From NCBI GenBank assembly GCA_027923505.1, contig BROI01000015.1, positions 434,001 through 498,000 of the forward strand: a DNA stretch of 64,000 nucleotides, written 5' to 3'. The DNA is from Mayamaea pseudoterrestris (taxonomy: Eukaryota > Bacillariophyta > Bacillariophyceae > Sellaphorales > Sellaphoraceae). Of this stretch, positions 1 to 64,000 are shown piece by piece (the first letter of the stretch is position 1; each line of letters begins with the position of its first letter). The position numbers and the translations under genes are program-made. The notes under the pieces were generated by a model. That model was given only the letters and a program-made list of their open reading frames with translations. It did not search any database and had not been told where the DNA came from.

Positions 1-1
1 A

Positions 2-3000
2 ACAGAAAAACATGGCAATGTTACAGGAGAAGCGACATCAACAAACACGAGTACAACAGGCGTCGACTTGGCGTTGTCCTTTCAAGACAATGAAGGCTGT
101 CTCGACGTTTGGCGGCAGATTCAGGAGGTGCAGTCAAAGGCTGCCCGCATGATGCAAACCAAATCGGTTCAAGACTTGGCGGCTCAAGTGGCGGCCCAGC
201 ATCACGCTGACTTGTGCCAGCAGCAGGAACGAGACATGCTACTTTGGAATAGCAATAGTAACACGAGCGATAACGACGAAAACGGCAATTCACAACATTC
301 CTCGTCGCACGGAGGAAGCGAATCAAATCACCGAACATCGGAACTTTCAGTGGCATCGAGTGGAATGCATCATCAATCTTCATGGGCAGCAAATGCAGTA
401 TCTATCGAGTCCGCCAATAGCAGCAGCAATCACAATGGCAATAACGGCAACTGCCTCTTGTCGTCATCATCACTTCCTCAGCCTCCAACGATTGCAAACT
501 TGGAGGATGTGGCAGATTCGATTGCCACTCTGCAACACGTGCATCCGCAGCGGGAAGCGCTTGCCATGTGCATTGCCCAAGACGATTGTGCCTACTTGAC
601 GCAATTATTGGAAATATTTGCAGCGACGGAAGCTAGAGGCAACTACAGCAAACTGGCGACGCTGGCAGCTTGCGTCAAGACGATTCTGCTGTTGAACGAG
701 CCTGCCATTTTGGAATTGATTGTTACGGAAGCAACCCTATTTGAGCAAGTGTGCTCATGCTTGGAATACGATCCCGATTTACGGGAAAAGGCTAATCATC
801 GATGGTTTTTGCGGGAGCGAGCGCGGTTTCGTACGGTGGTGCCCATGGAGGATGACGACCTGGTTGGCGCAATTCATCGAAGTTTTCGCGTCAGTTATCT
901 GCGAGATACCCTGTTGCGACCCACCATGGATGAGTCGACTCTGAGCACGTTGACGAGTTTGCAAACGTTTACTCATGCGGACGTTGTCAAGGGCGTTACC
1001 ATGTCGCCAGGGACGGAGCTGGAAGGTGGGAGTTTATATGATTCGTATCTGGTAAGAGTCATTGATATGCTTTGCGCCGAGCTACATGCGATTTCCGCTA
1101 TGGAGTGGGCGCAACTCGAAACGCGACACGATGGAGAGTCAGCGAGTCACACAGCATTTACCTTGGATCCTTCCATTGTCTTCGACAAGTACGGGATCGG
1201 AGCGAGTCATACAAAGCAATATCTTGCACCACAGGATGGCTCGCTGGCGTCTAGAAAGATGAGAAGAAGGGGATGCTTATTGTTTCTGAAGGAACTTTTT
1301 ACCATGGTTCGAACTTCGTTGCAGCAAAGTGACAAGGATGATTTTATTTCCGTAATCTGCACCCTTGATATTGATCTTAACGAAGGCCGAGAAATTGCCG
1401 ACAACGTGTCGCAAACTAGTCAACAAGTTGAAGTCGGCAGCGTCGCGAGCACAACCAGGTCAGATCGTCTCGACGAAAAGCTTGATCAGGCTGTCAGTAT
1501 TGAACTTCACTCCTTACCTTCCCCGACAAACCTGCTTTCCATGTTGGGGAATGTGTTGGCCGATCCAGGAACCGAGTTGTCCGAAAAATGCGCTGCATTG
1601 GACATTCTTGCGGGAGTAGCTATGCACGATTCTTCTTTGATTCGTCGGCATTGTTTGGAGTTTCATACTTTGCGAACGAAGAGGCTACACGCAACGCTCG
1701 AGAATGTAAAAGAGTTGCCGTATCGACCCGTACCAAATGAACGAAACCAAGTTCTTTTTGTCTGTCCGCCGGACGACCTAATAATGGCGTTGCTCTACAC
1801 AGTGGCCGTGGAGAGAGATGCCGGCATGTTGCTTCAAGTTACGGAGGTTCTGCGGATCGTGCTTGACACTGACATGATGAATGATCAGGGTCCAGTCAAC
1901 GCCGGTGTTGGCGATGAAGCCGACGACCTTCCACATGGCCACGTGGGTCAACAGCCTCAGCCAAATCCTTTGCCAAGCCAACATTATCCCGGCTTATCAG
2001 GCGCTCCTGATCCAGTAAATGGCTCTGGCGAAAAGCACTTTCTATCTGTGTTTTATGAAAATTATGCAGAATGGCTGGTCGCACCGTTTCAGTTTCAAAT
2101 ATTGCGGCCTGCCCATCCGATACCATCTCATGTAATTCGGGATCCAACACAATCTGAAGTAATGCAAGAAATGATTCTGACCCCATTTCGCAAGAGTTTG
2201 AAGCTTGATGAAAAATATGTGACATTTGTTGTCGATTGTTCCATACGTCGAAGCTTTGCTGTTGAGCTTTTAAGCTTTTGTGTCCGCGCACATACCTATC
2301 GGATGAAGTTTTTCTTGCTTCGATCCAAAGTGATTGGGTCTGTGCTGCAGCTTTTGAGATGTGGCCAAAAGCAGGGCGTTTCGAATTCTCGAGCTTTAAA
2401 ACTCGCTGTTCTCAGATTCTTCCGCGCTATTCTATCGGCGAACGATGAGTCTTATCATCGTCACATAGTTCAACATGACTTGTTTGCGCCTGTTTTTGAA
2501 GCGCTTCGAATGAATCCCGTCGGTGACAACCTTTTGTCGTCGGCTATTGTGGAGATGTGCGATTATATCCATAGTGAGAATATCAACTCACTGGTCGAGT
2601 ACATAGTCAAGAATCACTTGCAGGCGAAAGACGGAGCTGTTCAGAGTTTAGAGGATGTTTCGAGCCCATATGTTAATACGCTAACGATGCTACGAAAGGC
2701 ATACGAAGAAAGCGAGGCGGCGAAGCGAAAGTCGGACTCTAATCGGCCAAGTTCACCATATGCTGCAGTAGATGCTTCTCCGACGTCTCCTCGGCACCAG
2801 CAAAATAGTCGACAACTCAGTGGACGGGCTTTAGCAGACCAACGAAAGTTTCGGGAACTTGACGAGGAAGAGAGTTACTTTGACTCTGAAGACGATTTTG
2901 ATCAAAGCGATGCACCACGACGAGCCGTACACCTGACCGGAGACGAAGGGAACATACATGACAATCCGGAAAGCGAGCTTCATCGAACGCCACGAATGTT

Positions 3001-3130
3001 CTCGCTCGCCCAAACAACACTCTTGGAAAATGATGGCACGGATTGTTTGGGTGGTCCAATTCTGCCCAAGTCTCCTCCGCTACATGACAACGAGGAAAGC
3101 AGGTGCGATCATTCTCCACCGACTGTATGA
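2..3130 (+). CDS. Protein phosphatase 4 regulatory subunit 3 (SMEK/PP4R3), 5' end outside the window
   Basis: Targeting subunit of the PP4 phosphatase complex; in other eukaryotes it acts in DNA repair, cell cycle and stress signalling in nucleus and cytosol. The frame is open to the window edge (1,042 residues visible), so the start lies upstream. The first residues, with LALSFQDNEGCLDVW, match the last strand and helix of the EVH1/PH-like domain of SMEK; about 90 residues of that domain are missing from view. A Ser/Asn/His-rich insert follows (about residues 70-150). Then comes the conserved SMEK core: IANLEDVADSIATLQ, CLEYDPDLREKANHRWFL and the VPMEDDDLVGAIHRSFRVSY region, followed by a long helical-repeat region. 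The C terminus is acidic and Ser-rich, as in the family. No intron is needed in the visible part. Family assignment is firm; the exact partner specificity is not visible. Confidence 0.93.
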   Translation, partial: TEKHGNVTGEATSTNTSTTGVDLALSFQDNEGCLDVWRQIQEVQSKAARMMQTKSVQDLAAQVAAQHHADLCQQQERDMLLWNSNSNTSDNDENGNSQHSSSHGGSESNHRTSELSVASSGMHHQSSWAANAVSIESANSSSNHNGNNGNCLLSSSSLPQPPTIANLEDVADSIATLQHVHPQREALAMCIAQDDCAYLTQLLEIFAATEARGNYSKLATLAACVKTILLLNEPAILELIVTEATLFEQVCSCLEYDPDLREKANHRWFLRERARFRTVVPMEDDDLVGAIHRSFRVSYLRDTLLRPTMDESTLSTLTSLQTFTHADVVKGVTMSPGTELEGGSLYDSYLVRVIDMLCAELHAISAMEWAQLETRHDGESASHTAFTLDPSIVFDKYGIGASHTKQYLAPQDGSLASRKMRRRGCLLFLKELFTMVRTSLQQSDKDDFISVICTLDIDLNEGREIADNVSQTSQQVEVGSVASTTRSDRLDEKLDQAVSIELHSLPSPTNLLSMLGNVLADPGTELSEKCAALDILAGVAMHDSSLIRRHCLEFHTLRTKRLHATLENVKELPYRPVPNERNQVLFVCPPDDLIMALLYTVAVERDAGMLLQVTEVLRIVLDTDMMNDQGPVNAGVGDEADDLPHGHVGQQPQPNPLPSQHYPGLSGAPDPVNGSGEKHFLSVFYENYAEWLVAPFQFQILRPAHPIPSHVIRDPTQSEVMQEMILTPFRKSLKLDEKYVTFVVDCSIRRSFAVELLSFCVRAHTYRMKFFLLRSKVIGSVLQLLRCGQKQGVSNSRALKLAVLRFFRAILSANDESYHRHIVQHDLFAPVFEALRMNPVGDNLLSSAIVEMCDYIHSENINSLVEYIVKNHLQAKDGAVQSLEDVSSPYVNTLTMLRKAYEESEAAKRKSDSNRPSSPYAAVDASPTSPRHQQNSRQLSGRALADQRKFRELDEEESYFDSEDDFDQSDAPRRAVHLTGDEGNIHDNPESELHRTPRMFSLAQTTLLENDGTDCLGGPILPKSPPLHDNEESRCDHSPPTV

Positions 3131-3818
3131 TTGTTTTATCAATAGCAACTGCGAAAACACTTTGTTGAGCTTGACGAAGCAAACATCAAGCTCAGTTGTA
3201 CAAGGCTAAAAGTAACACTGCGTGCGGATCTTTCTCCGACGTGGCTTGCTCGGTTAGCCGGCGGAATTTTAGTCCATCACGAAAACTACTGGAAGCTGAG
3301 TTGTGTCAGGAAAAAGAACAGCTTGTACTGCATCAGCTTTAGCTGCGACCGCTTCTGCAAGACAATATATACGTCACGAGTTTAAGAGAATAGAAGTTAA
3401 GATGAGGCGTTAGTTTTTTTAAGAGCTGCTATCGACATGGTTGCCGGTCCAAAAGGTTACATCCAGCTCATCCACCAATTAAAATACCCTTGCCTACCGT
3501 ATGAAGCGCATGCAAACATAGTACAGTGTTTACTGTCGAATGAGCCATGCGCATTACCCTAGAACTGTACTGAGTACTTCTGTGTGAGTGGCAACAGATT
3601 AGACCACGGATGGAGCAATGAGGCTATGAGTGCTGGAGCGACATCAGCTGATGATTGTGTACCCTCGCGACGTTTGCGATCTTTCCATTGATCGCTTCGC
3701 TTTGGCGCCTCACTGCTTCCTTCTCTTCATCATCTCGTGTCTAGCCATCGGATTTAATAGTACGTTTGTTTCCTCATTCATTCTGACGCCAACGCACAAC
3801 GCCTATAGTAGTTGCAAA
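3131..3818. other. Intergenic region between PP4R3 and the MIF-like gene
   Basis: This 688 bp stretch holds the 3' flank of PP4R3 and the promoter of the MIF-like gene. The frame of the MIF-like gene stays open upstream to about 3630 and would add a hydrophobic segment (HCFLLFIISCLAIGF) if translation began at an earlier start (3630 or 3651). Nothing else recognisable was seen. Confidence 0.5.
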
Positions 3819-4315
3819 ATGGCAGGCGACAATCAGCAGCAGCATCCCTTCTGTCATCTTCCTGGCGATCCGTCCTTGATTCTCACGACCAATGTTGATT
3901 TGGGCGACAAGAAGCTGGACATCATGAAGGCTTGTTCCAAGGCAATTGCATCTGCTACGGGAAAGCCAGAGAGCTATGTTGGTTCGTATTTCGTGTGTAA
4001 TTTGTAATAAACACATTTCACTTTCTTCTTCGCCTTGCACCAACTCTGCTTCAACTTTCTCGTGTGATTTGTGATTCCACAGCGGTCAGCATCACGGACA
4101 AGGCATCCGTCATATTTGGAGGTTCGGATGCTCCGACGGCACTTGGTTGTTTGTACAGCATTGGAGGCATTGGCGTTTCGTCCAATGGCCAAATCCAAGC
4201 GGCGGTGACAGATCAGCTTGAATCCTTTGGCGTTGCTGCCGACAGAATTTACATCAACTTTTTCGACATGGATCGAGCCAATGTTGGATGGAGTCGAAAG
4301 ACCTTTGCAGGTTAA
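3819..4315 (+). CDS. Macrophage migration inhibitory factor (MIF)-like tautomerase-fold protein
   Basis: Two exons, 3819-3981 and 4083-4315, joined across a 101 bp GT-AG intron (phase 1), give 131 residues. The join restores the MIF core ESYVAVSIT. Family landmarks are present: TTNVDLGD, FGGSDAPTALG, LYSIGGIG, and the C-terminal RIYINFFDMDRANVGW. MIF proteins form trimers and often catalyse keto-enol tautomerisation using an N-terminal proline freed by removal of Met1. Here the equivalent proline (in GDPSL) is residue 18, behind a 17-residue leader rich in Gln and His, so it would not be a free N terminus unless the leader is cleaved. The CxxC oxidoreductase motif of mammalian MIF is absent. 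A longer form starting at 3630 or 3651 with a signal-anchor-like hydrophobic segment is possible. The gene converges with the LRR gene at 4473, only about 160 bp away. Confidence 0.88.
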
Positions 4316-4472
4316 TGCGAAGAATATGTTTCGTGTAAGCGTTCTACAAGCGCTGCAATTACATAGTTTAAACTCATCGGCTGTTGTTGTACATCAATTG
4401 TTTACGTCTACATCGATGTTTGTCACGTCTAGTGTGAAAGATTGCGTTAATCATTCACTTGCACTTATACTT

Positions 4473-5915
4473 TTAGTAACACTCTGTGCAGCAACTGCAA
4501 GAAACCTCTTGACAGTCAGCCGTGAGCGCCTTGAAATCATACGCCGCCGACTGGATACGATCGCAGACCGTAGAAGGCATGGAGCCCGACAAGTTATTTT
4601 CGTAAAGCTCTAAAACTTCCAAGTCGGGCAAGTTGCTCAGCTCGGATGGGACTTGGCCACTCAAGCTGTTCTCGTACAACCAAACGCGACGAAGACCACT
4701 CAAAAGACCAATTTCTGTTGGAATTGGACCCGATAGAGTCGCATTAGTGATGGACAATGATGCCAAATCTGGATGATTCGATCCAATGCTTGTTGGAATG
4801 CTGCCTTCGATTGTGTTGCTGTCCAACCAGAGGGCAAAGATGGATGGCAAACTTCCGGATGACAGGAGCGTCGGTAGATCAATCGTCAAAAGGTTGCGGC
4901 GCAAGTAAAGGTAAATGAGGTTGGGAAGCTGCGCGATGCTGGAAGGAACGTCACCGCTCAAAAAGTTGGATTCGATTTCCAAATGAGTCAGCTTGGAGAG
5001 ATTTGAGAAAATGCTTCCGTCCATGGGTCCTTGCAGAATGTTGTAGCTCATGGTAAGCTTCGAGAGGCTCGTCAGAGCGGAAATTGAGGGCGGAATGCCC
5101 GACGTGCAAACGACGTAATTGTCTTCCATTAGAAGCGTCTCAAGGTTGCCAAGATGCGTGAAAGGTGTCACATTTGCATCTCCATCGACATATACACTAT
5201 TTGTCGTCAAGTCAAGCGTCGTGAGGCTCTGCAAGAATGCCATTTCCAAGGGTAATGTACCCGTCAAGGAATGCTCACGGAGCAAGATACCAACGACACT
5301 GCTGCCATCCTCACTGCATGTCACTCCTTCCCAGTCACATTCCGTAATGCTGCTAATCCAGTTGATGGAGCTTGTCCATCCAGGAATGTCTCCTTCTCCA
5401 TTATTCTTGATGATCTGCGAGTTGGATTGGCTAAAGGTGCTGTAGTAAAAGACGCCGAGTGCGTAGCGCTGCACCTTTTGCGCGCGCTCCAGCAAGGCAT
5501 AGTTTCTTGATCCAGCTACCCACTCCAGCGCAAGCTGTTGCGGAGTCCCGACCTCCAGCATCTTTGAGTCACCATTGAGGCCGTACGTATTGTAGTAAGA
5601 TAGAAGAGTGTTCCCAAACTCTTGCTTGTTGGTTTGGACAACATTGGCTGGAAGCTCCGGCACAAAGACCACCGGTCCATCGTTGCCATCCCTCTTGGCC
5701 TGCGCAGCCTTGCTGGAAGGAACGGCAATCGCTGTAATCAGCAAGACCAGACCAAGAAAACCTCCAAAGTAAAAGACTTCCCTGCGCGCATACCAAGGGC
5801 GGCGCGACCGATTGTCCAACGAACTGATCGTCTCGTGAAAGTCAGCCATCATATCAGCGTCGTCATCCTTCAAGGATAGTTCGTGAGTATCGTAAATGGA
5901 GTCGTTTGCATGCAT
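4473..5915 (-). CDS. Type II membrane leucine-rich-repeat protein
   Basis: Single exon of 480 residues. A hydrophilic, acidic N-terminal tail of about 65 residues precedes one membrane segment (VFYFGGFLGLVLLITAIAV, about residues 68-86), predicting a type II protein with the rest outside the cell or in a lumen. The ectodomain opens with the diatom LRR-protein preamble (RYALGVFYYST then CDWEGVTCSEDGS). About eight to ten plant-type LRRs follow, with GTLPLEMAFLQ, GPIPTEIGLLSGL and GQVPSELSNLPDL style consensus. It ends in a short Cys cluster (VSCSCCTECY). No kinase domain follows, so it is receptor-like only in its outer part. It resembles the LRR regions of the genes at 6222 and 22054. Ligand and function are unknown; a role in cell-surface recognition or adhesion is inference. 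Confidence 0.88.
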   Translation of the reverse strand: MHANDSIYDTHELSLKDDDADMMADFHETISSLDNRSRRPWYARREVFYFGGFLGLVLLITAIAVPSSKAAQAKRDGNDGPVVFVPELPANVVQTNKQEFGNTLLSYYNTYGLNGDSKMLEVGTPQQLALEWVAGSRNYALLERAQKVQRYALGVFYYSTFSQSNSQIIKNNGEGDIPGWTSSINWISSITECDWEGVTCSEDGSSVVGILLREHSLTGTLPLEMAFLQSLTTLDLTTNSVYVDGDANVTPFTHLGNLETLLMEDNYVVCTSGIPPSISALTSLSKLTMSYNILQGPMDGSIFSNLSKLTHLEIESNFLSGDVPSSIAQLPNLIYLYLRRNLLTIDLPTLLSSGSLPSIFALWLDSNTIEGSIPTSIGSNHPDLASLSITNATLSGPIPTEIGLLSGLRRVWLYENSLSGQVPSELSNLPDLEVLELYENNLSGSMPSTVCDRIQSAAYDFKALTADCQEVSCSCCTECY

Positions 5916-6221
5916 CGTAGAATATACCGGTAGATTGATTGATTAGCAGTCTTGTATAATAATCGACGAGAATCAGTGAGGAGGATCACGTCCGACTCGC
6001 AATATTGTGTTGCGCCATGGCCAAAAAAGATCGATTCAAACGCCGAGCCGGGCGACCGAAACATTTCGTCGCAACGGCTGCGCGACCGTTGAGTCGGATC
6101 CGATCAACGCAGGGTAGCTAAAGGCTTGTTGTCTGGGAAGTATATTATACACATCTAGTAGTAAAATGTATGCTTTAAATACTGTTTAGCACGCTTGCAT
6201 TGGTAGGTTTTATGCACATAG
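5916..6221. other. Intergenic region between two minus-strand LRR genes
   Basis: This 306 bp gap holds the promoter of the LRR gene at 4473 and the 3' flank of the giant LRR gene. I see no other feature. Confidence 0.4.
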
Positions 6222-9200
6222 TTAATTGTCCAAGCAAGCGGTGCAACAGTTTTCCGTAGGGCACACGGTGCAGTTGGCGTAAACCATCACCTCGCGACCG
6301 CAGAGGGCCGTCGGCAGCTGACTATCAAAGGCATTTCCAAACAGGCCAAGATACTGTAGCCCAGTAAGTGATCCGAGTTGCGATGGAAGAGTGCCTGTCA
6401 TTTCGTTAAAGTCGAGCTGCAAAAAGTACAGGTCCTTCAAAGCGCCAATCTTGCCCGAGATGGATCCAGCTAACATGTTATTGTTCAAATCCAATACTCG
6501 AAGCGACGTCGCACCAAACAGCTCACTAGGCAAGTCCCCTGTAAGCATATTCTTGTCAAGATCAAGGTACTGCAGATGTGGAAGGGAACCGAGCGATGAA
6601 GGGATTTCTCCTGTCAGCAAGTTATCGTCGAGACCAAGCTCCTCCAAATACGGCAAGCTGCTCAGTTCCTCTGGTATGCTTCCACTCAAATAAGTTTTGT
6701 CCAGATTAATAGCGACGACAAATCCCTCGTTGTTGCATCGAATACCACCCCAAGCGCATTCTTTCGAGCTGCTTAAAAACAAATCGCCGTCGCAAGAGCT
6801 TGAGTCGCTCTTGGCCGAGCATTTAGTCCATTCATCACCAGATGTTGAAAAGTAAAGAGTAGCCAAAGCATACCTTTGAAAGAGTAATTGGTCAGTAGGA
6901 CAGACAAAGAATGCATCTTCGCTGCTAATCCAAGATAAAGCACGAGCTTGAGGAGATGTTGAATCATTTATTGCGCTTTCGTTTGATATGAATGATAGAT
7001 TAGAGGCAATAGCTGCCTTTCGTTCGCTCGACGACATCATGCATACAGTCGTTTTTGTCGACGGGTTTGCGGTAGTGACGGCAGTCGGAGACGGTTGTCC
7101 AGGCAGTTGTGACGGCTGTCCTGAAGAGAGATTTGAATTCTCTTCAGTATTTAAAGCTGAAGGACTCAAGGAACCAGCTGCATTGAGCAGCGAAGTAGGA
7201 AGAAAGCTGGGTGTAACGGAAGTGAGCGCAAGAGGACTTGCAGTAGGTGCTTTACTGGGAGTGTCGCTCACTAGCTCCGTCGGGTGGTAGCTTGGTTTGT
7301 TCAAAGGGGACATACTCGACAACGCCGGCGAAAGCGTGAGTTGTGAAGGGCTAACTGATGTTAGAAACGTTGGGAAGTGAGACTGAACAATTGACGGCAC
7401 TGGGCTTGAAGGGTCGGATAAAGAAGACGTAGGGGAACGCGACGGCAAATCAGATGGTCGAGAGCTTGTGGCAGTGGGCATTCTGCTTGGAAGGTCTGAA
7501 GGTGCGTCTGATACAACCTTTGCCTTTGTTGGCTTAGAATCAGGTAAAGATGATGGATATTGAGACGGTAAAGCCGGCGTAGTGCTCGGAAAGTCTGATG
7601 GTGCATCGGACGCGGCAAGCATACTTGTTGGCGACAGGCTGGGGGAATCTGATGATACAAAGCTTGGAGAGAGCGATGGAATGTCCGATAATCCGATAGT
7701 CGACCTGACAGTCGGTGTCGTGCTAGGATCATCTGAGGGTGCATCAGATGCTAGTAAACTCGTTGGTGAAGGAGTGGGGAAGTCTGTTGTTCTATCGCTG
7801 GGTTGCATCGATGGTGTGTCGGAAAGTTTAAGGGTGGGAAGCACGGACGGCGAATCTGAAAAGAGTAAGGTCGGTACGAAACTAGGTCTATCCGAAAGCA
7901 ACTGATGGCATTTACGAAAAAGAGTCAGAAAACAATGGTTGACAATGTAATTGACACCGGTAGACAAAAACTTACCGCACTTGGAAAAGCAGTCGCTGTC
8001 GGCTCGACCGTCGGCGTGTCGCTGGGAACATCAGGCTGCTCAGAAGAAATTCCTTTTGGTGGGGACGTGGAGCCAGAGGAGGGATGCACACTTGGTTCAT
8101 TATCCGAAGATGCAGAATAGTTCTTGCAATCGATGATACAGTTTTGAGCCCGCTGGAAGCCAATGTTCAGATACGTCGCTATAGAGTCCTTGCAGTCAGC
8201 ACAAGGACAAAGTTCGACTGCGAGGCAAACAACAGTATTTAATTCAGCGCATGTGGTGGTAACCGTAGGAAGAGTATTAACGAGGCAAGAATCACAAGCG
8301 GTAACAGAAACATCATCCATCTTGGTGAAGAAACAAGCTTCCAAGTTTGCCTGTGCTGTCATATCATGCAATACTTCCCAGGTCGGTGATTGTGACGGAT
8401 ATGCGCTGCGTGTAATTATTGGGATGTAAGTTGGTTTGTCGGAAAGTATTGAGCGGACGCCCGACGGTGACCCAGAATCAGAGCTGCTTGGTACTTGCGT
8501 CGGCCGATGATTATCAGGGACGGAACTTGGACGAATTAATGCTTGGCATCCAACGGAGCATCCAGCGCTGGCTTCAAAGCCACACGTCAAATAGTTTTCA
8601 ATTTCCGCGTAGCATAAGTCGCATGGACACTTTGCGACGGCTTCACAAGCGAGTGACTCTATGTCGCTACATGATGCTCCGGGTTGGGGCAGAAAGTCAA
8701 CGGTGCAGCTATCACAGATTTCTGAACCAAGTTCGGTGTAATATCGTTGGTAGCATTGATCCAAATACTCGGGCGCATTGACGCATGAGATTGGTCCAAG
8801 TGTGGGACTACTCGACGGCAGATCGCTTGGTAGTAAAGTCGGAGCACGTGATGGCATTGCGCTCAGCGATTTGCAATCAACATGGCATCCTCGACTGCTC
8901 TCCAAGCCACAAGTAAGATAATTCTCTATCGCAACTTCACATGGCGAGCAGGGGCATGATTCAATGGCGTTGCAAACAGAATATTCTGTATCGCCGCAGC
9001 TATCGTCGTCGCTGGACATTGCTATCGTTACACATGCATCACATTTCACAGATGTTTCTTCATCCATTTCGGCATCGAAGCATTGGTAAAGGTATGATAT
9101 CGCGTTGGTGCACGACATGGGTCCAAGCGTGGGATGGACAGTTGGCGATGAAAATGGCCGATTCGATGGGAGAGACATCATCGACGAGGCAGGAGTTGCG

Positions 9201-12200
9201 CTGGGTAGCCTGGAAGGTGTGCCATCGCAGTCCATTAAGCATCCACGTGTTTCCTCAAAGCCGCACGCTAAAAACACTTCCAAAGGTTCTGCACATGGGC
9301 CACAATTACAAAAGGCAAGTGCTCCGCATGTGATTGATTCTAGATCACCACAATTTGTCGTCTTTGGTGGAATCAAATCGACGACACACTGGTCACACTC
9401 CTGTACTGCCTGATCGTTGATCTCGACCGCAAAACATTGCTCAAGTCGTTGTCTCGCGTTGTTGCACGTCAAGGAGCTGAAGGTTGGCAAAGCAGAAGTT
9501 AATTCTAATATCCTTGCCGACGGGGCATTGCTAGAAATATCACTGTACGCCGTTGGGACAGAGTCTTCTTTCGATTCTAGGGAAGTTGGGTAGTTTGACG
9601 AGAAGTGTGTGCCTTGAGGCCTATGCGATGGAAAATCTCTTGATCTAATTGTAACGCCTCCTGGTGAAACGCTGGGACGAGCCGGTCTGCCGTCGATCCC
9701 GCCGAAAATATGGGACGGCTCATAGGTGGGACTGTCGGATATAGCGTCAGAATTGAAGGGAATCGGCGGTGAAGAAGAGTCACTTGATGGGTAGACTGTA
9801 AATTTCGTCGTCGCTTGCGGCGCGAGTGTTGGCAAGTCCCTCGATCCATTTGAAGAAAGCTCGGGAGACGCACTAGGAAAGTTTGATCGATCCCTCGCTC
9901 CAACTCCCCCAAATTTAAAAGAGGGTGCGGCAGAAGGAGATGGGTTGTCTGTGATTTCCAGATTTGACGACGCGCTTGGCGAGTCCGACGGAAACGCAGA
10001 CACAATTTTCGGATTCGTCAATGGAGCACTTGATGATCGTGGCATCGATGTCGGCCGGTCACTCAATCCATTGGATTTGTCTTCAGGCGACAGGCTAGGA
10101 ATGTCTGATCTAACATGTCCGCCAATCATTAAAGAAGGTGCGCTGGATGGAAGATCGGATGGCTGGTCCGAAGCGGCGTAATTTGGCGTAAAACTTGGCA
10201 GGTCTGATGATGACTCCCAACTAATTGATGGAGTAACCGATATATGAAGAGTGGCTTGTGGCATGGCTTCGCCTCCGACTCTGTCAAAAATCAAGGAAGG
10301 TTCGTTCGACGGGCGATCCGATGAGGCATCGGAAACGGTCAGACTTGACAAGGAGCTTGGCAAATCTGAAGGCGATTCAGAAGTGATGGACGGATAATCT
10401 GACGGAATACTCGAGAGCTGGGGAATGGTAGTTGGCAGGTCTCTGGATCCGTTGATTATGTCTGCAGGCGACGTACTTGGGTAGTCTGATCTGTCGTCTG
10501 CGCCTCCAAAAACAAAGGAGGGTGAAGTAGACGGACGATCTGACAAGTCGGGTGATGAGTGCGAGGACAAGACATGTGGCCTGTCCGATGGCAAGATGCC
10601 TGGTTGAGCACTGTTCGTTGTGGCACCTGGCGATATACTTGGAAAGGCTAAATAGTCATCTGCACCTCCTTCTCCTTCGAAAACAAAGGGAGGGGAAGTA
10701 GATGGACTATCCGAGGGCGCGTCGGATGTAGAAGGCGATGGCAAGACACTTGGCCAGTTCGATGGCAGCATGCTCGGTTGGTCACTTGGAACTCTGCTTG
10801 GAGCATCGGACTGTTGCTCAGAAGGAACGTCGCTTGGAAAAATGCTCAGCCGGCTTGAAGGAGCATCGCTGAGGTTTGAGCTTGACTGGAGGGACGGTGT
10901 ATTGCTCAGAGCAATACTTGGTTGACTTGAAGGGACATCGCTCGAAAGCTCACTAGGTTGGAGTGACGGAGTATCGCTTGAAGGCAGACTAGGTTGCTTT
11001 GTTGGTGCATTCATCGGAGCCCTACTTGACTGTTTGATCGGTTGTACTGAGGGCTGATCACTCAAAATCGAAGCTGCAAGCACAGTTGGAATGTTGCTTG
11101 AAGGAGAACTTGACCCCTCGCTGGGTAGCAAAGAAGGTTGATCGCTCACAACGGAACTCGGTGGCGATGAAAGGACGTCGCGAGGAGAACCACTTGATTG
11201 CTCGCTAACCACCAATGACGGCTGATTACTTAAATTCGAAGTCGGGATCCTTGTTGAAATGTCGCTTGAAGTAATACTTGGCCATTCACTGGGTTGCAAA
11301 GACGGTTCATCGCTTACAGAGGAGCTCGGTGGTGATGGAAGGACGTCCCGTGGAGAACTACTCCATTGCTCGCTAAATACCATTGACGGCTCATCACTTG
11401 GTTGCGTGGATGACTGCTCGACTCGCACTTTACTTGGCTGCACCGAAGGTTCGTAGCTCATTGTCGTTGCAGTGCTTGAGTGCAATGAAGGTTGATCACT
11501 GGATACAGTTATCGTTGGTAACGGATTATCGGTACTTGATTGCTCGCTATATAACACAGAGGGAGATTCGCTTGGAACGCTGCTAAGCTGCGCTGATGGT
11601 TGGCCACTAGGAACAGACATTAGTTGCAATGACGGAAAGTCGCTCGGATCGCTAGTTGGCAGCTCATTTATCGTGAGAAAAGGTTGGTTGCTGTGTGTCG
11701 AAGTTGAAAGCACATTGCTAGGACTCAAAGTCAATGTACCTGTTGGAGCAGCGCTTGAGCTTATAGTCGGACTTGATGTCGGCATATTCGTTGAATATAT
11801 GCTTGGTTCGTTGCTTGGAAGCGATGACTTCGCATCTTGAGGCAACACGCTTGAAGACTCCGAAGGCGAGCTTGTCGGCAAAGACGTCGGCAGGTCCGCC
11901 GCATCATAACAATAGTTGCGGTCTCTAGTACCGAATCCTTCACATCCTGGAACGGGCTCATAGTATGTTCGCACCCAGCAGCGCAAGTCACCAGTGCAGT
12001 CATCGTCATTGTAGCATTCTCCTTGACATTTTTGCAACGGATACTCGAGGTAGTTGTCGGCGCCGTCTCCCATAACGACCAAGATTCCTGGCAAAGGCTT
12101 GTAGCAATAGTCAAGCATGCTTACTCCCTCACCGGCGCATCCAGGGACAGTACCGAAACCATTGCGTTTAAAGCATGACAAACCAAACGCGCATTGGTCA

Positions 12201-12607
12201 TCAGTATTGCAGTCGCCTTGGCAGTTCTGAAGGTTTTCTCCATAAGGAGGCTCGCCAACATATACTAAAGCAGGAAATGATACATCTTCCTTTGTAGAGT
12301 TTGCTGATGCTTCCGTGAAATCAGTAGGTTCAGGCTTGCTCGTCGCCTCGCTCGTCTCGGAGGTTTGCTCGATGACAAATCCACTAAAATTCGGAACTCG
12401 TTCGAATCGCGAAAGATGCTTCATGTCTGCAATGTTCTTTGCATCATCGCATGAATATTTAAAGTCGTCTCCAACTTTCTCAAGTCGACAGTTGGCTTTA
12501 TCAGCTTGTGCTACAACGATGCAGTGGACGAGGACTATGGGAAGCAATACGGCGCTGCAGATTCTTCGACGCGGCGACAGCATTTTGCTCCGTTGTATTT
12601 GTTGCAT
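6222..12607 (-). CDS. Giant secreted Cys-module / PSD-repeat / LRR protein
   Basis: Two exons (12607-7976 and 7901-6222) join in frame across a 74 bp intron with GTAAGT and CATCAG ends, giving about 2,103 residues. Order of parts: a basic N terminus then a hydrophobic signal segment (VLLPIVLVHCIVVAQA, about 21-36); two six-Cys modules with identical spacing C-x3-C-x5-C-x5-C-x11-C-x10-C (about 125-235); about 800 residues of PSD/PSxxPS repeats (about 240-1040); four twelve-Cys modules (about 1045-1490); a second PSD tract (about 1495-1830); and a C-terminal LRR domain with the RYALATLYFSTSGDEW preamble, about five LRRs and a CxxxxCCxxC tail. There is no second membrane segment, so it is likely secreted or wall-bound. 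Pro/Ser/Thr-rich stretches are likely glycosylated. Comparable diatom proteins are known in cell walls and adhesive trails, but I cannot assign a function. Treating the halves as two genes is less likely because the splice join is clean. Confidence 0.85.
9487..11902 (-). repeat. PSD/PSxxPS coding repeat tract
   Basis: About 800 codons of the giant gene made of short units around SDxPSxxPS. Two higher orders are visible: a 56-residue unit (see 11020-11400) and, at about 9600-10730, roughly six diverged units marked by FVFGG/FKFGG/HIFGG, then RSDxPSxSP, then NGSRDLPTxxPQ. The tract probably grows and shrinks by unequal crossing-over or slippage. The copies are diverged, so expansion is not very recent. 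Confidence 0.85.
11020..11400 (-). repeat. 168 bp tandem coding repeat
   Basis: Two neighbouring copies with a 168 bp (56 codon) period: for example ggacgtc followed by gaggagaac at 11173 and the matching ggacgtc at 11341, and the atgttgcttg/atgtcgcttg pair at 11091 and 11259. A partial third copy flanks them. The period is a multiple of three and keeps the protein frame open. Confidence 0.8.
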
Positions 12608-13322
12608 AAAAAACGTAAGGGCGCTCGTCTACTTCTGGAAACTATAATAGTATGCGTATGAGCGAAGAGATGAAGCAGTAGAGGCGCGTCGTTCGGTCGT
12701 TCGAGAAATGAATGAAGGTCTTGGCTGCGAAATCAGCGATGCGACAGATCCGGGTCTTGAAACGGTGGTCAAGGTATCTTCGTCAACAGCCTCGAATAAA
12801 AGGAATGTCACGAAACCGATGAAGCAGTAGTCACGAAACATCAACGAGCGAGGCGAGCCGATGATTCTCTTGTCCACACATTCGATGAGTTTTTAGCGCG
12901 TTGATCGTGATTGCAATCAATTTCTCGAGAAAAGCAGGTAAAAAGTTGGCAGAAGATTACTACACATTGAATCTGACGACTAGGATGAATCCGCCACAGA
13001 GTATGGCAGAAGAAGGAAGCCTGAAACATGAGCAAAGGGGAAGCAAAGACTTGACCTTTTACTACTAGCTACTAGCTCACGAATCAGAAGAGCAGGTACG
13101 AATGCATGATTCTAGACCAGGTGATAATACATACACATATCCTGCGAATACTTTTGCAGCTAATCGGATTGAAAATATACGGTTTAGGAGTAAGAGCGAA
13201 CGAGTGATCGCGGCTAGACGTCTGTCAATCGGTGGCTTCCGCGGATTCACGCGAATTCATCATTCACCACTATTGTGCGGCATGCGGCTGTTCTAGCGTA
13301 AGTAATAATCTACCGAGTCATT
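12608..13322. other. Intergenic region upstream of the giant LRR gene
   Basis: This 715 bp stretch holds the promoter of the giant LRR gene and the 3' flank of the transporter. Short open frames occur, but none shows family resemblance or splice support. Confidence 0.4.
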
Positions 13323-15164
13323 TTACCTACTTACCCAAGTATGGAGTGTAACCGTAGATGCGCCGATCATTGCAAGTAATCCAAAGGCAATAACAAGCCG
13401 GTTTCCCCACAAGCGCTGGGTCGAGATGTTTGGCACGAGATATGAATGGATCAAAGGAGGAAAGACAAAAGAAAGCGGACAACCAAGCAACGATCCCATC
13501 AAGCTGACCACTTTGTCGAGCGACTCCATTGTGCAAACTGCGATTGCGGCCAAGAGCAAGATGAGCAAGCTGCTGAGGACATTTCGATGCAAGCGGACAC
13601 TGCAATTCCTGGAGTACATTGCCGCCTTGATTGAGCGAACAGTAATTTCAAGTGCCGGAAAATTCTGGAGCGGAAACGTAAAGATAACAGCAATCGAGTA
13701 GGCCAATTGGACGGTGTTAGCTTGCGAACCTATCGGTAGAGACGTCGTCAAAACTGTTTGCACTTGCGGTCCAAAGCCAGTCCAGCAGACTAGTCCAAAG
13801 ATGGTGTAAAAGGCAACGACAGCAAGAATCACAGTATTGTAGACGGAACCAAATTGTTTGCGACGTTCGACGCCATGTACAGCTTCTTGTAATGGAATAA
13901 GAAGCGTAATGGATCCTTCAAACAAGACGACCTTGTCGGTAACAAAAACACAACAAGACACGAGTGAGGACAACTATAACCATCAAATCATCGATATCCA
14001 GCTTAGCAACTCATGATACGTACACATGTACCAATGAAAAGATACCACGTATTCTTGTAAGGAGTAAGCGATTGAAGATGGTCCGCAATGTTAGCAATCG
14101 TTGTTGCTTCACCTTGAAAACTTTCCGCCAAGGCGTATCCAAGGCAAGTTGTCAGTCCGTATAATATAAGCGTGTTGGCAAAAAGGTTTGTGAGCGTGAG
14201 CTTTCGAATATCTCGCAGCCACGATAGCGGAACTTGTATCACAATCATGACGAGCAGCAAATGGCTTGCTGAAACAGTCAATCCAAACGCATTGTTTGCA
14301 AACGTGTGCAAATTTTGCGAAACAAAGATAAAGTACGTCAAGCACACTCCAGACTGCATCAAAGCTATTCCGGTTTTGACGATTCCTTCGCCATGCGCAC
14401 CCAGAGCTCGATATGCCAATTCTGGATACGACAAAACTGTTCGCTTGCGAGGCGTCGCGCCATGCAAAAGATTGACAATTTCCTCGCTCGCCTCTTGCTC
14501 ATATCGCCAACATTCCAACAAGCAATTTGAGGAGTATAAGAAGAAAACTGTTGTAACGACCAGCACAGGTAGCGCAACGAGATAACCTGCCGTAGCAAAA
14601 CCGTGTGGCAGATATAGAATGGCAGGTCTGTGTTTAGATGCAGATGTGAGTATAGTACAGTCTGCGAGAGAAAGAAGTCTAGGCGTTCACAATTTCAATA
14701 CGCACCCAACCATTCCTTTAATTATACCAAGAGTTGCTGCTGTCAATGTACCGCCAGTAACTTCTTCGTCTTCATCGCCTTGCTCCAAATCGGCCATGCG
14801 ATCCGAGACGGACGAAGGCAATGGCGACCAAGCCTGTCGATCTTGCGACTCCTCATGGGCCGAAATTATACTCTTCATGTAGGCATCTTCAGTTCCAGTG
14901 TCAAGCAAAATACTGAGAACCAGCTGGTGTCTTTTTCTGGAGGATTTTGTGGTTTTTCGAACCTGTGGTCGAGGTTGTCTGGACTTTTCAAGCCCAAGTT
15001 CTTTGGCAGCTGCAGCCAGCCGACTGTCATCTTTATAAGCAACGCAACAGGATAACCATACATTGAGCAACGAGCCATCAACTATTACATCAAAACAATT
15101 CTTACTTACCTTCTCCTGCGGTGTACGTTTTGAGATGAGATGTACGGCGATTGTGGTCTTCCAT
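13323..15164 (-). CDS. Amino acid/auxin permease (AAAP, SLC36/38-like) transporter
   Basis: Four exons (15164-15110, 15030-14706, 14627-14024, 13931-13323) with introns of 79, 78 and 92 bp give 530 residues. The joins restore family sequence: GIIKGMVG followed by PAILYLPHGFATAGY (first helix region of AAAP transporters), and LFIGTC followed by VVLFEGSITLLIPLQ. About 11 hydrophobic segments are visible, including VVTTVFFLYSSNCLLE and VILAVVAFYTIFGLVCWTG. Members carry neutral amino acids across plasma or vacuolar membranes, usually with protons; substrate and membrane cannot be read from sequence. The N-terminal 110 residues are hydrophilic with acidic and Ser-rich parts. A strong donor-like GTAAGT overlaps the last codons, so an extra tiny 3' exon is possible, but the stop right after it gives a normal family C terminus. 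Confidence 0.9.
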
Positions 15165-15721
15165 TGCCAGAGGGTCCGTTCCGTAATTCGATGATTCGCC
15201 CGCTGGTAGAGGTGGACGGTTCATGGAAATGTCACTCTGATGCGCAAGTGCAAATTTCTCAAATAGCTAAACACGATGCCTGGAGATGCTGTTGGCAATA
15301 TGATTTGGTCAGGAATAGAAAGACCGTCGTGTCTCGCTCGTCTCGAGAATCAATCGTGAAGTCGCACCTCGACGGCGGCGGCTGCTGCTGTTGCCACCTT
15401 TGCGCTATGCACAATGAATGCGATAAGTATTATTCAAATTATTGATGAATGCAGTCGCCTCTCTTACTTTGGGTTCTCGTAAAGCTACTACTACTTGTTT
15501 AGAAGAAAGCTGGTCGAACGAAATCTTGCCAGCGATGAAGTCCAAACCAAAACCGGTGCGATCTTTGTAAATTCATCGACAAGGCAGGTTGCGCACATAT
15601 AACAGGTGCGGGCCAGCAATTCCAAGTTGAGAATGGGAAGTTACGACTACTACTACCAGTAGAGTTTGATGATGGAAATAAATGTCTGGCTATGCACGAC
15701 AAGGCATACTGCAACTCATAT
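15165..15721. other. Intergenic region between the transporter and eIF2-gamma
   Basis: This 557 bp gap holds the transporter promoter and the 3' flank of eIF2-gamma. Nothing specific recognised. Confidence 0.4.
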
Positions 15722-17298
15722 TTACGACTCGTTTACTTCAATTTTTGTGCCCTTCCGAATCTGTCCCCAACCAATCAGTCTCCAGTGCTTGTCAACGCGG
15801 CGACTCAAAGCAATCTTTTCGCCTTCCTCCGTACACACAGGCTGCGTCAACGCAATCTTGGCAAGTTCGCCCTTGACCGCACTCACACGGCCACCCGTGG
15901 CAGTCGATCCAATGTTGACCATGAGAATCTCAGCTTTGCTCAACTTTTGAACCTTGGCTTGCTTGCCTCCGTCACTCGTTTTGACTCCGAGCAGTCGTCG
16001 CAACAAGTAGTAACTTATTTCGATTTCCGAGTAAACATCCGGCAATTGTCCCTTCAAACCGAGCACCTGGCCAACCAGCCGATCAGCTCGTGTCAACGTT
16101 GGATCGATCTTCGTACCAACACCAATTAAACCTCCCGGCACTGCATATTGCAAATCATTTTGTTCAGCATACAGACTAAGCACCTTGCTATAAATAGGCG
16201 TGCATATCATCTTGTCATCCTGCTTATTGACAATGCCTGGTCTAACTTCAATTTCGTCGCCCACCTTCAAAACTCCTTGCAATATACTTCCACCAGCAAC
16301 GCCTCCCTGTAAGTGGCTCACATCCTGTCCAGGTCGGTTGACATCGAAGCTTCTAATGACGATAAGCTTCGGTGGACTCGTAAAGTCGCGAATCGGCAAA
16401 GGAATCTTGCGGACCAGATACTCGCATACAATGTCCATATTATACTTGAGCACTGCCGAGATGGGAATAATGGGAGCACTATCAGCCACAGTTCCAGCGA
16501 CAAACTTGCGAATCTGCTCCTGCTGCGCCAGCGCCGCGTCTGGCTTGACCAAATCTACCTTGTTTTGCAAAATGATTATGTGCTGAAGCCGCATAATTTC
16601 CACGGCAGCCAAATGCTCGGATGTTTGCGGTTGCGGACAAGTTTCATTGCCTGCAATCAATAGCAAAGCAGCGTCCATGACGGCTGCTCCATTCAACATG
16701 GTGGCCATGAGAATGTCATGACCCGGGCAATCGACAAAGGAAACGTGACGACGAAGGCTGTATTCCTTGCCCTTTTCAATAAAGGTGTCGGCATGTGACG
16801 ATCCGCGTGACGTAAATGATGGGCCAGTAGAGTTGTCTTCAATGGCTTTTCCTTGATAAATCTTGGCATTAGCGTATCCAAGCTTGATGGTAATGTTACG
16901 CTCCAGTTCCGTCTTGAAGCGAACTGTTTGAACGCCCGAAAGCGCTTTGACGACGGTCGACTTTCCGTGAGCGACATGTCCGATTGTACCTACGTTAATG
17001 GTAGCCTGACGAGATATCTATAAAAGAGAAAAATGAAAGAATGAAAAAACAATGGGAGCATGGAATTACGGTACTCCGATCAAAAGAGGTAGCCGATCGT
17101 TTTTACAAGGGAGACGATCACTAGCATTCTTTCTCATCAAGAATTACAGCGAAGCAGCAAACTCACCACTTCTTGGGTCAAAGCTGTGATCTGATTTAAG
17201 TCTAATTTCGTGATGTCCTGCTTGGACAGATGAGGCTGTGACGGGTTCTCCATGGGCCTGACATCGTCATCGGCAGCTCCAGCGGCGAAGGCAGTCAT
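15722..17298 (-). CDS. EIF2S3: Translation initiation factor eIF2, gamma subunit
   Basis: Two exons (17298-17167 and 17017-15722) across a 149 bp intron give 475 residues, close to the usual 470. The join falls in the highly conserved [16 protein letters not shown] stretch. As the GTPase core of eIF2 it carries initiator Met-tRNA to the 40S ribosome. G1 (GHVAHGKST), G3 (VDCPGH) and G4 (NKVD) are intact. The domain II and III landmarks [39 protein letters not shown] and [16 protein letters not shown] are near identical to animal eIF2-gamma. The zinc-knuckle insert between KIYQG and [12 protein letters not shown], which normally has four Cys, contains none here. Clearly a housekeeping gene; the missing zinc site is the only unusual point. 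Confidence 0.97.
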
Positions 17299-17603
17299 GT
17301 TCTATAGTTTCCAAAAGGGTATCTCTGCAAGAACTTGCAAGAGCTTGTAAGTCGTAGAGATATAAAAATGCTTTCTTAGCCTTCTGTTTTAGCTCACAAC
17401 GTCGAGCAACGATTACGTAGGCTCGATCAATTGCAATGAGAGTCTCGAGAACAGAGCGAAACGAATGAAATGAGCGGTCGAGAAACAACAAATTTTAGTC
17501 GTACCGGTTTTTGCTGCGACACAAGCTACGTACTCTGCATTCGTCGTTACGATCCCGTGCTTATACGTTCATACAATCCTGTGAGAGTTTTTAAGTTTGC
17601 CAT
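17299..17603. other. Intergenic region between eIF2-gamma and the deaminase-like gene
   Basis: This 305 bp gap holds the eIF2-gamma promoter and the 3' flank of the next gene. No other feature seen. Confidence 0.4.
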
Positions 17604-19912
17604 TTATGAATCCTTACAAGGTGTTATATAGACTCCATGACATTGACAATCAGTAAATGTCAAGATCTTGAAGTATGGATTGCTCTCAGCAATCTTTTTC
17701 AGCCACTCGTTGCAAGCGCCACATGGAGCTAAGGGATTCAAATCTTTTCGCTTGGCAGATTGCTTCAAAAGAACGGTCCGCATTGAACTCTGCGTCGACG
17801 CAGCGGAGAAGAGTTCTATTCTTCTCATTTGGGGTTCGTCATCGTCATCGTCAATGACAGTCGTGGGCGTGACAGTCGGCACCATCATGAACGACGACTC
17901 CATTGGCATGTCGCTGGCATTCTGCCGCACGGGAAGAGGATTTGTTAAATGCCACTCAGTAGTATCGCCTTCGCTACCAATTGAGCTCTTGCGACTAGTC
18001 TCATCCAACGAGGCATTGCTAATCGTTCGAGGAAACGTTGACTGGGTCTTCACATCGGGCTCTTGGAATGGTACAGCCAACACGGCGAGGACCTTCAAAT
18101 CTTGTCGCTTGAGAGCTGGATTGTTGGCGAGCGCTGTTCCGATCACATTTCGTTCAGCACAGAGAGAACCGGTTGGCATGGACACTTCCATATTCGTTCC
18201 TCTGTAGATGATAGGTTCTGTATTGCGCGATCGAACTAGCAACACCGCCAAGACTGGTTTGCGAGTCTGCCGTAGCCAGAACCGGCTCAACTCGTGAGAC
18301 TCATCACGAAACATTTGCTGGACTTCCCGAGAGAATGCCTTGATTTCGTCAACAACGCGGGCTATGTCAGCATTGTCCTCAGGCGCCACAGGCAAATGGT
18401 TCGTATCAACCGGCGGAACCAGCTCCATCGCAGCGTAGGAATGCACTTCAATATCGTCAATGACGATTTTGCATTCGTGCCAAAACGTCTTGAGCTGCCA
18501 AAAATGATAGTAAATTGGTTTGTAGTCACGAAGGCCGCCTAACGATACAAGCGAAGCAAATCAATCGTGTCAGCAAGCTCTTAAAAGCAGCACTTTCTGC
18601 ACCTCTACAACTTACACTGAATCGCATACGTCCTCGCGTTACTCCCATCCGCCCATGAAAGCGTCGTCGTAAAGGAGGTGCGCCAGTCTTCTTGAAAGGG
18701 CGGCTCTTCGCCGTGTAAACTTTGCAGCGTGGGCGTATTGAAGGCATCTAACTCATGTGGATAGGGCATCCCTCGTGCGTGTGCGTCTCGATAGGCATGA
18801 ATCTGCGGCAACAAGACTTCTTTGACGAAAAGTATATTGTCATCAAAACGAAAAATATTCGAATCCGAATGTATCTGAACCACGGTAATGCTCGGGTCAA
18901 CAACGCCAACGAAGTGCTTGATGAGATCTGCACATACTGCAGTCGAGTTCGCCTTGGGATCCTGCGATGTGTCGCGCGGCGTGCCAACGCCAGTGACCAA
19001 AACCAAGACACGATGGACCTTGCTGCTGGTGCTATCTCGTTGATGCTTGAGCGCAATTTGCTGCTTCCAACGAGGCAAGAGACTGGCGAGTAATGGGAAA
19101 AAGACATGCCGCACCTGCATATTGGGTAGCATTTTCTCCTGGTCCCGCCCTCGGACGCGCACTTCAGTATTGTCCTCAACATCTACTGGACGACCAAGAT
19201 ATAAGCCGGTCGGCGTTGGAGGATGCTGAAGGTAGTCGGATGGATCGCCGCTGCCTTGCTCCGCCTTTGGCAGGATGATCGAGTATCGTGGCGAATCGTA
19301 CTGCCGCTGATAGCAGGGAAGCAGCACGAGCGACGAGGGCGACATGTTTTGACAGATCTTGCTGCAGTATTTGTGGAAGCGAGAAAAGCGAGGACGACAT
19401 AAGATAAAGGAAGATTCGTTGCATGAGTCATTGGGGCGACGTGCATCTGTCGCCATCGACGCGGCAAGTTCGAGGCCGAGCACGAGATCCGTGTGAGAAA
19501 CGTTGTGCACGAGAAGCTCCAAGTAGCGCTTCTTATTCTTCGTCTTTGATCGATCTTTCTGCTTTGCCTTTGACGGTGGCTCTGTCGTCGCCGTTCGGGT
19601 AGATTTGTCGTCGTAATTCCGTGACATTGTGGCTCTTGATGAGGTCGTCGACTCATTCGTTGGCCAAAATGTACGCCAAAGCACAAAGCTCATGAAAAGC
19701 CGAGGCTGGAACATTGCACAAACCATGCTCAACAAGTCAGTTGGGACGAAAGTATTCTTGTTTGCCCTGCTTAGTGTTGAAGTTCTCGTGTTTGATGCAG
19801 CCGTCCTTGACAGAACATAAAGCGTGGCACCCGAGCAAAGGCCCCATACAGCTGTTTGAGTAACTAACATCAGCCAAGTTTGATCACCGTCTACCGATAA
19901 TCGATGTGACAT
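17604..19912 (-). CDS. Cytidine-deaminase-fold protein with a long N-terminal region of unknown function
   Basis: Two exons (19912-18616 and 18538-17604) joined over a 77 bp intron (CAGT then GTAAGT donor, phase 1) give 743 residues; the join reads AIQCGLRDYKPIYYHFWQ. The C-terminal part (about 480-743) has the zinc and catalytic signature of cytidine deaminases: SLCAERNVIGTA (Cys ligand and catalytic Glu) and PCGACNEWL (two Cys ligands). About 75 disordered, Ser-rich residues lie between the motifs, much longer than in free CDA enzymes. The N-terminal 430 residues begin with two hydrophobic stretches (about 13-34 and 58-82), then a basic linker, then an alpha/beta region with RVLVLVTGVGTP and ITVVQIHSDSNIFRFDD that could be Rossmann-like; I do not recognise it. 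The substrate may be a free nucleoside, a nucleotide or RNA; the sequence does not decide. Confidence 0.8.
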
Positions 19913-20040
19913 GGTGGATAAAAGACAGTGGATTAGTCTCGGGAGAGACGAAGCCTCGCGAGAATGAGGAAATGGAAAATGATCTTGGACTTTCGTCCGT
20001 CATGGTCGCGAACCGCGCGAAACGTGGGCAATTGTAAACA

Positions 20041-20172
20041 TGACGTTGTTTTCACTGGCACTCGTTTCATAATATTGCCTTATGACGTAGTTTTCACTGG
20101 CACTCGTTTCACACTATTGCCATGTGACGTAATTGACACTGGCACTCGTTTCATACTATTGCCTTGTGACGT
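20041..20172. promoter_or_regulatory. 42 bp tandem array with four TGACGT (CRE-type) sites
   Basis: TGACGT occurs at 20041, 20083, 20125 and 20167, exactly 42 bp apart. Between them is a conserved unit containing ACTGGCACTCGTTTCA and ATATTGCCTT-like sequence. The array lies in the 406 bp divergent promoter between the deaminase-like gene (starting at 19912, minus) and the gene at 20319 (plus). TGACGT is the core bound by CREB/ATF-type bZIP factors; in the diatom Phaeodactylum such sites are known CO2/cAMP-responsive elements. A 42 bp step is four turns of B-DNA, so all sites would face the same side. Confidence 0.75.
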
Positions 20173-20318
20173 AACTGGACGAAACGAAGCGGGTAATGAA
20201 GGTGTCGAGTCATTTGCGGTGCGATTCGGAAAATCACGACATCATGAGCTCGATGACCGTCGCGGCAGGCATTTTCTCGACTTGCTCTTTTGGTTCCACC
20301 CCTCGACTCATTTAAACC

Positions 20319-21266
20319 ATGCAAAACGGAGGGACTACGTTGACTACTCCGGATGACGAAGAAGAGGCAGATGATAACGATCAACGCGACACTGTTTCTT
20401 TTGACGAAACCGCAGAGAAGTTTAGCGAGGTTCTCGCAACAATTCCTTTCAAGGGCGAGGACACCTATGCTGCAAAGATTGACGCCGACGAATCGGACGA
20501 ACAGAGCGAAGCACTATTAACCACTGCGCATGTTCATCAGGCTTCTAGCGCGCTGAATCCGACCAGCGTGTCGGCAACAGCTGACAATGGAACAGAAGCA
20601 GCGACAATATTCAATGCTTCTCCTCCGCCATTAACAACTGGAATGAATGGAGACGCTCCATATCCAAATCCATCAGCGAACGAGCTGCTAATCGCTCATC
20701 TACCACTGACTCATGCGGCGCCATTTCGGTTCATTGCTAAAGACACATGGATGCGCGTTTGTTACACATGGGCGACGGAGAAGCGATTTAGGGAGCGACA
20801 ACTTTGGGACGTTGTCGATCCGGCTCCAGGTACTCGCATTTACATTCTTTACGACGAAACAATTTTACCAGATGAGCGCATGACGAATCCTCGCGACCCG
20901 CGTTGGGAAATCTGTGGACGCAAGGGACTAAACAGCATCTTTCGCTACAAGCACAGCAGCAAGACAGGGACGGCAAGTTTTACCTTTCCCAACAAGGCTT
21001 TTCAACTCTGCGAGACTCTATACGACAAGTTACTTTTTTGTAACTGGTGGTTATATTTGTCCAAGAGCGAGCATAAGGAAAAGACGAAGCAAATCAAGGC
21101 CAACGCCATGGATGTTGCTGTGCCGACACCCACGTTACGATTTCGCTTGCGAGCACAGGAAGACTCCTTGATCATGTCCGTCCATCGGGCAGCCCAGTCT
21201 CGGTTTCAGATGCAACATTTTCGGCAGCTACGCCAGTGTTATTGCCGATGGTCTTGTCGCACATGA
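20319..21266 (+). CDS. Uncharacterised protein, 3' end uncertain
   Basis: The open frame gives 315 residues from the first ATG, only 147 bp after the TGACGT array. The N-terminal 130 residues are acidic and disordered. The middle (about 135-255) looks folded, with motifs such as DTWMRVCYTWATEKRFRERQ, DPRWEICGRKGLNSIFRY and LLFCNWWLYLSK; I do not recognise the family. The last 30 residues (from about 21172) look less protein-like. An overlapping +1 frame (21172-21381) reads more plausibly as coding, so the true 3' end probably involves an intron, or the gene carries a frame break. There is no signal peptide. Confidence 0.55.
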   Translation: MQNGGTTLTTPDDEEEADDNDQRDTVSFDETAEKFSEVLATIPFKGEDTYAAKIDADESDEQSEALLTTAHVHQASSALNPTSVSATADNGTEAATIFNASPPPLTTGMNGDAPYPNPSANELLIAHLPLTHAAPFRFIAKDTWMRVCYTWATEKRFRERQLWDVVDPAPGTRIYILYDETILPDERMTNPRDPRWEICGRKGLNSIFRYKHSSKTGTASFTFPNKAFQLCETLYDKLLFCNWWLYLSKSEHKEKTKQIKANAMDVAVPTPTLRFRLRAQEDSLIMSVHRAAQSRFQMQHFRQLRQCYCRWSCRT

Positions 21267-21381
21267 GCTGGAAGGTGTTCGCAACGCAATTAATGTACTT
21301 TACAGCAATGCCTCGAGTCTTAACTGGTGTACAGCTAAAGAAGCATATATGGGCCCTGGTGTTGACACTTTGATTGGCCAC
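21172..21381 (+). other. Possible downstream exon of the 20319 gene in another frame
   Basis: Starting just after a stop at 21169, this frame reads through GFRCNIFGSYASVIADGL, HELEGVRNAINVLYSN and EAYMGPGVDTLIGHPFM to a TAA. Codons show the purine-first, pyrimidine-third tendency of coding DNA. I could not find a convincing donor/acceptor pair to join it to the frame at 20319, so it may be a missed exon or the mark of a frame break. Confidence 0.3.
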
Positions 21382-22053
21382 CCATTTATGTAATGTGCCA
21401 GTTGAACCTGCATGATCTCATCCCAGATACTGCTCAGTAGATGCGTAGCGCACTTACTCACTGTCAATCAACTGGTCTACTTTCAAGAGCGAGCTGGTGG
21501 ATTCCTACCCTGCTGGCTTCGCTTCAACTACATGTATTCCAGAGTACTTCGCTGGTGGGTACTGCTTCACTTCTAATCCCGTACACGGTAGGTAAACCCT
21601 CAAAAACTAACATACTACCGGGCCGAACATGTCTGTGTCTGTCGTACTGGGTCTTGTCCGTTTGCGCTTTTGGATGGTTTCAACCATGGTGGGATGGAGC
21701 TCGACCGACAGCATGCCGCTCAATACTCTTTAACGACACGCGACACTTCACCAAAAAGGCTACGAGCCATATTATGAGCATGCTAGGTTCTGCATATAAT
21801 TGTTGGAAGATCTGGTTAAGTCAAGATGAACAAGCCATAGCAACGTCAAGTGTCCTGTTCGAGGACTCCCACAAGCTTTTTCGCGGGAATCCTCGATGCA
21901 GTGAGCGATCAAGAACCGTGGAACATGAAAAGAACGTGCTCTTTCCTCCATTGATGCATCTCTCATGGGTAATTAGCTTGACGACTCCCGGTAGAAGCGT
22001 CTATTGTTTGTTTGCAACCGATTCGATTTGTTGATTCCGCAGCCTAAACCGAC
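21382..22053. other. Intergenic region upstream of the second LRR gene
   Basis: A 198-codon open frame crosses most of this 672 bp stretch on the plus strand, but its composition (many Trp, Cys and His, no recognisable domain) suggests chance or decayed sequence. It also holds the promoter of the LRR gene at 22054. Confidence 0.35.
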
Positions 22054-23670
22054 ATGCAGCCTCTTCCAATCCAACAAGATGTCGATAAGGAGTCGCTTTG
22101 GAGTCGTCTCTGTCAACGATGCCTTCCCAAGACGGCTCTTGGCGCTGGCAAGATGGCTTGCCTCGTTTCCACTTGTGCCATGCTTCTCGGCATGGCCTTG
22201 CTAATCACATCGCAAGTCCTTCAGCACCAGCATGCGCAAGACTCGGCTCCGTCGCAAACTTTTGTCGACACTACCGACTATGACAGTCTTAACCAAGAAT
22301 GGATCCACCTTCGCGAAGAGCTTGTTCCAAACATCACCCTTGTTCTTCCACACTCACCACAGGCGCGCGCTCTCATGTGGCTTTCCGCTTTGAATCAGCA
22401 AAACTCTACCAAGAGTCCATCGCCTCTCCCAATTTCGGAGCGATATGCTCTCGCCGTCCTCTACTACCATTGGACTGGATGGGCTTGGCATATTCCGCAC
22501 GAGAATTCACTTGCGGGAGGAGGCTGGAACTTGACGTACATGGCTCAAGAGATGCAACAACTGCTTGAACGTGGCGGAACAGATGAATGCGAGTGGTTTG
22601 GCGTAACATGCGCGGACAATGCTGCTGCAACTGACGGCGTCAAGACGGTTACGGGCCTGAACATGACGGGAGGGACCAACTTTTTTCTTCGTGGAACCAT
22701 CCCATCCGAGCTGGGACTCTTGAGCAACATGCAAGCCTTTTCAGTGGAAAGCAATCATTTGCTTGGGACGGTCCCGCACGAGCTGAGTGCCTGGTCGGAT
22801 TTGCGAAAGGTCTCTTTTCGCTTTAATTTACTCACTGGACTCGGTGAATCGTACAAGAGTTGGACTCAGCTTGAGGTCTTGGAGTTGGGAGAGAACAAGT
22901 TCCACGGCAACATTTCCTCGGCTGCCTTGCGCAACATGAGCAATTTACATACTCTCACGTTATCCAACAACCGGGAACTGCGCGCAGATGCTCCATTGTT
23001 CATTGATGCTGACAGCATAAATGGACCGCATTGGCCGAAGCTGGAGTACGTCTCGGTGGCTGTCACACAAGTCGAAGTTGACCTTTCATACTTTTCCGCC
23101 AAAAACTACCCCGTCTTGAAGAGCATTGACGCCGGACAAGCTGCATTCGCCGGATCGATCCCTGCGACGATTGGCGGCTTGACACATCTGGAGCTGCTCA
23201 ACATGATCAATCCCGTTGCTGGACAACTAAGCGGTTCGATTCCGTCGGAGATTGGCTTGTTGTCTGACACTCTCACGTTCCTCGCACTTGACGCGAGCGG
23301 CATTTCTGGTAGCATACCGACTGAAGTTGGCGAGCTGACCAATCTGCAACTGTTGAGCGTCATTATGAATTCAATCACTGGCTCCTTCCCGACGGAAATC
23401 GGTAATATGGCAAGTTTGGAACAGCTTTCCGTTTACCAAACCCATCTGACTGGAACCATACCAACTCAGGTCGGTCGTTGCACCAAGCTAGCCGAGCTCC
23501 AGGTCATGTACACTGATCTGACGGGAAGCATGCCGACTGAGATTTGCGCTCTTAAGGATAACACTCAGGATGAGCTCTTTATGATTGCAGCTTCCTGTGC
23601 TGTTAGAGCTAGCTCGGCAACTCAGCGGATGATAACGTGTACTTGCTGCGCCATATGTTACGGCGACTAG
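22054..23670 (+). CDS. Type II membrane leucine-rich-repeat protein
   Basis: Single exon, 538 residues. An N-terminal tail of about 30 residues is followed by one membrane segment (ACLVSTCAMLLGMALLITS, about 34-53), then an ectodomain. It has the same preamble as the LRR proteins at 4473 and 6222 (RYALAVLYYHWTGWAW, then CEWFGVTCADN). About ten LRRs follow with GTIPSELGLLSNMQ, GSIPSEIGLLSDTL, GSIPTEVGELTNLQ and GTIPTQVGRCTKL. The C terminus again carries a Cys cluster (TCTCCAICYGD). It has no kinase or other cytosolic signalling domain. Placement and layout match the 4473 protein, so the two are likely paralogues; ligand and function unknown. Confidence 0.88.
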   Translation: MQPLPIQQDVDKESLWSRLCQRCLPKTALGAGKMACLVSTCAMLLGMALLITSQVLQHQHAQDSAPSQTFVDTTDYDSLNQEWIHLREELVPNITLVLPHSPQARALMWLSALNQQNSTKSPSPLPISERYALAVLYYHWTGWAWHIPHENSLAGGGWNLTYMAQEMQQLLERGGTDECEWFGVTCADNAAATDGVKTVTGLNMTGGTNFFLRGTIPSELGLLSNMQAFSVESNHLLGTVPHELSAWSDLRKVSFRFNLLTGLGESYKSWTQLEVLELGENKFHGNISSAALRNMSNLHTLTLSNNRELRADAPLFIDADSINGPHWPKLEYVSVAVTQVEVDLSYFSAKNYPVLKSIDAGQAAFAGSIPATIGGLTHLELLNMINPVAGQLSGSIPSEIGLLSDTLTFLALDASGISGSIPTEVGELTNLQLLSVIMNSITGSFPTEIGNMASLEQLSVYQTHLTGTIPTQVGRCTKLAELQVMYTDLTGSMPTEICALKDNTQDELFMIAASCAVRASSATQRMITCTCCAICYGD

Positions 23671-23769
23671 TTGGTCATGGCAATCGTTCGTCTGACGGCA
23701 GTTCCATACACATCTAACGTAAAGTTTAACGATTTATTTATTGTTGACACACTTTGTACGCCAACTGCA

Positions 23770-25650
23770 CTACAATCCGCCAAGCAACTGCATAAACTCG
23801 GCTTCCACTTGACTCCATTCCTCCGTTTGCTGTGAAACACTCCCACGCTGCAGCAGCGCATGCACGCAATGCATCCGACTTTCGCTCGAAAGTGCCAACG
23901 AGCCATGTCGCAAGACAGCTCGAGCAGAATTAACCAAATCATGCGTCGTCAGCTCCGGCACTGTCGCAAGAACCCTCGCTAGAGCTAGGCACAGGCGATC
24001 GTCCGACGCAATGTCATCCTTGGGTGGCGGAGTCGCCATGAGTGTTTGCAGAAGCAACGGTAACAGTGTCCGAACCGCCACTGGCGGTACCAAGGCTTGC
24101 TCCAAAACGCGTGTCACCAAGACGCGTCCCTTGCGCAGCTTCAAAAGTAATGCCAACGGCGCCGCGTCGACTTCCGTCGCACTCGTCATTCCAAAGCATT
24201 TGAGCAAACGCTCTAAATGGACCTGAACCGTAAAAGCCGGTACTTGTCCGGGCGCGGCGGTGCGCCAGCATTCCAACACATTGGCGTATGCTTGGTATGC
24301 TTGGTCGCAGTAAATGCGAGCCTTCCAGAGCGACGCGCGTTGCTTGTTTGACGAGTCGTGATCGACCGAAACAGAAGCTACTGTGGGAGCGATTAGTGCC
24401 CGAGGACGAAGCGCATTGGTTTTTAGCACGTGGCCTAGAGTGTGCTTTTCACTGGACCACTCTTGCGCTTTCTTTTGCCGGCTGAGCAGCTCCTCGAGAA
24501 TGTCAGCCTTATTCTTGTAAGCGTCTGGTTGCTGCGCATGTTGGATCGGCGGCGAAAGACCAGTCCGGCATAATAGCTGGTACTGATAGTCGGCTTCGTG
24601 GTCTGTTGGCGCAGACAATAGTGCCTTAAGCATGGAATGCACCACATAGGAAATGTCGCGCGCCGTCATGTACTTGCTTGCAAGTTGCTGTGCCGAAATG
24701 GGTGGCGCTTTTGGATGCGGGTTGCAATATATGCGAGGCATTGTAGCTGGTGGCATCATATGTTGCGCTTGGTGATGATGATGTGGCGGCGCCTGCATCA
24801 TGCGAGACTGCTGCCAAGCAACTGGAGGAGGATGCTGTCCTGGCGCATGTTGAACTGGAGCTGGCATGGCGGGAGCATGACTTTGCGCATTGGCAGCGGC
24901 TTGGTGTATCTTGCGCGGCTCGGCTGGAGTTGGATGAGCGCTTGGCGGAGGGGTTGGCGCCACCATTGCGGCAGATGACGACTCCAACAGCATGCTGTTT
25001 TGCGGTGTATGCGGAAATTTTTGCGGCTGCGGCAGTTCCATAACGTTCATCGATTTCTGTCTTCTTGGATAAGAGTCCAAAGTCCCTGAAGTTGCCGGCT
25101 GCTGAGAAGCTGTAGATGTTGACGTCGCTTGCGGCAATTGCTCTTGCTGGACAAGCTTACTCGCTGCCTCACTGAGCAGCTGCTGACTCGGATCCACTGG
25201 AAGACCGGGCGGCGCAGTAGGGTACAGTCGAGGAGTTGCTGTCAAATCATAATCTTTAAATTCTGAAAAGTCAGCTCCTGGTGATGCTGCCGCGAGACTT
25301 GTCGACTTTCTCGCCGCGTCCGCTGACAAAAAGTCTTCCTCCAAGGCCGACGCCGTGAACCGCTGGAGCGAAAGACTCCAGGCGTCGACTCCAGGCGCGG
25401 CTGCAGCCGCAGAATACTGTGGAATACTGGAATGCGCATGCGACAAGACTAGAGAAGCAGCGGATGAAGGTGTTTCGGTTGGTTGAATGTTGCTAAATCT
25501 CCCTCCCGGCCCCGAGGCGTCAAGTTGCGCTAGCTCCGATTCAAGCTGATCAAGATTCAACCAGCCGGCGTCGCCGTCATCAACTTGCAAATCTGCCAAC
25601 AACTGATTGGCAAACGATGAGAAGATATCGTCCTCATCTCCGAGCGACAT
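23770..25650 (-). CDS. PAT1-like mRNA decay factor
   Basis: Single exon, 626 residues from the ATG at 25650 (an in-frame ATG at 25722 would add 24 residues). PAT1 proteins link mRNA deadenylation to decapping in P-bodies by binding the Lsm1-7 ring, DDX6 and DCP2. The N terminus is acidic (MSLGDEDDIFSSF). A long Pro/Gln/His-rich middle (about 90-330) is typical of the family. The conserved MTARDISYVVHSMLKALL segment (about 345) followed by a D-Y-Y-Q-like stretch matches the PAT1 middle motif, and EKHTLGHVLKTNALRPR matches the next one. The C-terminal region is helical (KGRVLVTRVLEQALVP) as in the alpha-helical PAT1 C-terminal domain. Similarity is scattered through low-complexity sequence, so the call is good but not certain. 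Confidence 0.75.
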   Translation of the reverse strand: MSLGDEDDIFSSFANQLLADLQVDDGDAGWLNLDQLESELAQLDASGPGGRFSNIQPTETPSSAASLVLSHAHSSIPQYSAAAAAPGVDAWSLSLQRFTASALEEDFLSADAARKSTSLAAASPGADFSEFKDYDLTATPRLYPTAPPGLPVDPSQQLLSEAASKLVQQEQLPQATSTSTASQQPATSGTLDSYPRRQKSMNVMELPQPQKFPHTPQNSMLLESSSAAMVAPTPPPSAHPTPAEPRKIHQAAANAQSHAPAMPAPVQHAPGQHPPPVAWQQSRMMQAPPHHHHQAQHMMPPATMPRIYCNPHPKAPPISAQQLASKYMTARDISYVVHSMLKALLSAPTDHEADYQYQLLCRTGLSPPIQHAQQPDAYKNKADILEELLSRQKKAQEWSSEKHTLGHVLKTNALRPRALIAPTVASVSVDHDSSNKQRASLWKARIYCDQAYQAYANVLECWRTAAPGQVPAFTVQVHLERLLKCFGMTSATEVDAAPLALLLKLRKGRVLVTRVLEQALVPPVAVRTLLPLLLQTLMATPPPKDDIASDDRLCLALARVLATVPELTTHDLVNSARAVLRHGSLALSSESRMHCVHALLQRGSVSQQTEEWSQVEAEFMQLLGGL

Positions 25651-27549
25651 GATCAAAAGCGCTTGTATGGTTACACCACAACGCTCTTTCCAAGAAAGTG
25701 GGATGCGAGCAACGATCTTCATGGTGAAGCGCGCCGATCATTTGGGTTCTGAGCTGATGCTTCGCGGTACTCATGATATCTTTGATACCGTGACGTAAAA
25801 AGCAGTGGCAAAAACTTTGATTTCAAGACCACCGGTGGCTGCAGCTCCTCCACCGCCTGCTTTGTCGTGGGTGCGGTGTTGGAGCTCATGAGGTAGGACG
25901 GACGACGATGAGCGATATCCTTGGGGATGGCGTCAGTCTGGGGCGAGTTACAGATGAGGCTTTTCTGAGCGTCGTGGAGGGCGTCATGGGCGATATTGTT
26001 CATTGTCTCCTTTGTCGTTCGGTCGATGATATTGTCAATAGACTTTGGCAAAGATGAGCCAAGTAGTTGAGGTCATTCGACATGCATGCTGCAATCTTAA
26101 TTTGAGCGTCGCAGGGATCTCTCTAAGACGCGCCGCGATCAGCGTGGTGGAGGATTTGTTGCCCGCCTTGATGCCCGCAAGTACGTTTCAAAAGATGGCG
26201 TAATCCTTCGATCCTGCCGCTGCGTAAGATGTGAAGGATTCAGTCGCGCGCTCCCTTGCCGGCGTCGATCATTACATTGACGCACCAGCTGCTCCTTTTG
26301 GTGTAGATTTGCACGTCAATGATCTTGGAATGGTCACTTTGTCTAAAGGTGCAATTGCGCCGGTGTTGAACGCATTACCGCGCTCTTGGATGGCAATCGG
26401 CCGCGGCCGGTAAATAACTCGTTAACAATGATAGTTGCAAGCCCTCTTTTTTCTCATATCAGTCTTTATATTAATTGTTGACTGTATAGGACATTAATGT
26501 GCTTGTAACTCTTTTAGTTAGTTAGTCATTTTTTACTCTAGCATGAGTGATTGTCGAATTATCGAGTGTTTCACACGGGAGAATCCAGAGTATTGGTCCG
26601 ACTCATGTTTAAGTTCTAATACCGGTACGATGGGTCGACGCCGGCAAACGAGCATTTCGCCAACATTTCCATCGACCATGGCCTCTCAAGCATCGCCTCC
26701 CTCGTATACGGCAGCTCTTGGAGCTGTACTTAGTGCAATTAATACACACCTCATTGTCCAGAATGTTCCTTACAATGCTGATCACATCAATGAGGTTGTC
26801 CGCAACGACCAACGTGAAAGGAATGACTACGCCACAATTTGCAGTGAGTTGGCCAAGCTGTTCCCTCATCGGTTGACCTCTTGTGCATTATTAAAAAGGT
26901 AGCCCTTGAGCTGGTAGAAACGCTCGTGCTGCTGCAAAAAAAGGGTCGCGGGTCTGGACGCGGGTCTGGACGAGGCGGTGGACGCGACAAGACGGAATGA
27001 GTGGCCGTATTGATTCTGCTGCCGCTACAATAGAGTACTCGATGCACGCAAGGAATCTTTACATCAAAGAAGAGATGAATATGATATGCTTGTGACTAAA
27101 AAAAAAAGGAGAAGGGGAGCGAATGGCTAGCGGATGCAAAGGTTGATTGGGGCGCATTGGCTGACGCCAAAAAACCCGATGGCGTTGCGCCGAACGAACA
27201 CTTGCCGAGCGACCCCCGATCTAATGGACAACATCTTTCGAAGCAATAAGGCATCACTGAACTAAAAACTTTTCGCTTGCTATGGACATAGGCATTGTAT
27301 ATGCTCTGGGTCGGCAGACGATCCTCCGCTTCCTCAGTCCTCAGTCGCATGAATCACACGGCACATGCGTCATGCGTCGAGCGCATCCTTCCCTTACGTC
27401 ATTGTAAAGTGATCAGCTTTGACGCAACATATATTAGTAGTACATGAATGCAACCATAAATTACACATAATTATCAACTTTAATAGAGAAACCTTTTGCC
27501 AACTCATGATAACCTTCCTTTTTCAAACCACTAACTCGTTCATGCACAG
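25651..27549. other. Gene-poor stretch with decayed coding pieces
   Basis: About 1.9 kb without an intact recognisable gene. It includes a minus-strand open piece at 25719-26051 (protein-like, with KSIDNIIDRTTKETMNNIA but no proper start), the broken gene at 26543-27000, a run of ten A at about 27098, and a minus-strand open piece at 27096-27350. AT-rich DNA lies around 26430-26530. The pieces could be remnants of one or more genes; I could not link them. Confidence 0.4.
26543..27000 (+). pseudogene. Possible broken small gene ending in an RG-rich tail
   Basis: An open frame from 26543 gives 119 residues (with SYTAALGAVLSAINTHLIV and NADHINEVVRNDQRERNDY) and stops at 26902. An overlapping frame continues with IIKKVALELVETLVLLQKK and then an RGG-box-like tail (KGRGSGRGSGRGGGRDKTE) to a stop near 27000. 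Together they look like one small protein with an RNA-binding-style C terminus whose frame is broken at least once, unless an unseen intron removes the break. No family recognised. Confidence 0.35.
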
Positions 27550-28998
27550 TTACAAGCCTGAAGTGTCGCTTGTCTGCATGGCATGCTGACTCGTAGGAGC
27601 GTTAAGAACCATGCGCTCCATGGCTGCAGCCATCTCGGCCTTCATGGCGCTTAATGCCTTGGTCATTGCAACCATCTCGGCCTTCGTGACCAGCTCGGCC
27701 TTCATGGCGCTCAATTCCTTGGTCAGCAACGGCTCCATCAACTTGACCGTTTTCTTGGGAATATTATCGATCTTGTCAAGTGCAAGGAGCACTTGCCCCA
27801 CAAGATCGTCATCATCTGCAAGGTAGTACTGGTGAGAATCTAATGCCCAGAAGGTCTTAGCTATCGCCCGCCAATCTACTTACCGTCCTGTACTTCGACT
27901 TTGAGTGGAAAGCGTTGCGGCGCACGCTTAATGAGCGGCGCAGCTACGGCCAAACGAAAAGAAGCACTCTTAGACATGCGGATATGTAATGGCATGCACA
28001 CTCAAGCGAAAATCGCAGTTGATTCTTACCAAAGGGCTGGTTGAAAGTTTGAGGTGGCTCGTGGGCTGTAGGATACACAACGACAGATGAGATGTCAGCC
28101 TTAATGCTACAGATCACATTCTTTGTACAGACTATTCATTACCTCTGGACGACACGAAATGCCCTGGCCTTGGCATGTGAAAGTCTATCAATTGTTCTTC
28201 CCGAGATTTTTCTGATCGGCAAAGGAAAGTCATAAATGAAGGGTAAGTGTTGAGCTAACTTATCACATTCAAAACGGCAGACACAGCAAGTAAATACCTC
28301 TCTCTGTCTCCCACTCGAAAGACTCCGGATATGCATTGAAGTAGTGGGGCTTGAAACTGATGGCGCTTTCGAATGCAAGACCGTCAAATTCAGCCTTGGC
28401 TTCGTCAATGCTGGGTTTCGGTACGTCCAAGAAGCCATGCATGCTCAAATAAGCCTTGGTAACAACAATTGGAAGCCTATTCAGCGCCATATCCCCAAGA
28501 TGACGAAAAAGATGGATGCAACCCTTCTCTTTCATAGCCAAAAGGCATTCGCCGAGAAGTCCCTTCAATTCTGTGTTAAGAGCACCGCCCGCATCCCAGT
28601 AATTGTAGAGTCTCAGGAGAAAAGAGCCCTTGTCGTCGCTTGCCTTGAACATCAGAAAGATGCTTTCGTACGCCTCCACGTCGGGAGCGAACGCCATGTA
28701 AAACTTCTTTGCGCTTTCGACAGCTTCATCCAGTGAATTCGCATTGGCAAATGCCGACTGAAGGTCATCCGGACGTAGTCCCTGTTTATATTGAAAATGG
28801 AATGCCTTATGGTAAGCATGACAAGGCCAAATTTGACCATTTGAGACGCCGATGAGTCAGATGCGCACTTACACTAGTGCCTTGGCTCGTCTTAAAAAGG
28901 CTAACGGACGCCCCAATGATCACACATTTCGCAAACCGTCCGTGGTCAATTGTGACTGTGCCTGCCACGGAAGCAGACGCCTGCTCCTCTTTCGTCAT
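27550..28998 (-). CDS. Uncharacterised six-exon protein with micro-exons and a C-terminal coiled coil
   Basis: Six exons (28998-28873, 28781-28298, 28211-28143, 28065-28030, 27943-27884, 27815-27550) total 1,041 nt and give 346 residues. All five introns (68-91 bp) have GT-AG ends, and phases fit at every join. Three internal exons are only 69, 36 and 60 nt. The middle part (about 43-205) looks like a helical globular domain, with SLDEAVESAKKFYMAF, DKGSFLLRLYNYWDAGG, IHLFRHLGDMALNRLP and SFKPHYFNAYPESFEWE; I do not recognise it. The last 70 residues form a likely coiled coil with a repeated element (KELSAMKAEL and KALSAMKAEM). An in-frame ATG further upstream (29106) is possible. The gene sits alone inside a decayed, repeat-bearing stretch, yet its exon structure looks intact. 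Confidence 0.7.
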
Positions 28999-29324
28999 GG
29001 TGAAATTGTTCTGCTTGCAAAAAGTTGTGCAAGAAGTAAACGAATGAACTGGTGACTTCCGAGCATCGACGCAACGCAAAAGCAGCCTTGGGATGCACGA
29101 TCGCATTTCCCCGAAAGGTGATGTGAACAGCTGCTGGTCGCATGTTCCAAGGAACTCTCACTGGCGTTGCAACAGGTGCGACGTGAACCCATGGCCAAGA
29201 TTCCTTCGAGATTCAGCGCAATTTCTTTCATTGAGTCAACAACTTCAAGCCAGTGAGAAGGGCAAAAAATGAAAAGTAGATATTGCAAGCCACCTACGTG
29301 ATCTACAACCACGACATAATATAG
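28999..29324. other. Gap upstream of the six-exon gene
   Basis: This 326 bp stretch holds the promoter of the six-exon gene up to the edge of the inverted-repeat element. Short open frames on both strands have no support. Confidence 0.35.
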
Positions 29325-30301
29325 GGAGAGCACCCATCGTGTTAAAAGACGCCGGCCGAGCTAGGTATCTTTATTGTCCGTTCATATTTTCAAACCTCTG
29401 GCGCAAATCAACTTCCGTTGAAGGACCGACCGTCGGATTGATGTGGTTGCCACAAAGCTGCGGCAGTTGCATCGTTGACGATGGGAAACAAAACCTTTAC
29501 AACTGTTACAATTCTGGGTAGTGATTGATAATGCAACAGCATAGATAAGCAACCTTTGACTTTGCAAAGCGAAATGGTGCGCAACTAGTTGATCCAGTCA
29601 AAATCTCAACGTCAACCACCTGTTGACGACGTGATGACGTCCACCGTCAACCGCCTCATTGACCTAGATTGTTGAATGCCAATACAATGTATGAATGCCT
29701 GATACTCAAACTCGATTCATTTTAAAATGTTATTTGTACAGCGCACAGGCATCTCTCGCTTTTTCCAATCAAGGTTTGAGCTTCAAACGGACAAACGTTA
29801 TTGACCTGCATCAGCATCCTTTTTCTGCGACATGCTAATGCACTGCTTAATGGATTCAAGCCAATCTTTCATGTGATCTCTGTTCCTTGTGAAGTATAGA
29901 AGCAAGTTGCAAGTGTGTACTATTGAAAAATGAGAAAATCACTCTAAAGAGCGGCTGCAACTGCGATGAGGAAGGGCCAGATGCAACTTGACCAAAGATG
30001 GAGCAGCAGCGGGACCAATACGACTCGTATGACAAAAGTAATTACACAGATAGATGCCGCTTGACTTAATTAATAGATCTAGTGCTTTAAAGTAATATTC
30101 ATGTACGTTTTGAAAGATGAGTCCATATCCTTGGAGTGCAGAGAGCTCATACGGGTGCATCATCCCTCGTCGACTTGGCTAAAATCTGCCCAAGCCGAAA
30201 CAAAATTGTGAATACATAGTTCTCGCCCGGCTCGATGGAGAGCGGGCCAGTACCGTGTACAAAAGCTCGGCCGGCGTCTTTTAACACGATGGGTGCTCAC
30301 C
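29325..30301. mobile_element. Small non-autonomous DNA transposon-like element with 38 bp terminal inverted repeats
   Basis: The left end 29325-29362 and right end 30264-30301 are inverted copies of each other with one mismatch; the inner 35 bp (29328-29362 and 30264-30298, starting GAGCACCC) are perfect. The 977 bp between the outer edges has no substantial gene. This fits a MITE-like or deletion-derivative DNA transposon. I see no clear target-site duplication beside either end, so the superfamily is open and an inverted duplication without transposition cannot be ruled out. The near-perfect ends suggest a fairly young insertion or maintained pairing. Confidence 0.6.
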
Positions 30302-30390
30302 GATATTACCTATTGCCTCCCTAGCAGTTCGAACCTTTGTTGTCGGCTCGTCATGCGCGTTTCTCATTCACGTGCGTGGACTGACGGATG

Positions 30391-30430
30391 GAATCTTCGG
30401 AATCTTCGGAATCTTCGGAATCTTCGGAAA
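30391..30430. repeat. 9 bp tandem repeat (GGAATCTTC, about 4.4 copies)
   Basis: Four perfect copies of GGAATCTTC plus GGAA. GAA and TTC half-sites alternate, but the spacing (2 then 1 bp) does not match a standard heat-shock element. Lies 90 bp beyond the inverted-repeat element, in decayed sequence. Confidence 0.85.
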
Positions 30431-30569
30431 ATCCTTGCGCCAGAGGCGATGCCAACCTGCGCGCACACGAGAGACGCCAAGTCTTCCTCGCAATTGTGCA
30501 TCTTCGACTGAACCATTGCCTGAAAGATGGTGAACATGAAGGTGAACTGGAGAATGGTCTATGACTAAT

Positions 30570-31040
30570 TCATCCGCAAGAATTGGAGAAGGTGTGGCGA
30601 ACCAACCCACGCATAGCTCGTGCCAAAGAAAGCATTACTTCTTTGGATGGCTCATTGAATAAGATTGTCCACCGCGAACCTCGTTTGTAAAACAAGAAAT
30701 TGATTCAGGTTATCGAAGAGCGTGAACGACATTACAAACACTGGATGCAGTGAATTAGCGCGTAAAGTTCTCCAGCAGTTGTTGTTCTTCAGAAAGCGTG
30801 TTTGGTTGAGCCTCGACCTCGACCCTTTGCATATATTTTGTGCTTGACAAGCAAGTGAGCGACACTTATACTTTGGCCAGCAAAACGTTTCGCATTATGA
30901 AAGAGATTACGAGTATTGGCGGCCATTGGCGCGAACTGGGGACCACGATCCACGATCATATATATATGCCAATGAATGACATGATATCCGACATGCCACG
31001 CGACGATGCACGCCTCCTGGTGATTAAGAAACTAAAATAA
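30570..31040 (+). other. Decayed coding pieces
   Basis: Short open pieces in several frames look protein-like: one with KVWRTNPRIARAKESITSLD, one with KKLIQVIEERERHYKHWMQ, and one at about 30840-31040 with SKTFRIMKEITSIGGHWREL ending in ARLLVIKKLK. They are separated by stops and have no clear splice sites. They look like remains of a gene; the family is not recognised. Confidence 0.3.
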
Positions 31041-31078
31041 TAAAAGATGGGGCAATTACAGTTATACAAACCATTAGT

Positions 31079-33826
31079 CTATACTGCTGGCTTTTTATTC
31101 TTGACCTTGACACGGATGACCTTCCCATTGCCGCCGCCAGCAGGGTCCTTCTTCCTCATTTCAGCTCGCAACTTGGCCGTGAAACTATCACGTACATCGC
31201 CATCGGACGCAGCATTCCATGCAAAGCCACTATTTGCGTCGCCTTGGCGAGCGTGTACCTGCTCATTGTCGCTCGAATCCATGCTGCCACCTTCCTTGAT
31301 AAGTTTGCGCCTTGAGTTTAACTTGCGAATGCCCCTTTGTTGCGACTGTTGACTTCCTTTCGTGGAAGCAGCATCGTCATCTGATTGAGGAGAGTTTCCG
31401 AATGGTGGACTGTTGAGAATTGCTCTACCAGAAGATGATTTGCGCATGTTGGGTCTGCGACGAAGCCCGCCTGTCGATAATGTCATTGACTTTTCTGTAT
31501 GCAAGTTTAAATTCGCCAATGTAGCGGTATTCTCTGGAATGGGCGAGTTCTTGAGCGGTGCAGCACTCAAAATATCTCGTCCAGACGCCGACTTTCGCAT
31601 GCTAGGCCTACGACGGGTGCCCGCCGACGAAGGCGTTATCTTTTTCCTAGTAGGCCCTGGCCCTGACGATTGGCTCCTCATCCTTGAACCTTCCATTGGG
31701 GATTTGCCTAAATCAGGATCAGTTTGTGTGTTGTCTCCTCCAATAAGCTCTTGCGAAGATGGTGAGTCGATTTTAATGGTTGGCAAGCCACTGGTTCTTG
31801 GTTTGCAAGGCGACATGAGTCTGGGAATCGCCCCTGTCGTTGGTTTTTTCCGCTGTAGGGGCGTAGGTTCTGGCACCATATCGAGTTTAAACTCAGCCGT
31901 GGGTGGGCTACTTATACTTGCCCGTCGTTTGCTCTTATCCCTCGTTGTTGCGCGCCTGGGCGAGACCGTCGGTGAATACGCCATGGGACTAAACTCGTCT
32001 TCATTAGTTGATCTGGGTGCAAAGTCCATACTTGCGCTACGATGATGCCTGCGGCGTGGACTGGGAGATGGCTCAGGAGCATATTGCCTCGTGCACAAAC
32101 GCGGTGATTGTTCAGGCAACCACGCTTCCCCCTGAACGACAATGTTGCTGGTGCTCTTTCGTCTAGTCAAGGCTTTCGGAATTTTCAAAGCCTGCCAAGG
32201 CACATCGTCTGAAAACGTTCCTCCAGGCGAAGACGCCGCTGTCTTTTCGGATCGACAAGAAGCCGAGCTATTGCTATTTCTGGCTAGTCGAAGGCTCTTT
32301 CCACTATTACTTGACGCTGGTGAGCTCTGCAAGGCAGCGTGCTTTCTCAATGTTGCTGACTGACCCACCGGGGAAACGTATTGTTGGTCCGAATTGCTGC
32401 CGTTGGAGCGGACAGTCGGCGTCGTCTCGACGCTTTTTGGTCGACCAGTTGGCGAGGCAGGGCCGCCATTAATAGTTGTCAGCTTGTTCAACGATGTGCT
32501 TCTCACGTATGACACTGTCCTAGTGGCAGGACTCTGCTGAGATGGAGACGCTTTGCTTGGTCGAACTGAACGGGTGCCCTTTGCGCCGTTGTCGGTTGGC
32601 GGTAGAGCTTTGCTATTATTGCGTATTGGTGTCTGGGGAGCCGGAAAAGTTGCATCTTGTTTTGAAGTTGATAGCTGTTGTTTTCGCCCCAATAGCTCGG
32701 ACAAGTTAATTGCGGCATCGTCTGGATTACCGGATAGCAGCATTGTCTCCATAAGTTCATTCAGAGTCTTCATTGTAGGACGCAAATGCGGATGCCAGGC
32801 TGATTCTAATAACTCCTCCAGATTGTTTGAGCTGATGAACTTAAGGTCAGGCCGTTCATGTGCGAGCACAACCCGGGAATAGTGATGAAAACGGTCATAT
32901 CCGTCGAACGGCCGTTTCAGCGTGATGAGTTCCCAAAGAAGAATTGCAAACGCATACACGTCCGATGAACACGTTATTGAAGCATTGCACAAGACTTCTG
33001 GTGCAGTGTACGCCAGAGTGTGGATGACATCGTCGCTTTTGGTAATTGACGAAGCAACATTCTGCATCCCCTTCTGCCTCGCCTGACCAAAGTGACATAG
33101 TTTGACTCTTCCATTGTGGCGCAGATCAAACCCAATCTTTTCTGGACGCAAGTAGTACACAATGTCGCGATCATGCAGAAACCTGAGACCCGAGGTAATA
33201 TCCAAGGCAATTTCGAGTCGCTCATTCATGGAAACGTCAGCCGACTGCATTCGCCAGATTCGATCCAGTCGATCCGTCAATGTCTCTTGTAGCCGATCCG
33301 TGACGAAGAAGAAGGAGTGAAATCCCTTTTCAAGAAACGAGTCAATGCCCTTAGCATTGCATGCATACAGCTGCGAAATGTGTGGATGCGGCTCCAAATT
33401 CATAAGCAGCTTGACTTCCATGATCATTTCAGATGCCGCCGTTGCTCCGTGATCCATCTGATCCACTAGACCTGGTTGCAGAAACTTGCAGCCGTAGTGG
33501 TAGGGACTGCTCGTGACGCGGTCGGCCAAGCGCTGTCGTGCCATTTGCGCATGACTTCCAAAGCTGCCTTGCACCAAATCGTGACGCAAATGAATCGACG
33601 TGATTGGTATTTCTCGGTAGTAACTCCCCATGTGCCGAATGGCTGATTCGTCCATGATGAGTTCCTGCGAGTAAAGTAGGGCAACGGTAACTTCGCGTTC
33701 AGGGTGCTTGTGCGTAAAGGTTCTGTCAAAGTTTGTGGCGGCGATTGCTGCAGCCTTGAGAGCGTAGAGAGCATTCTGAGTTGGCTCGTCCGAGACTAGG
33801 TTAGGACTCCATTCAATTTCCTGCAT
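31079..33826 (-). CDS. TKL-like pseudokinase with long disordered tail
   Basis: Single exon, 915 residues. The kinase-like domain is at about 95-390. The beta3 Lys (GCKFLQP) and alphaC Glu (MEVKLLMNL) appear present, as do the APE-like TAPEVL motif and the SDVYAFAILLWELIT helix. The catalytic loop is LHDRDIVYYLRPEKIGFD, where HRD is replaced by YYL and the catalytic Asp and Asn are missing, and DFG is changed to HFG. Phosphotransfer is therefore unlikely; a scaffold or regulatory role is inferred. The C-terminal 500 residues are Ser/Pro/Arg-rich and disordered, with many SP sites and two copies of a TRRRPSMRKSASGRDIL-like block (second: LRRRPNMRKSSSGRAIL), probable sites for basophilic or proline-directed kinases. 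Confidence 0.85.
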   Translation of the reverse strand: MQEIEWSPNLVSDEPTQNALYALKAAAIAATNFDRTFTHKHPEREVTVALLYSQELIMDESAIRHMGSYYREIPITSIHLRHDLVQGSFGSHAQMARQRLADRVTSSPYHYGCKFLQPGLVDQMDHGATAASEMIMEVKLLMNLEPHPHISQLYACNAKGIDSFLEKGFHSFFFVTDRLQETLTDRLDRIWRMQSADVSMNERLEIALDITSGLRFLHDRDIVYYLRPEKIGFDLRHNGRVKLCHFGQARQKGMQNVASSITKSDDVIHTLAYTAPEVLCNASITCSSDVYAFAILLWELITLKRPFDGYDRFHHYSRVVLAHERPDLKFISSNNLEELLESAWHPHLRPTMKTLNELMETMLLSGNPDDAAINLSELLGRKQQLSTSKQDATFPAPQTPIRNNSKALPPTDNGAKGTRSVRPSKASPSQQSPATRTVSYVRSTSLNKLTTINGGPASPTGRPKSVETTPTVRSNGSNSDQQYVSPVGQSATLRKHAALQSSPASSNSGKSLRLARNSNSSASCRSEKTAASSPGGTFSDDVPWQALKIPKALTRRKSTSNIVVQGEAWLPEQSPRLCTRQYAPEPSPSPRRRHHRSASMDFAPRSTNEDEFSPMAYSPTVSPRRATTRDKSKRRASISSPPTAEFKLDMVPEPTPLQRKKPTTGAIPRLMSPCKPRTSGLPTIKIDSPSSQELIGGDNTQTDPDLGKSPMEGSRMRSQSSGPGPTRKKITPSSAGTRRRPSMRKSASGRDILSAAPLKNSPIPENTATLANLNLHTEKSMTLSTGGLRRRPNMRKSSSGRAILNSPPFGNSPQSDDDAASTKGSQQSQQRGIRKLNSRRKLIKEGGSMDSSDNEQVHARQGDANSGFAWNAASDGDVRDSFTAKLRAEMRKKDPAGGGNGKVIRVKVKNKKPAV

Positions 33827-34461
33827 TTCGTTGCTTGTGCTGTGTTTTGTCAGCTGTCAAGATGAATTCGAGAAGGCAGGCAGCAGGAGATAGAGGCAGC
33901 GTGCAGCGTGAATTGCTAGCGAAGGCGACGTCCAATCCGTCGACGTTAAAGCCCTTTCGGCTTGCTATAGATAAGCTGCTTTCATTAAGCAGTCTCTAAC
34001 TATGATGGCGATAGTGGCGTAGCGTCAAGTTTCGGCTTTGTGCAATGTTCCCTTCGCTTCACTGGGTTGTTGATCATGCTCACTGCTTCGTTTGCGCTGC
34101 ATTTAGTGCCGCTATGACGCTGCTGCAACAGGAACTCCCTATTTTTGCGAAAACTAAGAAACGAGGAGTCTGATGCTTGTAGAAACAATTGTTGCTGCGC
34201 AAGCTGCAGGCTATAGAAGTTTATGCATATACTCGTGGTCTCCACGCTTGAGAACTGTGTCTCAAAACAAAGTACGTCAACCGACATTTGGCATTTGGCC
34301 ATTTAAAAAGTCGAAAACGCTTAGAAACACATAGAGCGTCTATATTTCGTATTATTCAATATTCAACTAGCACTTGCCAAGAGAAATCGTACTCCAGTCG
34401 TGAAAAGAGCCCGCCAATACCCTCCAAAACCAGATACAGTACTGTATCCAACAATAATTAT
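33827..34461. other. Intergenic region upstream of the pseudokinase gene
   Basis: This 635 bp gap holds the promoter of the pseudokinase and the 3' flank of the HU-like gene. Nothing else recognised. Confidence 0.4.
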
Positions 34462-34878
34462 TTACTTTGTCGCCTTGAGCTTATCCTTCCATGGCTTGGC
34501 GGCTGTAAAACCTGGACTCTTGGAGGCGGCAATGTCAATCGTTTCGCCAGTCTGTGGGTTTCGTCCCTTGCGCGCCGCTCGAGCCTTCACGACAAAGCTT
34601 CCGAGTCCAGGAAGTGTCACCTTCTTTTCGAGGGAAACTTGTTCTTGGATAGTCGAAATCAATGCATTTAGTGCGTTCTCTGAATCCTTCTTGGTCAATC
34701 CAGACTTTTCGGCAATCGAAGCAATCAAGTCAGCCTTCTTAAAGCTTTCCTCCGTCGTTTCCGCCTTGGTCGCCAAGGTTCGCGTCAGAGAGGAAGGAGT
34801 CGTTGATGGATTGAGCAAGAAGGATGCGACGCAAGACATCAAGGAAAGGAAGAGAACGATTCGTGCTTGCCGCATCAT
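34462..34878 (-). CDS. Plastid-targeted HU-like (bacterial histone-like) DNA-binding protein
   Basis: 138 residues from the ATG at 34878; an upstream in-frame ATG at 34914 is less likely because the signal peptide should be N-terminal. The leader MMRQARIVLFLSLMSCVASF is a signal peptide ending in an ASAF-like site with Phe, the hallmark of import into complex red plastids, followed by a Ser/Thr-rich transit stretch. The mature part (about 45-138) is a full HU/IHF domain: KKADLIASIAEKSGLTKKDS, VTLPGLGSFVVKARAARKGR (beta-arm start), RNPQTGETIDIAASKSPGF (DNA-intercalating arm) and AAKPWKDKLK. It likely compacts plastid DNA. Plastid origin and transfer to the nucleus is the simplest explanation. 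Confidence 0.92.
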   Translation of the reverse strand: MMRQARIVLFLSLMSCVASFLLNPSTTPSSLTRTLATKAETTEESFKKADLIASIAEKSGLTKKDSENALNALISTIQEQVSLEKKVTLPGLGSFVVKARAARKGRNPQTGETIDIAASKSPGFTAAKPWKDKLKATK

Positions 34879-35300
34879 GTTTCGGAAAGCAATTGGATGT
34901 ATAATAAAGTCCACCGTGGAGGCGAGACACCAAGGTCAACGGCAGGTTTCGTAAGTTGTGATTTGTGGGTGAAGCGTGGATTTCGACGGTCGAAATTGCA
35001 TGTCGCACCAGGAATTGGTTTACAATTGCCTGGCTCGAACATAATGAATTGCTATTTATTTTGTTATTGCCCTTTGGGTGCTGTTGCGACGGCTCAAGCG
35101 TCGACCCGACGGGCGCGACCATGGCCATCGCCAACAACCAACAACCATCAACACGCACCTTTACTCGTTCAAGTACTCCTCCATCGCTCCCAAAGTGTAG
35201 TTCTAATCTCTAGGCAACTAAATCGAACATTGGCGGCTAAAATAATTGTAAAGACGATGCAGAACTGTTAAATTTGTGTCAAATTTCTTCATTTTGCGCC
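34879..35300. other. Divergent promoter between the HU-like gene and the sulfotransferase gene
   Basis: This 422 bp stretch serves both genes. Open frames crossing it on either strand have no domain or splice support. Confidence 0.4.
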
Positions 35301-36824
35301 ATGGTCAACGTACCTCTTCGACTCGGCAACAAGACGTTGCGACGACAGTCATTGGAAACACTCGCCTACTTATTGACATTCCTACTGATATCATCATGTG
35401 TTGTTAATATTAGTTTCCTGGAAAGACATTTGAGTGTGGAAGAGGCTAGGCATGCACAGGAGTCATCTCCATTGTCAGCAGTCCAATCGAGGCAAGGGCT
35501 CATTCGAAAAGGTTCGTTCGAGACAATATCTGCTGCAAACCCAATTGTCGACGTCGACGACGGCTTTACCGCCGAAGATGCTTCCTATAGTGTTTCCGAG
35601 TCAGAGGATGAGGAGGAGGGGGATGATGATGAAGAAGACGAAGATGTCGAAGAAGAGGAAGCAAAAAATGAAGTCCACGCACTGCTAGAGGCTGAGAATG
35701 CAACAACCAAGGAAATAGCAGCAAAAATTGGTCAAGCAGAAGAAGGTGACGCCGTAGTCGATGATGATGGCAATATTGCTCGGAATGACGACGGCGAACA
35801 TTCCTACGACGACGGAATCGGATCCGTAGAATTTCGACTCGTCGATTTGCTTGGGTCCAATCTGACAACACTTATCAACAAGCGTCAAGTCTTTTCATTG
35901 CTCATTGACGCCGGTATCGAATCGATGGATCTTGAAACTATACGACAATTACCAAACTGGAAGCAAATCGAATCGCTTTACTATCCATCCAAACGACGTC
36001 CAGTGATTCTTGGATTAGAAACATGCGAGGAATATCGACATACCGTTTCCACGGAGGATCGTTACTTGGCCACTGCTGGACTTTTCAACACGGGGACGAA
36101 TGCCCTGTCCTATTTGCTCCGACAAAATATACTCATGGAGAAGAAGGCACAATGGCAAGTGCCGTGGTCGAAGCATCGACTACTTCGCATAAGCGCGAAC
36201 CACACTGCGCCAAACATGCAAAACTTTCATCGCGGACATGTACTGCCGATTGTCATTATTAAGGACATGTATACGTGGCTGCAGAGCATGTGCAACAGTC
36301 CGTACGAAGCTCGGTGGAAACATGGCGAGGGGCATTGTCCAAATTTGGTTCCCAATAAATACGATCTGAATCATTTTCCGGCGTTGCGTGGACGTCAATC
36401 GGTGCCTGTCAAGGTTAGATTTTCGGGAAACCTCACAATGTATTGGGATTCGCTAGTTGCGTTGTATAATGAGTGGTATCGAGATTACTACGATGCTGCC
36501 TTCCCTCGTCTGATTGTTCGATTCGAAGACTTGCTGTTTGCACCAGAAGAACTACTGCAAGCTATTGCAGATTGCGTTGGTGCCGATTTGGCTCCGTCGA
36601 TTCACTTTAACACGGAGTCAGCGAAGGAACATGGATCACAGACAAACCTCGTTGGTGCCATAATTAAGATCGGAACTGGTCAAGGAAGGTTTAAAAACAT
36701 GACCGAAGACGACTTGATGTATATCGACGAAGAAATGAACGAGCAACTTCGGATAGACTTTGAATATACAAAGTCTAACGTTCAACTGCCGCTGAAAGCA
36801 GATGTGTTTGCCAAAAGTCAATGA
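35301..36824 (+). CDS. Golgi-type membrane sulfotransferase
   Basis: 507 residues from the ATG at 35301; an in-frame start at 35274 is also possible. One N-terminal membrane segment (LAYLLTFLLISSCVVNISFL) predicts a type II Golgi protein. A strongly acidic, Glu/Asp-rich stem follows (about 85-145). The catalytic region (about 255-480) has a nucleotide-binding loop-like AGLFNTGTNALSYLLRQN (5'-phosphosulfate loop), VIIKDMYTWLQSMCNSPYEA and RLIVRFEDLLFAPEELLQA (3'-phosphate region and helix), as in the sulfotransferase family expanded in diatoms. It would move sulfate from PAPS to a glycan or other acceptor in the secretory pathway; the acceptor is unknown. Confidence 0.82.
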   Translation: MVNVPLRLGNKTLRRQSLETLAYLLTFLLISSCVVNISFLERHLSVEEARHAQESSPLSAVQSRQGLIRKGSFETISAANPIVDVDDGFTAEDASYSVSESEDEEEGDDDEEDEDVEEEEAKNEVHALLEAENATTKEIAAKIGQAEEGDAVVDDDGNIARNDDGEHSYDDGIGSVEFRLVDLLGSNLTTLINKRQVFSLLIDAGIESMDLETIRQLPNWKQIESLYYPSKRRPVILGLETCEEYRHTVSTEDRYLATAGLFNTGTNALSYLLRQNILMEKKAQWQVPWSKHRLLRISANHTAPNMQNFHRGHVLPIVIIKDMYTWLQSMCNSPYEARWKHGEGHCPNLVPNKYDLNHFPALRGRQSVPVKVRFSGNLTMYWDSLVALYNEWYRDYYDAAFPRLIVRFEDLLFAPEELLQAIADCVGADLAPSIHFNTESAKEHGSQTNLVGAIIKIGTGQGRFKNMTEDDLMYIDEEMNEQLRIDFEYTKSNVQLPLKADVFAKSQ

Positions 36825-36916
36825 CGAAGAACGTAAGCGCATATCTAAATTAACGACGACGTTACTGTACTAATAAACAGATACATACTATTTTGAAGGG
36901 CTATGTACGAATGAAT

Positions 36917-39900
36917 TCATGCCTCCTCGATCGTAACAAGCAAATCACCAGCAGCGATTTGTTCACCAGCCGTTACTTCAATGCTCACAACGGTACCTGC
37001 CACTGTTGCGGCAACCGCCGTTTCCATCTTCATCGCACTCAAGCTAAGCAAAGTGTCCCCTTGCTTAACTTTGTCACCCTTCTTCACGCGTGTCTCTACA
37101 ACGACACCAGGCATCGGTGCGCCAATACTTCCAACGACGCCAGAAATCGCTTTAGGACGCGCGACAACAGTTGATGTAACCTTCGTATCTTGTACCTGTA
37201 CACTTCGCGGAGTTCCATTTAGTTCGAACGAAAGTGTGACCGTTCCATCCTTGTCAGGCTCACCAACTGAGAGCAACTTGATGACCAGCTGCTTTCCGGC
37301 TTCAAGCTGAACCTCCAGTTCTTGCCCGACCTTCATGCCGGTCAAGAATGTTCGAGTATCCAAACTGCTGACGTTTCCGTATTCATGCTTAAAGCTCATA
37401 TACTCGTCGAACACAGCTGGATACATTGCATGACTCAAGACATCAACTTGTCGAATAGCACCATCTTTCAAATCGCCGCTCCATTTCTCTTCCAGCAACG
37501 ACTTTGCACCCACCAAATCATAGGGCTTTAAGTCGGCTCCTGGTCGACCTTGAAAAAGTGTCAAGCCATCAGTCCCGGGTATCGTCTTGCCTTTGATCAC
37601 CTTAGAGCGAAAAGGCTCCGGAAAGCCAAATGGAGGAATACCAAGGAAGCCCTGGAAATACTCGATGACTGAAGCGGGAAACGATAACGTATCAGCTTCT
37701 CGTAACACATCCTCTTCCGTTAAATTATTGGCAACCATAAATTGAGCAAGGTCACCTGTCACCTGCCAGCGATAAATCCAGAAGAGTAAGTGAGTGGCAT
37801 GTCACGCCACACGAACAGAGAAAATTCCTCGATGAAACAAACCTTGCTGCTCGGTGTAACTTTAATAATATCGCCTAGCAGCCTGTTAGCCGCTGCGTAA
37901 GCCGTTTTGACTTTTGACCATTGCCCGGTTAAGCCAAGCTGTGTTGACTGAAAAAGCAGATTAGTGTATTGTCCGCCTGGCATTTCATGGTTAAAGACAT
38001 CGCTAGAGCCAGTCTTCTGCCCAGACTCAAACGGCGCATAAATTCCGCGGCATTCCTCCCAATATTCGTTCAAAGCCTGAACGTTTGCAAGGTCGAGACC
38101 TGTGTCTAATTCCGTTCCCTGTGTTGAAGCGACAATCGCACCGAGTGACGGCTGGGACGTTGTACCAGACATGGCGTCAGATGCGGCGTCGACTGCATCT
38201 GCGCCGGCTCTAGCGCATGCAAGCATCGAAGCCACCCCAGTGCCGGCGGTGTCATGTGTGTGGACATGGATAGGAAGGTCAGGGAATTCTCGGCGCAAGG
38301 TGCCTATCAACAGCTTCGCTCCTTCCGGTTTAAGTAATCCAGCCATATCCTTCACTGCAAGCGTATGGATACCGAGATCGTTCAGTTCCCGCACGAAATT
38401 AACGTAATACTCAAGGCTGTACATTCCGTTCCGAGGATGGACAACATCACCAGTGTAGCAGACAGCAGCTTCGACGATACCTCCAGCCGTTCCAACCGCA
38501 TCGATGCCGAGCTTCATGTTCTCAATGTAATTGACCGAGTCAAAGACGCGAAAGACCTGTTACGCCATACAACAAAAATGGTGAGAAACAAACAAGCGCC
38601 GGCAAAAGTTAGCCCCAGACTTGGTGGCACTCACATCCATGCCTGTTTCTTTGGCTGTCTTGCAAAACTCGTAAACAAGATTGTCCGGATAGCTAGTGTA
38701 CCCGACTGCGTTAGCGCCACGAAGCAGCATTTGAAAGGGAATGTCAGGCACCGCTTCACGAAACTCGGCAAGGCGATCCCAAGGACACTCGCGTAAAAAG
38801 CGCAAGGCGACATCAAACGTCGCACCGCCCCAGCATTCTAGCGAGTAAGCATTAGCTAGTGCCACCGAGGTGGGATCGGCAACCTTCTTCATATCGTAAG
38901 TGCGCATTCGAGTGGCCAGCAATGACTGATGAGCATCGCGCCACGTCGTATCTGTTATTAAGAGCCCCTTGTTCGCACGTACAGCCTTAGCAAACGCTTC
39001 GGGCCCCTCCTCGTCAAAAATCTTTTTCAGTGATCGGTTATTTTGCTGATTTGCTTTCGGCGTAATTGTCGGAATCAAAGGATCAACCGAACTCGGAGGA
39101 CCTCCAACGGCACCGAGGCTCTTTGGAACGCCATTGACAACCACATTAGCAATGTAGTGTAATAGCTTCTGAGCGCGATCTTGCTCGCGGAGTGGGGCCA
39201 GCAGATGCGGATTGGCGGCAATAAACCCTGTGTTAACCTGTCCCTCCAAAAAGTCCTTGTGCTGCAAAACGTTCAACAGAAATGACTTGTTTGTCTTGAC
39301 GCCTCGGACGCGAAATTCACGCAACGCCCTCACAAGCTTGGCTGCACAATCCTTGCGGTTGCGTGCCTTGGCTGAAATTTTGACGAGAAGACTATCATAG
39401 TGCGGTGTTATGTGAGCACCAGGAAAGCCCGGCCCATCGTCGAGGCGAATGCCCATGCCAGCCGGCAAGCGAAAGACACTAATGGTACCAGTGTCGGGAC
39501 GAAAATCTTGACTCGGGTCCTCCGTCGTGACACGACATTGCATCGCCACGCCCATGGGTTCAGGAATCGCCTCTTGATTCAGTCCAAGCTCTGACAAAGT
39601 CTTTCCAGATGCAATAAGGATTTGCGACTGAACAATGTCAATGCCTGTTATCTCCTCCGTCACGGTATGCTCCACCTGCACGCGAGGATTGACCTCCATG
39701 AAATAGTGATTGCCATGCAAGTCGACCAAGAATTCAACCGTTCCGGCGTTTCGATAGTTCGCGTCCGCGAGCAAGCGGACGGCATCGTTCAAAATTTGTT
39801 GGCGAGTCTCGTGGACAAGTCCCTCAGCCGGCGCAAGCTCAACAACCTTTTGATGTCGCCGCTGCACCGAGCAGTCGCGGTCCCACAAGTGAATGACATT

Positions 39901-40973
39901 ACCAGTTCCGTCGCCAAGGCATTGAACTTCCACATGACGAGGCTGCTCCACATACTTTTCCACAAAGCAGCGGCCATCTCCAAAGGCATTCTGCGCCTCG
40001 TTCGATGCTTGCTGAAACATTGGCTCGAGATCATTGGCAGTTGGCACGATTCGAATGCCTCTACCACCCCCACCCATGAGTGCCTTGACAATGACTGGAT
40101 ATGCGCACTGATTCTTCGGATCCGCAATCCAGGCGCCAGCTTCAGCTGGAGTCTCAAACGCCGTCTCTGATCCAGCAACAACAGGAACTTTGTTTTTAAT
40201 GGCCATGTTTCTGGCGGCCGTCTTGTCTCCAAAGGTACGTAAGTTTTGCACCGTCGGTCCAACGAAGGCAATCCCCGCTTCCTCCAATGCACGTGCAAAG
40301 CCTTCATTCTCCGAAAGAAAGCCATAGCCAGGATGCACAGCTTCCACCTTGTTCTTGACGCAAATCTCGACAATGGTTTTAATATCCAAGTATTGAGCAA
40401 CGGGTGATTTGCTCGTGTTAAGTTCAAACGCTTGGTCACACTTGTAGCGATGTTGCGTGAAGCGATCTGGGTGCGGAAAGTGAAACGTTGCAGTCAGTAA
40501 CAGTCAAAAACAGATACTCGTTCAGCAATTACAGCGACAAGCGCTTGGTCAGTCTTCATTCCGCAACGTTGATCTCATCCCGTCTCATTGTTCTATCACT
40601 TTTCTTCCTCACCTTCATGAGAGTAGATACCAGCCGTGGCAATGCCTAGTTCAGCAGCTGCCCGAGTGATGCGGGTGCTGATTTCACCGCGATTGGCCGC
40701 GAGCAGTTTCCCAAAGGGAGGCTCGGTGCCTTCAATCGTCAGCTTCTTCTTTGGTACGCTTTCATCTGGTGTATGAAAGGTATGGAAGCTGACAATGTGC
40801 TGTCGACGCGATGTTTCCGACCAGCTATTGTTGGCTAGGATCGATCCAGCCGAAGCCGAACGAATCAAGCAGCTGCTGCTTCTGCGTCCGAGTAAAGACG
40901 ACGGACTGGAATTGATGGTTACGCGAGAACGCTGCAACAATGCCAAACGTGAGAGAGACATGGTGCGACTCAT
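36917..40973 (-). CDS. PYC: Pyruvate carboxylase, mitochondrial type
   Basis: Four exons (40973-40613, 40466-38635, 38556-37843, 37762-36917; introns 146, 78 and 80 bp) give 1,250 residues. All joins restore conserved sequence ([45 protein letters not shown]). It carboxylates pyruvate to oxaloacetate with biotin, ATP and bicarbonate. Domains: biotin carboxylase/ATP-grasp (about 75-530, with [11 protein letters not shown] and [16 protein letters not shown]), carboxyltransferase (about 620-900, with [20 protein letters not shown]), conserved PYC linker, and C-terminal biotinyl domain with the biotin Lys in SAMKMET, about 35 residues from the end. The N-terminal 50 residues are rich in Arg and Ser, lack acids and have no ASAF site, which suggests mitochondria rather than plastid. 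Confidence 0.96.
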
Positions 40974-41414
40974 CGTTTCCTCGAGTGTCAAAGCTGCTGC
41001 GAAAAGGATTACAAGCGTCGATGTTGATGTCTCGATTGCGTTCCGTTCGACAATCGCATGGCCATGCATCCACAAACAAGATCACGCGATGGAACTTGGA
41101 TATTTTAGTCTTGGTGCGACCTATTTGGAAGCGCTGCGACATTCACTACCTACCTCGGCAAGCTCGCCTGACAGTCGACTACGGAGGACAGCCAACGAAC
41201 AAAAGTAGCCGAACAAAGCCGACGGAACGAGCGATAGTCTAGTAGTGCTAGCAGGTTGGCCGAGGTACAAGGTATTGCTATGAGACGGCGAGCTTACTTG
41301 TACATCGTAATGTTACCATATGCATGAGGGAGTGAACCTCAAATCTGTTTACCTAAGTTTTGTTGTCGCCTTCAGATCCCCATCAATTAGAATGACTTTT
41401 CCCAAGCGCCATAT
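40974..41414. other. Intergenic region upstream of pyruvate carboxylase
   Basis: This 441 bp stretch holds the pyruvate carboxylase promoter and the 3' flank of the first helicase-associated gene. Plus-strand frames here are shadows of the transit-peptide exon. Confidence 0.4.
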
Positions 41415-42063
41415 TTAGTGATTCCAGGTGAAGCCCAAGCTGTCAAGGTCGGCAACCTGCTCTTGGGTCAACGCTCCATACTTTGTTGGATTCTTCTTCT
41501 TTTTCCGTTGCTTGTTGACCCAGCGGCCCAGCTTACGATTATCCTTGTACTTCTGGGGGACGTTGCAGTTCTAACAATTTCGTAGAGAGAAAGGGGTTGA
41601 GTGTTGATGAGCAAAGCATGACTTGACTTGAAGGCCAAGGTGCGAAACCATCGTTTCGTCCACCAGCACTTCATCTCAAATCACAAGCCTTCTGCCAAGC
41701 GCACGAATTAGTACTTACGCCGTAATGATCGTAGTAAACCTTCAAGTTATCTCTCGATTGAGCCCAAGTAAGCTTTTCTCCAGTATGCGGAAAACGTGGT
41801 CCGTGATTCGACGTTTGATGCAGCATCGATCTTGGCTGCTGTCGCTGTTGCAGGGGCGAATTGGGTCGTCGCATCTTGACGACGGCATTATGGTCATCGA
41901 ATGGTAGCTTGCGTCTCTGCTGCTTGCAACGAAAGATGTTGCTGTCAAAGGCTGGCTGGTCGAACCGGTGCCACTTTTCTTCGTATGAGTCGCCCCGCGT
42001 GAGTTGATTTTCGTACAACCACATGTTTTGCAGTGGAGTCAACTCGGAAATGAGAGTGGGCAT
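41415..42063 (-). CDS. Small helicase-associated (HA) domain protein
   Basis: Two exons (42063-41719 and 41570-41415) with a 148 bp intron give 166 residues from the first ATG; the frame is open back to about 42165 without an ATG. The C-terminal 65 residues form one HA domain: WAQSRDNLKVYYDHYG joined by splicing to NCNVPQKYKDNRKLGRWVN, then LTQEQVADLDSLGFTW. HA domains are short DNA-binding-like helical units, named from bacterial helicases and greatly multiplied in diatoms, often with no helicase attached. The N-terminal part is Gln/Arg/Pro-rich. A nuclear or regulatory role is inferred only. It stands in tandem with the related gene at 42673. Confidence 0.85.
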
Positions 42064-42672
42064 GGCGGAAAGTGGCGGAAACGAAAGGATTGAATGCTGG
42101 TCTGGCGCGTGGGTTTCTTGCGCGTAGGTGATGATCGGGGCAGTGAAGGTGCAGCGTTGCGTCAAGGTCAGGTCAATGCAGATGAAGCGTTTAGGTTAAC
42201 TCTTTGAATTAAAGGAGAACACGAGTAAACACTCAACACCCCACTCCTATCGCCACAGACACTGCCAAGCATGCAGTAATATGGAAGCGAGTGGCTTCCA
42301 GGATTATCCGCCGTCACAAATGATGCGAGGTGTTTTTGGTCGGCACGCAAGAATTTTGGCGATGTGTGACTGAAAACGGACACCGAACGGCAATGGGCCG
42401 ACGACACGACATGACGATTCGCTGCCTCCACTAATTTAAACTTGAAGCCAATTCCACAAGGATGGGGAGTATCGACGTAAAGTCGGCATGTCTGTACAAA
42501 TAATGCGAATTTAGTAATACGGAAGATTCTCAATGCGAAGTTGAGATTCGCTCGCCGATTCGTCATCGTGCACTTAGTACCTCTAGTGCACGAACGAAAA
42601 AGTGGAGGTTGAATAAAATCATATATATAAAACGTGTGTTTAGCCTGGCTGTGAATGAACTATCACGACGGT
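42064..42672. other. Spacer between two HA-domain genes
   Basis: 609 bp. A minus-strand open frame at 42168-42566 ends just before the first HA gene but has no recognisable domain and no splice link; it could be a 5' untranslated part. Otherwise nothing seen. Confidence 0.35.
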
Positions 42673-43263
42673 TCATACAAAGGCTGTTCGTATGGCCGCT
42701 TCAATTGGAGAATACACCGCCATGTCGTCTCCCGTTGTCTGCAACTCAGCGTTGTTTGGACACTGAAATCCTCCATGCTGCACTTCCGTATTTGCATCAA
42801 TCAATTGGTCCATATTTGCTGGCTCATTGTCACATGGCTGTTGTTGAGCTTGTCGTTCGGAAACTCCTTCAGGCTCATCCAATGGGATAGTGACAACCTT
42901 TTGTTTCGAAATTTTAGTGAGCGATCGGTGCGGTCGTACCCACTCAAAGCCGAGTTCTTCCAGCAAAGCCACACGATAAGGAGCGAGCTTCTGCTTTCGA
43001 TAAAACATGCGCTGATTCTCGACCCAGCGCGAAAGCGTTTTGTTGGCTGGGTCTTTCGAAATGACCTGAGAGTGACGAGGGAGGTGTATAATGTGAGCAA
43101 ACGAATCTCAATCTCCTGATTTCACCCATGTTTATCCAACTTGTTGTATGATATCGAGAGCTAGACAACTTACATTGCAGCTTCCATTCGCCTCTTTGTA
43201 TCGTTGCAGAGCGAGTAGTCGTTGCTGCCATCTCCGTTCGTACACAAGATCCGTTTCCGTCAT
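42673..43263 (-). CDS. Small helicase-associated (HA) domain protein
   Basis: Two exons (43263-43174 and 43065-42673) with a 108 bp intron give 160 residues. The HA domain is N-terminal here (about 8-75): ERRWQQRLLALQRYKEANGS, CN then VISKDPANKTLSRWVENQR, and LAPYRVALLEELGFEWVRP. The C-terminal 80 residues are Gln/Asn/acidic and look disordered. The intron falls inside the same HA loop as in the neighbour at 41415 but three residues further on. It shares its 563 bp upstream region with the divergent HAD gene. Confidence 0.85.
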
Positions 43264-43826
43264 GCTTGAGTCAACCGAAATGTTCTGTCTGCAACATATA
43301 TGCACAGATGTTCTTTAGAAATTTGACAACAAGTCCAAGCAACTTTAAACTCCGTACATCATAGATCTAAAGTGGACGATATCAGTCGTCGATTTTAGCG
43401 ACGACGGCTCGTTTTGCTCCGCTTTCGCCCATCCGCAGTTTGGCTGGCCCAAACGGTAGTCAAGCACAGCACCCACAAGCAACAATCAGCAATAGAAAGC
43501 TGTATCTATACGAATCTTAGCATACCTTTTGATTTGTCAACTGCTAACCAACAATCAATAGCTCTCCAAAGAATATTCAATCAATCGACTGCTGTTTCGG
43601 TTTTCGATTCGTCGATGGGCGAGGCGCGGCGATCGCGATTTGTGGTTGACCCTAACCTTGGATGACGTCTTAGTCGGGACTGTGATCCTCTTTCAGTCAG
43701 GTGAATCGTCAGCGGACAGACGCTGCCTTCACCGTCCTTCAACGACGACGTGCCATTCGACCATGAAGATCAAGACATCACTTGCGTAACAATTCGAGTC
43801 TTACATCAAGAAACAAGCGAATAAAC
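43264..43826. other. Divergent promoter between an HA-domain gene and the HAD gene
   Basis: 563 bp with no repeated or palindromic site that I could recognise. Confidence 0.4.
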
Positions 43827-45137
43827 ATGGCGAGAGTAGCAAGAAACAATCTCCCAATACTAGGATGTCTCGGATTGCTAGTCGGGACATCAGTAGCCTT
43901 TGTGCTAAAGCAAAATGCTCCTGGGATTCGGAATTCTGCTTTCGCATCGACGTCACAACTTTACACGACAAAAAAGACATTGGGATTGCTAACATTTGAC
44001 TTGGACGACTCGCTCTATCCGATCGCTCCTGTGCTAGAGGAAGCAAACGCTGCTTTCAAGCGGGCCATGGCACGATTCGGTTACGACGATGGAAACATTC
44101 AGCCTCAAGATATTGTGGATACGGCTCGTCAGATTCGCGAGGAATATCCACCCGAGGAAGCCGCTGTCTTGACACATACGGAAATTAGAACCTTGGCAAT
44201 TCGACGAAAGATGGAGGAATTTATTTTGAAGAAGAAGCTACAGGAAACGGCCGACTCGTGGGCGACTCAGCAAGAGGATTTGAGTCCAATTGTTGTCAAT
44301 TTTGCAAAGAAGTAAGTGATTGCCTTGACGCTCTCTTTTACGTATGATACGGATCCATAAGTTTACCTTTTCTATGGCTCACGTCGTTATTTGTTTCTCA
44401 ATAGATGGGCAAAGGAAGCTGTTTCGCCAAACGTTGTTCAGGCCGTGTTGAATGCTTGGGAAATGGAGCGACACCACGCCGCAGAGCGTCACCTCTACCC
44501 AGAAATGATTTCAGCATTGCAGGAAATCAAGCGCAACCACCCCGACGTTATCATTGGCGCAGTTACGGATGGACGAGCTAACCCAATGTTCATGACGTTT
44601 ACGCTGGCGCCATATTTCGACTTTTGTTTGAGCTGGGAGGATGATCAAGCGTCGCGCCGAAAGTTTTTTCAAGATCTTGGAAGCGCTGGAGGAAAGGAGG
44701 ATCTAAAATGGATTTATGACGCGGCATTGGAGAAGTATCAAGAGCTCAGTGCAGCTAAAATGGCTTTGTCAAACCAGTTGGAACCGAATCCCAACAAGAT
44801 TTGGATCCATTGCGGTGATGACCTGGCGTACGATGTGGGTGGAAGTGCGCAAAGCGGCGCCAAAACGATATTCTTGGAGCTTGCTGAAAAGTATGGCCAG
44901 ACCGCAAGGCAGCGCGTCGACCAACCCAACGTGCAGCCAAGTTGGAGTACGACACCAAAAGAGGAGCTTGAGAAGCGCCGCAGCATGAACGAGGTGGCAC
45001 GCAACCAAGTAGATGCGACTGTTAACTACCTGTCCAGGCTCCCGGAAGCCATTCAGGACATTATTGACAAGGAGAATGAGCGACTCTTGTCGTCAGGAAG
45101 TGGTCGAAGTGCAACCAAGGAGGAGGCTAGCGCATAA
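43827..45137 (+). CDS. Plastid-targeted HAD-superfamily hydrolase
   Basis: Two exons (43827-44311 and 44405-45137, 93 bp intron) give 405 residues. The N terminus has a signal-peptide-like stretch (LPILGCLGLLVGTSVAFVL) with an SVAF site resembling the ASAF plastid-import motif. HAD motif I is LLTFDLDDSLYPIAP (nucleophile Asp and the second Asp two residues on), motif II is GAVTDGRANP, and motif IV is IHCGDDLAYDVGGSAQSGAKT. The helical cap lies between. These enzymes mostly remove phosphate from small molecules; the substrate cannot be told. The last 70 residues extend past the core and are rich in charged residues. A start without an ATG slightly upstream is not needed. Confidence 0.88.
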
Positions 45138-45603
45138 ACGCACAGGTATAAATTAATATGTACTCTGCATACCCATTGTCTGTACTTGTTAGCTATGCTG
45201 TGCGCGTATAATTATCACTGCCGGAGCATCTCTTAGATTATTGAGTAGGGTAAAGCTTTTCCCCGATGTAAATGCACGATCACCCTTGTTCGGGGTAGAT
45301 TTTGTTGACGCCTTGCTTGAAGTGAGTGGCATCACCGAAAGAATTGACATTTCGCAAATGACTTTCGTGTCATGTAACTTATGCACGATTGGGTTGAACC
45401 ATTTGTTTCGATCATTGCCTTTGGGTGCGTCAGAGTTTAAATGACTTGTTTTCTTGCTTGAACTAGTTTGATTGGCTAGTCAGATCGGTGTCAGTCGGGT
45501 CAAGTGCGTTGGCAATTGCTGTGGTTGATTAGACCCTTTCGCATCTACATACTCGATTCATTTTGCTCACCGCGACGCGGTTGTCCGACAATCGACCACG
45601 AGG
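45138..45603. other. Intergenic region
   Basis: 466 bp between the HAD gene and the TPR-like gene; short frames only, nothing recognised. Confidence 0.4.
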
Positions 45604-46353
45604 ATGGATCAACTTGACTGCGCAGCTCTAAACAATGAGGGAGTATTTTACTTCCAGCAAGGAGAACTGGCGGCATCGTTAGCCAAGTTTCGCAGCGCTC
45701 TTGAGCTGACGATTGGGAGTTTGGAGCCCACAGTGACACCCGCCACAGAATCCTCGCAAAGCTGTGGTAGAGACGCTCCTTCAAGAAGTGTTAATCAACA
45801 CCGTCCAAGGGAAGGTAACAGCAGTATCGATTTCGTGTCCATCTTGCCTGTCGAAGATGTCATGTCTGGTCTGCAGACATACAACCGGCCGATTAACTTG
45901 GTGGCGACGCCAGCAGCGTATTCTTCGGACCCACTGGTGAACGCTACCGTTGTCTCGTCCATCATTCTCTTCAATCTCGCTTTGGTCTATCATTTGAAAG
46001 GGCTCGAAGGATCTGACGACACTAGCCGTTCGCGTCTTCTTTCGGCGCAGTCATTGTATACAAAATCACGAGCCCTTTTGGAGGAGGCTGGGTTCTCGTC
46101 GTATCAATCATGCGGCCACCCAGTGGTTGACATTCTAATCATGGCGATTCTCAACAATCAGGGACAATTGACCTTTTCTCTGTTGGACTATGAGCAGTCT
46201 CAAAAGTTTTTTGACTGTCTCGTCGTCTTTTGCTCAACCGTAAGACCTCAGGATCACCAACAAGACGATGGCGCTTTACTCGAATGGCACATGTCAGCCT
46301 TTCTCGTCAATGCTATAACGCTTCAACAACCCACGCATGCTTCAGCCGCGTAA
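45604..46353 (+). CDS. TPR-like helical-repeat protein of a diatom-type family
   Basis: Single exon, 249 residues. It opens with CAALNNEGVFYFQQGELAAS, a TPR-like helix pair, and later has ILFNLALVYHLKG and DILIMAILNNQGQLTF, further TPR-like turns. A disordered insert separates the first and second pairs. The same pattern (LNNRGVQLLALG and VFVHNLALARIGLG) is seen in the protein at 58631, so both belong to one family. TPR proteins bind partner peptides; no partner or role is visible. No signal peptide. Confidence 0.65.
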   Translation: MDQLDCAALNNEGVFYFQQGELAASLAKFRSALELTIGSLEPTVTPATESSQSCGRDAPSRSVNQHRPREGNSSIDFVSILPVEDVMSGLQTYNRPINLVATPAAYSSDPLVNATVVSSIILFNLALVYHLKGLEGSDDTSRSRLLSAQSLYTKSRALLEEAGFSSYQSCGHPVVDILIMAILNNQGQLTFSLLDYEQSQKFFDCLVVFCSTVRPQDHQQDDGALLEWHMSAFLVNAITLQQPTHASAA

Positions 46354-47258
46354 TGAGTAGCTACTTTCAACTCTACATTTGTACACATGCACAAACATGT
46401 GGCCCCTTCCGCACTCGCACGCCAACAACCTGATTCGCTAGCACCGCCATCAGCTACAAACTACAAACAAATTATGCTACTGTATGGAAAATAACCATTC
46501 TGCTACACTTTAAGTTTTTACAACGACACAAATGCCATCTGAAACTCACTATTCCGCGTTATCTAACCTGTACAACTAATATATTCTCTCCTTTGTGAGG
46601 TGGTGATGCACATTACCGTCAGGCTGCCTACACGCTGCTATTCTTACGCAATACTTTCCCTGCCATATGCGCTCTGTACTCGTACAGTAGTTGTCGAAGA
46701 CTTGTTCATACGGCGCTCCAAGGGCAGGCACTTTTGCTAAAACGCACTGCACGAACGCGTTTTACTCGTACGACGTACGCGTGCCTAGTAGCTTAATGAT
46801 GCTACGACAGTGTGACGTTTTGCGATTACGTGGAAAAGAAACGGACCTTTCTGCTTCATGGCGTTCGGCATCATTCGTTTAGCGCAAGCATATTGATACA
46901 AGTGTTTCTCCGATGAGCGCATGCAAGTATACATTGAGGGTCTTGCTGAATGCTTTTCTCGACCTTCGATTGGCTGAAAGTGTCTTGGGTGATTGACATT
47001 GGCGATAAACGCCTCGAAGAGCTACGGAGTACCAACCAGCTCTTGACATCATGTATCTCTTACATCATGGTCGCTGACCGCTTCTTCCTGATCGTAGAGT
47101 AGCTGCGAGAGACCATCCGCAAACGAGGCAGACTTTTCTAGGAACATAGTACGACCAGAAAGTTTGATAAGCCAAGGGAAAAGAGAAAACTTGGTTCACT
47201 ACTTGAGTTCACAACTATAGTAACTTCGATCTGCGGCAGGAAACAACCCGACTCGAAC
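46354..47258. other. Long intergenic region
   Basis: 905 bp without a supported gene. It contains CGTACGACGTACG at 46767-46779, a near-palindrome whose complement core also occurs in the intergenic region at 51826. It holds the promoter of the gene at 47259. Confidence 0.4.
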
Positions 47259-48698
47259 ATGACAAAGTCACAGCAAATAACAAGTAAAGATCGATCCAGA
47301 TCACGCTCTTTTATAACAATGACTAACGATCATGGATTCCAGCTCGACAATTTGCCTCAGACTGCGGTGAGGGATAGTAGCTTGCCCGAGATTATGCACG
47401 ACAATAGCGATGAGACCGTTGATTCCCTCGTCATGGCACGCCGCATGCTTCCAAGTCACAAGCCAAGTCGCATGCAAACTACAAATGGACAGGAGACTGC
47501 TGCCACCGAAGATATGGTGGAAGAGTCGGATCATGAACGGCTGGCATGCAGCTCATTCAAGGAGGAGCAGGTCTTTATCTCGCCGGTCAAAGTTTCGAAA
47601 GCAAAGGTGGAATTCTTCAACTCGCCGCAAGTTTTCGTCAAGGGCGACGCAGCTTCAGCCACACCAGGCAAAAGCCCAAACGGGGTCATGGAAGGACCTT
47701 ACGGCGATGATTGCATGCAGTATGGGAACGATTCAATGGATCTCGAAGCATTGACGGAATCGCCGGTCAAGACGCACCGACGAACGAAAAGCAGCGATGC
47801 CGATCCGTCAAGTACTCGCCGACGGTCTCGTGTCACAATTGATAAGGAAGACAAGACCGACAGTGCAGTCATCAGCAGTCCGCGACGAAGCAGCAGATTG
47901 ACCCGCGCTCCAGGTCTGCAGGGACGAAGTAGTGCTTCTGGTCGGGTGCTGGCATCGCCTCGTACACCTGAAATGGCGACGAAGACTTCTAAATTGCAAG
48001 CATTACAGGCTGGCGAGCAATGCATTGTATTTCCAAACTTTCAAGACTCATTCATTTCCACTGCGTCGTCCACTGATGCTGGCCCGTCTATGCCCTTTCA
48101 TGATTCTGCCTTTTCGTCATCGCAAGGTGAAAGCTTGCGACTGAGTCGAGAGAGCACGGATTCGGAAGATGAGCATATCTTTCACAGTCACAAGGAACAG
48201 AGACCAGTGTCACCATCAGCTCGTCGTTCGTCGCCGGTCCGGCGTCGATCTTCGCGACTAATGCGCGCGTCGCCGACTCAAAGAAGCACCCAGCAGCAGG
48301 CCCAGACTCTTGCGAGTGCTACTGATTTCGTCGTGGCTGCATCTCCACGACGAACCAACAGCCATCGTACATCGAAACGGCCTCCAACCTCTCCGACGCG
48401 TACATCCCGCAAGGTACAACCTCAGTTGCAGCAACCGATCGCTCCCGTCACTCGATACGAAATGGAACGTCAGCAGACACACGCTACGGACCTATTTGCC
48501 GAAATTAAGTCGAGTGCTGCTGACCGTCGTCGCCGGCGGCACTCGAGCATTGAACAGGTCATTTTGAAACAAAAGTGCACCTCTTCTGGGCACGAGGCGA
48601 GCGTGTTTGAACAAGCGTCGAAGGAGACTATGAATGATTTGTTCAACGACTCTTTCACCGAGTTGATTTGCTGGCGACGGGCGGGTGTTGAGTACTAG
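47259..48698 (+). CDS. Disordered Ser/Pro/Arg-rich protein of unknown function
   Basis: Single exon, 479 residues, mostly low-complexity. Repeated basic Ser-Pro blocks are visible (SSPRRSSRLTRAP, SSPVRRRSSRLMRASP, AASPRRTNSHRTSKRPP), and two SPVK sites fit CDK-type phosphorylation. A few short segments look more ordered: KVEFFNSPQVF near residue 120, and the C-terminal 60 residues (SSIEQVILKQKCTSSG, then MNDLFNDSFTELICWRR). The composition suggests a nuclear or chromatin-linked phosphoprotein, but this is inference. I do not recognise a family. Confidence 0.6.
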   Translation: MTKSQQITSKDRSRSRSFITMTNDHGFQLDNLPQTAVRDSSLPEIMHDNSDETVDSLVMARRMLPSHKPSRMQTTNGQETAATEDMVEESDHERLACSSFKEEQVFISPVKVSKAKVEFFNSPQVFVKGDAASATPGKSPNGVMEGPYGDDCMQYGNDSMDLEALTESPVKTHRRTKSSDADPSSTRRRSRVTIDKEDKTDSAVISSPRRSSRLTRAPGLQGRSSASGRVLASPRTPEMATKTSKLQALQAGEQCIVFPNFQDSFISTASSTDAGPSMPFHDSAFSSSQGESLRLSRESTDSEDEHIFHSHKEQRPVSPSARRSSPVRRRSSRLMRASPTQRSTQQQAQTLASATDFVVAASPRRTNSHRTSKRPPTSPTRTSRKVQPQLQQPIAPVTRYEMERQQTHATDLFAEIKSSAADRRRRRHSSIEQVILKQKCTSSGHEASVFEQASKETMNDLFNDSFTELICWRRAGVEY

Positions 48699-49258
48699 TT
48701 ACTAGTCTTAATAGTATTTGCATAAGTGTCTGCAGCCTATTATAAAGTAACTACCCTACTTGGCCACTGATTTTTAGCAAGCCCTGGTGATGGGTACATA
48801 GCTCCATCATTATTACACTTTCGCAGCCTCGTCATTTAAACGTACTCTACGTCCATCGTCCCCTTCTAGTTTTGACTCTTTTGGCAACGTCTGCATACTA
48901 TAAGTAGCTAAAATTTGCAGTACATATAATATATACTCTATCATACAACTACTGTTGGACGACTCTCTCCGAGCAATTTTAGCAGCTGCCGCGGGAGCTC
49001 GATCGAAGTGTCGGGTCGTCTCCGTATTCAACTCCGATGTGCCATAAGTGGATGACCCGAATCCTGACGCAGTCGAAACAGCTTTAGTATGGTCTACAAA
49101 GTAGAGGAGTATTTACTACGCGCCGGCATTCGTGTTTGCTTCGGATGGACGGCAAAATTTCGGTACGCCGGGAATGAAGGAGCCGAAGAGTTCCGGTCTG
49201 CATGCACCAATGGCAGCAACACTGCAATAGTCTATTGCTTCATTCGGCGCCTTAGACG
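48699..49258. other. Intergenic region
   Basis: 560 bp upstream of the CRAL-TRIO/bZIP gene; nothing recognised. Confidence 0.4.
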
Positions 49259-51589
49259 ATGAGCAATTCGCAGCAGTTTGACGACGATCAGTTCGAGAAT
49301 CGAGACGGAGGAGACGACGACGCAGTTACCGTCGCGTCGAGCGCCAATCAAAGCACGAGCCATACTCAGGCGGCAATTGAAAGGTTGACTCAGCAAGAGG
49401 AAAGAGCACTCTTGCAACTACAAGATGCTCTCGACTGCATGGTAGGAAACGCAGGCGGTAGTAGTGGTGGATATGTGGCGGATATCGACTACTCTGCCTA
49501 CATTACGGCTTGCGAGAGATGTCCGGAAATTTTGCAGAATCCATCCTTTCGCATACCCTTTTTGCGGCGGTTTAACATGGATCCATGGGCTGCAGCAAAA
49601 CGAATGATTTGTTACTGGACGGAACGGCATTTTCTGTTTGGTGATGCTGCGTTTCGGCCACTGACAATCGCCGTGCTACCCGCTCTTTTTCAAGAAGCTT
49701 CGATTGTATTGCTTCCTCATCGTGACAAGGAAGGCCGCAGCGTTTTGTTCCTCGACCGCTTGAAACTGAATTATGAGCAGCTCTGTGACGACAAGGGCAG
49801 AGCTCAGTGTTTATTCTACCTTTTGGACCTTGCTGTGCAACAAAACCCGACTGCATGTACCAAGGGAATCGTCGCACTTGCACTAGTTGCAAAACCTCCT
49901 AAATATGATACGGTGGCCAAGACGAAGGATGTTTCTTGGTGGGATTCTTTCTTTCAGTCGTTTAGTAACCTGTACGAGTGGAAGTTTCCAAGGCATTGCG
50001 TGCGGATTGCAACTCAAGCGATGCCAGTCCAAATATCCATGATACACATATGCACGCTTCCTCAATCAACTGGTGTCGGCTACTTGCGCACTGCAGCCGT
50101 CAATGTTTGCTTAAACATGATTGGGTCTTACTATAGTACTCTCACTAAAGTACATCATGGGAACAGGAAACCAGAGAGTTTCGAGGAAGACGATGATTCT
50201 GACGGAGCGGAAGGTGCAGACCAGTTTGCACGAATGCATCAAGCGTCACTGTTGCGACAATTGCGCCCGTACGGTCTTTTTAAGCGACAGCTACCTGAAG
50301 TCATTGGAGGATCGTTTACCATGCAAAACTTTGGGCAATGGATGCAACGCCAATCCAGTCAAGAAGCACGAAACTTCGCTTCCAAGGAGGAATTGCTGCA
50401 GCGCAAGCGCGAGATCAACCTTGTTCATTCGAGACAGAAGCGACAGAGACGGAGACAAGAACACGACGAGCTGGGCAATCAGTGCGAGCAGTTAAAAATC
50501 GAAAACCAGCATTCAAAGGCGGAAATTTATCGTCTCGAGACATTGCTTCGTCAAGCGAACGATATTGTGAGGCAACTTGAGCGGGAAGGAAACGATGGAT
50601 CAGTGGAAGTGACCTCATCATCCGAGGCAATATTTTCAAGTGTCTCCCATTCTGACTCGTCAGCCGTGCCTGTAACATCAATGGATAGTCCGGCGGTAGA
50701 TGACAATGAGCTTAGCGCGCGCATTGGCTTTGCGGAAGGTCAATCAATGATGCTGGATTCACAGTCAATCCCACTTTCCGCAACTTCAAACGCGACAATA
50801 AATTATGCGCTCCAACCGCAGTCTACAGCTTCTCCTCCGGTGGCAACGCAGCAGCCTGCCGCTCGCATGTATAACGCAGCAAACATGTTCTCCTCTCAGA
50901 GTACACACCAATTTTTACAAAGCGAAACAGCCTCTTCGTCGACTCCTCCGCCATCTCTGTCGCTGAGTGCGCCAATGCCCCACGTACCTGAGCCTTTAAC
51001 TGCACTTTTTGCGCACGATCAAAACATTCCATCCGCGGCCGATTTGTGCCAAGGGTTTTCGGACGACGAAGACGATCATGCGTTTAAGAATCAAATCCAA
51101 GATGTTGTTGAACCGCAACCTAATACGCTATGGAGTTCAATGCTTGGCTTGTTTCGGCAAAATACATTTGCAGGCGGGAATATGAACCAACCGCCCACCA
51201 TGGCTAGCGCTGCGGCTTCATCTAGCTATCAGGAGGCATCACGGCCTGTTTCGTCCGCAGTATTTGGCGACCATTATGCACACCACGACTTTCATCGGCC
51301 CTCAACTTTTGCCACTACCAGCCCCGCATCATATAGCTCACCAGGATGGCAAGTTACCACCACCACAACGATTGCTCCTCTCTCGCCGCAGCTGCAACAA
51401 CCATACCTTGGTCAAGATTGCCGCCCGCAGCATGGAAGTGATCGCTCACCAACGCAATGGTTCGAAACCGTGAACAAGTCTCCACTGACAGATTACTACA
51501 CGGATCGATCCAGCCCAGCATCGAGCTCAGCTGCGCCAACCATGGCTGCGTCGCAGTCGCCCGTCGACGCAGATTGGTACTCTTGGTAA
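49259..51589 (+). CDS. CRAL-TRIO (SEC14-like) domain fused to a bZIP domain
   Basis: Single exon, 776 residues. The N-terminal 40 residues are acidic. From about 70 to 310 there is a SEC14/CRAL-TRIO-like region: RRFNMDPWAAAKRMICYWTE (CRAL-TRIO N-terminal helices), IVLLPHRDKEGRSVLFLDR, YLLDLAVQQNPTACTKGIV, and VRIATQAMPVQISMIHICTL. From about 378 to 430 comes a basic region plus zipper: KREINLVHSRQKRQRRR with N-x7-R-x9-L spacing, then heptad positions L, L, S, L. The last 340 residues are Ser/Gln/Pro-rich with acidic patches, like an activation domain. CRAL-TRIO domains bind lipids or small hydrophobic ligands; bZIPs bind DNA as dimers. A ligand-sensing transcription factor is therefore a reasonable inference. 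One uninterrupted frame argues against an artefactual fusion. Confidence 0.82.
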   Translation: MSNSQQFDDDQFENRDGGDDDAVTVASSANQSTSHTQAAIERLTQQEERALLQLQDALDCMVGNAGGSSGGYVADIDYSAYITACERCPEILQNPSFRIPFLRRFNMDPWAAAKRMICYWTERHFLFGDAAFRPLTIAVLPALFQEASIVLLPHRDKEGRSVLFLDRLKLNYEQLCDDKGRAQCLFYLLDLAVQQNPTACTKGIVALALVAKPPKYDTVAKTKDVSWWDSFFQSFSNLYEWKFPRHCVRIATQAMPVQISMIHICTLPQSTGVGYLRTAAVNVCLNMIGSYYSTLTKVHHGNRKPESFEEDDDSDGAEGADQFARMHQASLLRQLRPYGLFKRQLPEVIGGSFTMQNFGQWMQRQSSQEARNFASKEELLQRKREINLVHSRQKRQRRRQEHDELGNQCEQLKIENQHSKAEIYRLETLLRQANDIVRQLEREGNDGSVEVTSSSEAIFSSVSHSDSSAVPVTSMDSPAVDDNELSARIGFAEGQSMMLDSQSIPLSATSNATINYALQPQSTASPPVATQQPAARMYNAANMFSSQSTHQFLQSETASSSTPPPSLSLSAPMPHVPEPLTALFAHDQNIPSAADLCQGFSDDEDDHAFKNQIQDVVEPQPNTLWSSMLGLFRQNTFAGGNMNQPPTMASAAASSSYQEASRPVSSAVFGDHYAHHDFHRPSTFATTSPASYSSPGWQVTTTTTIAPLSPQLQQPYLGQDCRPQHGSDRSPTQWFETVNKSPLTDYYTDRSSPASSSAAPTMAASQSPVDADWYSW

Positions 51590-52170
51590 CGTATGAACAT
51601 GTAGCGCGCAAATTATGAACCTGACACGACAAATGCACGCGCAAATACAGCTTTATGTATTGATGCCGGTTGTAAAGCTAGGGGACGGAACCTTCCTAAT
51701 ATTTTAGTTCATAGTAGTGGGTTTTCGCTCTGTATACTATGCTGCGCAAATTACATTGGTCGCCGCTGAAACCTACCGGTACAGTATACTTGTAATGAGT
51801 AGCATAGTCGGGTTCAAGAATACTTGTACGTCGTACGCATATCGCACCAACACTAACGTCTATCGCTGCGACACAGAAAGTCGGCACGCTCAACGGTTCC
51901 GCAAGCACACCATCACTTTTGGCCATGGTTAATCATCGGACCCAATAACTTTGCAATTTCCAAATTTAGTACTCTTGGCGACAACGCTTTCTTCGAAGAA
52001 CACTGAAGGCTGTAACGATTGGATTGACAGTGAACTGTTAATCTTCACTGTCAGTTCGAGACTCGTGCCTCATCAACGACATCACTACTCGTTGGCTGTT
52101 GGCTTGCAGCTTCCTTGTCGACTGCTTCACAATTGAAAAACAGCTTTATCGACTCCAGTAAACTATAAGC
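51590..52170. other. Intergenic region
   Basis: 581 bp between the CRAL-TRIO/bZIP gene and the sorting nexin. GTACGTCGTACGC at 51826-51838 shares a 12 bp core with 46767-46779 in the opposite orientation. No gene seen. Confidence 0.4.
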
Positions 52171-55100
52171 ATGTCGAGCAAAAAAGGCTCTCGTCATGGT
52201 CGCGACGAAGTGCCATTGCTGTCGCGGACTGTCGTCGATTCGTCATTCGACGGAGCAGTGCAGATCCACTTTCCCAATGCCCAAGCCAACTCAAGATCGA
52301 TGGCTGCAATCAATTTGTCACTGCCAAGTAAATCTTCAAAGAAGAAACGTGGATTAATAGTTCGTCTCTTGGCGCCGCTCAAAAGGAAGCAGCCTGCTCC
52401 TCCAAAGTCTATCACTCAAAAGCAACAATCAACCCAGTCTCAGTCGAATTCACATGTTCGACCCATAGCGTCAGCGACAACCACCTCAACGAGTACAACA
52501 AATAGTCGACTACCAGAAGTGCAACAAAACACTTTTTTACGTCAAACTCATAGTCGAGCCAATGCTTCGCCGCCGCGACTGGAAATGCCTCGCAAGGATA
52601 CAGTCAGGAAGCTTCGTCCCTTTCCTGTGCCTCTGCGAAGGAGGCGGAACAATAATGCTCTCGCTGACGATCCACCAGATATTGAACAGTCGCGTGCGTT
52701 ACCGTCATTGACGACTCCTGCGGCTGCGACTGGCGTTGGTCATAATATTGCTTCTGTCGCAGATACTATTTCGCCAAGACACGATGACGCCTATGGATCC
52801 AATGCAAAACACAGCTTTACTGCTGACGATACATTGTTGCAAAGTGAGCAACCACGCAACAATCTACTATTTGATACAAAATCAATTTTTAGTTTGACTA
52901 CGAGTAAATCTGAAACGACAACCTCGTCAGTTCAGTTTGAGCAAGAAAGCCAGTTGTCTACCGAAAGCGATGGTGCGCTCGATTCGTTATTAACGCCGGA
53001 AGCTCGACAAAGTCATGGCAACTTTTTCTTTTCGGATGCAACTCAAGTCGCGAGTGCATCAGTCATTGAAGAAAAGAAGGCGGATGAAGATGCCACCGCA
53101 TTGTCGACACCAAGGCGTTCGGGCATTGATTGGCCGTACAATGATAGTGCTGATGCTGACGAGAATGATGAATCTCCTAACGGATCGAATTCCAACACGA
53201 ATCCATCTGAACAAAACGACAATCTTGCAAGCAAGCTTGATACGCACATATCAAGTCATCACAAGTCTGAACTATTGCCAATGGAGCAACGAATATTGGC
53301 TTTACTCAACCGGCCCTTTGGACGAGCGCACTTGCCGGTTGATATCGCGCGCCGCTACGTGGCCGAAGTGAGCCAAGCTGAATGGGACGCGGACGAGCAC
53401 AAGTGGAAATACCGAGTCTTATTGCAGAATCGAAATCTACAGTTGTCGCCACGCAATGATCAGATTCCACAGTCGTTTACCACGGCCTTTACCTGGCGAT
53501 CGCTGGCTGACTTTCTTTGGCTGGAGAAGGCGCTTCATCACGAGTTTCACGGTGGCTTATTACTTCCCGATTTAAATATTGCATTGGGACGAGCCGTGGA
53601 CTCGAACTTGGAGGGCATGCCAGTGGAAGCTGATCGACTGAAACATTGGCTGAACGATGTATTGAATGGGATTAGAGGCCAAGGAGAGCTCATTCTCGAT
53701 CACGAAACTGTCGATATATTATACGCAGATGCAATGGAAAGGTTTCTTTACCAATCGGGGGGTCCTTTAGAAGACGACGATGACAGTATCGTCGACCACA
53801 AAAGCGCCAAGAGGCCTCATAAACCTGAATCATTTCTGCAGGCACTGTGGAACAGGCCGTTGTCCATGGTACCGCTCGACTTTTGCGTCGGTCCAGACAC
53901 GGTTATATACTCGTCGCGGGCAGACACGCGAGCACCACCTCTCGGATATGCTGCTTGTGCTTCCGGTGCTCTAGGAAATTCGACGTCGTATGATGCTCAG
54001 GACTCAATCATGACGGATCATATCACGGTAGTCTCCTCTGCTTCAACACGACCATCGTCGGTGCTAGCAATTCACTCGATTGCGGTGGACGCGGAGGGAG
54101 AATTGGCGTCAATTTATCGCAAGACTGCCTTGTCGGCTATGGAAAAGCTGCAAGTTTTAAAGGAAGAAGAGGATCTGCTTGGTCAAAATTGGAAACGTTT
54201 TGCTGAGTGTCTTTCTAACCTTTTTGCGTATGAAAAAAATGTTGAAAGTGCTAAGTTATGTGGCTTGAAGATATGTAGCGAGAAAGTTCCTTTCAGCCAA
54301 GTTAAAAGGGGCAAGATCGAAGATGGCCTTCGTGTGTTAGCAGACCACAAAAACCAAAGAGTTGTGCCTGCACTTGAAGAGTTGCAAACGATGCTGGCTG
54401 CTTTCGTCGCAGATTTAAGCGCCGCAGAACCTTCAATCAGTGCCTTTAAGGCAGCCACAAATGATTTGCACGATGCGGAGTATGTTTATAGAGGAGAAGC
54501 ATTCAAGAAAGATGTACGACCAGTCGATCAAACACTATCACAAGACGGTCTTCTATCCAAAAAGCCCTTGGACTTAATCGAAGATGACTGTTCTGAAACC
54601 GGCTCATGTGAACTTGTGCGACATCTTAGAGCGCACGAACGCCTTCTCCAGCGCTCTCTCACGGAGTTGTGCCGAGGGGTTCCAATTCGAATTTCTCGCA
54701 TGTTTTGGAGGCTCTGGAAGACAGAGGCAACGGAGTGCGCGTTGATCATCAAGGCAGCAAATGTACTGAAGTCAAATACCGACGTGCGGAACGGAGAAGC
54801 TGTGGCGCGAATGAAAAAACGACATTTGAACGAAGAAAAAGAAGACTCAGTTATTGAGCTTGACGTCATAAATCGTTTACTTACGCTCGGATCTTCCGGT
54901 AGTAACGAAACGGGTAACAAAGTCACCAATATGCGAGGCGACGGCGACAATAATGTGAAGATGACAAAGCTTCTGGATCACCAGCATGTTCTACACATTG
55001 CCCGTGCACGAACAGGCCGATGGGATGAAAAGCTTACACGAGCGATTATGGAAGCAATCGACGTCAAAGATCCAGACGTCCGCGTCGAAGAAACCTCAAA

Positions 55101-55959
55101 GGAACTCCGGCTAGTGCGTAGATATGCTTTCGGTCTTCGACAGCAGGTCAGTCAGTGTCTCAATGCTTTAGAACGAATCCTCGTATCGTACGTGGACGCG
55201 TCTAAGCTTAGTCAAGGTGGCATCAACAAGCGCGACGACAACTCAATTCAGAGAAGGCGACGTGAATTATTGATAGAATTGTCGAAACTCTGTAGAAGCA
55301 AATTCCTTATCGAAAAGGATAGGACGAGACGTTCTGCACAAATGTTGGCGATTTTGTCAAGAGTTGGGGTTGTTGCGCAAGAATTGAACGTGGATGAACT
55401 GGCAATGCAGGTCCTATCTTGTCGCGATTCCCAGACCGAATGGCTATTAAGAAGCATGCGCGAATTGCTTATGGATTACTTCAATCGAGTTGAAGTCATC
55501 GAAAGTTTTGTTTACATGGAACGCGTCGGTATCCAGATTGAAAATTATTTCAGCAGACGTCGCGCAGAATCGCTGGCGGATTTTGAAAAGAAAACTGATT
55601 TGACTGCAGCTATTAACGCCGCCAAGCGAAAGGCATCAAAGAAGGTGGTGCATGAGCTACAGGCGAAACTCGACATGCTTGCATCAGATGTATCACACAC
55701 GAAGGTTAAAGCGGCAAAGGATGTTCACTTGGGCGCAAAGAAAATAAAAGCCGAACTTCATGACTTGGCAATTCGAAGTCTGACCCGATCGCGCGAGGGA
55801 TCTACTGAAAGGATAGTAGGCTTGATCTCAATTTGGGCGGAAGAAGAGGGACGATCAGCGACTACTGAACTTACAGCTTTGAAGGCTGTGATGGACGTAA
55901 TGCTTCAACAAATGAGTGCACTGTCGGTTGAAGCAATGATTTACCGTGTGGCGGATTAA
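52171..55959 (+). CDS. Large PX-domain sorting-nexin-like protein
   Basis: Single exon, 1,262 residues. The first 370 residues are disordered and Ser/Thr/Gln-rich with basic clusters. A PX-like domain lies at about 380-535 (RYVAEVSQAEW, TAFTWRSLADFLWLEKALHH, LLLPDLN, RLKHWLNDVLN); in sorting nexins this binds phosphatidylinositol 3-phosphate on endosomes. The rest is mostly long helices with coiled-coil character, e.g. YRKTALSAMEKLQVLKEEED at about 650, which may be BAR-like membrane-curving helices, and a second charged helical region near 1070-1230 (LADFEKKTDLTAAINAAKRK). The length is well above the 400-600 residues of classical SNX-BAR proteins because of the long tail and leader. A role in endosomal membrane sorting is inferred from the family. 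Confidence 0.78.
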   Translation: MSSKKGSRHGRDEVPLLSRTVVDSSFDGAVQIHFPNAQANSRSMAAINLSLPSKSSKKKRGLIVRLLAPLKRKQPAPPKSITQKQQSTQSQSNSHVRPIASATTTSTSTTNSRLPEVQQNTFLRQTHSRANASPPRLEMPRKDTVRKLRPFPVPLRRRRNNNALADDPPDIEQSRALPSLTTPAAATGVGHNIASVADTISPRHDDAYGSNAKHSFTADDTLLQSEQPRNNLLFDTKSIFSLTTSKSETTTSSVQFEQESQLSTESDGALDSLLTPEARQSHGNFFFSDATQVASASVIEEKKADEDATALSTPRRSGIDWPYNDSADADENDESPNGSNSNTNPSEQNDNLASKLDTHISSHHKSELLPMEQRILALLNRPFGRAHLPVDIARRYVAEVSQAEWDADEHKWKYRVLLQNRNLQLSPRNDQIPQSFTTAFTWRSLADFLWLEKALHHEFHGGLLLPDLNIALGRAVDSNLEGMPVEADRLKHWLNDVLNGIRGQGELILDHETVDILYADAMERFLYQSGGPLEDDDDSIVDHKSAKRPHKPESFLQALWNRPLSMVPLDFCVGPDTVIYSSRADTRAPPLGYAACASGALGNSTSYDAQDSIMTDHITVVSSASTRPSSVLAIHSIAVDAEGELASIYRKTALSAMEKLQVLKEEEDLLGQNWKRFAECLSNLFAYEKNVESAKLCGLKICSEKVPFSQVKRGKIEDGLRVLADHKNQRVVPALEELQTMLAAFVADLSAAEPSISAFKAATNDLHDAEYVYRGEAFKKDVRPVDQTLSQDGLLSKKPLDLIEDDCSETGSCELVRHLRAHERLLQRSLTELCRGVPIRISRMFWRLWKTEATECALIIKAANVLKSNTDVRNGEAVARMKKRHLNEEKEDSVIELDVINRLLTLGSSGSNETGNKVTNMRGDGDNNVKMTKLLDHQHVLHIARARTGRWDEKLTRAIMEAIDVKDPDVRVEETSKELRLVRRYAFGLRQQVSQCLNALERILVSYVDASKLSQGGINKRDDNSIQRRRRELLIELSKLCRSKFLIEKDRTRRSAQMLAILSRVGVVAQELNVDELAMQVLSCRDSQTEWLLRSMRELLMDYFNRVEVIESFVYMERVGIQIENYFSRRRAESLADFEKKTDLTAAINAAKRKASKKVVHELQAKLDMLASDVSHTKVKAAKDVHLGAKKIKAELHDLAIRSLTRSREGSTERIVGLISIWAEEEGRSATTELTALKAVMDVMLQQMSALSVEAMIYRVAD

Positions 55960-56143
55960 TCCGGAGCAAATCTACTAAAACTGTGAGATGCTCAGGAACC
56001 GGTTGCTTGTTTGCATAGTTTCCGGCGCAATAATTGTTACAGTAATGTGCATTACTTTTTGCTAAGTTTCCGAGCTACATTATTTGCGTAACGATAATGC
56101 CGCCTCTTCGCTAGTTTGTGCTTTCAATAAAATCCAGCGAAAC

Positions 56144-58110
56144 TCATTGCCTCGAAAACATTTTAATGAGGTCTGCTACCCGTCTCGGATCCTCGTCATT
56201 ACGAGTACCAATTTTATCCGAAATGGCTTGGCGTTGATTGCTTGATTCCAAGATCCTGGAATTATATGCGGCGTTCTCAAGCTGTGTCGACATGGCGCAC
56301 ACATTGCTCTCGGCAGAGAATTGGCACTGCGTTTCTAGCTGCTGGTCGCATGGTAAGCTGCTGGATAATGTTTGGTCATCTTCATCCGCCGACTCGCATT
56401 CGCAGTGCACGCTAAAGTCTACTTCTTCCACCTCACTTGGAGTTATACTTTCGCAATCGCCGTCTGTGACCACTTCACCTGGAGACACACTTTTGCAATC
56501 GCCGTCTGCAATTACTGACATTGCTTGCATCGTCCATTGAGTTGCATCATCAGCCTCGGCCAAAACGTTGAGCGCTTCTGGTAGCCCGTTGATGGAAAAT
56601 GAATCATTTTCGGTGCAGACGGTCGTTCCAGCATAAGTTTCAGCTACCGTCTCGTGGCACATGCTTGAATTCTCACCACTGAATGCTTGTTTGGTGTCCT
56701 CACCCGATTCGCTTTGAGTCCGTGAGAGATAAACGGCTGCACCAAAGACAATCATTGCCGCAGCCACTGTGGCAGATGCAGCACCAGCGACCACAGTTTC
56801 TCTTCCGATTTCATTTGCGTCAGCCACAGAAGCTGTCCTATTTCCTGATGTATCGTCGTCAGTTGAGGCATCCAGGATGAACGATATGTCACTCGTTGTA
56901 GCTAATGACATTTGAAAGAGACGTTGATACATGTGTCAGTAAGCATGCAACTGGACAAGAATCACACTACAATCGCGATCAAGAACGTACCAAAGATATT
57001 ACTTTGGTCGAGCTGTTGTTGAAGCAGAATAATGTAGTCTGCTTTACCTTCTTGAGTAAACGCACGGGATAAAGAGACATCGAGCGTTTCTCGTGTCGGG
57101 AAGCCCTCACCTCGAAAAGTTGCCGTTGAAGTGTAGTTCATTACAAATGGTTCGACAGGCGACGTTAGCCTCTTTGCTTCCAAACTTGTTTCAAATGCCA
57201 GCACGTCCGGATAAGTCTCATTGAATCGCTGTATTAGGTACTCTGCGGTAAGTGATACCACTTGATCGACTTCAGTATCCTGAGGAATCCTTGTGAGGTC
57301 GAGACTATATAAGATTGTGTAAGGTGACAGCGAGACGTCGGTTGTGCTTGTAGGGGAAGCAACTACTGATGGCGTGGTGTTGTCGCTACTCGGAGCAACG
57401 GTTATTGATGGCTGCTTGGAAGGTTGTATTATATTCGCACTTGAAGGAGCGATTGTCAGCGATTTGTTTGTAGGCGGAACTTTGGCTGCAGGCATGTCGG
57501 CGAATGGTCGGAGCGACGGGGCAGCACTCAGAGTCGGAGAGGGGCTGAGCGTAGGAAAGCTGGACTTTTTGCTTTTCTTGCTCTTGCGAACCTTTGAAGC
57601 CTTCTTCGACTTCTTTGCAATCAAATGTTTCTTCTTGGCGACACTTCCTTTGGACGACCACACTTTTGGCGGAGGGACCTTGAGTGATTTGGAGTTTTTT
57701 GAAGCGCCTTTCGGATAGAGTGACTTTGGTAGTCCCTTTGATTGGCTGCCCGATAAATTGTAATCCATGTCATCGCGTCTTGTTTTAGCACTTCCAGTGC
57801 GATTGACATTTTTTGTCTTTGATTCTTTTGCATAAAACGCTGCGGATCCGCTACTACTTGCAATCAACGTCTCATTCGCTGTTGACTCAATTGTAACTTC
57901 GCCCGTAGGCGCCAAATTTGAGCCGTCATCAACTGAATTTACGGTGCTGGTCATCTTGTACGTTGGTAAGCTTTCTGCTGATGAATCAGCGACAAACAGG
58001 TTGTAATCGTCAATTCCAAAGGCTCGTCGGCGACCCCTAACGTTTCCTTCGAGGCTGAGGACAGGGCTGAGCAGGCCAAGCAGCATTAACCTTTTCATCT
58101 TGAACTGCAT
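56144..58110 (-). CDS. Silica-protein-like single-pass membrane protein (silicalemma-associated-protein-like)
   Basis: Two exons (58110-56991 and 56901-56144, 89 bp intron, phase 1) give 625 residues; ATG at 58110. Order: signal peptide (about 1-20, KRLMLLGLLSPVLS); RGRRRAF just after it; an acidic/Ser region; a Lys/Ser-rich segment (about 125-184) with KKSKKASKVRKSKKSKK, like the Lys clusters of silaffins; a Pro/Ser linker (PTLSPSPTLSAAPS); a folded lumenal domain (about 265-370, YSLDLTRIPQDTEVDQVVS, RFNETYPDVLAFE, NYTSTATFRGEGFP); one membrane segment (about 409-432, VVAGAASATVAAAMIVFG); and an acidic, Cys-containing cytosolic tail ending in DEDPRRVADLIKMFSRQ. The tail has two copies of a DGDCxSxxPxEV block. 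The layout matches proteins of the silica deposition vesicle membrane; direct homology needs a search. Confidence 0.75.
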
Positions 58111-58630
58111 TCCCGCACCGTGCACCTAATTCCAATGGGTCTCTTGGCGGCTCTTTGGCAAGCTTCGCTTGTTTGTGCTCATGCCATGCGCAGCTCACGG
58201 AAGTTGTTTGCTAAAAATCGTTTCAACGTGTGACGTGGGGTCGCCCGGCTCGTTCACCGCGCACCGCCAACCCGCCTTGCGCATCTTACTTGGTAGCTAT
58301 GAGACGAGCGCCTATTATAAATCATTAGAAATTGCAACAAGGCCATCTAATCCAGTCAAGAGTAATATGGACTCCAAAAAGTTGCCGATATTTTAAGCTC
58401 ATCGCTGATTGATATTTGAACCGAAGAGGACAATTTGCGGAGTACAGATCCATTTTAGGCGACTATAAGTTCCGTGACTACGTGCATCTGTCATTTACCA
58501 AGGGTGGCTTAAAGCTTAAACTTACGTAGGTAACAACGTGTTCATGTGGTCTGTCTAAACAATAAAAGTTGATTAAGATATTCGCTGATCTTTGTACAAG
58601 AAAAGTGTCTCCTCCGCGAGCTCCAATACT
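58111..58630. other. Intergenic region upstream of the silica-protein-like gene
   Basis: 520 bp; holds that gene's promoter and the 3' flank of the TPR-like gene. Nothing else seen. Confidence 0.4.
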
Positions 58631-59359
58631 TTACGCCGCTGCGGCCAAAGTATAGGGAGACGGACTCGGACAGATGCCTCCTGATTCCTTCAATGCCATT
58701 CGCAGCATTTGCATCTTTTCATGACACTCTTTCAGTCCTTCTCCAAAGCCGCCTTCTCCGTAGCAAAACTGGAGTGCTCCAAGAACAACCATTGCAGTGC
58801 TTACAGTCCCCGAAGTAATATTGACGGTTCTGCTCAGAAGAGTATTGGCCATGGTAAGCAGTCGAACTGCTGCTTGGATTTCACCAAGTCCAATGCGCGC
58901 GAGAGCCAGATTATGTACAAAAACGGCGCTGGTGTAGCTCATGTCTTCGTGGCATTCAAGGCGAAAGGCGAGGAGCGATATTTGGCAAAAGATATCGAGA
59001 CGGCCAAGTCTTGTCAAGCAATCTTCACTCGAAATGATATGAATCCAGTGCGATGGTGGTTCGTTTGCTTTAAGCTTCGGGGCTTGGAGAAGGTATGTCT
59101 GCGCTCTTCCAAGCTTGCGCTTTAGAATGCGATGAAGAGCTTCGTCAGGAACAACACGACGAGAGCTTTTGAGAATATGTATTGCGTCTTCAAGAACTTC
59201 ATTTGCTTCTTTGAAGCAGCCCAAAGCAAGGAGCTGAACTCCTCGATTGTTTAGGCAAAGGCTCGCTCGGATGACCGTGTCCGTGTAGGATGCGGAAGTC
59301 ATCAAGACGCTTTCATCGATGGGCCGGGCGGCTGCAGCTGCTATCGTTGAGTTGCACAT
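58631..59359 (-). CDS. TPR-like helical-repeat protein, same family as 45604
   Basis: Single exon, 242 residues. Helical pairs include ASLCLNNRGVQLLALGCFKE, then FVHNLALARIGLGEIQAAV, and TAMVVLGALQFCYGEGGF. It shares with the protein at 45604 the LNNxGVxxxxxGxxxxA start and the xxNLALxxxxxG second unit, at similar spacing. The N terminus (MCNSTIAAAAARPIDESVL) is short and shows no targeting signal. Function unknown; peptide binding is the family expectation. Confidence 0.65.
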   Translation of the reverse strand: MCNSTIAAAAARPIDESVLMTSASYTDTVIRASLCLNNRGVQLLALGCFKEANEVLEDAIHILKSSRRVVPDEALHRILKRKLGRAQTYLLQAPKLKANEPPSHWIHIISSEDCLTRLGRLDIFCQISLLAFRLECHEDMSYTSAVFVHNLALARIGLGEIQAAVRLLTMANTLLSRTVNITSGTVSTAMVVLGALQFCYGEGGFGEGLKECHEKMQMLRMALKESGGICPSPSPYTLAAAA

Positions 59360-59392
59360 GATGTGAGTTGTTGCTTGATTGGTTGATTGCGA

Positions 59393-59653
59393 CTATGCTT
59401 TGTTGAAAGTGTGTGCACGGTACAATGGAAAGAGATTCATTGATTCATGGCCTCCATCGGCGTCCAAGTCGTGACGGGAAATGAAGGATGTCACTCTTCT
59501 CGTTGCATCATCCAAAACGTCAGTCCAAATCTCGTCAGCAGTTATGCACGCATTCAAGGCAATTGTATTGTTAAGGATGTATCCCAAATAGCATGGCGTC
59601 CTTGAAGCAGGCCGTATTGCCTCCTTATCATTCTTGAAGGTTGTTTGAATCAT
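59393..59653 (-). CDS. Small uncharacterised open frame, possibly a relic of the TPR-like family
   Basis: 86 residues from the ATG at 59653, ending 33 bp before the start of the gene at 58631. LGYILNNTIALNACITADE weakly recalls the LNNxxxxL start of the TPR-like family. It may be a short gene, an upstream exon, or a remnant. No splice donor linking it to 58631 was found. Confidence 0.3.
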   Translation of the reverse strand: MIQTTFKNDKEAIRPASRTPCYLGYILNNTIALNACITADEIWTDVLDDATRRVTSFISRHDLDADGGHESMNLFPLYRAHTFNKA

Positions 59654-59839
59654 GCTTGAAGAAAGTGCCACCACTGACTCGGAAAATGCTGCTGACGAAG
59701 AGCATAGTTTTCAGTGCCGCTTCGCGTCTTAGCGGCAACAACAAATCGCACGACGAGACCATGGGACGCATCGCGTCGTCATCGTCATGCTGGTTGCTTC
59801 CACTGTTCCAATTTCGTCGTTCCTTTTCTTACATCAATC

Positions 59840-60749
59840 ATGAGCAGCGCTACGAATGTTAACCGCAAACGAAGTCGCTGGGACAACGACAGAGAAAAAG
59901 TAGTGGCACCGTCACACGCGTCAATTCCAGACGACGCTGCCATTCAGGCCCTGATGAACGAAGCGCAAGCTCGACAGGTTGAGCGAGACAGAAATCAGCA
60001 GAATGAACGAGTAGAAAACAAGAAACGACACGACCTAGTCGCTCATCAAAGGAAATCACGCGATACAACAGATAAGAGTGGAAAGCAAGGCGAAGACTCG
60101 TATTATGGACCAGCGTCTCTCACAACAAACGATAATGGCGGAGACGAGGAAGCAGTGGTCGAGAAAGAAAGGCCGAACTTTGGCATATCAGGAGCATTGG
60201 CAAAGGATGCCAAGGCTGGAAACATGTACCGAGGAGTGTTACTCAAATTTCAGGAACCTCCCGAGGCTCGAGCACCCAACACGCTGTGGGTACGTTCGTC
60301 GTTCGTCATTCGTTGGCATGCGTGCAACTGATCTTGGCCTGTGTATATTTGTGTGTCAACTCATACACTCGTGATGTTTTCTCTTTCTTCGCTTCATCCA
60401 GCGTCTCTACGCTTACAAGGGCGACGAATTGCTCGAGACACTGCATATCAGTCGACAGTCGGCATATCTCCTGGGACGCAACGCGGACATTGCCGACATT
60501 CCCTTGCTGCATCCGTCATGCAGCTCACAACATGCCGTCATACAGTTTCGAGCCATTATTGATCCAAGCACCGGAAAGACTAATACGCAACCGTATCTTA
60601 TGGACTTGGAGTCATCGAATGGTACCACGCTAAATGGCGTGCCGTTGGATGGTGCTCGGTATTACCAGCTGAAGAAGGGCGACGTTATGCGATTTGGTGC
60701 GTCGACGAGGGAGTATGTCCTATTGACGGCAGCCACTAAGAAAATATAG
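59840..60749 (+). CDS. SNIP1/Pml1-like FHA-domain splicing factor
   Basis: Two exons (59840-60289 and 60402-60749, 112 bp intron) give 265 residues. The ATG at 59840 gives the typical basic start NRKRSRWDNDREK; the frame is open further upstream but there it looks unlike the family. The N-terminal half is charged and disordered. The conserved block EKERPNFGISGALAKDAKAG, then VLLKFQEPPEARAPNTLW joined to RLYAYKGDELLETLHI, is the SNIP1 signature. The FHA domain follows with the phosphothreonine-binding motifs GR (LLGRNAD), SxxH (SCSSQHAVIQF) and NG (LESSNGTTLNG). In yeast Pml1 is part of the pre-mRNA retention and splicing complex; plant and animal relatives also act in small RNA biogenesis. 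Confidence 0.95.
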
Positions 60750-60940
60750 CTGCGCATGTACATGTATATTGATAAGGAATACAAGTTCGAGGGACATTCG
60801 TTGCCGATGATGCAACAACAACAGAGAGCCGCATCGCTAAGGTTGAGCTTGGCGCCCCTTGATATAATAAACATTAATAAAGAGAGTTTAACTTGAGCTG
60901 CTGCTTAGTATTGCGTCTGATTTTCTATAACTAGTTCGAG

Positions 60941-62489
60941 TCAAGCGTCGCCCCAGGCTTTCAAGCGCCCAGGATCTATCGCTTCCAAGCTGGCTCTCAA
61001 GAAAGTCTCCACTTGCCGCATGGATGCCCGCTCCGTCTGGTTTTGCACATGACACATAATCATGGCTTGCTTGATCGCTTTAATAGCTGGGTCAGTGCTG
61101 TTCCAAACATCCGCATACACGGATGGGCGATGCCCACTTTTGACTTGATGGCGGGCCGTCTTGGATCTCACGTCTTGAAAGGGGAACTCTTTCTGTAGTA
61201 GTGTATACAAGACGTTTCCAAAGCTATACACATCCACCTTTTCCGATTGTGCTTCATAAGCGTATTCTTCTGGTGATCGATTCTTGCCAGGATTCTTTGC
61301 GACAAAGTAGAAACAGTTGGTGTCGGTCGTTACGTTTCGAAGAAGAAAGCGAGCGCGGTTAAAGTCATTTAGCTTGTAAACGCCGTCAATGAGAATATAC
61401 TGATTTCCAGCAATGTCTGTGTGTGCAATGGTTGCTCGATCCTCAAAGTCAACCGTATGAGCATCCGCTAGTCCCATGGCTGCTTGCGTTGCTGTAATAG
61501 TAAGACGATATTGAGTGAGAACCACACGCACCCATTCCTACAAACAATGTAGCCGTGAGCTCATGACACTCACCAATTTGCAGTTTCCGCACACTAGTCA
61601 CATTCTCCTCGGACCAAATTACTTTATTAATGTCTCCGCCGTTTGAAAACTCGAAAAAGGCTGACGTGGAGCAGTAGCCATAGACATCGACGACATGCTT
61701 ACTCGACGTGAGTCGCTCCAGCGCCATGGCGTCCCTGCGGTTGCGTTCAACGTTGCGGGCCGTGTAGTCGTGGTCGTATCGCAGTGTTTTTATGACGCGT
61801 CGCTGAAAGTCATAATCGGGAACCACCCAAACGTCGCGCCAAAAGCCATTGTTCACCATGCGGATCAAATCGTATATTACTTCATTGCCGGCGACTCGAT
61901 GATGAAAGGGACCCGCTAGCGAAAGCTCATGAATCGAGTTGCAGGTTGGATACTGTTGCGTTTGCCAAGCTGCATTAGGTTTACACTCGTCAGTTTCCAT
62001 GGGATCGGCGCGTCCACTCCGATAGTCGCTGCTGCTCGCCTCGTGGTCAGTGTTGGACATTGGGTAGGCGATTCGTCGGTTTCGTCGCGACGTCTGTTTT
62101 TGTTCCACTACCGTGTCATTTCTTCGTGTCGCGATTGCGTCTATATATTGTAAGACGCGTGGAAACCAGTATATATCTTGTAATTGCTTCCGAGAAGGCA
62201 TAACTGGTAGCGAAATGGATGACTTCGTTTGCCTCGAATCAACCTCATTGAGCGACAAGCTTTGACGGCGAATTGCCAAGTACATTGAAACTCCAGCATG
62301 CCAGCGATATGAGAAATAGCCGACCATCATCATGGCAAGTATAAGGGCAGATTTTGCTGACAAGAAAGACAGTCGACCCTTTGCTGTTGGTTGTTGCCGC
62401 GCTGACGACGAGCCGTGATGCATTTCCAGCCGATCAGAATCGTCGTCGTGTCTGTCGCGTACTCTCTTTCTCATTGTCACAGCAAACAT
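60941..62489 (-). CDS. Membrane-anchored divergent protein kinase
   Basis: Two exons (62489-61574 and 61491-60941, 82 bp intron) give 488 residues; the acceptor TTACAG restores QIATQAAMGLADAHTV. A hydrophobic segment at about 43-62 (SALILAMMMVGYFSYRW) predicts a type II or signal-anchored protein. The kinase domain (about 190-470) has a beta3 Lys (RRVIKTLRYDHDY), an alphaC Glu (DAMALERL), catalytic loop HTDIAGNQYIL (HRD changed to HTD, with Asp and Asn kept), NDFNRARF (DFG changed to DFN, Asp kept), SPEEY in place of APE, and VDVYSFGNVLYTLL. Key acidic residues remain, so it may be active. If anchored as predicted, the kinase domain would face a lumen or the outside, unless the N terminus is lumenal. 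Substrates unknown. Confidence 0.82.
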
Positions 62490-63116
62490 TTCATTCACAG
62501 TCAACAAATTCTGGTATGCGTATATGCTCAAAAACAATCAAGTCAAGGAGGAAGTGTCGATGCATGATATCATCCCAGCAGAAGACAAGTGCACACGGTC
62601 GTCCATGGTGGCGCGCGCCATCGCGGACGGTTGGTAACCGGTCAGACATCAGTCATAACCGGTGCGAATCGAGCTAACTTCACAAAGGAACCACCGGTTT
62701 GTGTATGCAAAATATTTATTAGTCGCTGACCAAAACTTAAAACAATGTTTTGGTTTCTCATTACCCATTGCCAGAACCGCCTTCGCTGTCCGAGCCCTAT
62801 GTTTTTGCTCTGTTCGACAAGTCGACTTCCTACGTACTTTACCAGCTTTAGTCTGCGTGCAGAAGATATTCTGGTGCGCCCTCTGTGGAGCCAGCCAATG
62901 CTGCTGTTACCAAAGCATATCTTCGATGTAACGTATTCAATGAGATGGGGCGCCTGTAGGACACGCATAAGGTACGCCGCAGCCATGGCTTTAAAAATAT
63001 CCTACCGGCAGTTTGTATAAGAATGAAACGGAACAAAACAATACAGAAAAGTCTATATAGCGTCTACAGCTTGTCTTTGCACATCAAGATTGTGGCATTC
63101 ACTGATTCAGGTAAAT
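62490..63116. other. Intergenic region between the kinase and MORN genes
   Basis: 627 bp with only short frames; includes the 3' flank of the MORN gene and the kinase promoter. Nothing recognised. Confidence 0.4.
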
Positions 63117-63984
63117 CTACTTGCGCACCGGCTGGCCCTTCCTCCACTCGCCTTGGTGGCGCAAGGTACCATCCGGCCGAACCTCCTTGCCATAACCATC
63201 CATCTCGCCATACACCCAGTTGCCCTCATACCAGCCACCATCGCTCCATGACATTTTGCCGTAACCGTAAAACTCACCCTCACGAAATTCGCCTTCGTAT
63301 ACACTATGATCAGTAAAGACGCACCGACCTTTGCCGTGCCTCATTCCATCGACCCAGCTGCCAGTGTATGTTGATCCATCCTGGTACGTCATCTTGCCTT
63401 CAATCATTTGGCCGTTAATGTACTCGCCTTCAAAGACACGACCATCGGCAAACTTCATGATACCGCGTCCGTGCTTGTGATCGTTCTTTAGGCCTCCTTC
63501 GTAATAGTCACCATCACCATTAGACAATCGGCCATGGCCGGTCCATCGACCATGCTTCCAGTCGCCTGCACAAAAGCAAAATATAACAAGAAGTAAGCAT
63601 CAAAGTATACAGTTTATCGTATCTGGCAAGAAACATCGTGACAGACTCACCTTCATACCAGCGACCAGCTCGATCATATTCCAGCCGTCCATATCCATGA
63701 GGCATGTTTGTTGCGTTACTGATTGATCCTGTATACGTCCCTTGTTCGCCGTAGGGATCGGTAACGACGAGGGCTTGGACAGGGTACGTCCCCGCGCCGA
63801 CTGAGCTGGAATGATCTGTGCCATTCTCTACCTTATTGCCATTGCTCTTGCCATCCCATGAAACAGACTTGTTATCGGAGGACCCACCTTTGGAGAGATG
63901 GTTAGCTAATGACGAGCGCCGCTTTTGCTTGCCGATGGGTCCGCTGGATGGAGTATTGCTCGACTGCGCCGACGACTGCCCCAT
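63117..63984 (-). CDS. MORN-repeat protein
   Basis: Two exons (63984-63651 and 63565-63117, 85 bp intron) give 260 residues from the ATG at 63984; the frame is open to the window edge, so an upstream start cannot be excluded. The N terminus MGQSS could be myristoylated at Gly2. Residues 1-75 are disordered. From about 80 onward there are seven or eight MORN repeats (YTGSISNATNMPHGYGRLEY, YYEGGLKNDHKHGRGIMKF, FEGEYINGQMIEGKMTY, YTGSWVDGMRHGKGRCVF, YEGEFREGEFYGYGKMSW). MORN proteins bind lipids or act as scaffolds at membranes and cytoskeleton. No kinase or other catalytic domain is attached. Confidence 0.92.
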
Positions 63985-64000
63985 GCTGCTCCGTCGCGAC

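What the first reader, a model, noticed from the sequence alone, without database searches (positions are those of the whole stretch)
6222..12607. Giant secreted protein combining two kinds of Cys modules, PSD repeats and LRRs
Seen: one spliced frame of about 2,103 residues with a signal segment, two six-Cys modules of identical spacing, about 800 residues of PSD repeats, four twelve-Cys modules, a second PSD tract and a C-terminal LRR domain. Known: diatom cell-wall and adhesive-trail proteins often mix Pro/Ser/Thr linkers with Cys-rich modules. Inference: this is a large wall, mucilage or adhesion protein in which LRRs present a binding face on a long glycosylated stalk.
Basis: partly seen in the sequence, partly recalled or inferred. 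Interest (0 to 1): 0.72.

Follow-up and report, generated by a model that had tools for sequence, protein, structure and literature searches.

The report
Frustulin-domain and LRR chimeric wall protein
A diatom gene encodes a very large secreted protein that joins the calcium-binding domain of known diatom wall proteins, long serine-proline stalks and a helical cysteine domain that Pfam does not hold to a leucine-rich-repeat binding domain, which suggests a recognition domain tethered to the cell wall.

Summary
A 2,103-residue spliced frame is present (12607-7976 and 7901-6222, minus strand; 74-base GTAAGT...CAG intron, phase 0). The two six-Cys modules are frustulin ACR domains: they have the Cys spacing and hexapeptide motifs of 14 ACR modules in the same genome and of published ε-frustulin. 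The other Cys module is 3 x 12 Cys plus 1 x 10, not 4 x 12; it belongs to a second family of the genome, is confidently predicted as four helices, and matched no PDB fold at E <= 0.001. The repeats are a period-4 P[S/T]xx array; literal PSD is a minority form. The LRR is plant-type; of 25 relatives examined, 17 carry a transmembrane segment before the LRR. In the searches made, no other gene joins these parts. Best reading: a soluble, wall-docked LRR on Ser/Pro stalks. It is not a frustulin: no RxL pre-sequence, no Trp-rich domain. It may work like plant LRR-extensins without being one. New variant of a known kind; expression, location and ligand are untested.

The parts
7976..12607 (-). exon 1, residues 1-1544
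7902..7975 (-). intron, 74 nt, GTAAGT...CATCAG, phase 0, inside the second Ser/Pro tract
   Evidence: donor and acceptor forms resemble those of four likely frustulin introns in the same genome
6222..7901 (-). exon 2, residues 1545-2103 plus stop
12503..12607 (-). N-terminal signal segment, residues 1-35 (cleavage after AQA is my reading; no signal-peptide program was run)
   Evidence: only hydrophobic segment over threshold in the whole protein, residues 14-38
12104..12223 (-). ACR domain 1 (six Cys), residues 129-168, CQGDCN...VPGCAG
11909..12028 (-). ACR domain 2 (six Cys), residues 194-233, CQGECY...VPGCEG
9467..11893 (-). Ser/Pro tract 1, residues 239-1047, period-4 P[S/T]xx; no Cys
9227..9466 (-). 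12-Cys module 1, residues 1048-1127
8873..9112 (-). 12-Cys module 2, residues 1166-1245
8546..8785 (-). 12-Cys module 3, residues 1275-1354
8126..8365 (-). degenerate fourth module, residues 1415-1494, 10 Cys
7044..8125 (-). Ser/Pro tract 2, residues 1495-1830, interrupted by the intron
6225..6926 (-). LRR domain with N-terminal cap and C-terminal Cys-rich cap, residues 1870-2103

Best explanation
A diatom secreted protein of about 217 kDa before modification (residues 37-2103) that places a small plant-type LRR domain outside the cell while docking in the wall's organic layer. Shown here by sequence: signal-like segment, two frustulin-type ACR domains, long Ser/Pro tetrapeptide tracts, an array of four Cys-rich modules (predicted helical), LRR with caps, no later hydrophobic segment. 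Inferred: the ACR pair binds Ca2+ and holds the N-terminus in the wall casing; the Ser/Pro tracts are O-glycosylated and extended; the 12-Cys array is a rigid spacer or oligomerisation node between the two flexible tracts; the LRR binds a protein, peptide or glycan at the outer surface. Two frustulins of this genome that were scanned join ACR domains to a ricin-B-like lectin domain; this protein joins them to an LRR instead.
For: ACR identity: spacing 3-5-5-11-10 lies within the range of 14 of 14 distinct genome ACR modules found (3-5-5-11-10 to 12; the pattern fixed gaps 1 and 3, gaps 2, 4 and 5 were free), 45-61% identical over the first 31 residues; published motifs CQGDCD and VPGCSG. A review gives Ca2+ affinity of ACR domains and the wall's organic matrix as the place of frustulins (PMC4557024 passages). 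A frustulin fused to GFP displayed it on the outermost surface of a diatom (PMC4712521 passages). No hydrophobic segment after the N-terminal one. LRR relatives: 149 matches in the genome (150 of 182 candidates scored); the 29 best loci other than the window's own are 25 distinct genes, of which 17 have a transmembrane segment before the LRR, 1 after it, 2 only an N-terminal signal-like segment and 5 none in the frame seen (my reading), so this LRR family looks extracellular. 12-Cys family: several members begin with a signal-like segment and have Ser/Pro or Thr/Pro linkers (by eye). The 12-Cys model has mean pLDDT 90.1 with four helices.
Against: No transcript, proteomic or localisation data. 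The protein lacks the RxL pre-sequence that 9 of 9 frustulin loci have before their first ACR, so its route to the wall may differ. ACR1 has 5 and ACR2 8 acidic residues of 40, and Ca2+ binding by these two is untested. The ACR model was poor (mean pLDDT 59). The region between signal and ACR1 has no relative in the genome (only itself, and one match at E 0.59). Two ACR domains may not retain a 217 kDa protein, which could instead be released into mucilage.
Confidence: 0.6

Rival explanations
1. Mucilage or adhesive-trail protein: the long Ser/Pro tracts are the functional part (mucin-like), and the Cys modules cross-link it into a gel; the LRR binds matrix partners.
For: About 1,145 residues of Ser/Pro tract; Cys-rich array; no later hydrophobic segment.
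Against: No GDPH motif, which passages in two papers tie to diatom adhesive proteins; ACR domains point to the wall casing; no data on raphe or trail.
Confidence: 0.2
2. Two genes: exon 1 is a secreted ACR/12-Cys protein and exon 2 a separate LRR protein; the intron is not spliced or the join is an artefact.
For: Unspliced, each part is an open frame of its own: 1,560 and 528 aa. Many other GT/GC-AG pairs would also keep the frame open.
Against: GTAAGT/CAG sites in phase 0, joined within one continuous Ser/Pro tract; the hydropathy scan of the joined frame finds its only segment over threshold at residues 14-38, so exon 2 alone would have no signal segment.
Confidence: 0.08
3. A giant, divergent frustulin with ordinary protective casing function, in which the LRR is incidental.
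For: Two ACR domains and proline-rich linkers.
Against: No RxL pre-sequence, no poly-Gly, no Trp-rich end; only 2 of 5 published frustulin criteria are clearly met, where that paper asks for at least three.
Confidence: 0.12

Closest known systems
Frustulins (diatom Ca2+-binding wall glycoproteins; ACR domain)
   Same: Two ACR domains with CQG[D/E]C and VPGC motifs and the same Cys spacing; signal-like segment; proline-rich linkers.
   Different: No RxL pre-sequence, no poly-Gly, no Trp-rich/ricin-B-like domain; adds a 12-Cys array and an LRR; 2,103 aa against 247-491 aa for the nine frames examined, of which four (L004, L005, L010, L015) stop at a likely intron.
Diatom plant-type LRR proteins (family of this genome; LRR expansions in Seminavis and Nitzschia putrida in print, passages)
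   Same: Plant-type 24-residue LRRs, N-cap and Cys-rich C-cap.
   Different: No transmembrane segment, where 17 of 25 relatives examined have one before the LRR; joined to wall-protein modules.
Plant LRR-extensins (LRX)
   Same: LRR plus a long Ser/Pro tract in a secreted protein without a transmembrane segment; LRX proteins are wall-anchored (starts of abstracts).
   Different: No SPPP extensin motif (0); reversed order of parts and absence of ACR and 12-Cys modules from LRX are recalled; independent origin assumed.
Pleuralins (PSCD domains)
   Same: Proline-rich part followed by repeated Cys modules of 80-90 aa and a variable C-terminus (review passages).
   Different: The large Cys modules have only 2.5-5% Pro; no PSCD sequence was at hand for comparison.

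Membership tests
Frustulin | ACR domains with two hexapeptide motifs | tested here: met
   two modules; motifs
Frustulin | pre-sequence: ER signal followed by a second signal; RxL site | tested here: not met
   signal-like segment present, but no RxL before residue 722; 9 of 9 frustulin loci have one at residues 38-56 counted from the first Met of the frame
Frustulin | Trp-rich (ricin-B-like) C-terminal domain | tested here: not met
   9 Trp in 2,103 residues; the C-terminus is LRR
Frustulin | poly-Gly linkers | tested here: not met
   no GGG; some published frustulins lack them too
Frustulin | proline-rich domains | tested here: met
   tracts with 15-17% Pro
Plant-type LRR family of this genome | LRR domain with N-cap, homologous to the family | tested here: met
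Plant-type LRR family of this genome | transmembrane anchor (usual, not universal: 18 of 25 genes examined) | tested here: not met
12-Cys family of this genome | 9-12-2-11-7-5-1-2-9-7-3 Cys spacing | tested here: met
   three modules; exactly the same spacing in 2 of the 12 other modules that the pattern caught, small length changes in the rest
Plant LRR-extensin | extensin SPPP(P) motifs | tested here: not met
   0 SPPP; motif recalled
Pleuralin | PSCD domain | tested here: inconclusive
   only composition compared; no PSCD sequence at hand
GDPH adhesive proteins | GDPH motif | tested here: not met

The most novel reading that the evidence does not exclude
Diatoms evolved, independently of plants, a wall-integrity or recognition system of the LRR-extensin kind: a wall-docked soluble LRR (this protein) that binds a secreted ligand and pairs with the membrane LRR proteins of the same family, so that wall and plasma membrane are coupled through the long stalk; and the 12-Cys four-helix domain is a new structural family.
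Probability: 0.15. Interest if true: 0.8.

Novelty: new variant of a known kind. Interest (0 to 1): 0.47.

Why it matters
It links two things studied apart in diatoms: the wall casing (frustulins) and the expanded extracellular LRR families, whose role is open. [quoted passage not shown] It offers a concrete, testable candidate for recognition at the wall. The 12-Cys domain gives a confident predicted fold without a PDB match at E <= 0.001.

Tried and rejected
Reeler-like N-terminus in some 12-Cys relatives: suggested by eye, no Pfam family in the two scanned (L018, L025), dropped. WAP relation of the ACR module: E 0.02, under the cut-off, not claimed. ACR structure: mean pLDDT 59, no fold search made. 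12-Cys in prokaryote genomes and in viral contigs: 38 and 47 pattern stretches, none confirmed. 12-Cys fold: PDB 0 of 61 listed matches with E <= 0.001, BFVD 0 of 95; a weak 2S-albumin hit (E 6.1) is not claimed. LRR donated by the neighbouring LRR gene at 4473-5915: not supported, 28.7% identity and 25th of 31 rows by score (some genes give two rows). Type III effector names in the NCBIfam output reflect LRRs only, far below their cut-offs. Passages of a Phaeodactylum proteome paper (PMC8977783) held neither frustulin nor LRR and were not used.

Full report
What is there. On the minus strand, exon 1 (12607-7976) and exon 2 (7901-6222) join across a 74-base GTAAGT...CATCAG intron in phase 0 into 2,103 codons. 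Many other GT/GC-AG pairs in the stretch searched would also keep the frame open, but this is the only one listed with the full GTAAGT donor; four likely frustulin introns in the same genome have, by my reading, GTAAG, GTATG or GTAGG donors and CAG or TAG acceptors. The longest window ORF, 1,560 aa, exceeds the longest in 50 Markov copies, 326 aa. The joined frame is acidic (pI 4.2, net charge -132 for residues 37-2103), has 12 N-glycosylation sequons and one hydrophobic segment, at its N-terminus.

The six-Cys modules are frustulin ACR domains. Own-genome searches with the pair and with a frustulin ACR pair lead to nine other ACR-bearing loci. All nine frames have an RxL motif at residues 38-56, one to three ACR modules, and behind them the start of a domain with ERKW or ERQW (8 of 9) or DRKW (L008); four of the frames stop there at a likely intron, so their ends were not seen. 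One further weak match (C4:290618, E 0.0035) was not examined. The nine loci hold 16 ACR motif matches, 14 distinct, and all 14 have 3-5-5-11 spacing with a last gap of 10-12 (the pattern fixed gaps 1 and 3). The window modules have 3-5-5-11-10 twice and are 45-61% identical to the 14 over 31 residues. Published passages give the same hexapeptides, CQGDCD and VPGCSG (PMC4712521), and Ca2+ affinity and location in the wall's organic matrix (PMC4557024).

It is not a frustulin. Of the five published criteria, of which that paper asks for three (PMC4712521), ACR and proline-rich parts are met; poly-Gly and the Trp-rich domain are not; the pre-sequence is half met: a signal-like segment, but no RxL before residue 722. 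The stretch between signal and ACR1 has no relative in the genome.

The 12-Cys modules. Three have 12 Cys with identical spacing, the fourth has 10. One search finds eight other loci in the genome at E below 1e-5, five of them on contig C17 (seven of the eight also). By eye, several begin with a signal-like segment and have Ser/Pro or Thr/Pro linkers, and two end in a hydrophobic tail (L017, L028). In a FastTree tree of the modules the four of this gene group together (local support 0.89) with weak inner branches; three of the 15 harvested modules were the window's own copies, so 12 are independent, and modules that depart from the pattern were not harvested. The model from four window rows has mean pLDDT 90.1 and four helices; no PDB chain and no viral model matched at E <= 0.001 (0 of 61, 0 of 95), no Pfam family matched any of the four, and a profile search of PDB sequences gave only one match, E 9.1.

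The Ser/Pro tracts. Residues agree above expectation at lags of 4, 8, 12, 16, 20, 24 and 28 in both long tracts. Pfam's PT disordered repeat is seen under its cut-off. Glycosylation and an extended shape are inference.

The LRR. Five 24-residue repeats of plant type follow an N-cap; the top-listed solved structures are plant receptor ectodomains. The genome holds a large family (149 matches, 150 of 182 candidates scored). I examined the 29 best loci other than the window's own, 25 distinct genes: 17 show a transmembrane segment before the LRR, one after it, two only a signal-like segment, five neither in the frame seen (my reading). That the 17 are type II proteins is inference from this order. 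One relative has a Ser/Pro stretch between membrane segment and LRR (L042), and one has a signal-like segment and a Ser/Thr/Pro-rich part before the LRR (L034), so an LRR on such a stalk is not unique to this gene; the join with ACR and 12-Cys is, in these searches. Reading the match lists together, the only other place where two of the three kinds lie within 10 kb is C16: a weak 12-Cys match (286050-286301, minus, E 0.002, one in-frame stop) about 5 kb from an LRR gene on the plus strand (279922-280929); the 12-Cys pattern found no module in that locus (L032). The lists are lower bounds by the tool's own statement.

How it may work. Two frustulins scanned end in a Ricin_B_lectin match over the cut-off (2 of 2; already in print for Fistulifera). 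Here the ACR end is kept and a different recognition domain, an LRR, is placed at the far end of about 1,600 residues of stalk and Cys modules. GFP fused to a frustulin reaches the outermost surface in Fistulifera (passages), so wall docking through such a protein can display a partner domain. The functional parallel is the plant LRR-extensins, wall-anchored proteins that bind RALF peptides (starts of abstracts). This gene does not meet the extensin motif, and no ligand or partner is known.

Limits. No transcript, proteome, or related diatom genome was available. The listings of ten paper searches showed no protein joining ACR and LRR. In one search, which listed only papers with four of its five terms, one of seven (PMC11685980) holds both 'frustulin' and 'LRR', in unrelated places; papers with fewer of the terms were not listed. 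The library lacks most subscription papers, including the original frustulin paper and the Amphora trail proteome.

Noticed in passing
window 4473-5915 (-) and 22054-23670 (+): Two further LRR proteins, with an N-terminal hydrophobic segment and a C-terminal CxCC motif by eye.
   Followed up: partly
G000:C6 about 770451-771182: LRR matches lie in an open frame of about 9,570-9,600 codons; not fetched.
   Followed up: no
G000:C1 1346-1378 kb (L004, L005, L009): Three frustulin genes within about 31 kb, two of them nearly identical in the frames seen.
   Followed up: no
G000:C17 179-387 kb (L017, L018, L023, L025, L028): Five loci of the 12-Cys family on one contig; L018, L025 and L026 (C4) have N-terminal regions that look alike by eye and that Pfam does not know in the two scanned (L018, L025).
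   Followed up: partly
G000:C17 243828-244358 (L027): 12-Cys match with in-frame stops (3 TGA, 1 TAA), either an intron or a decaying copy.
   Followed up: no
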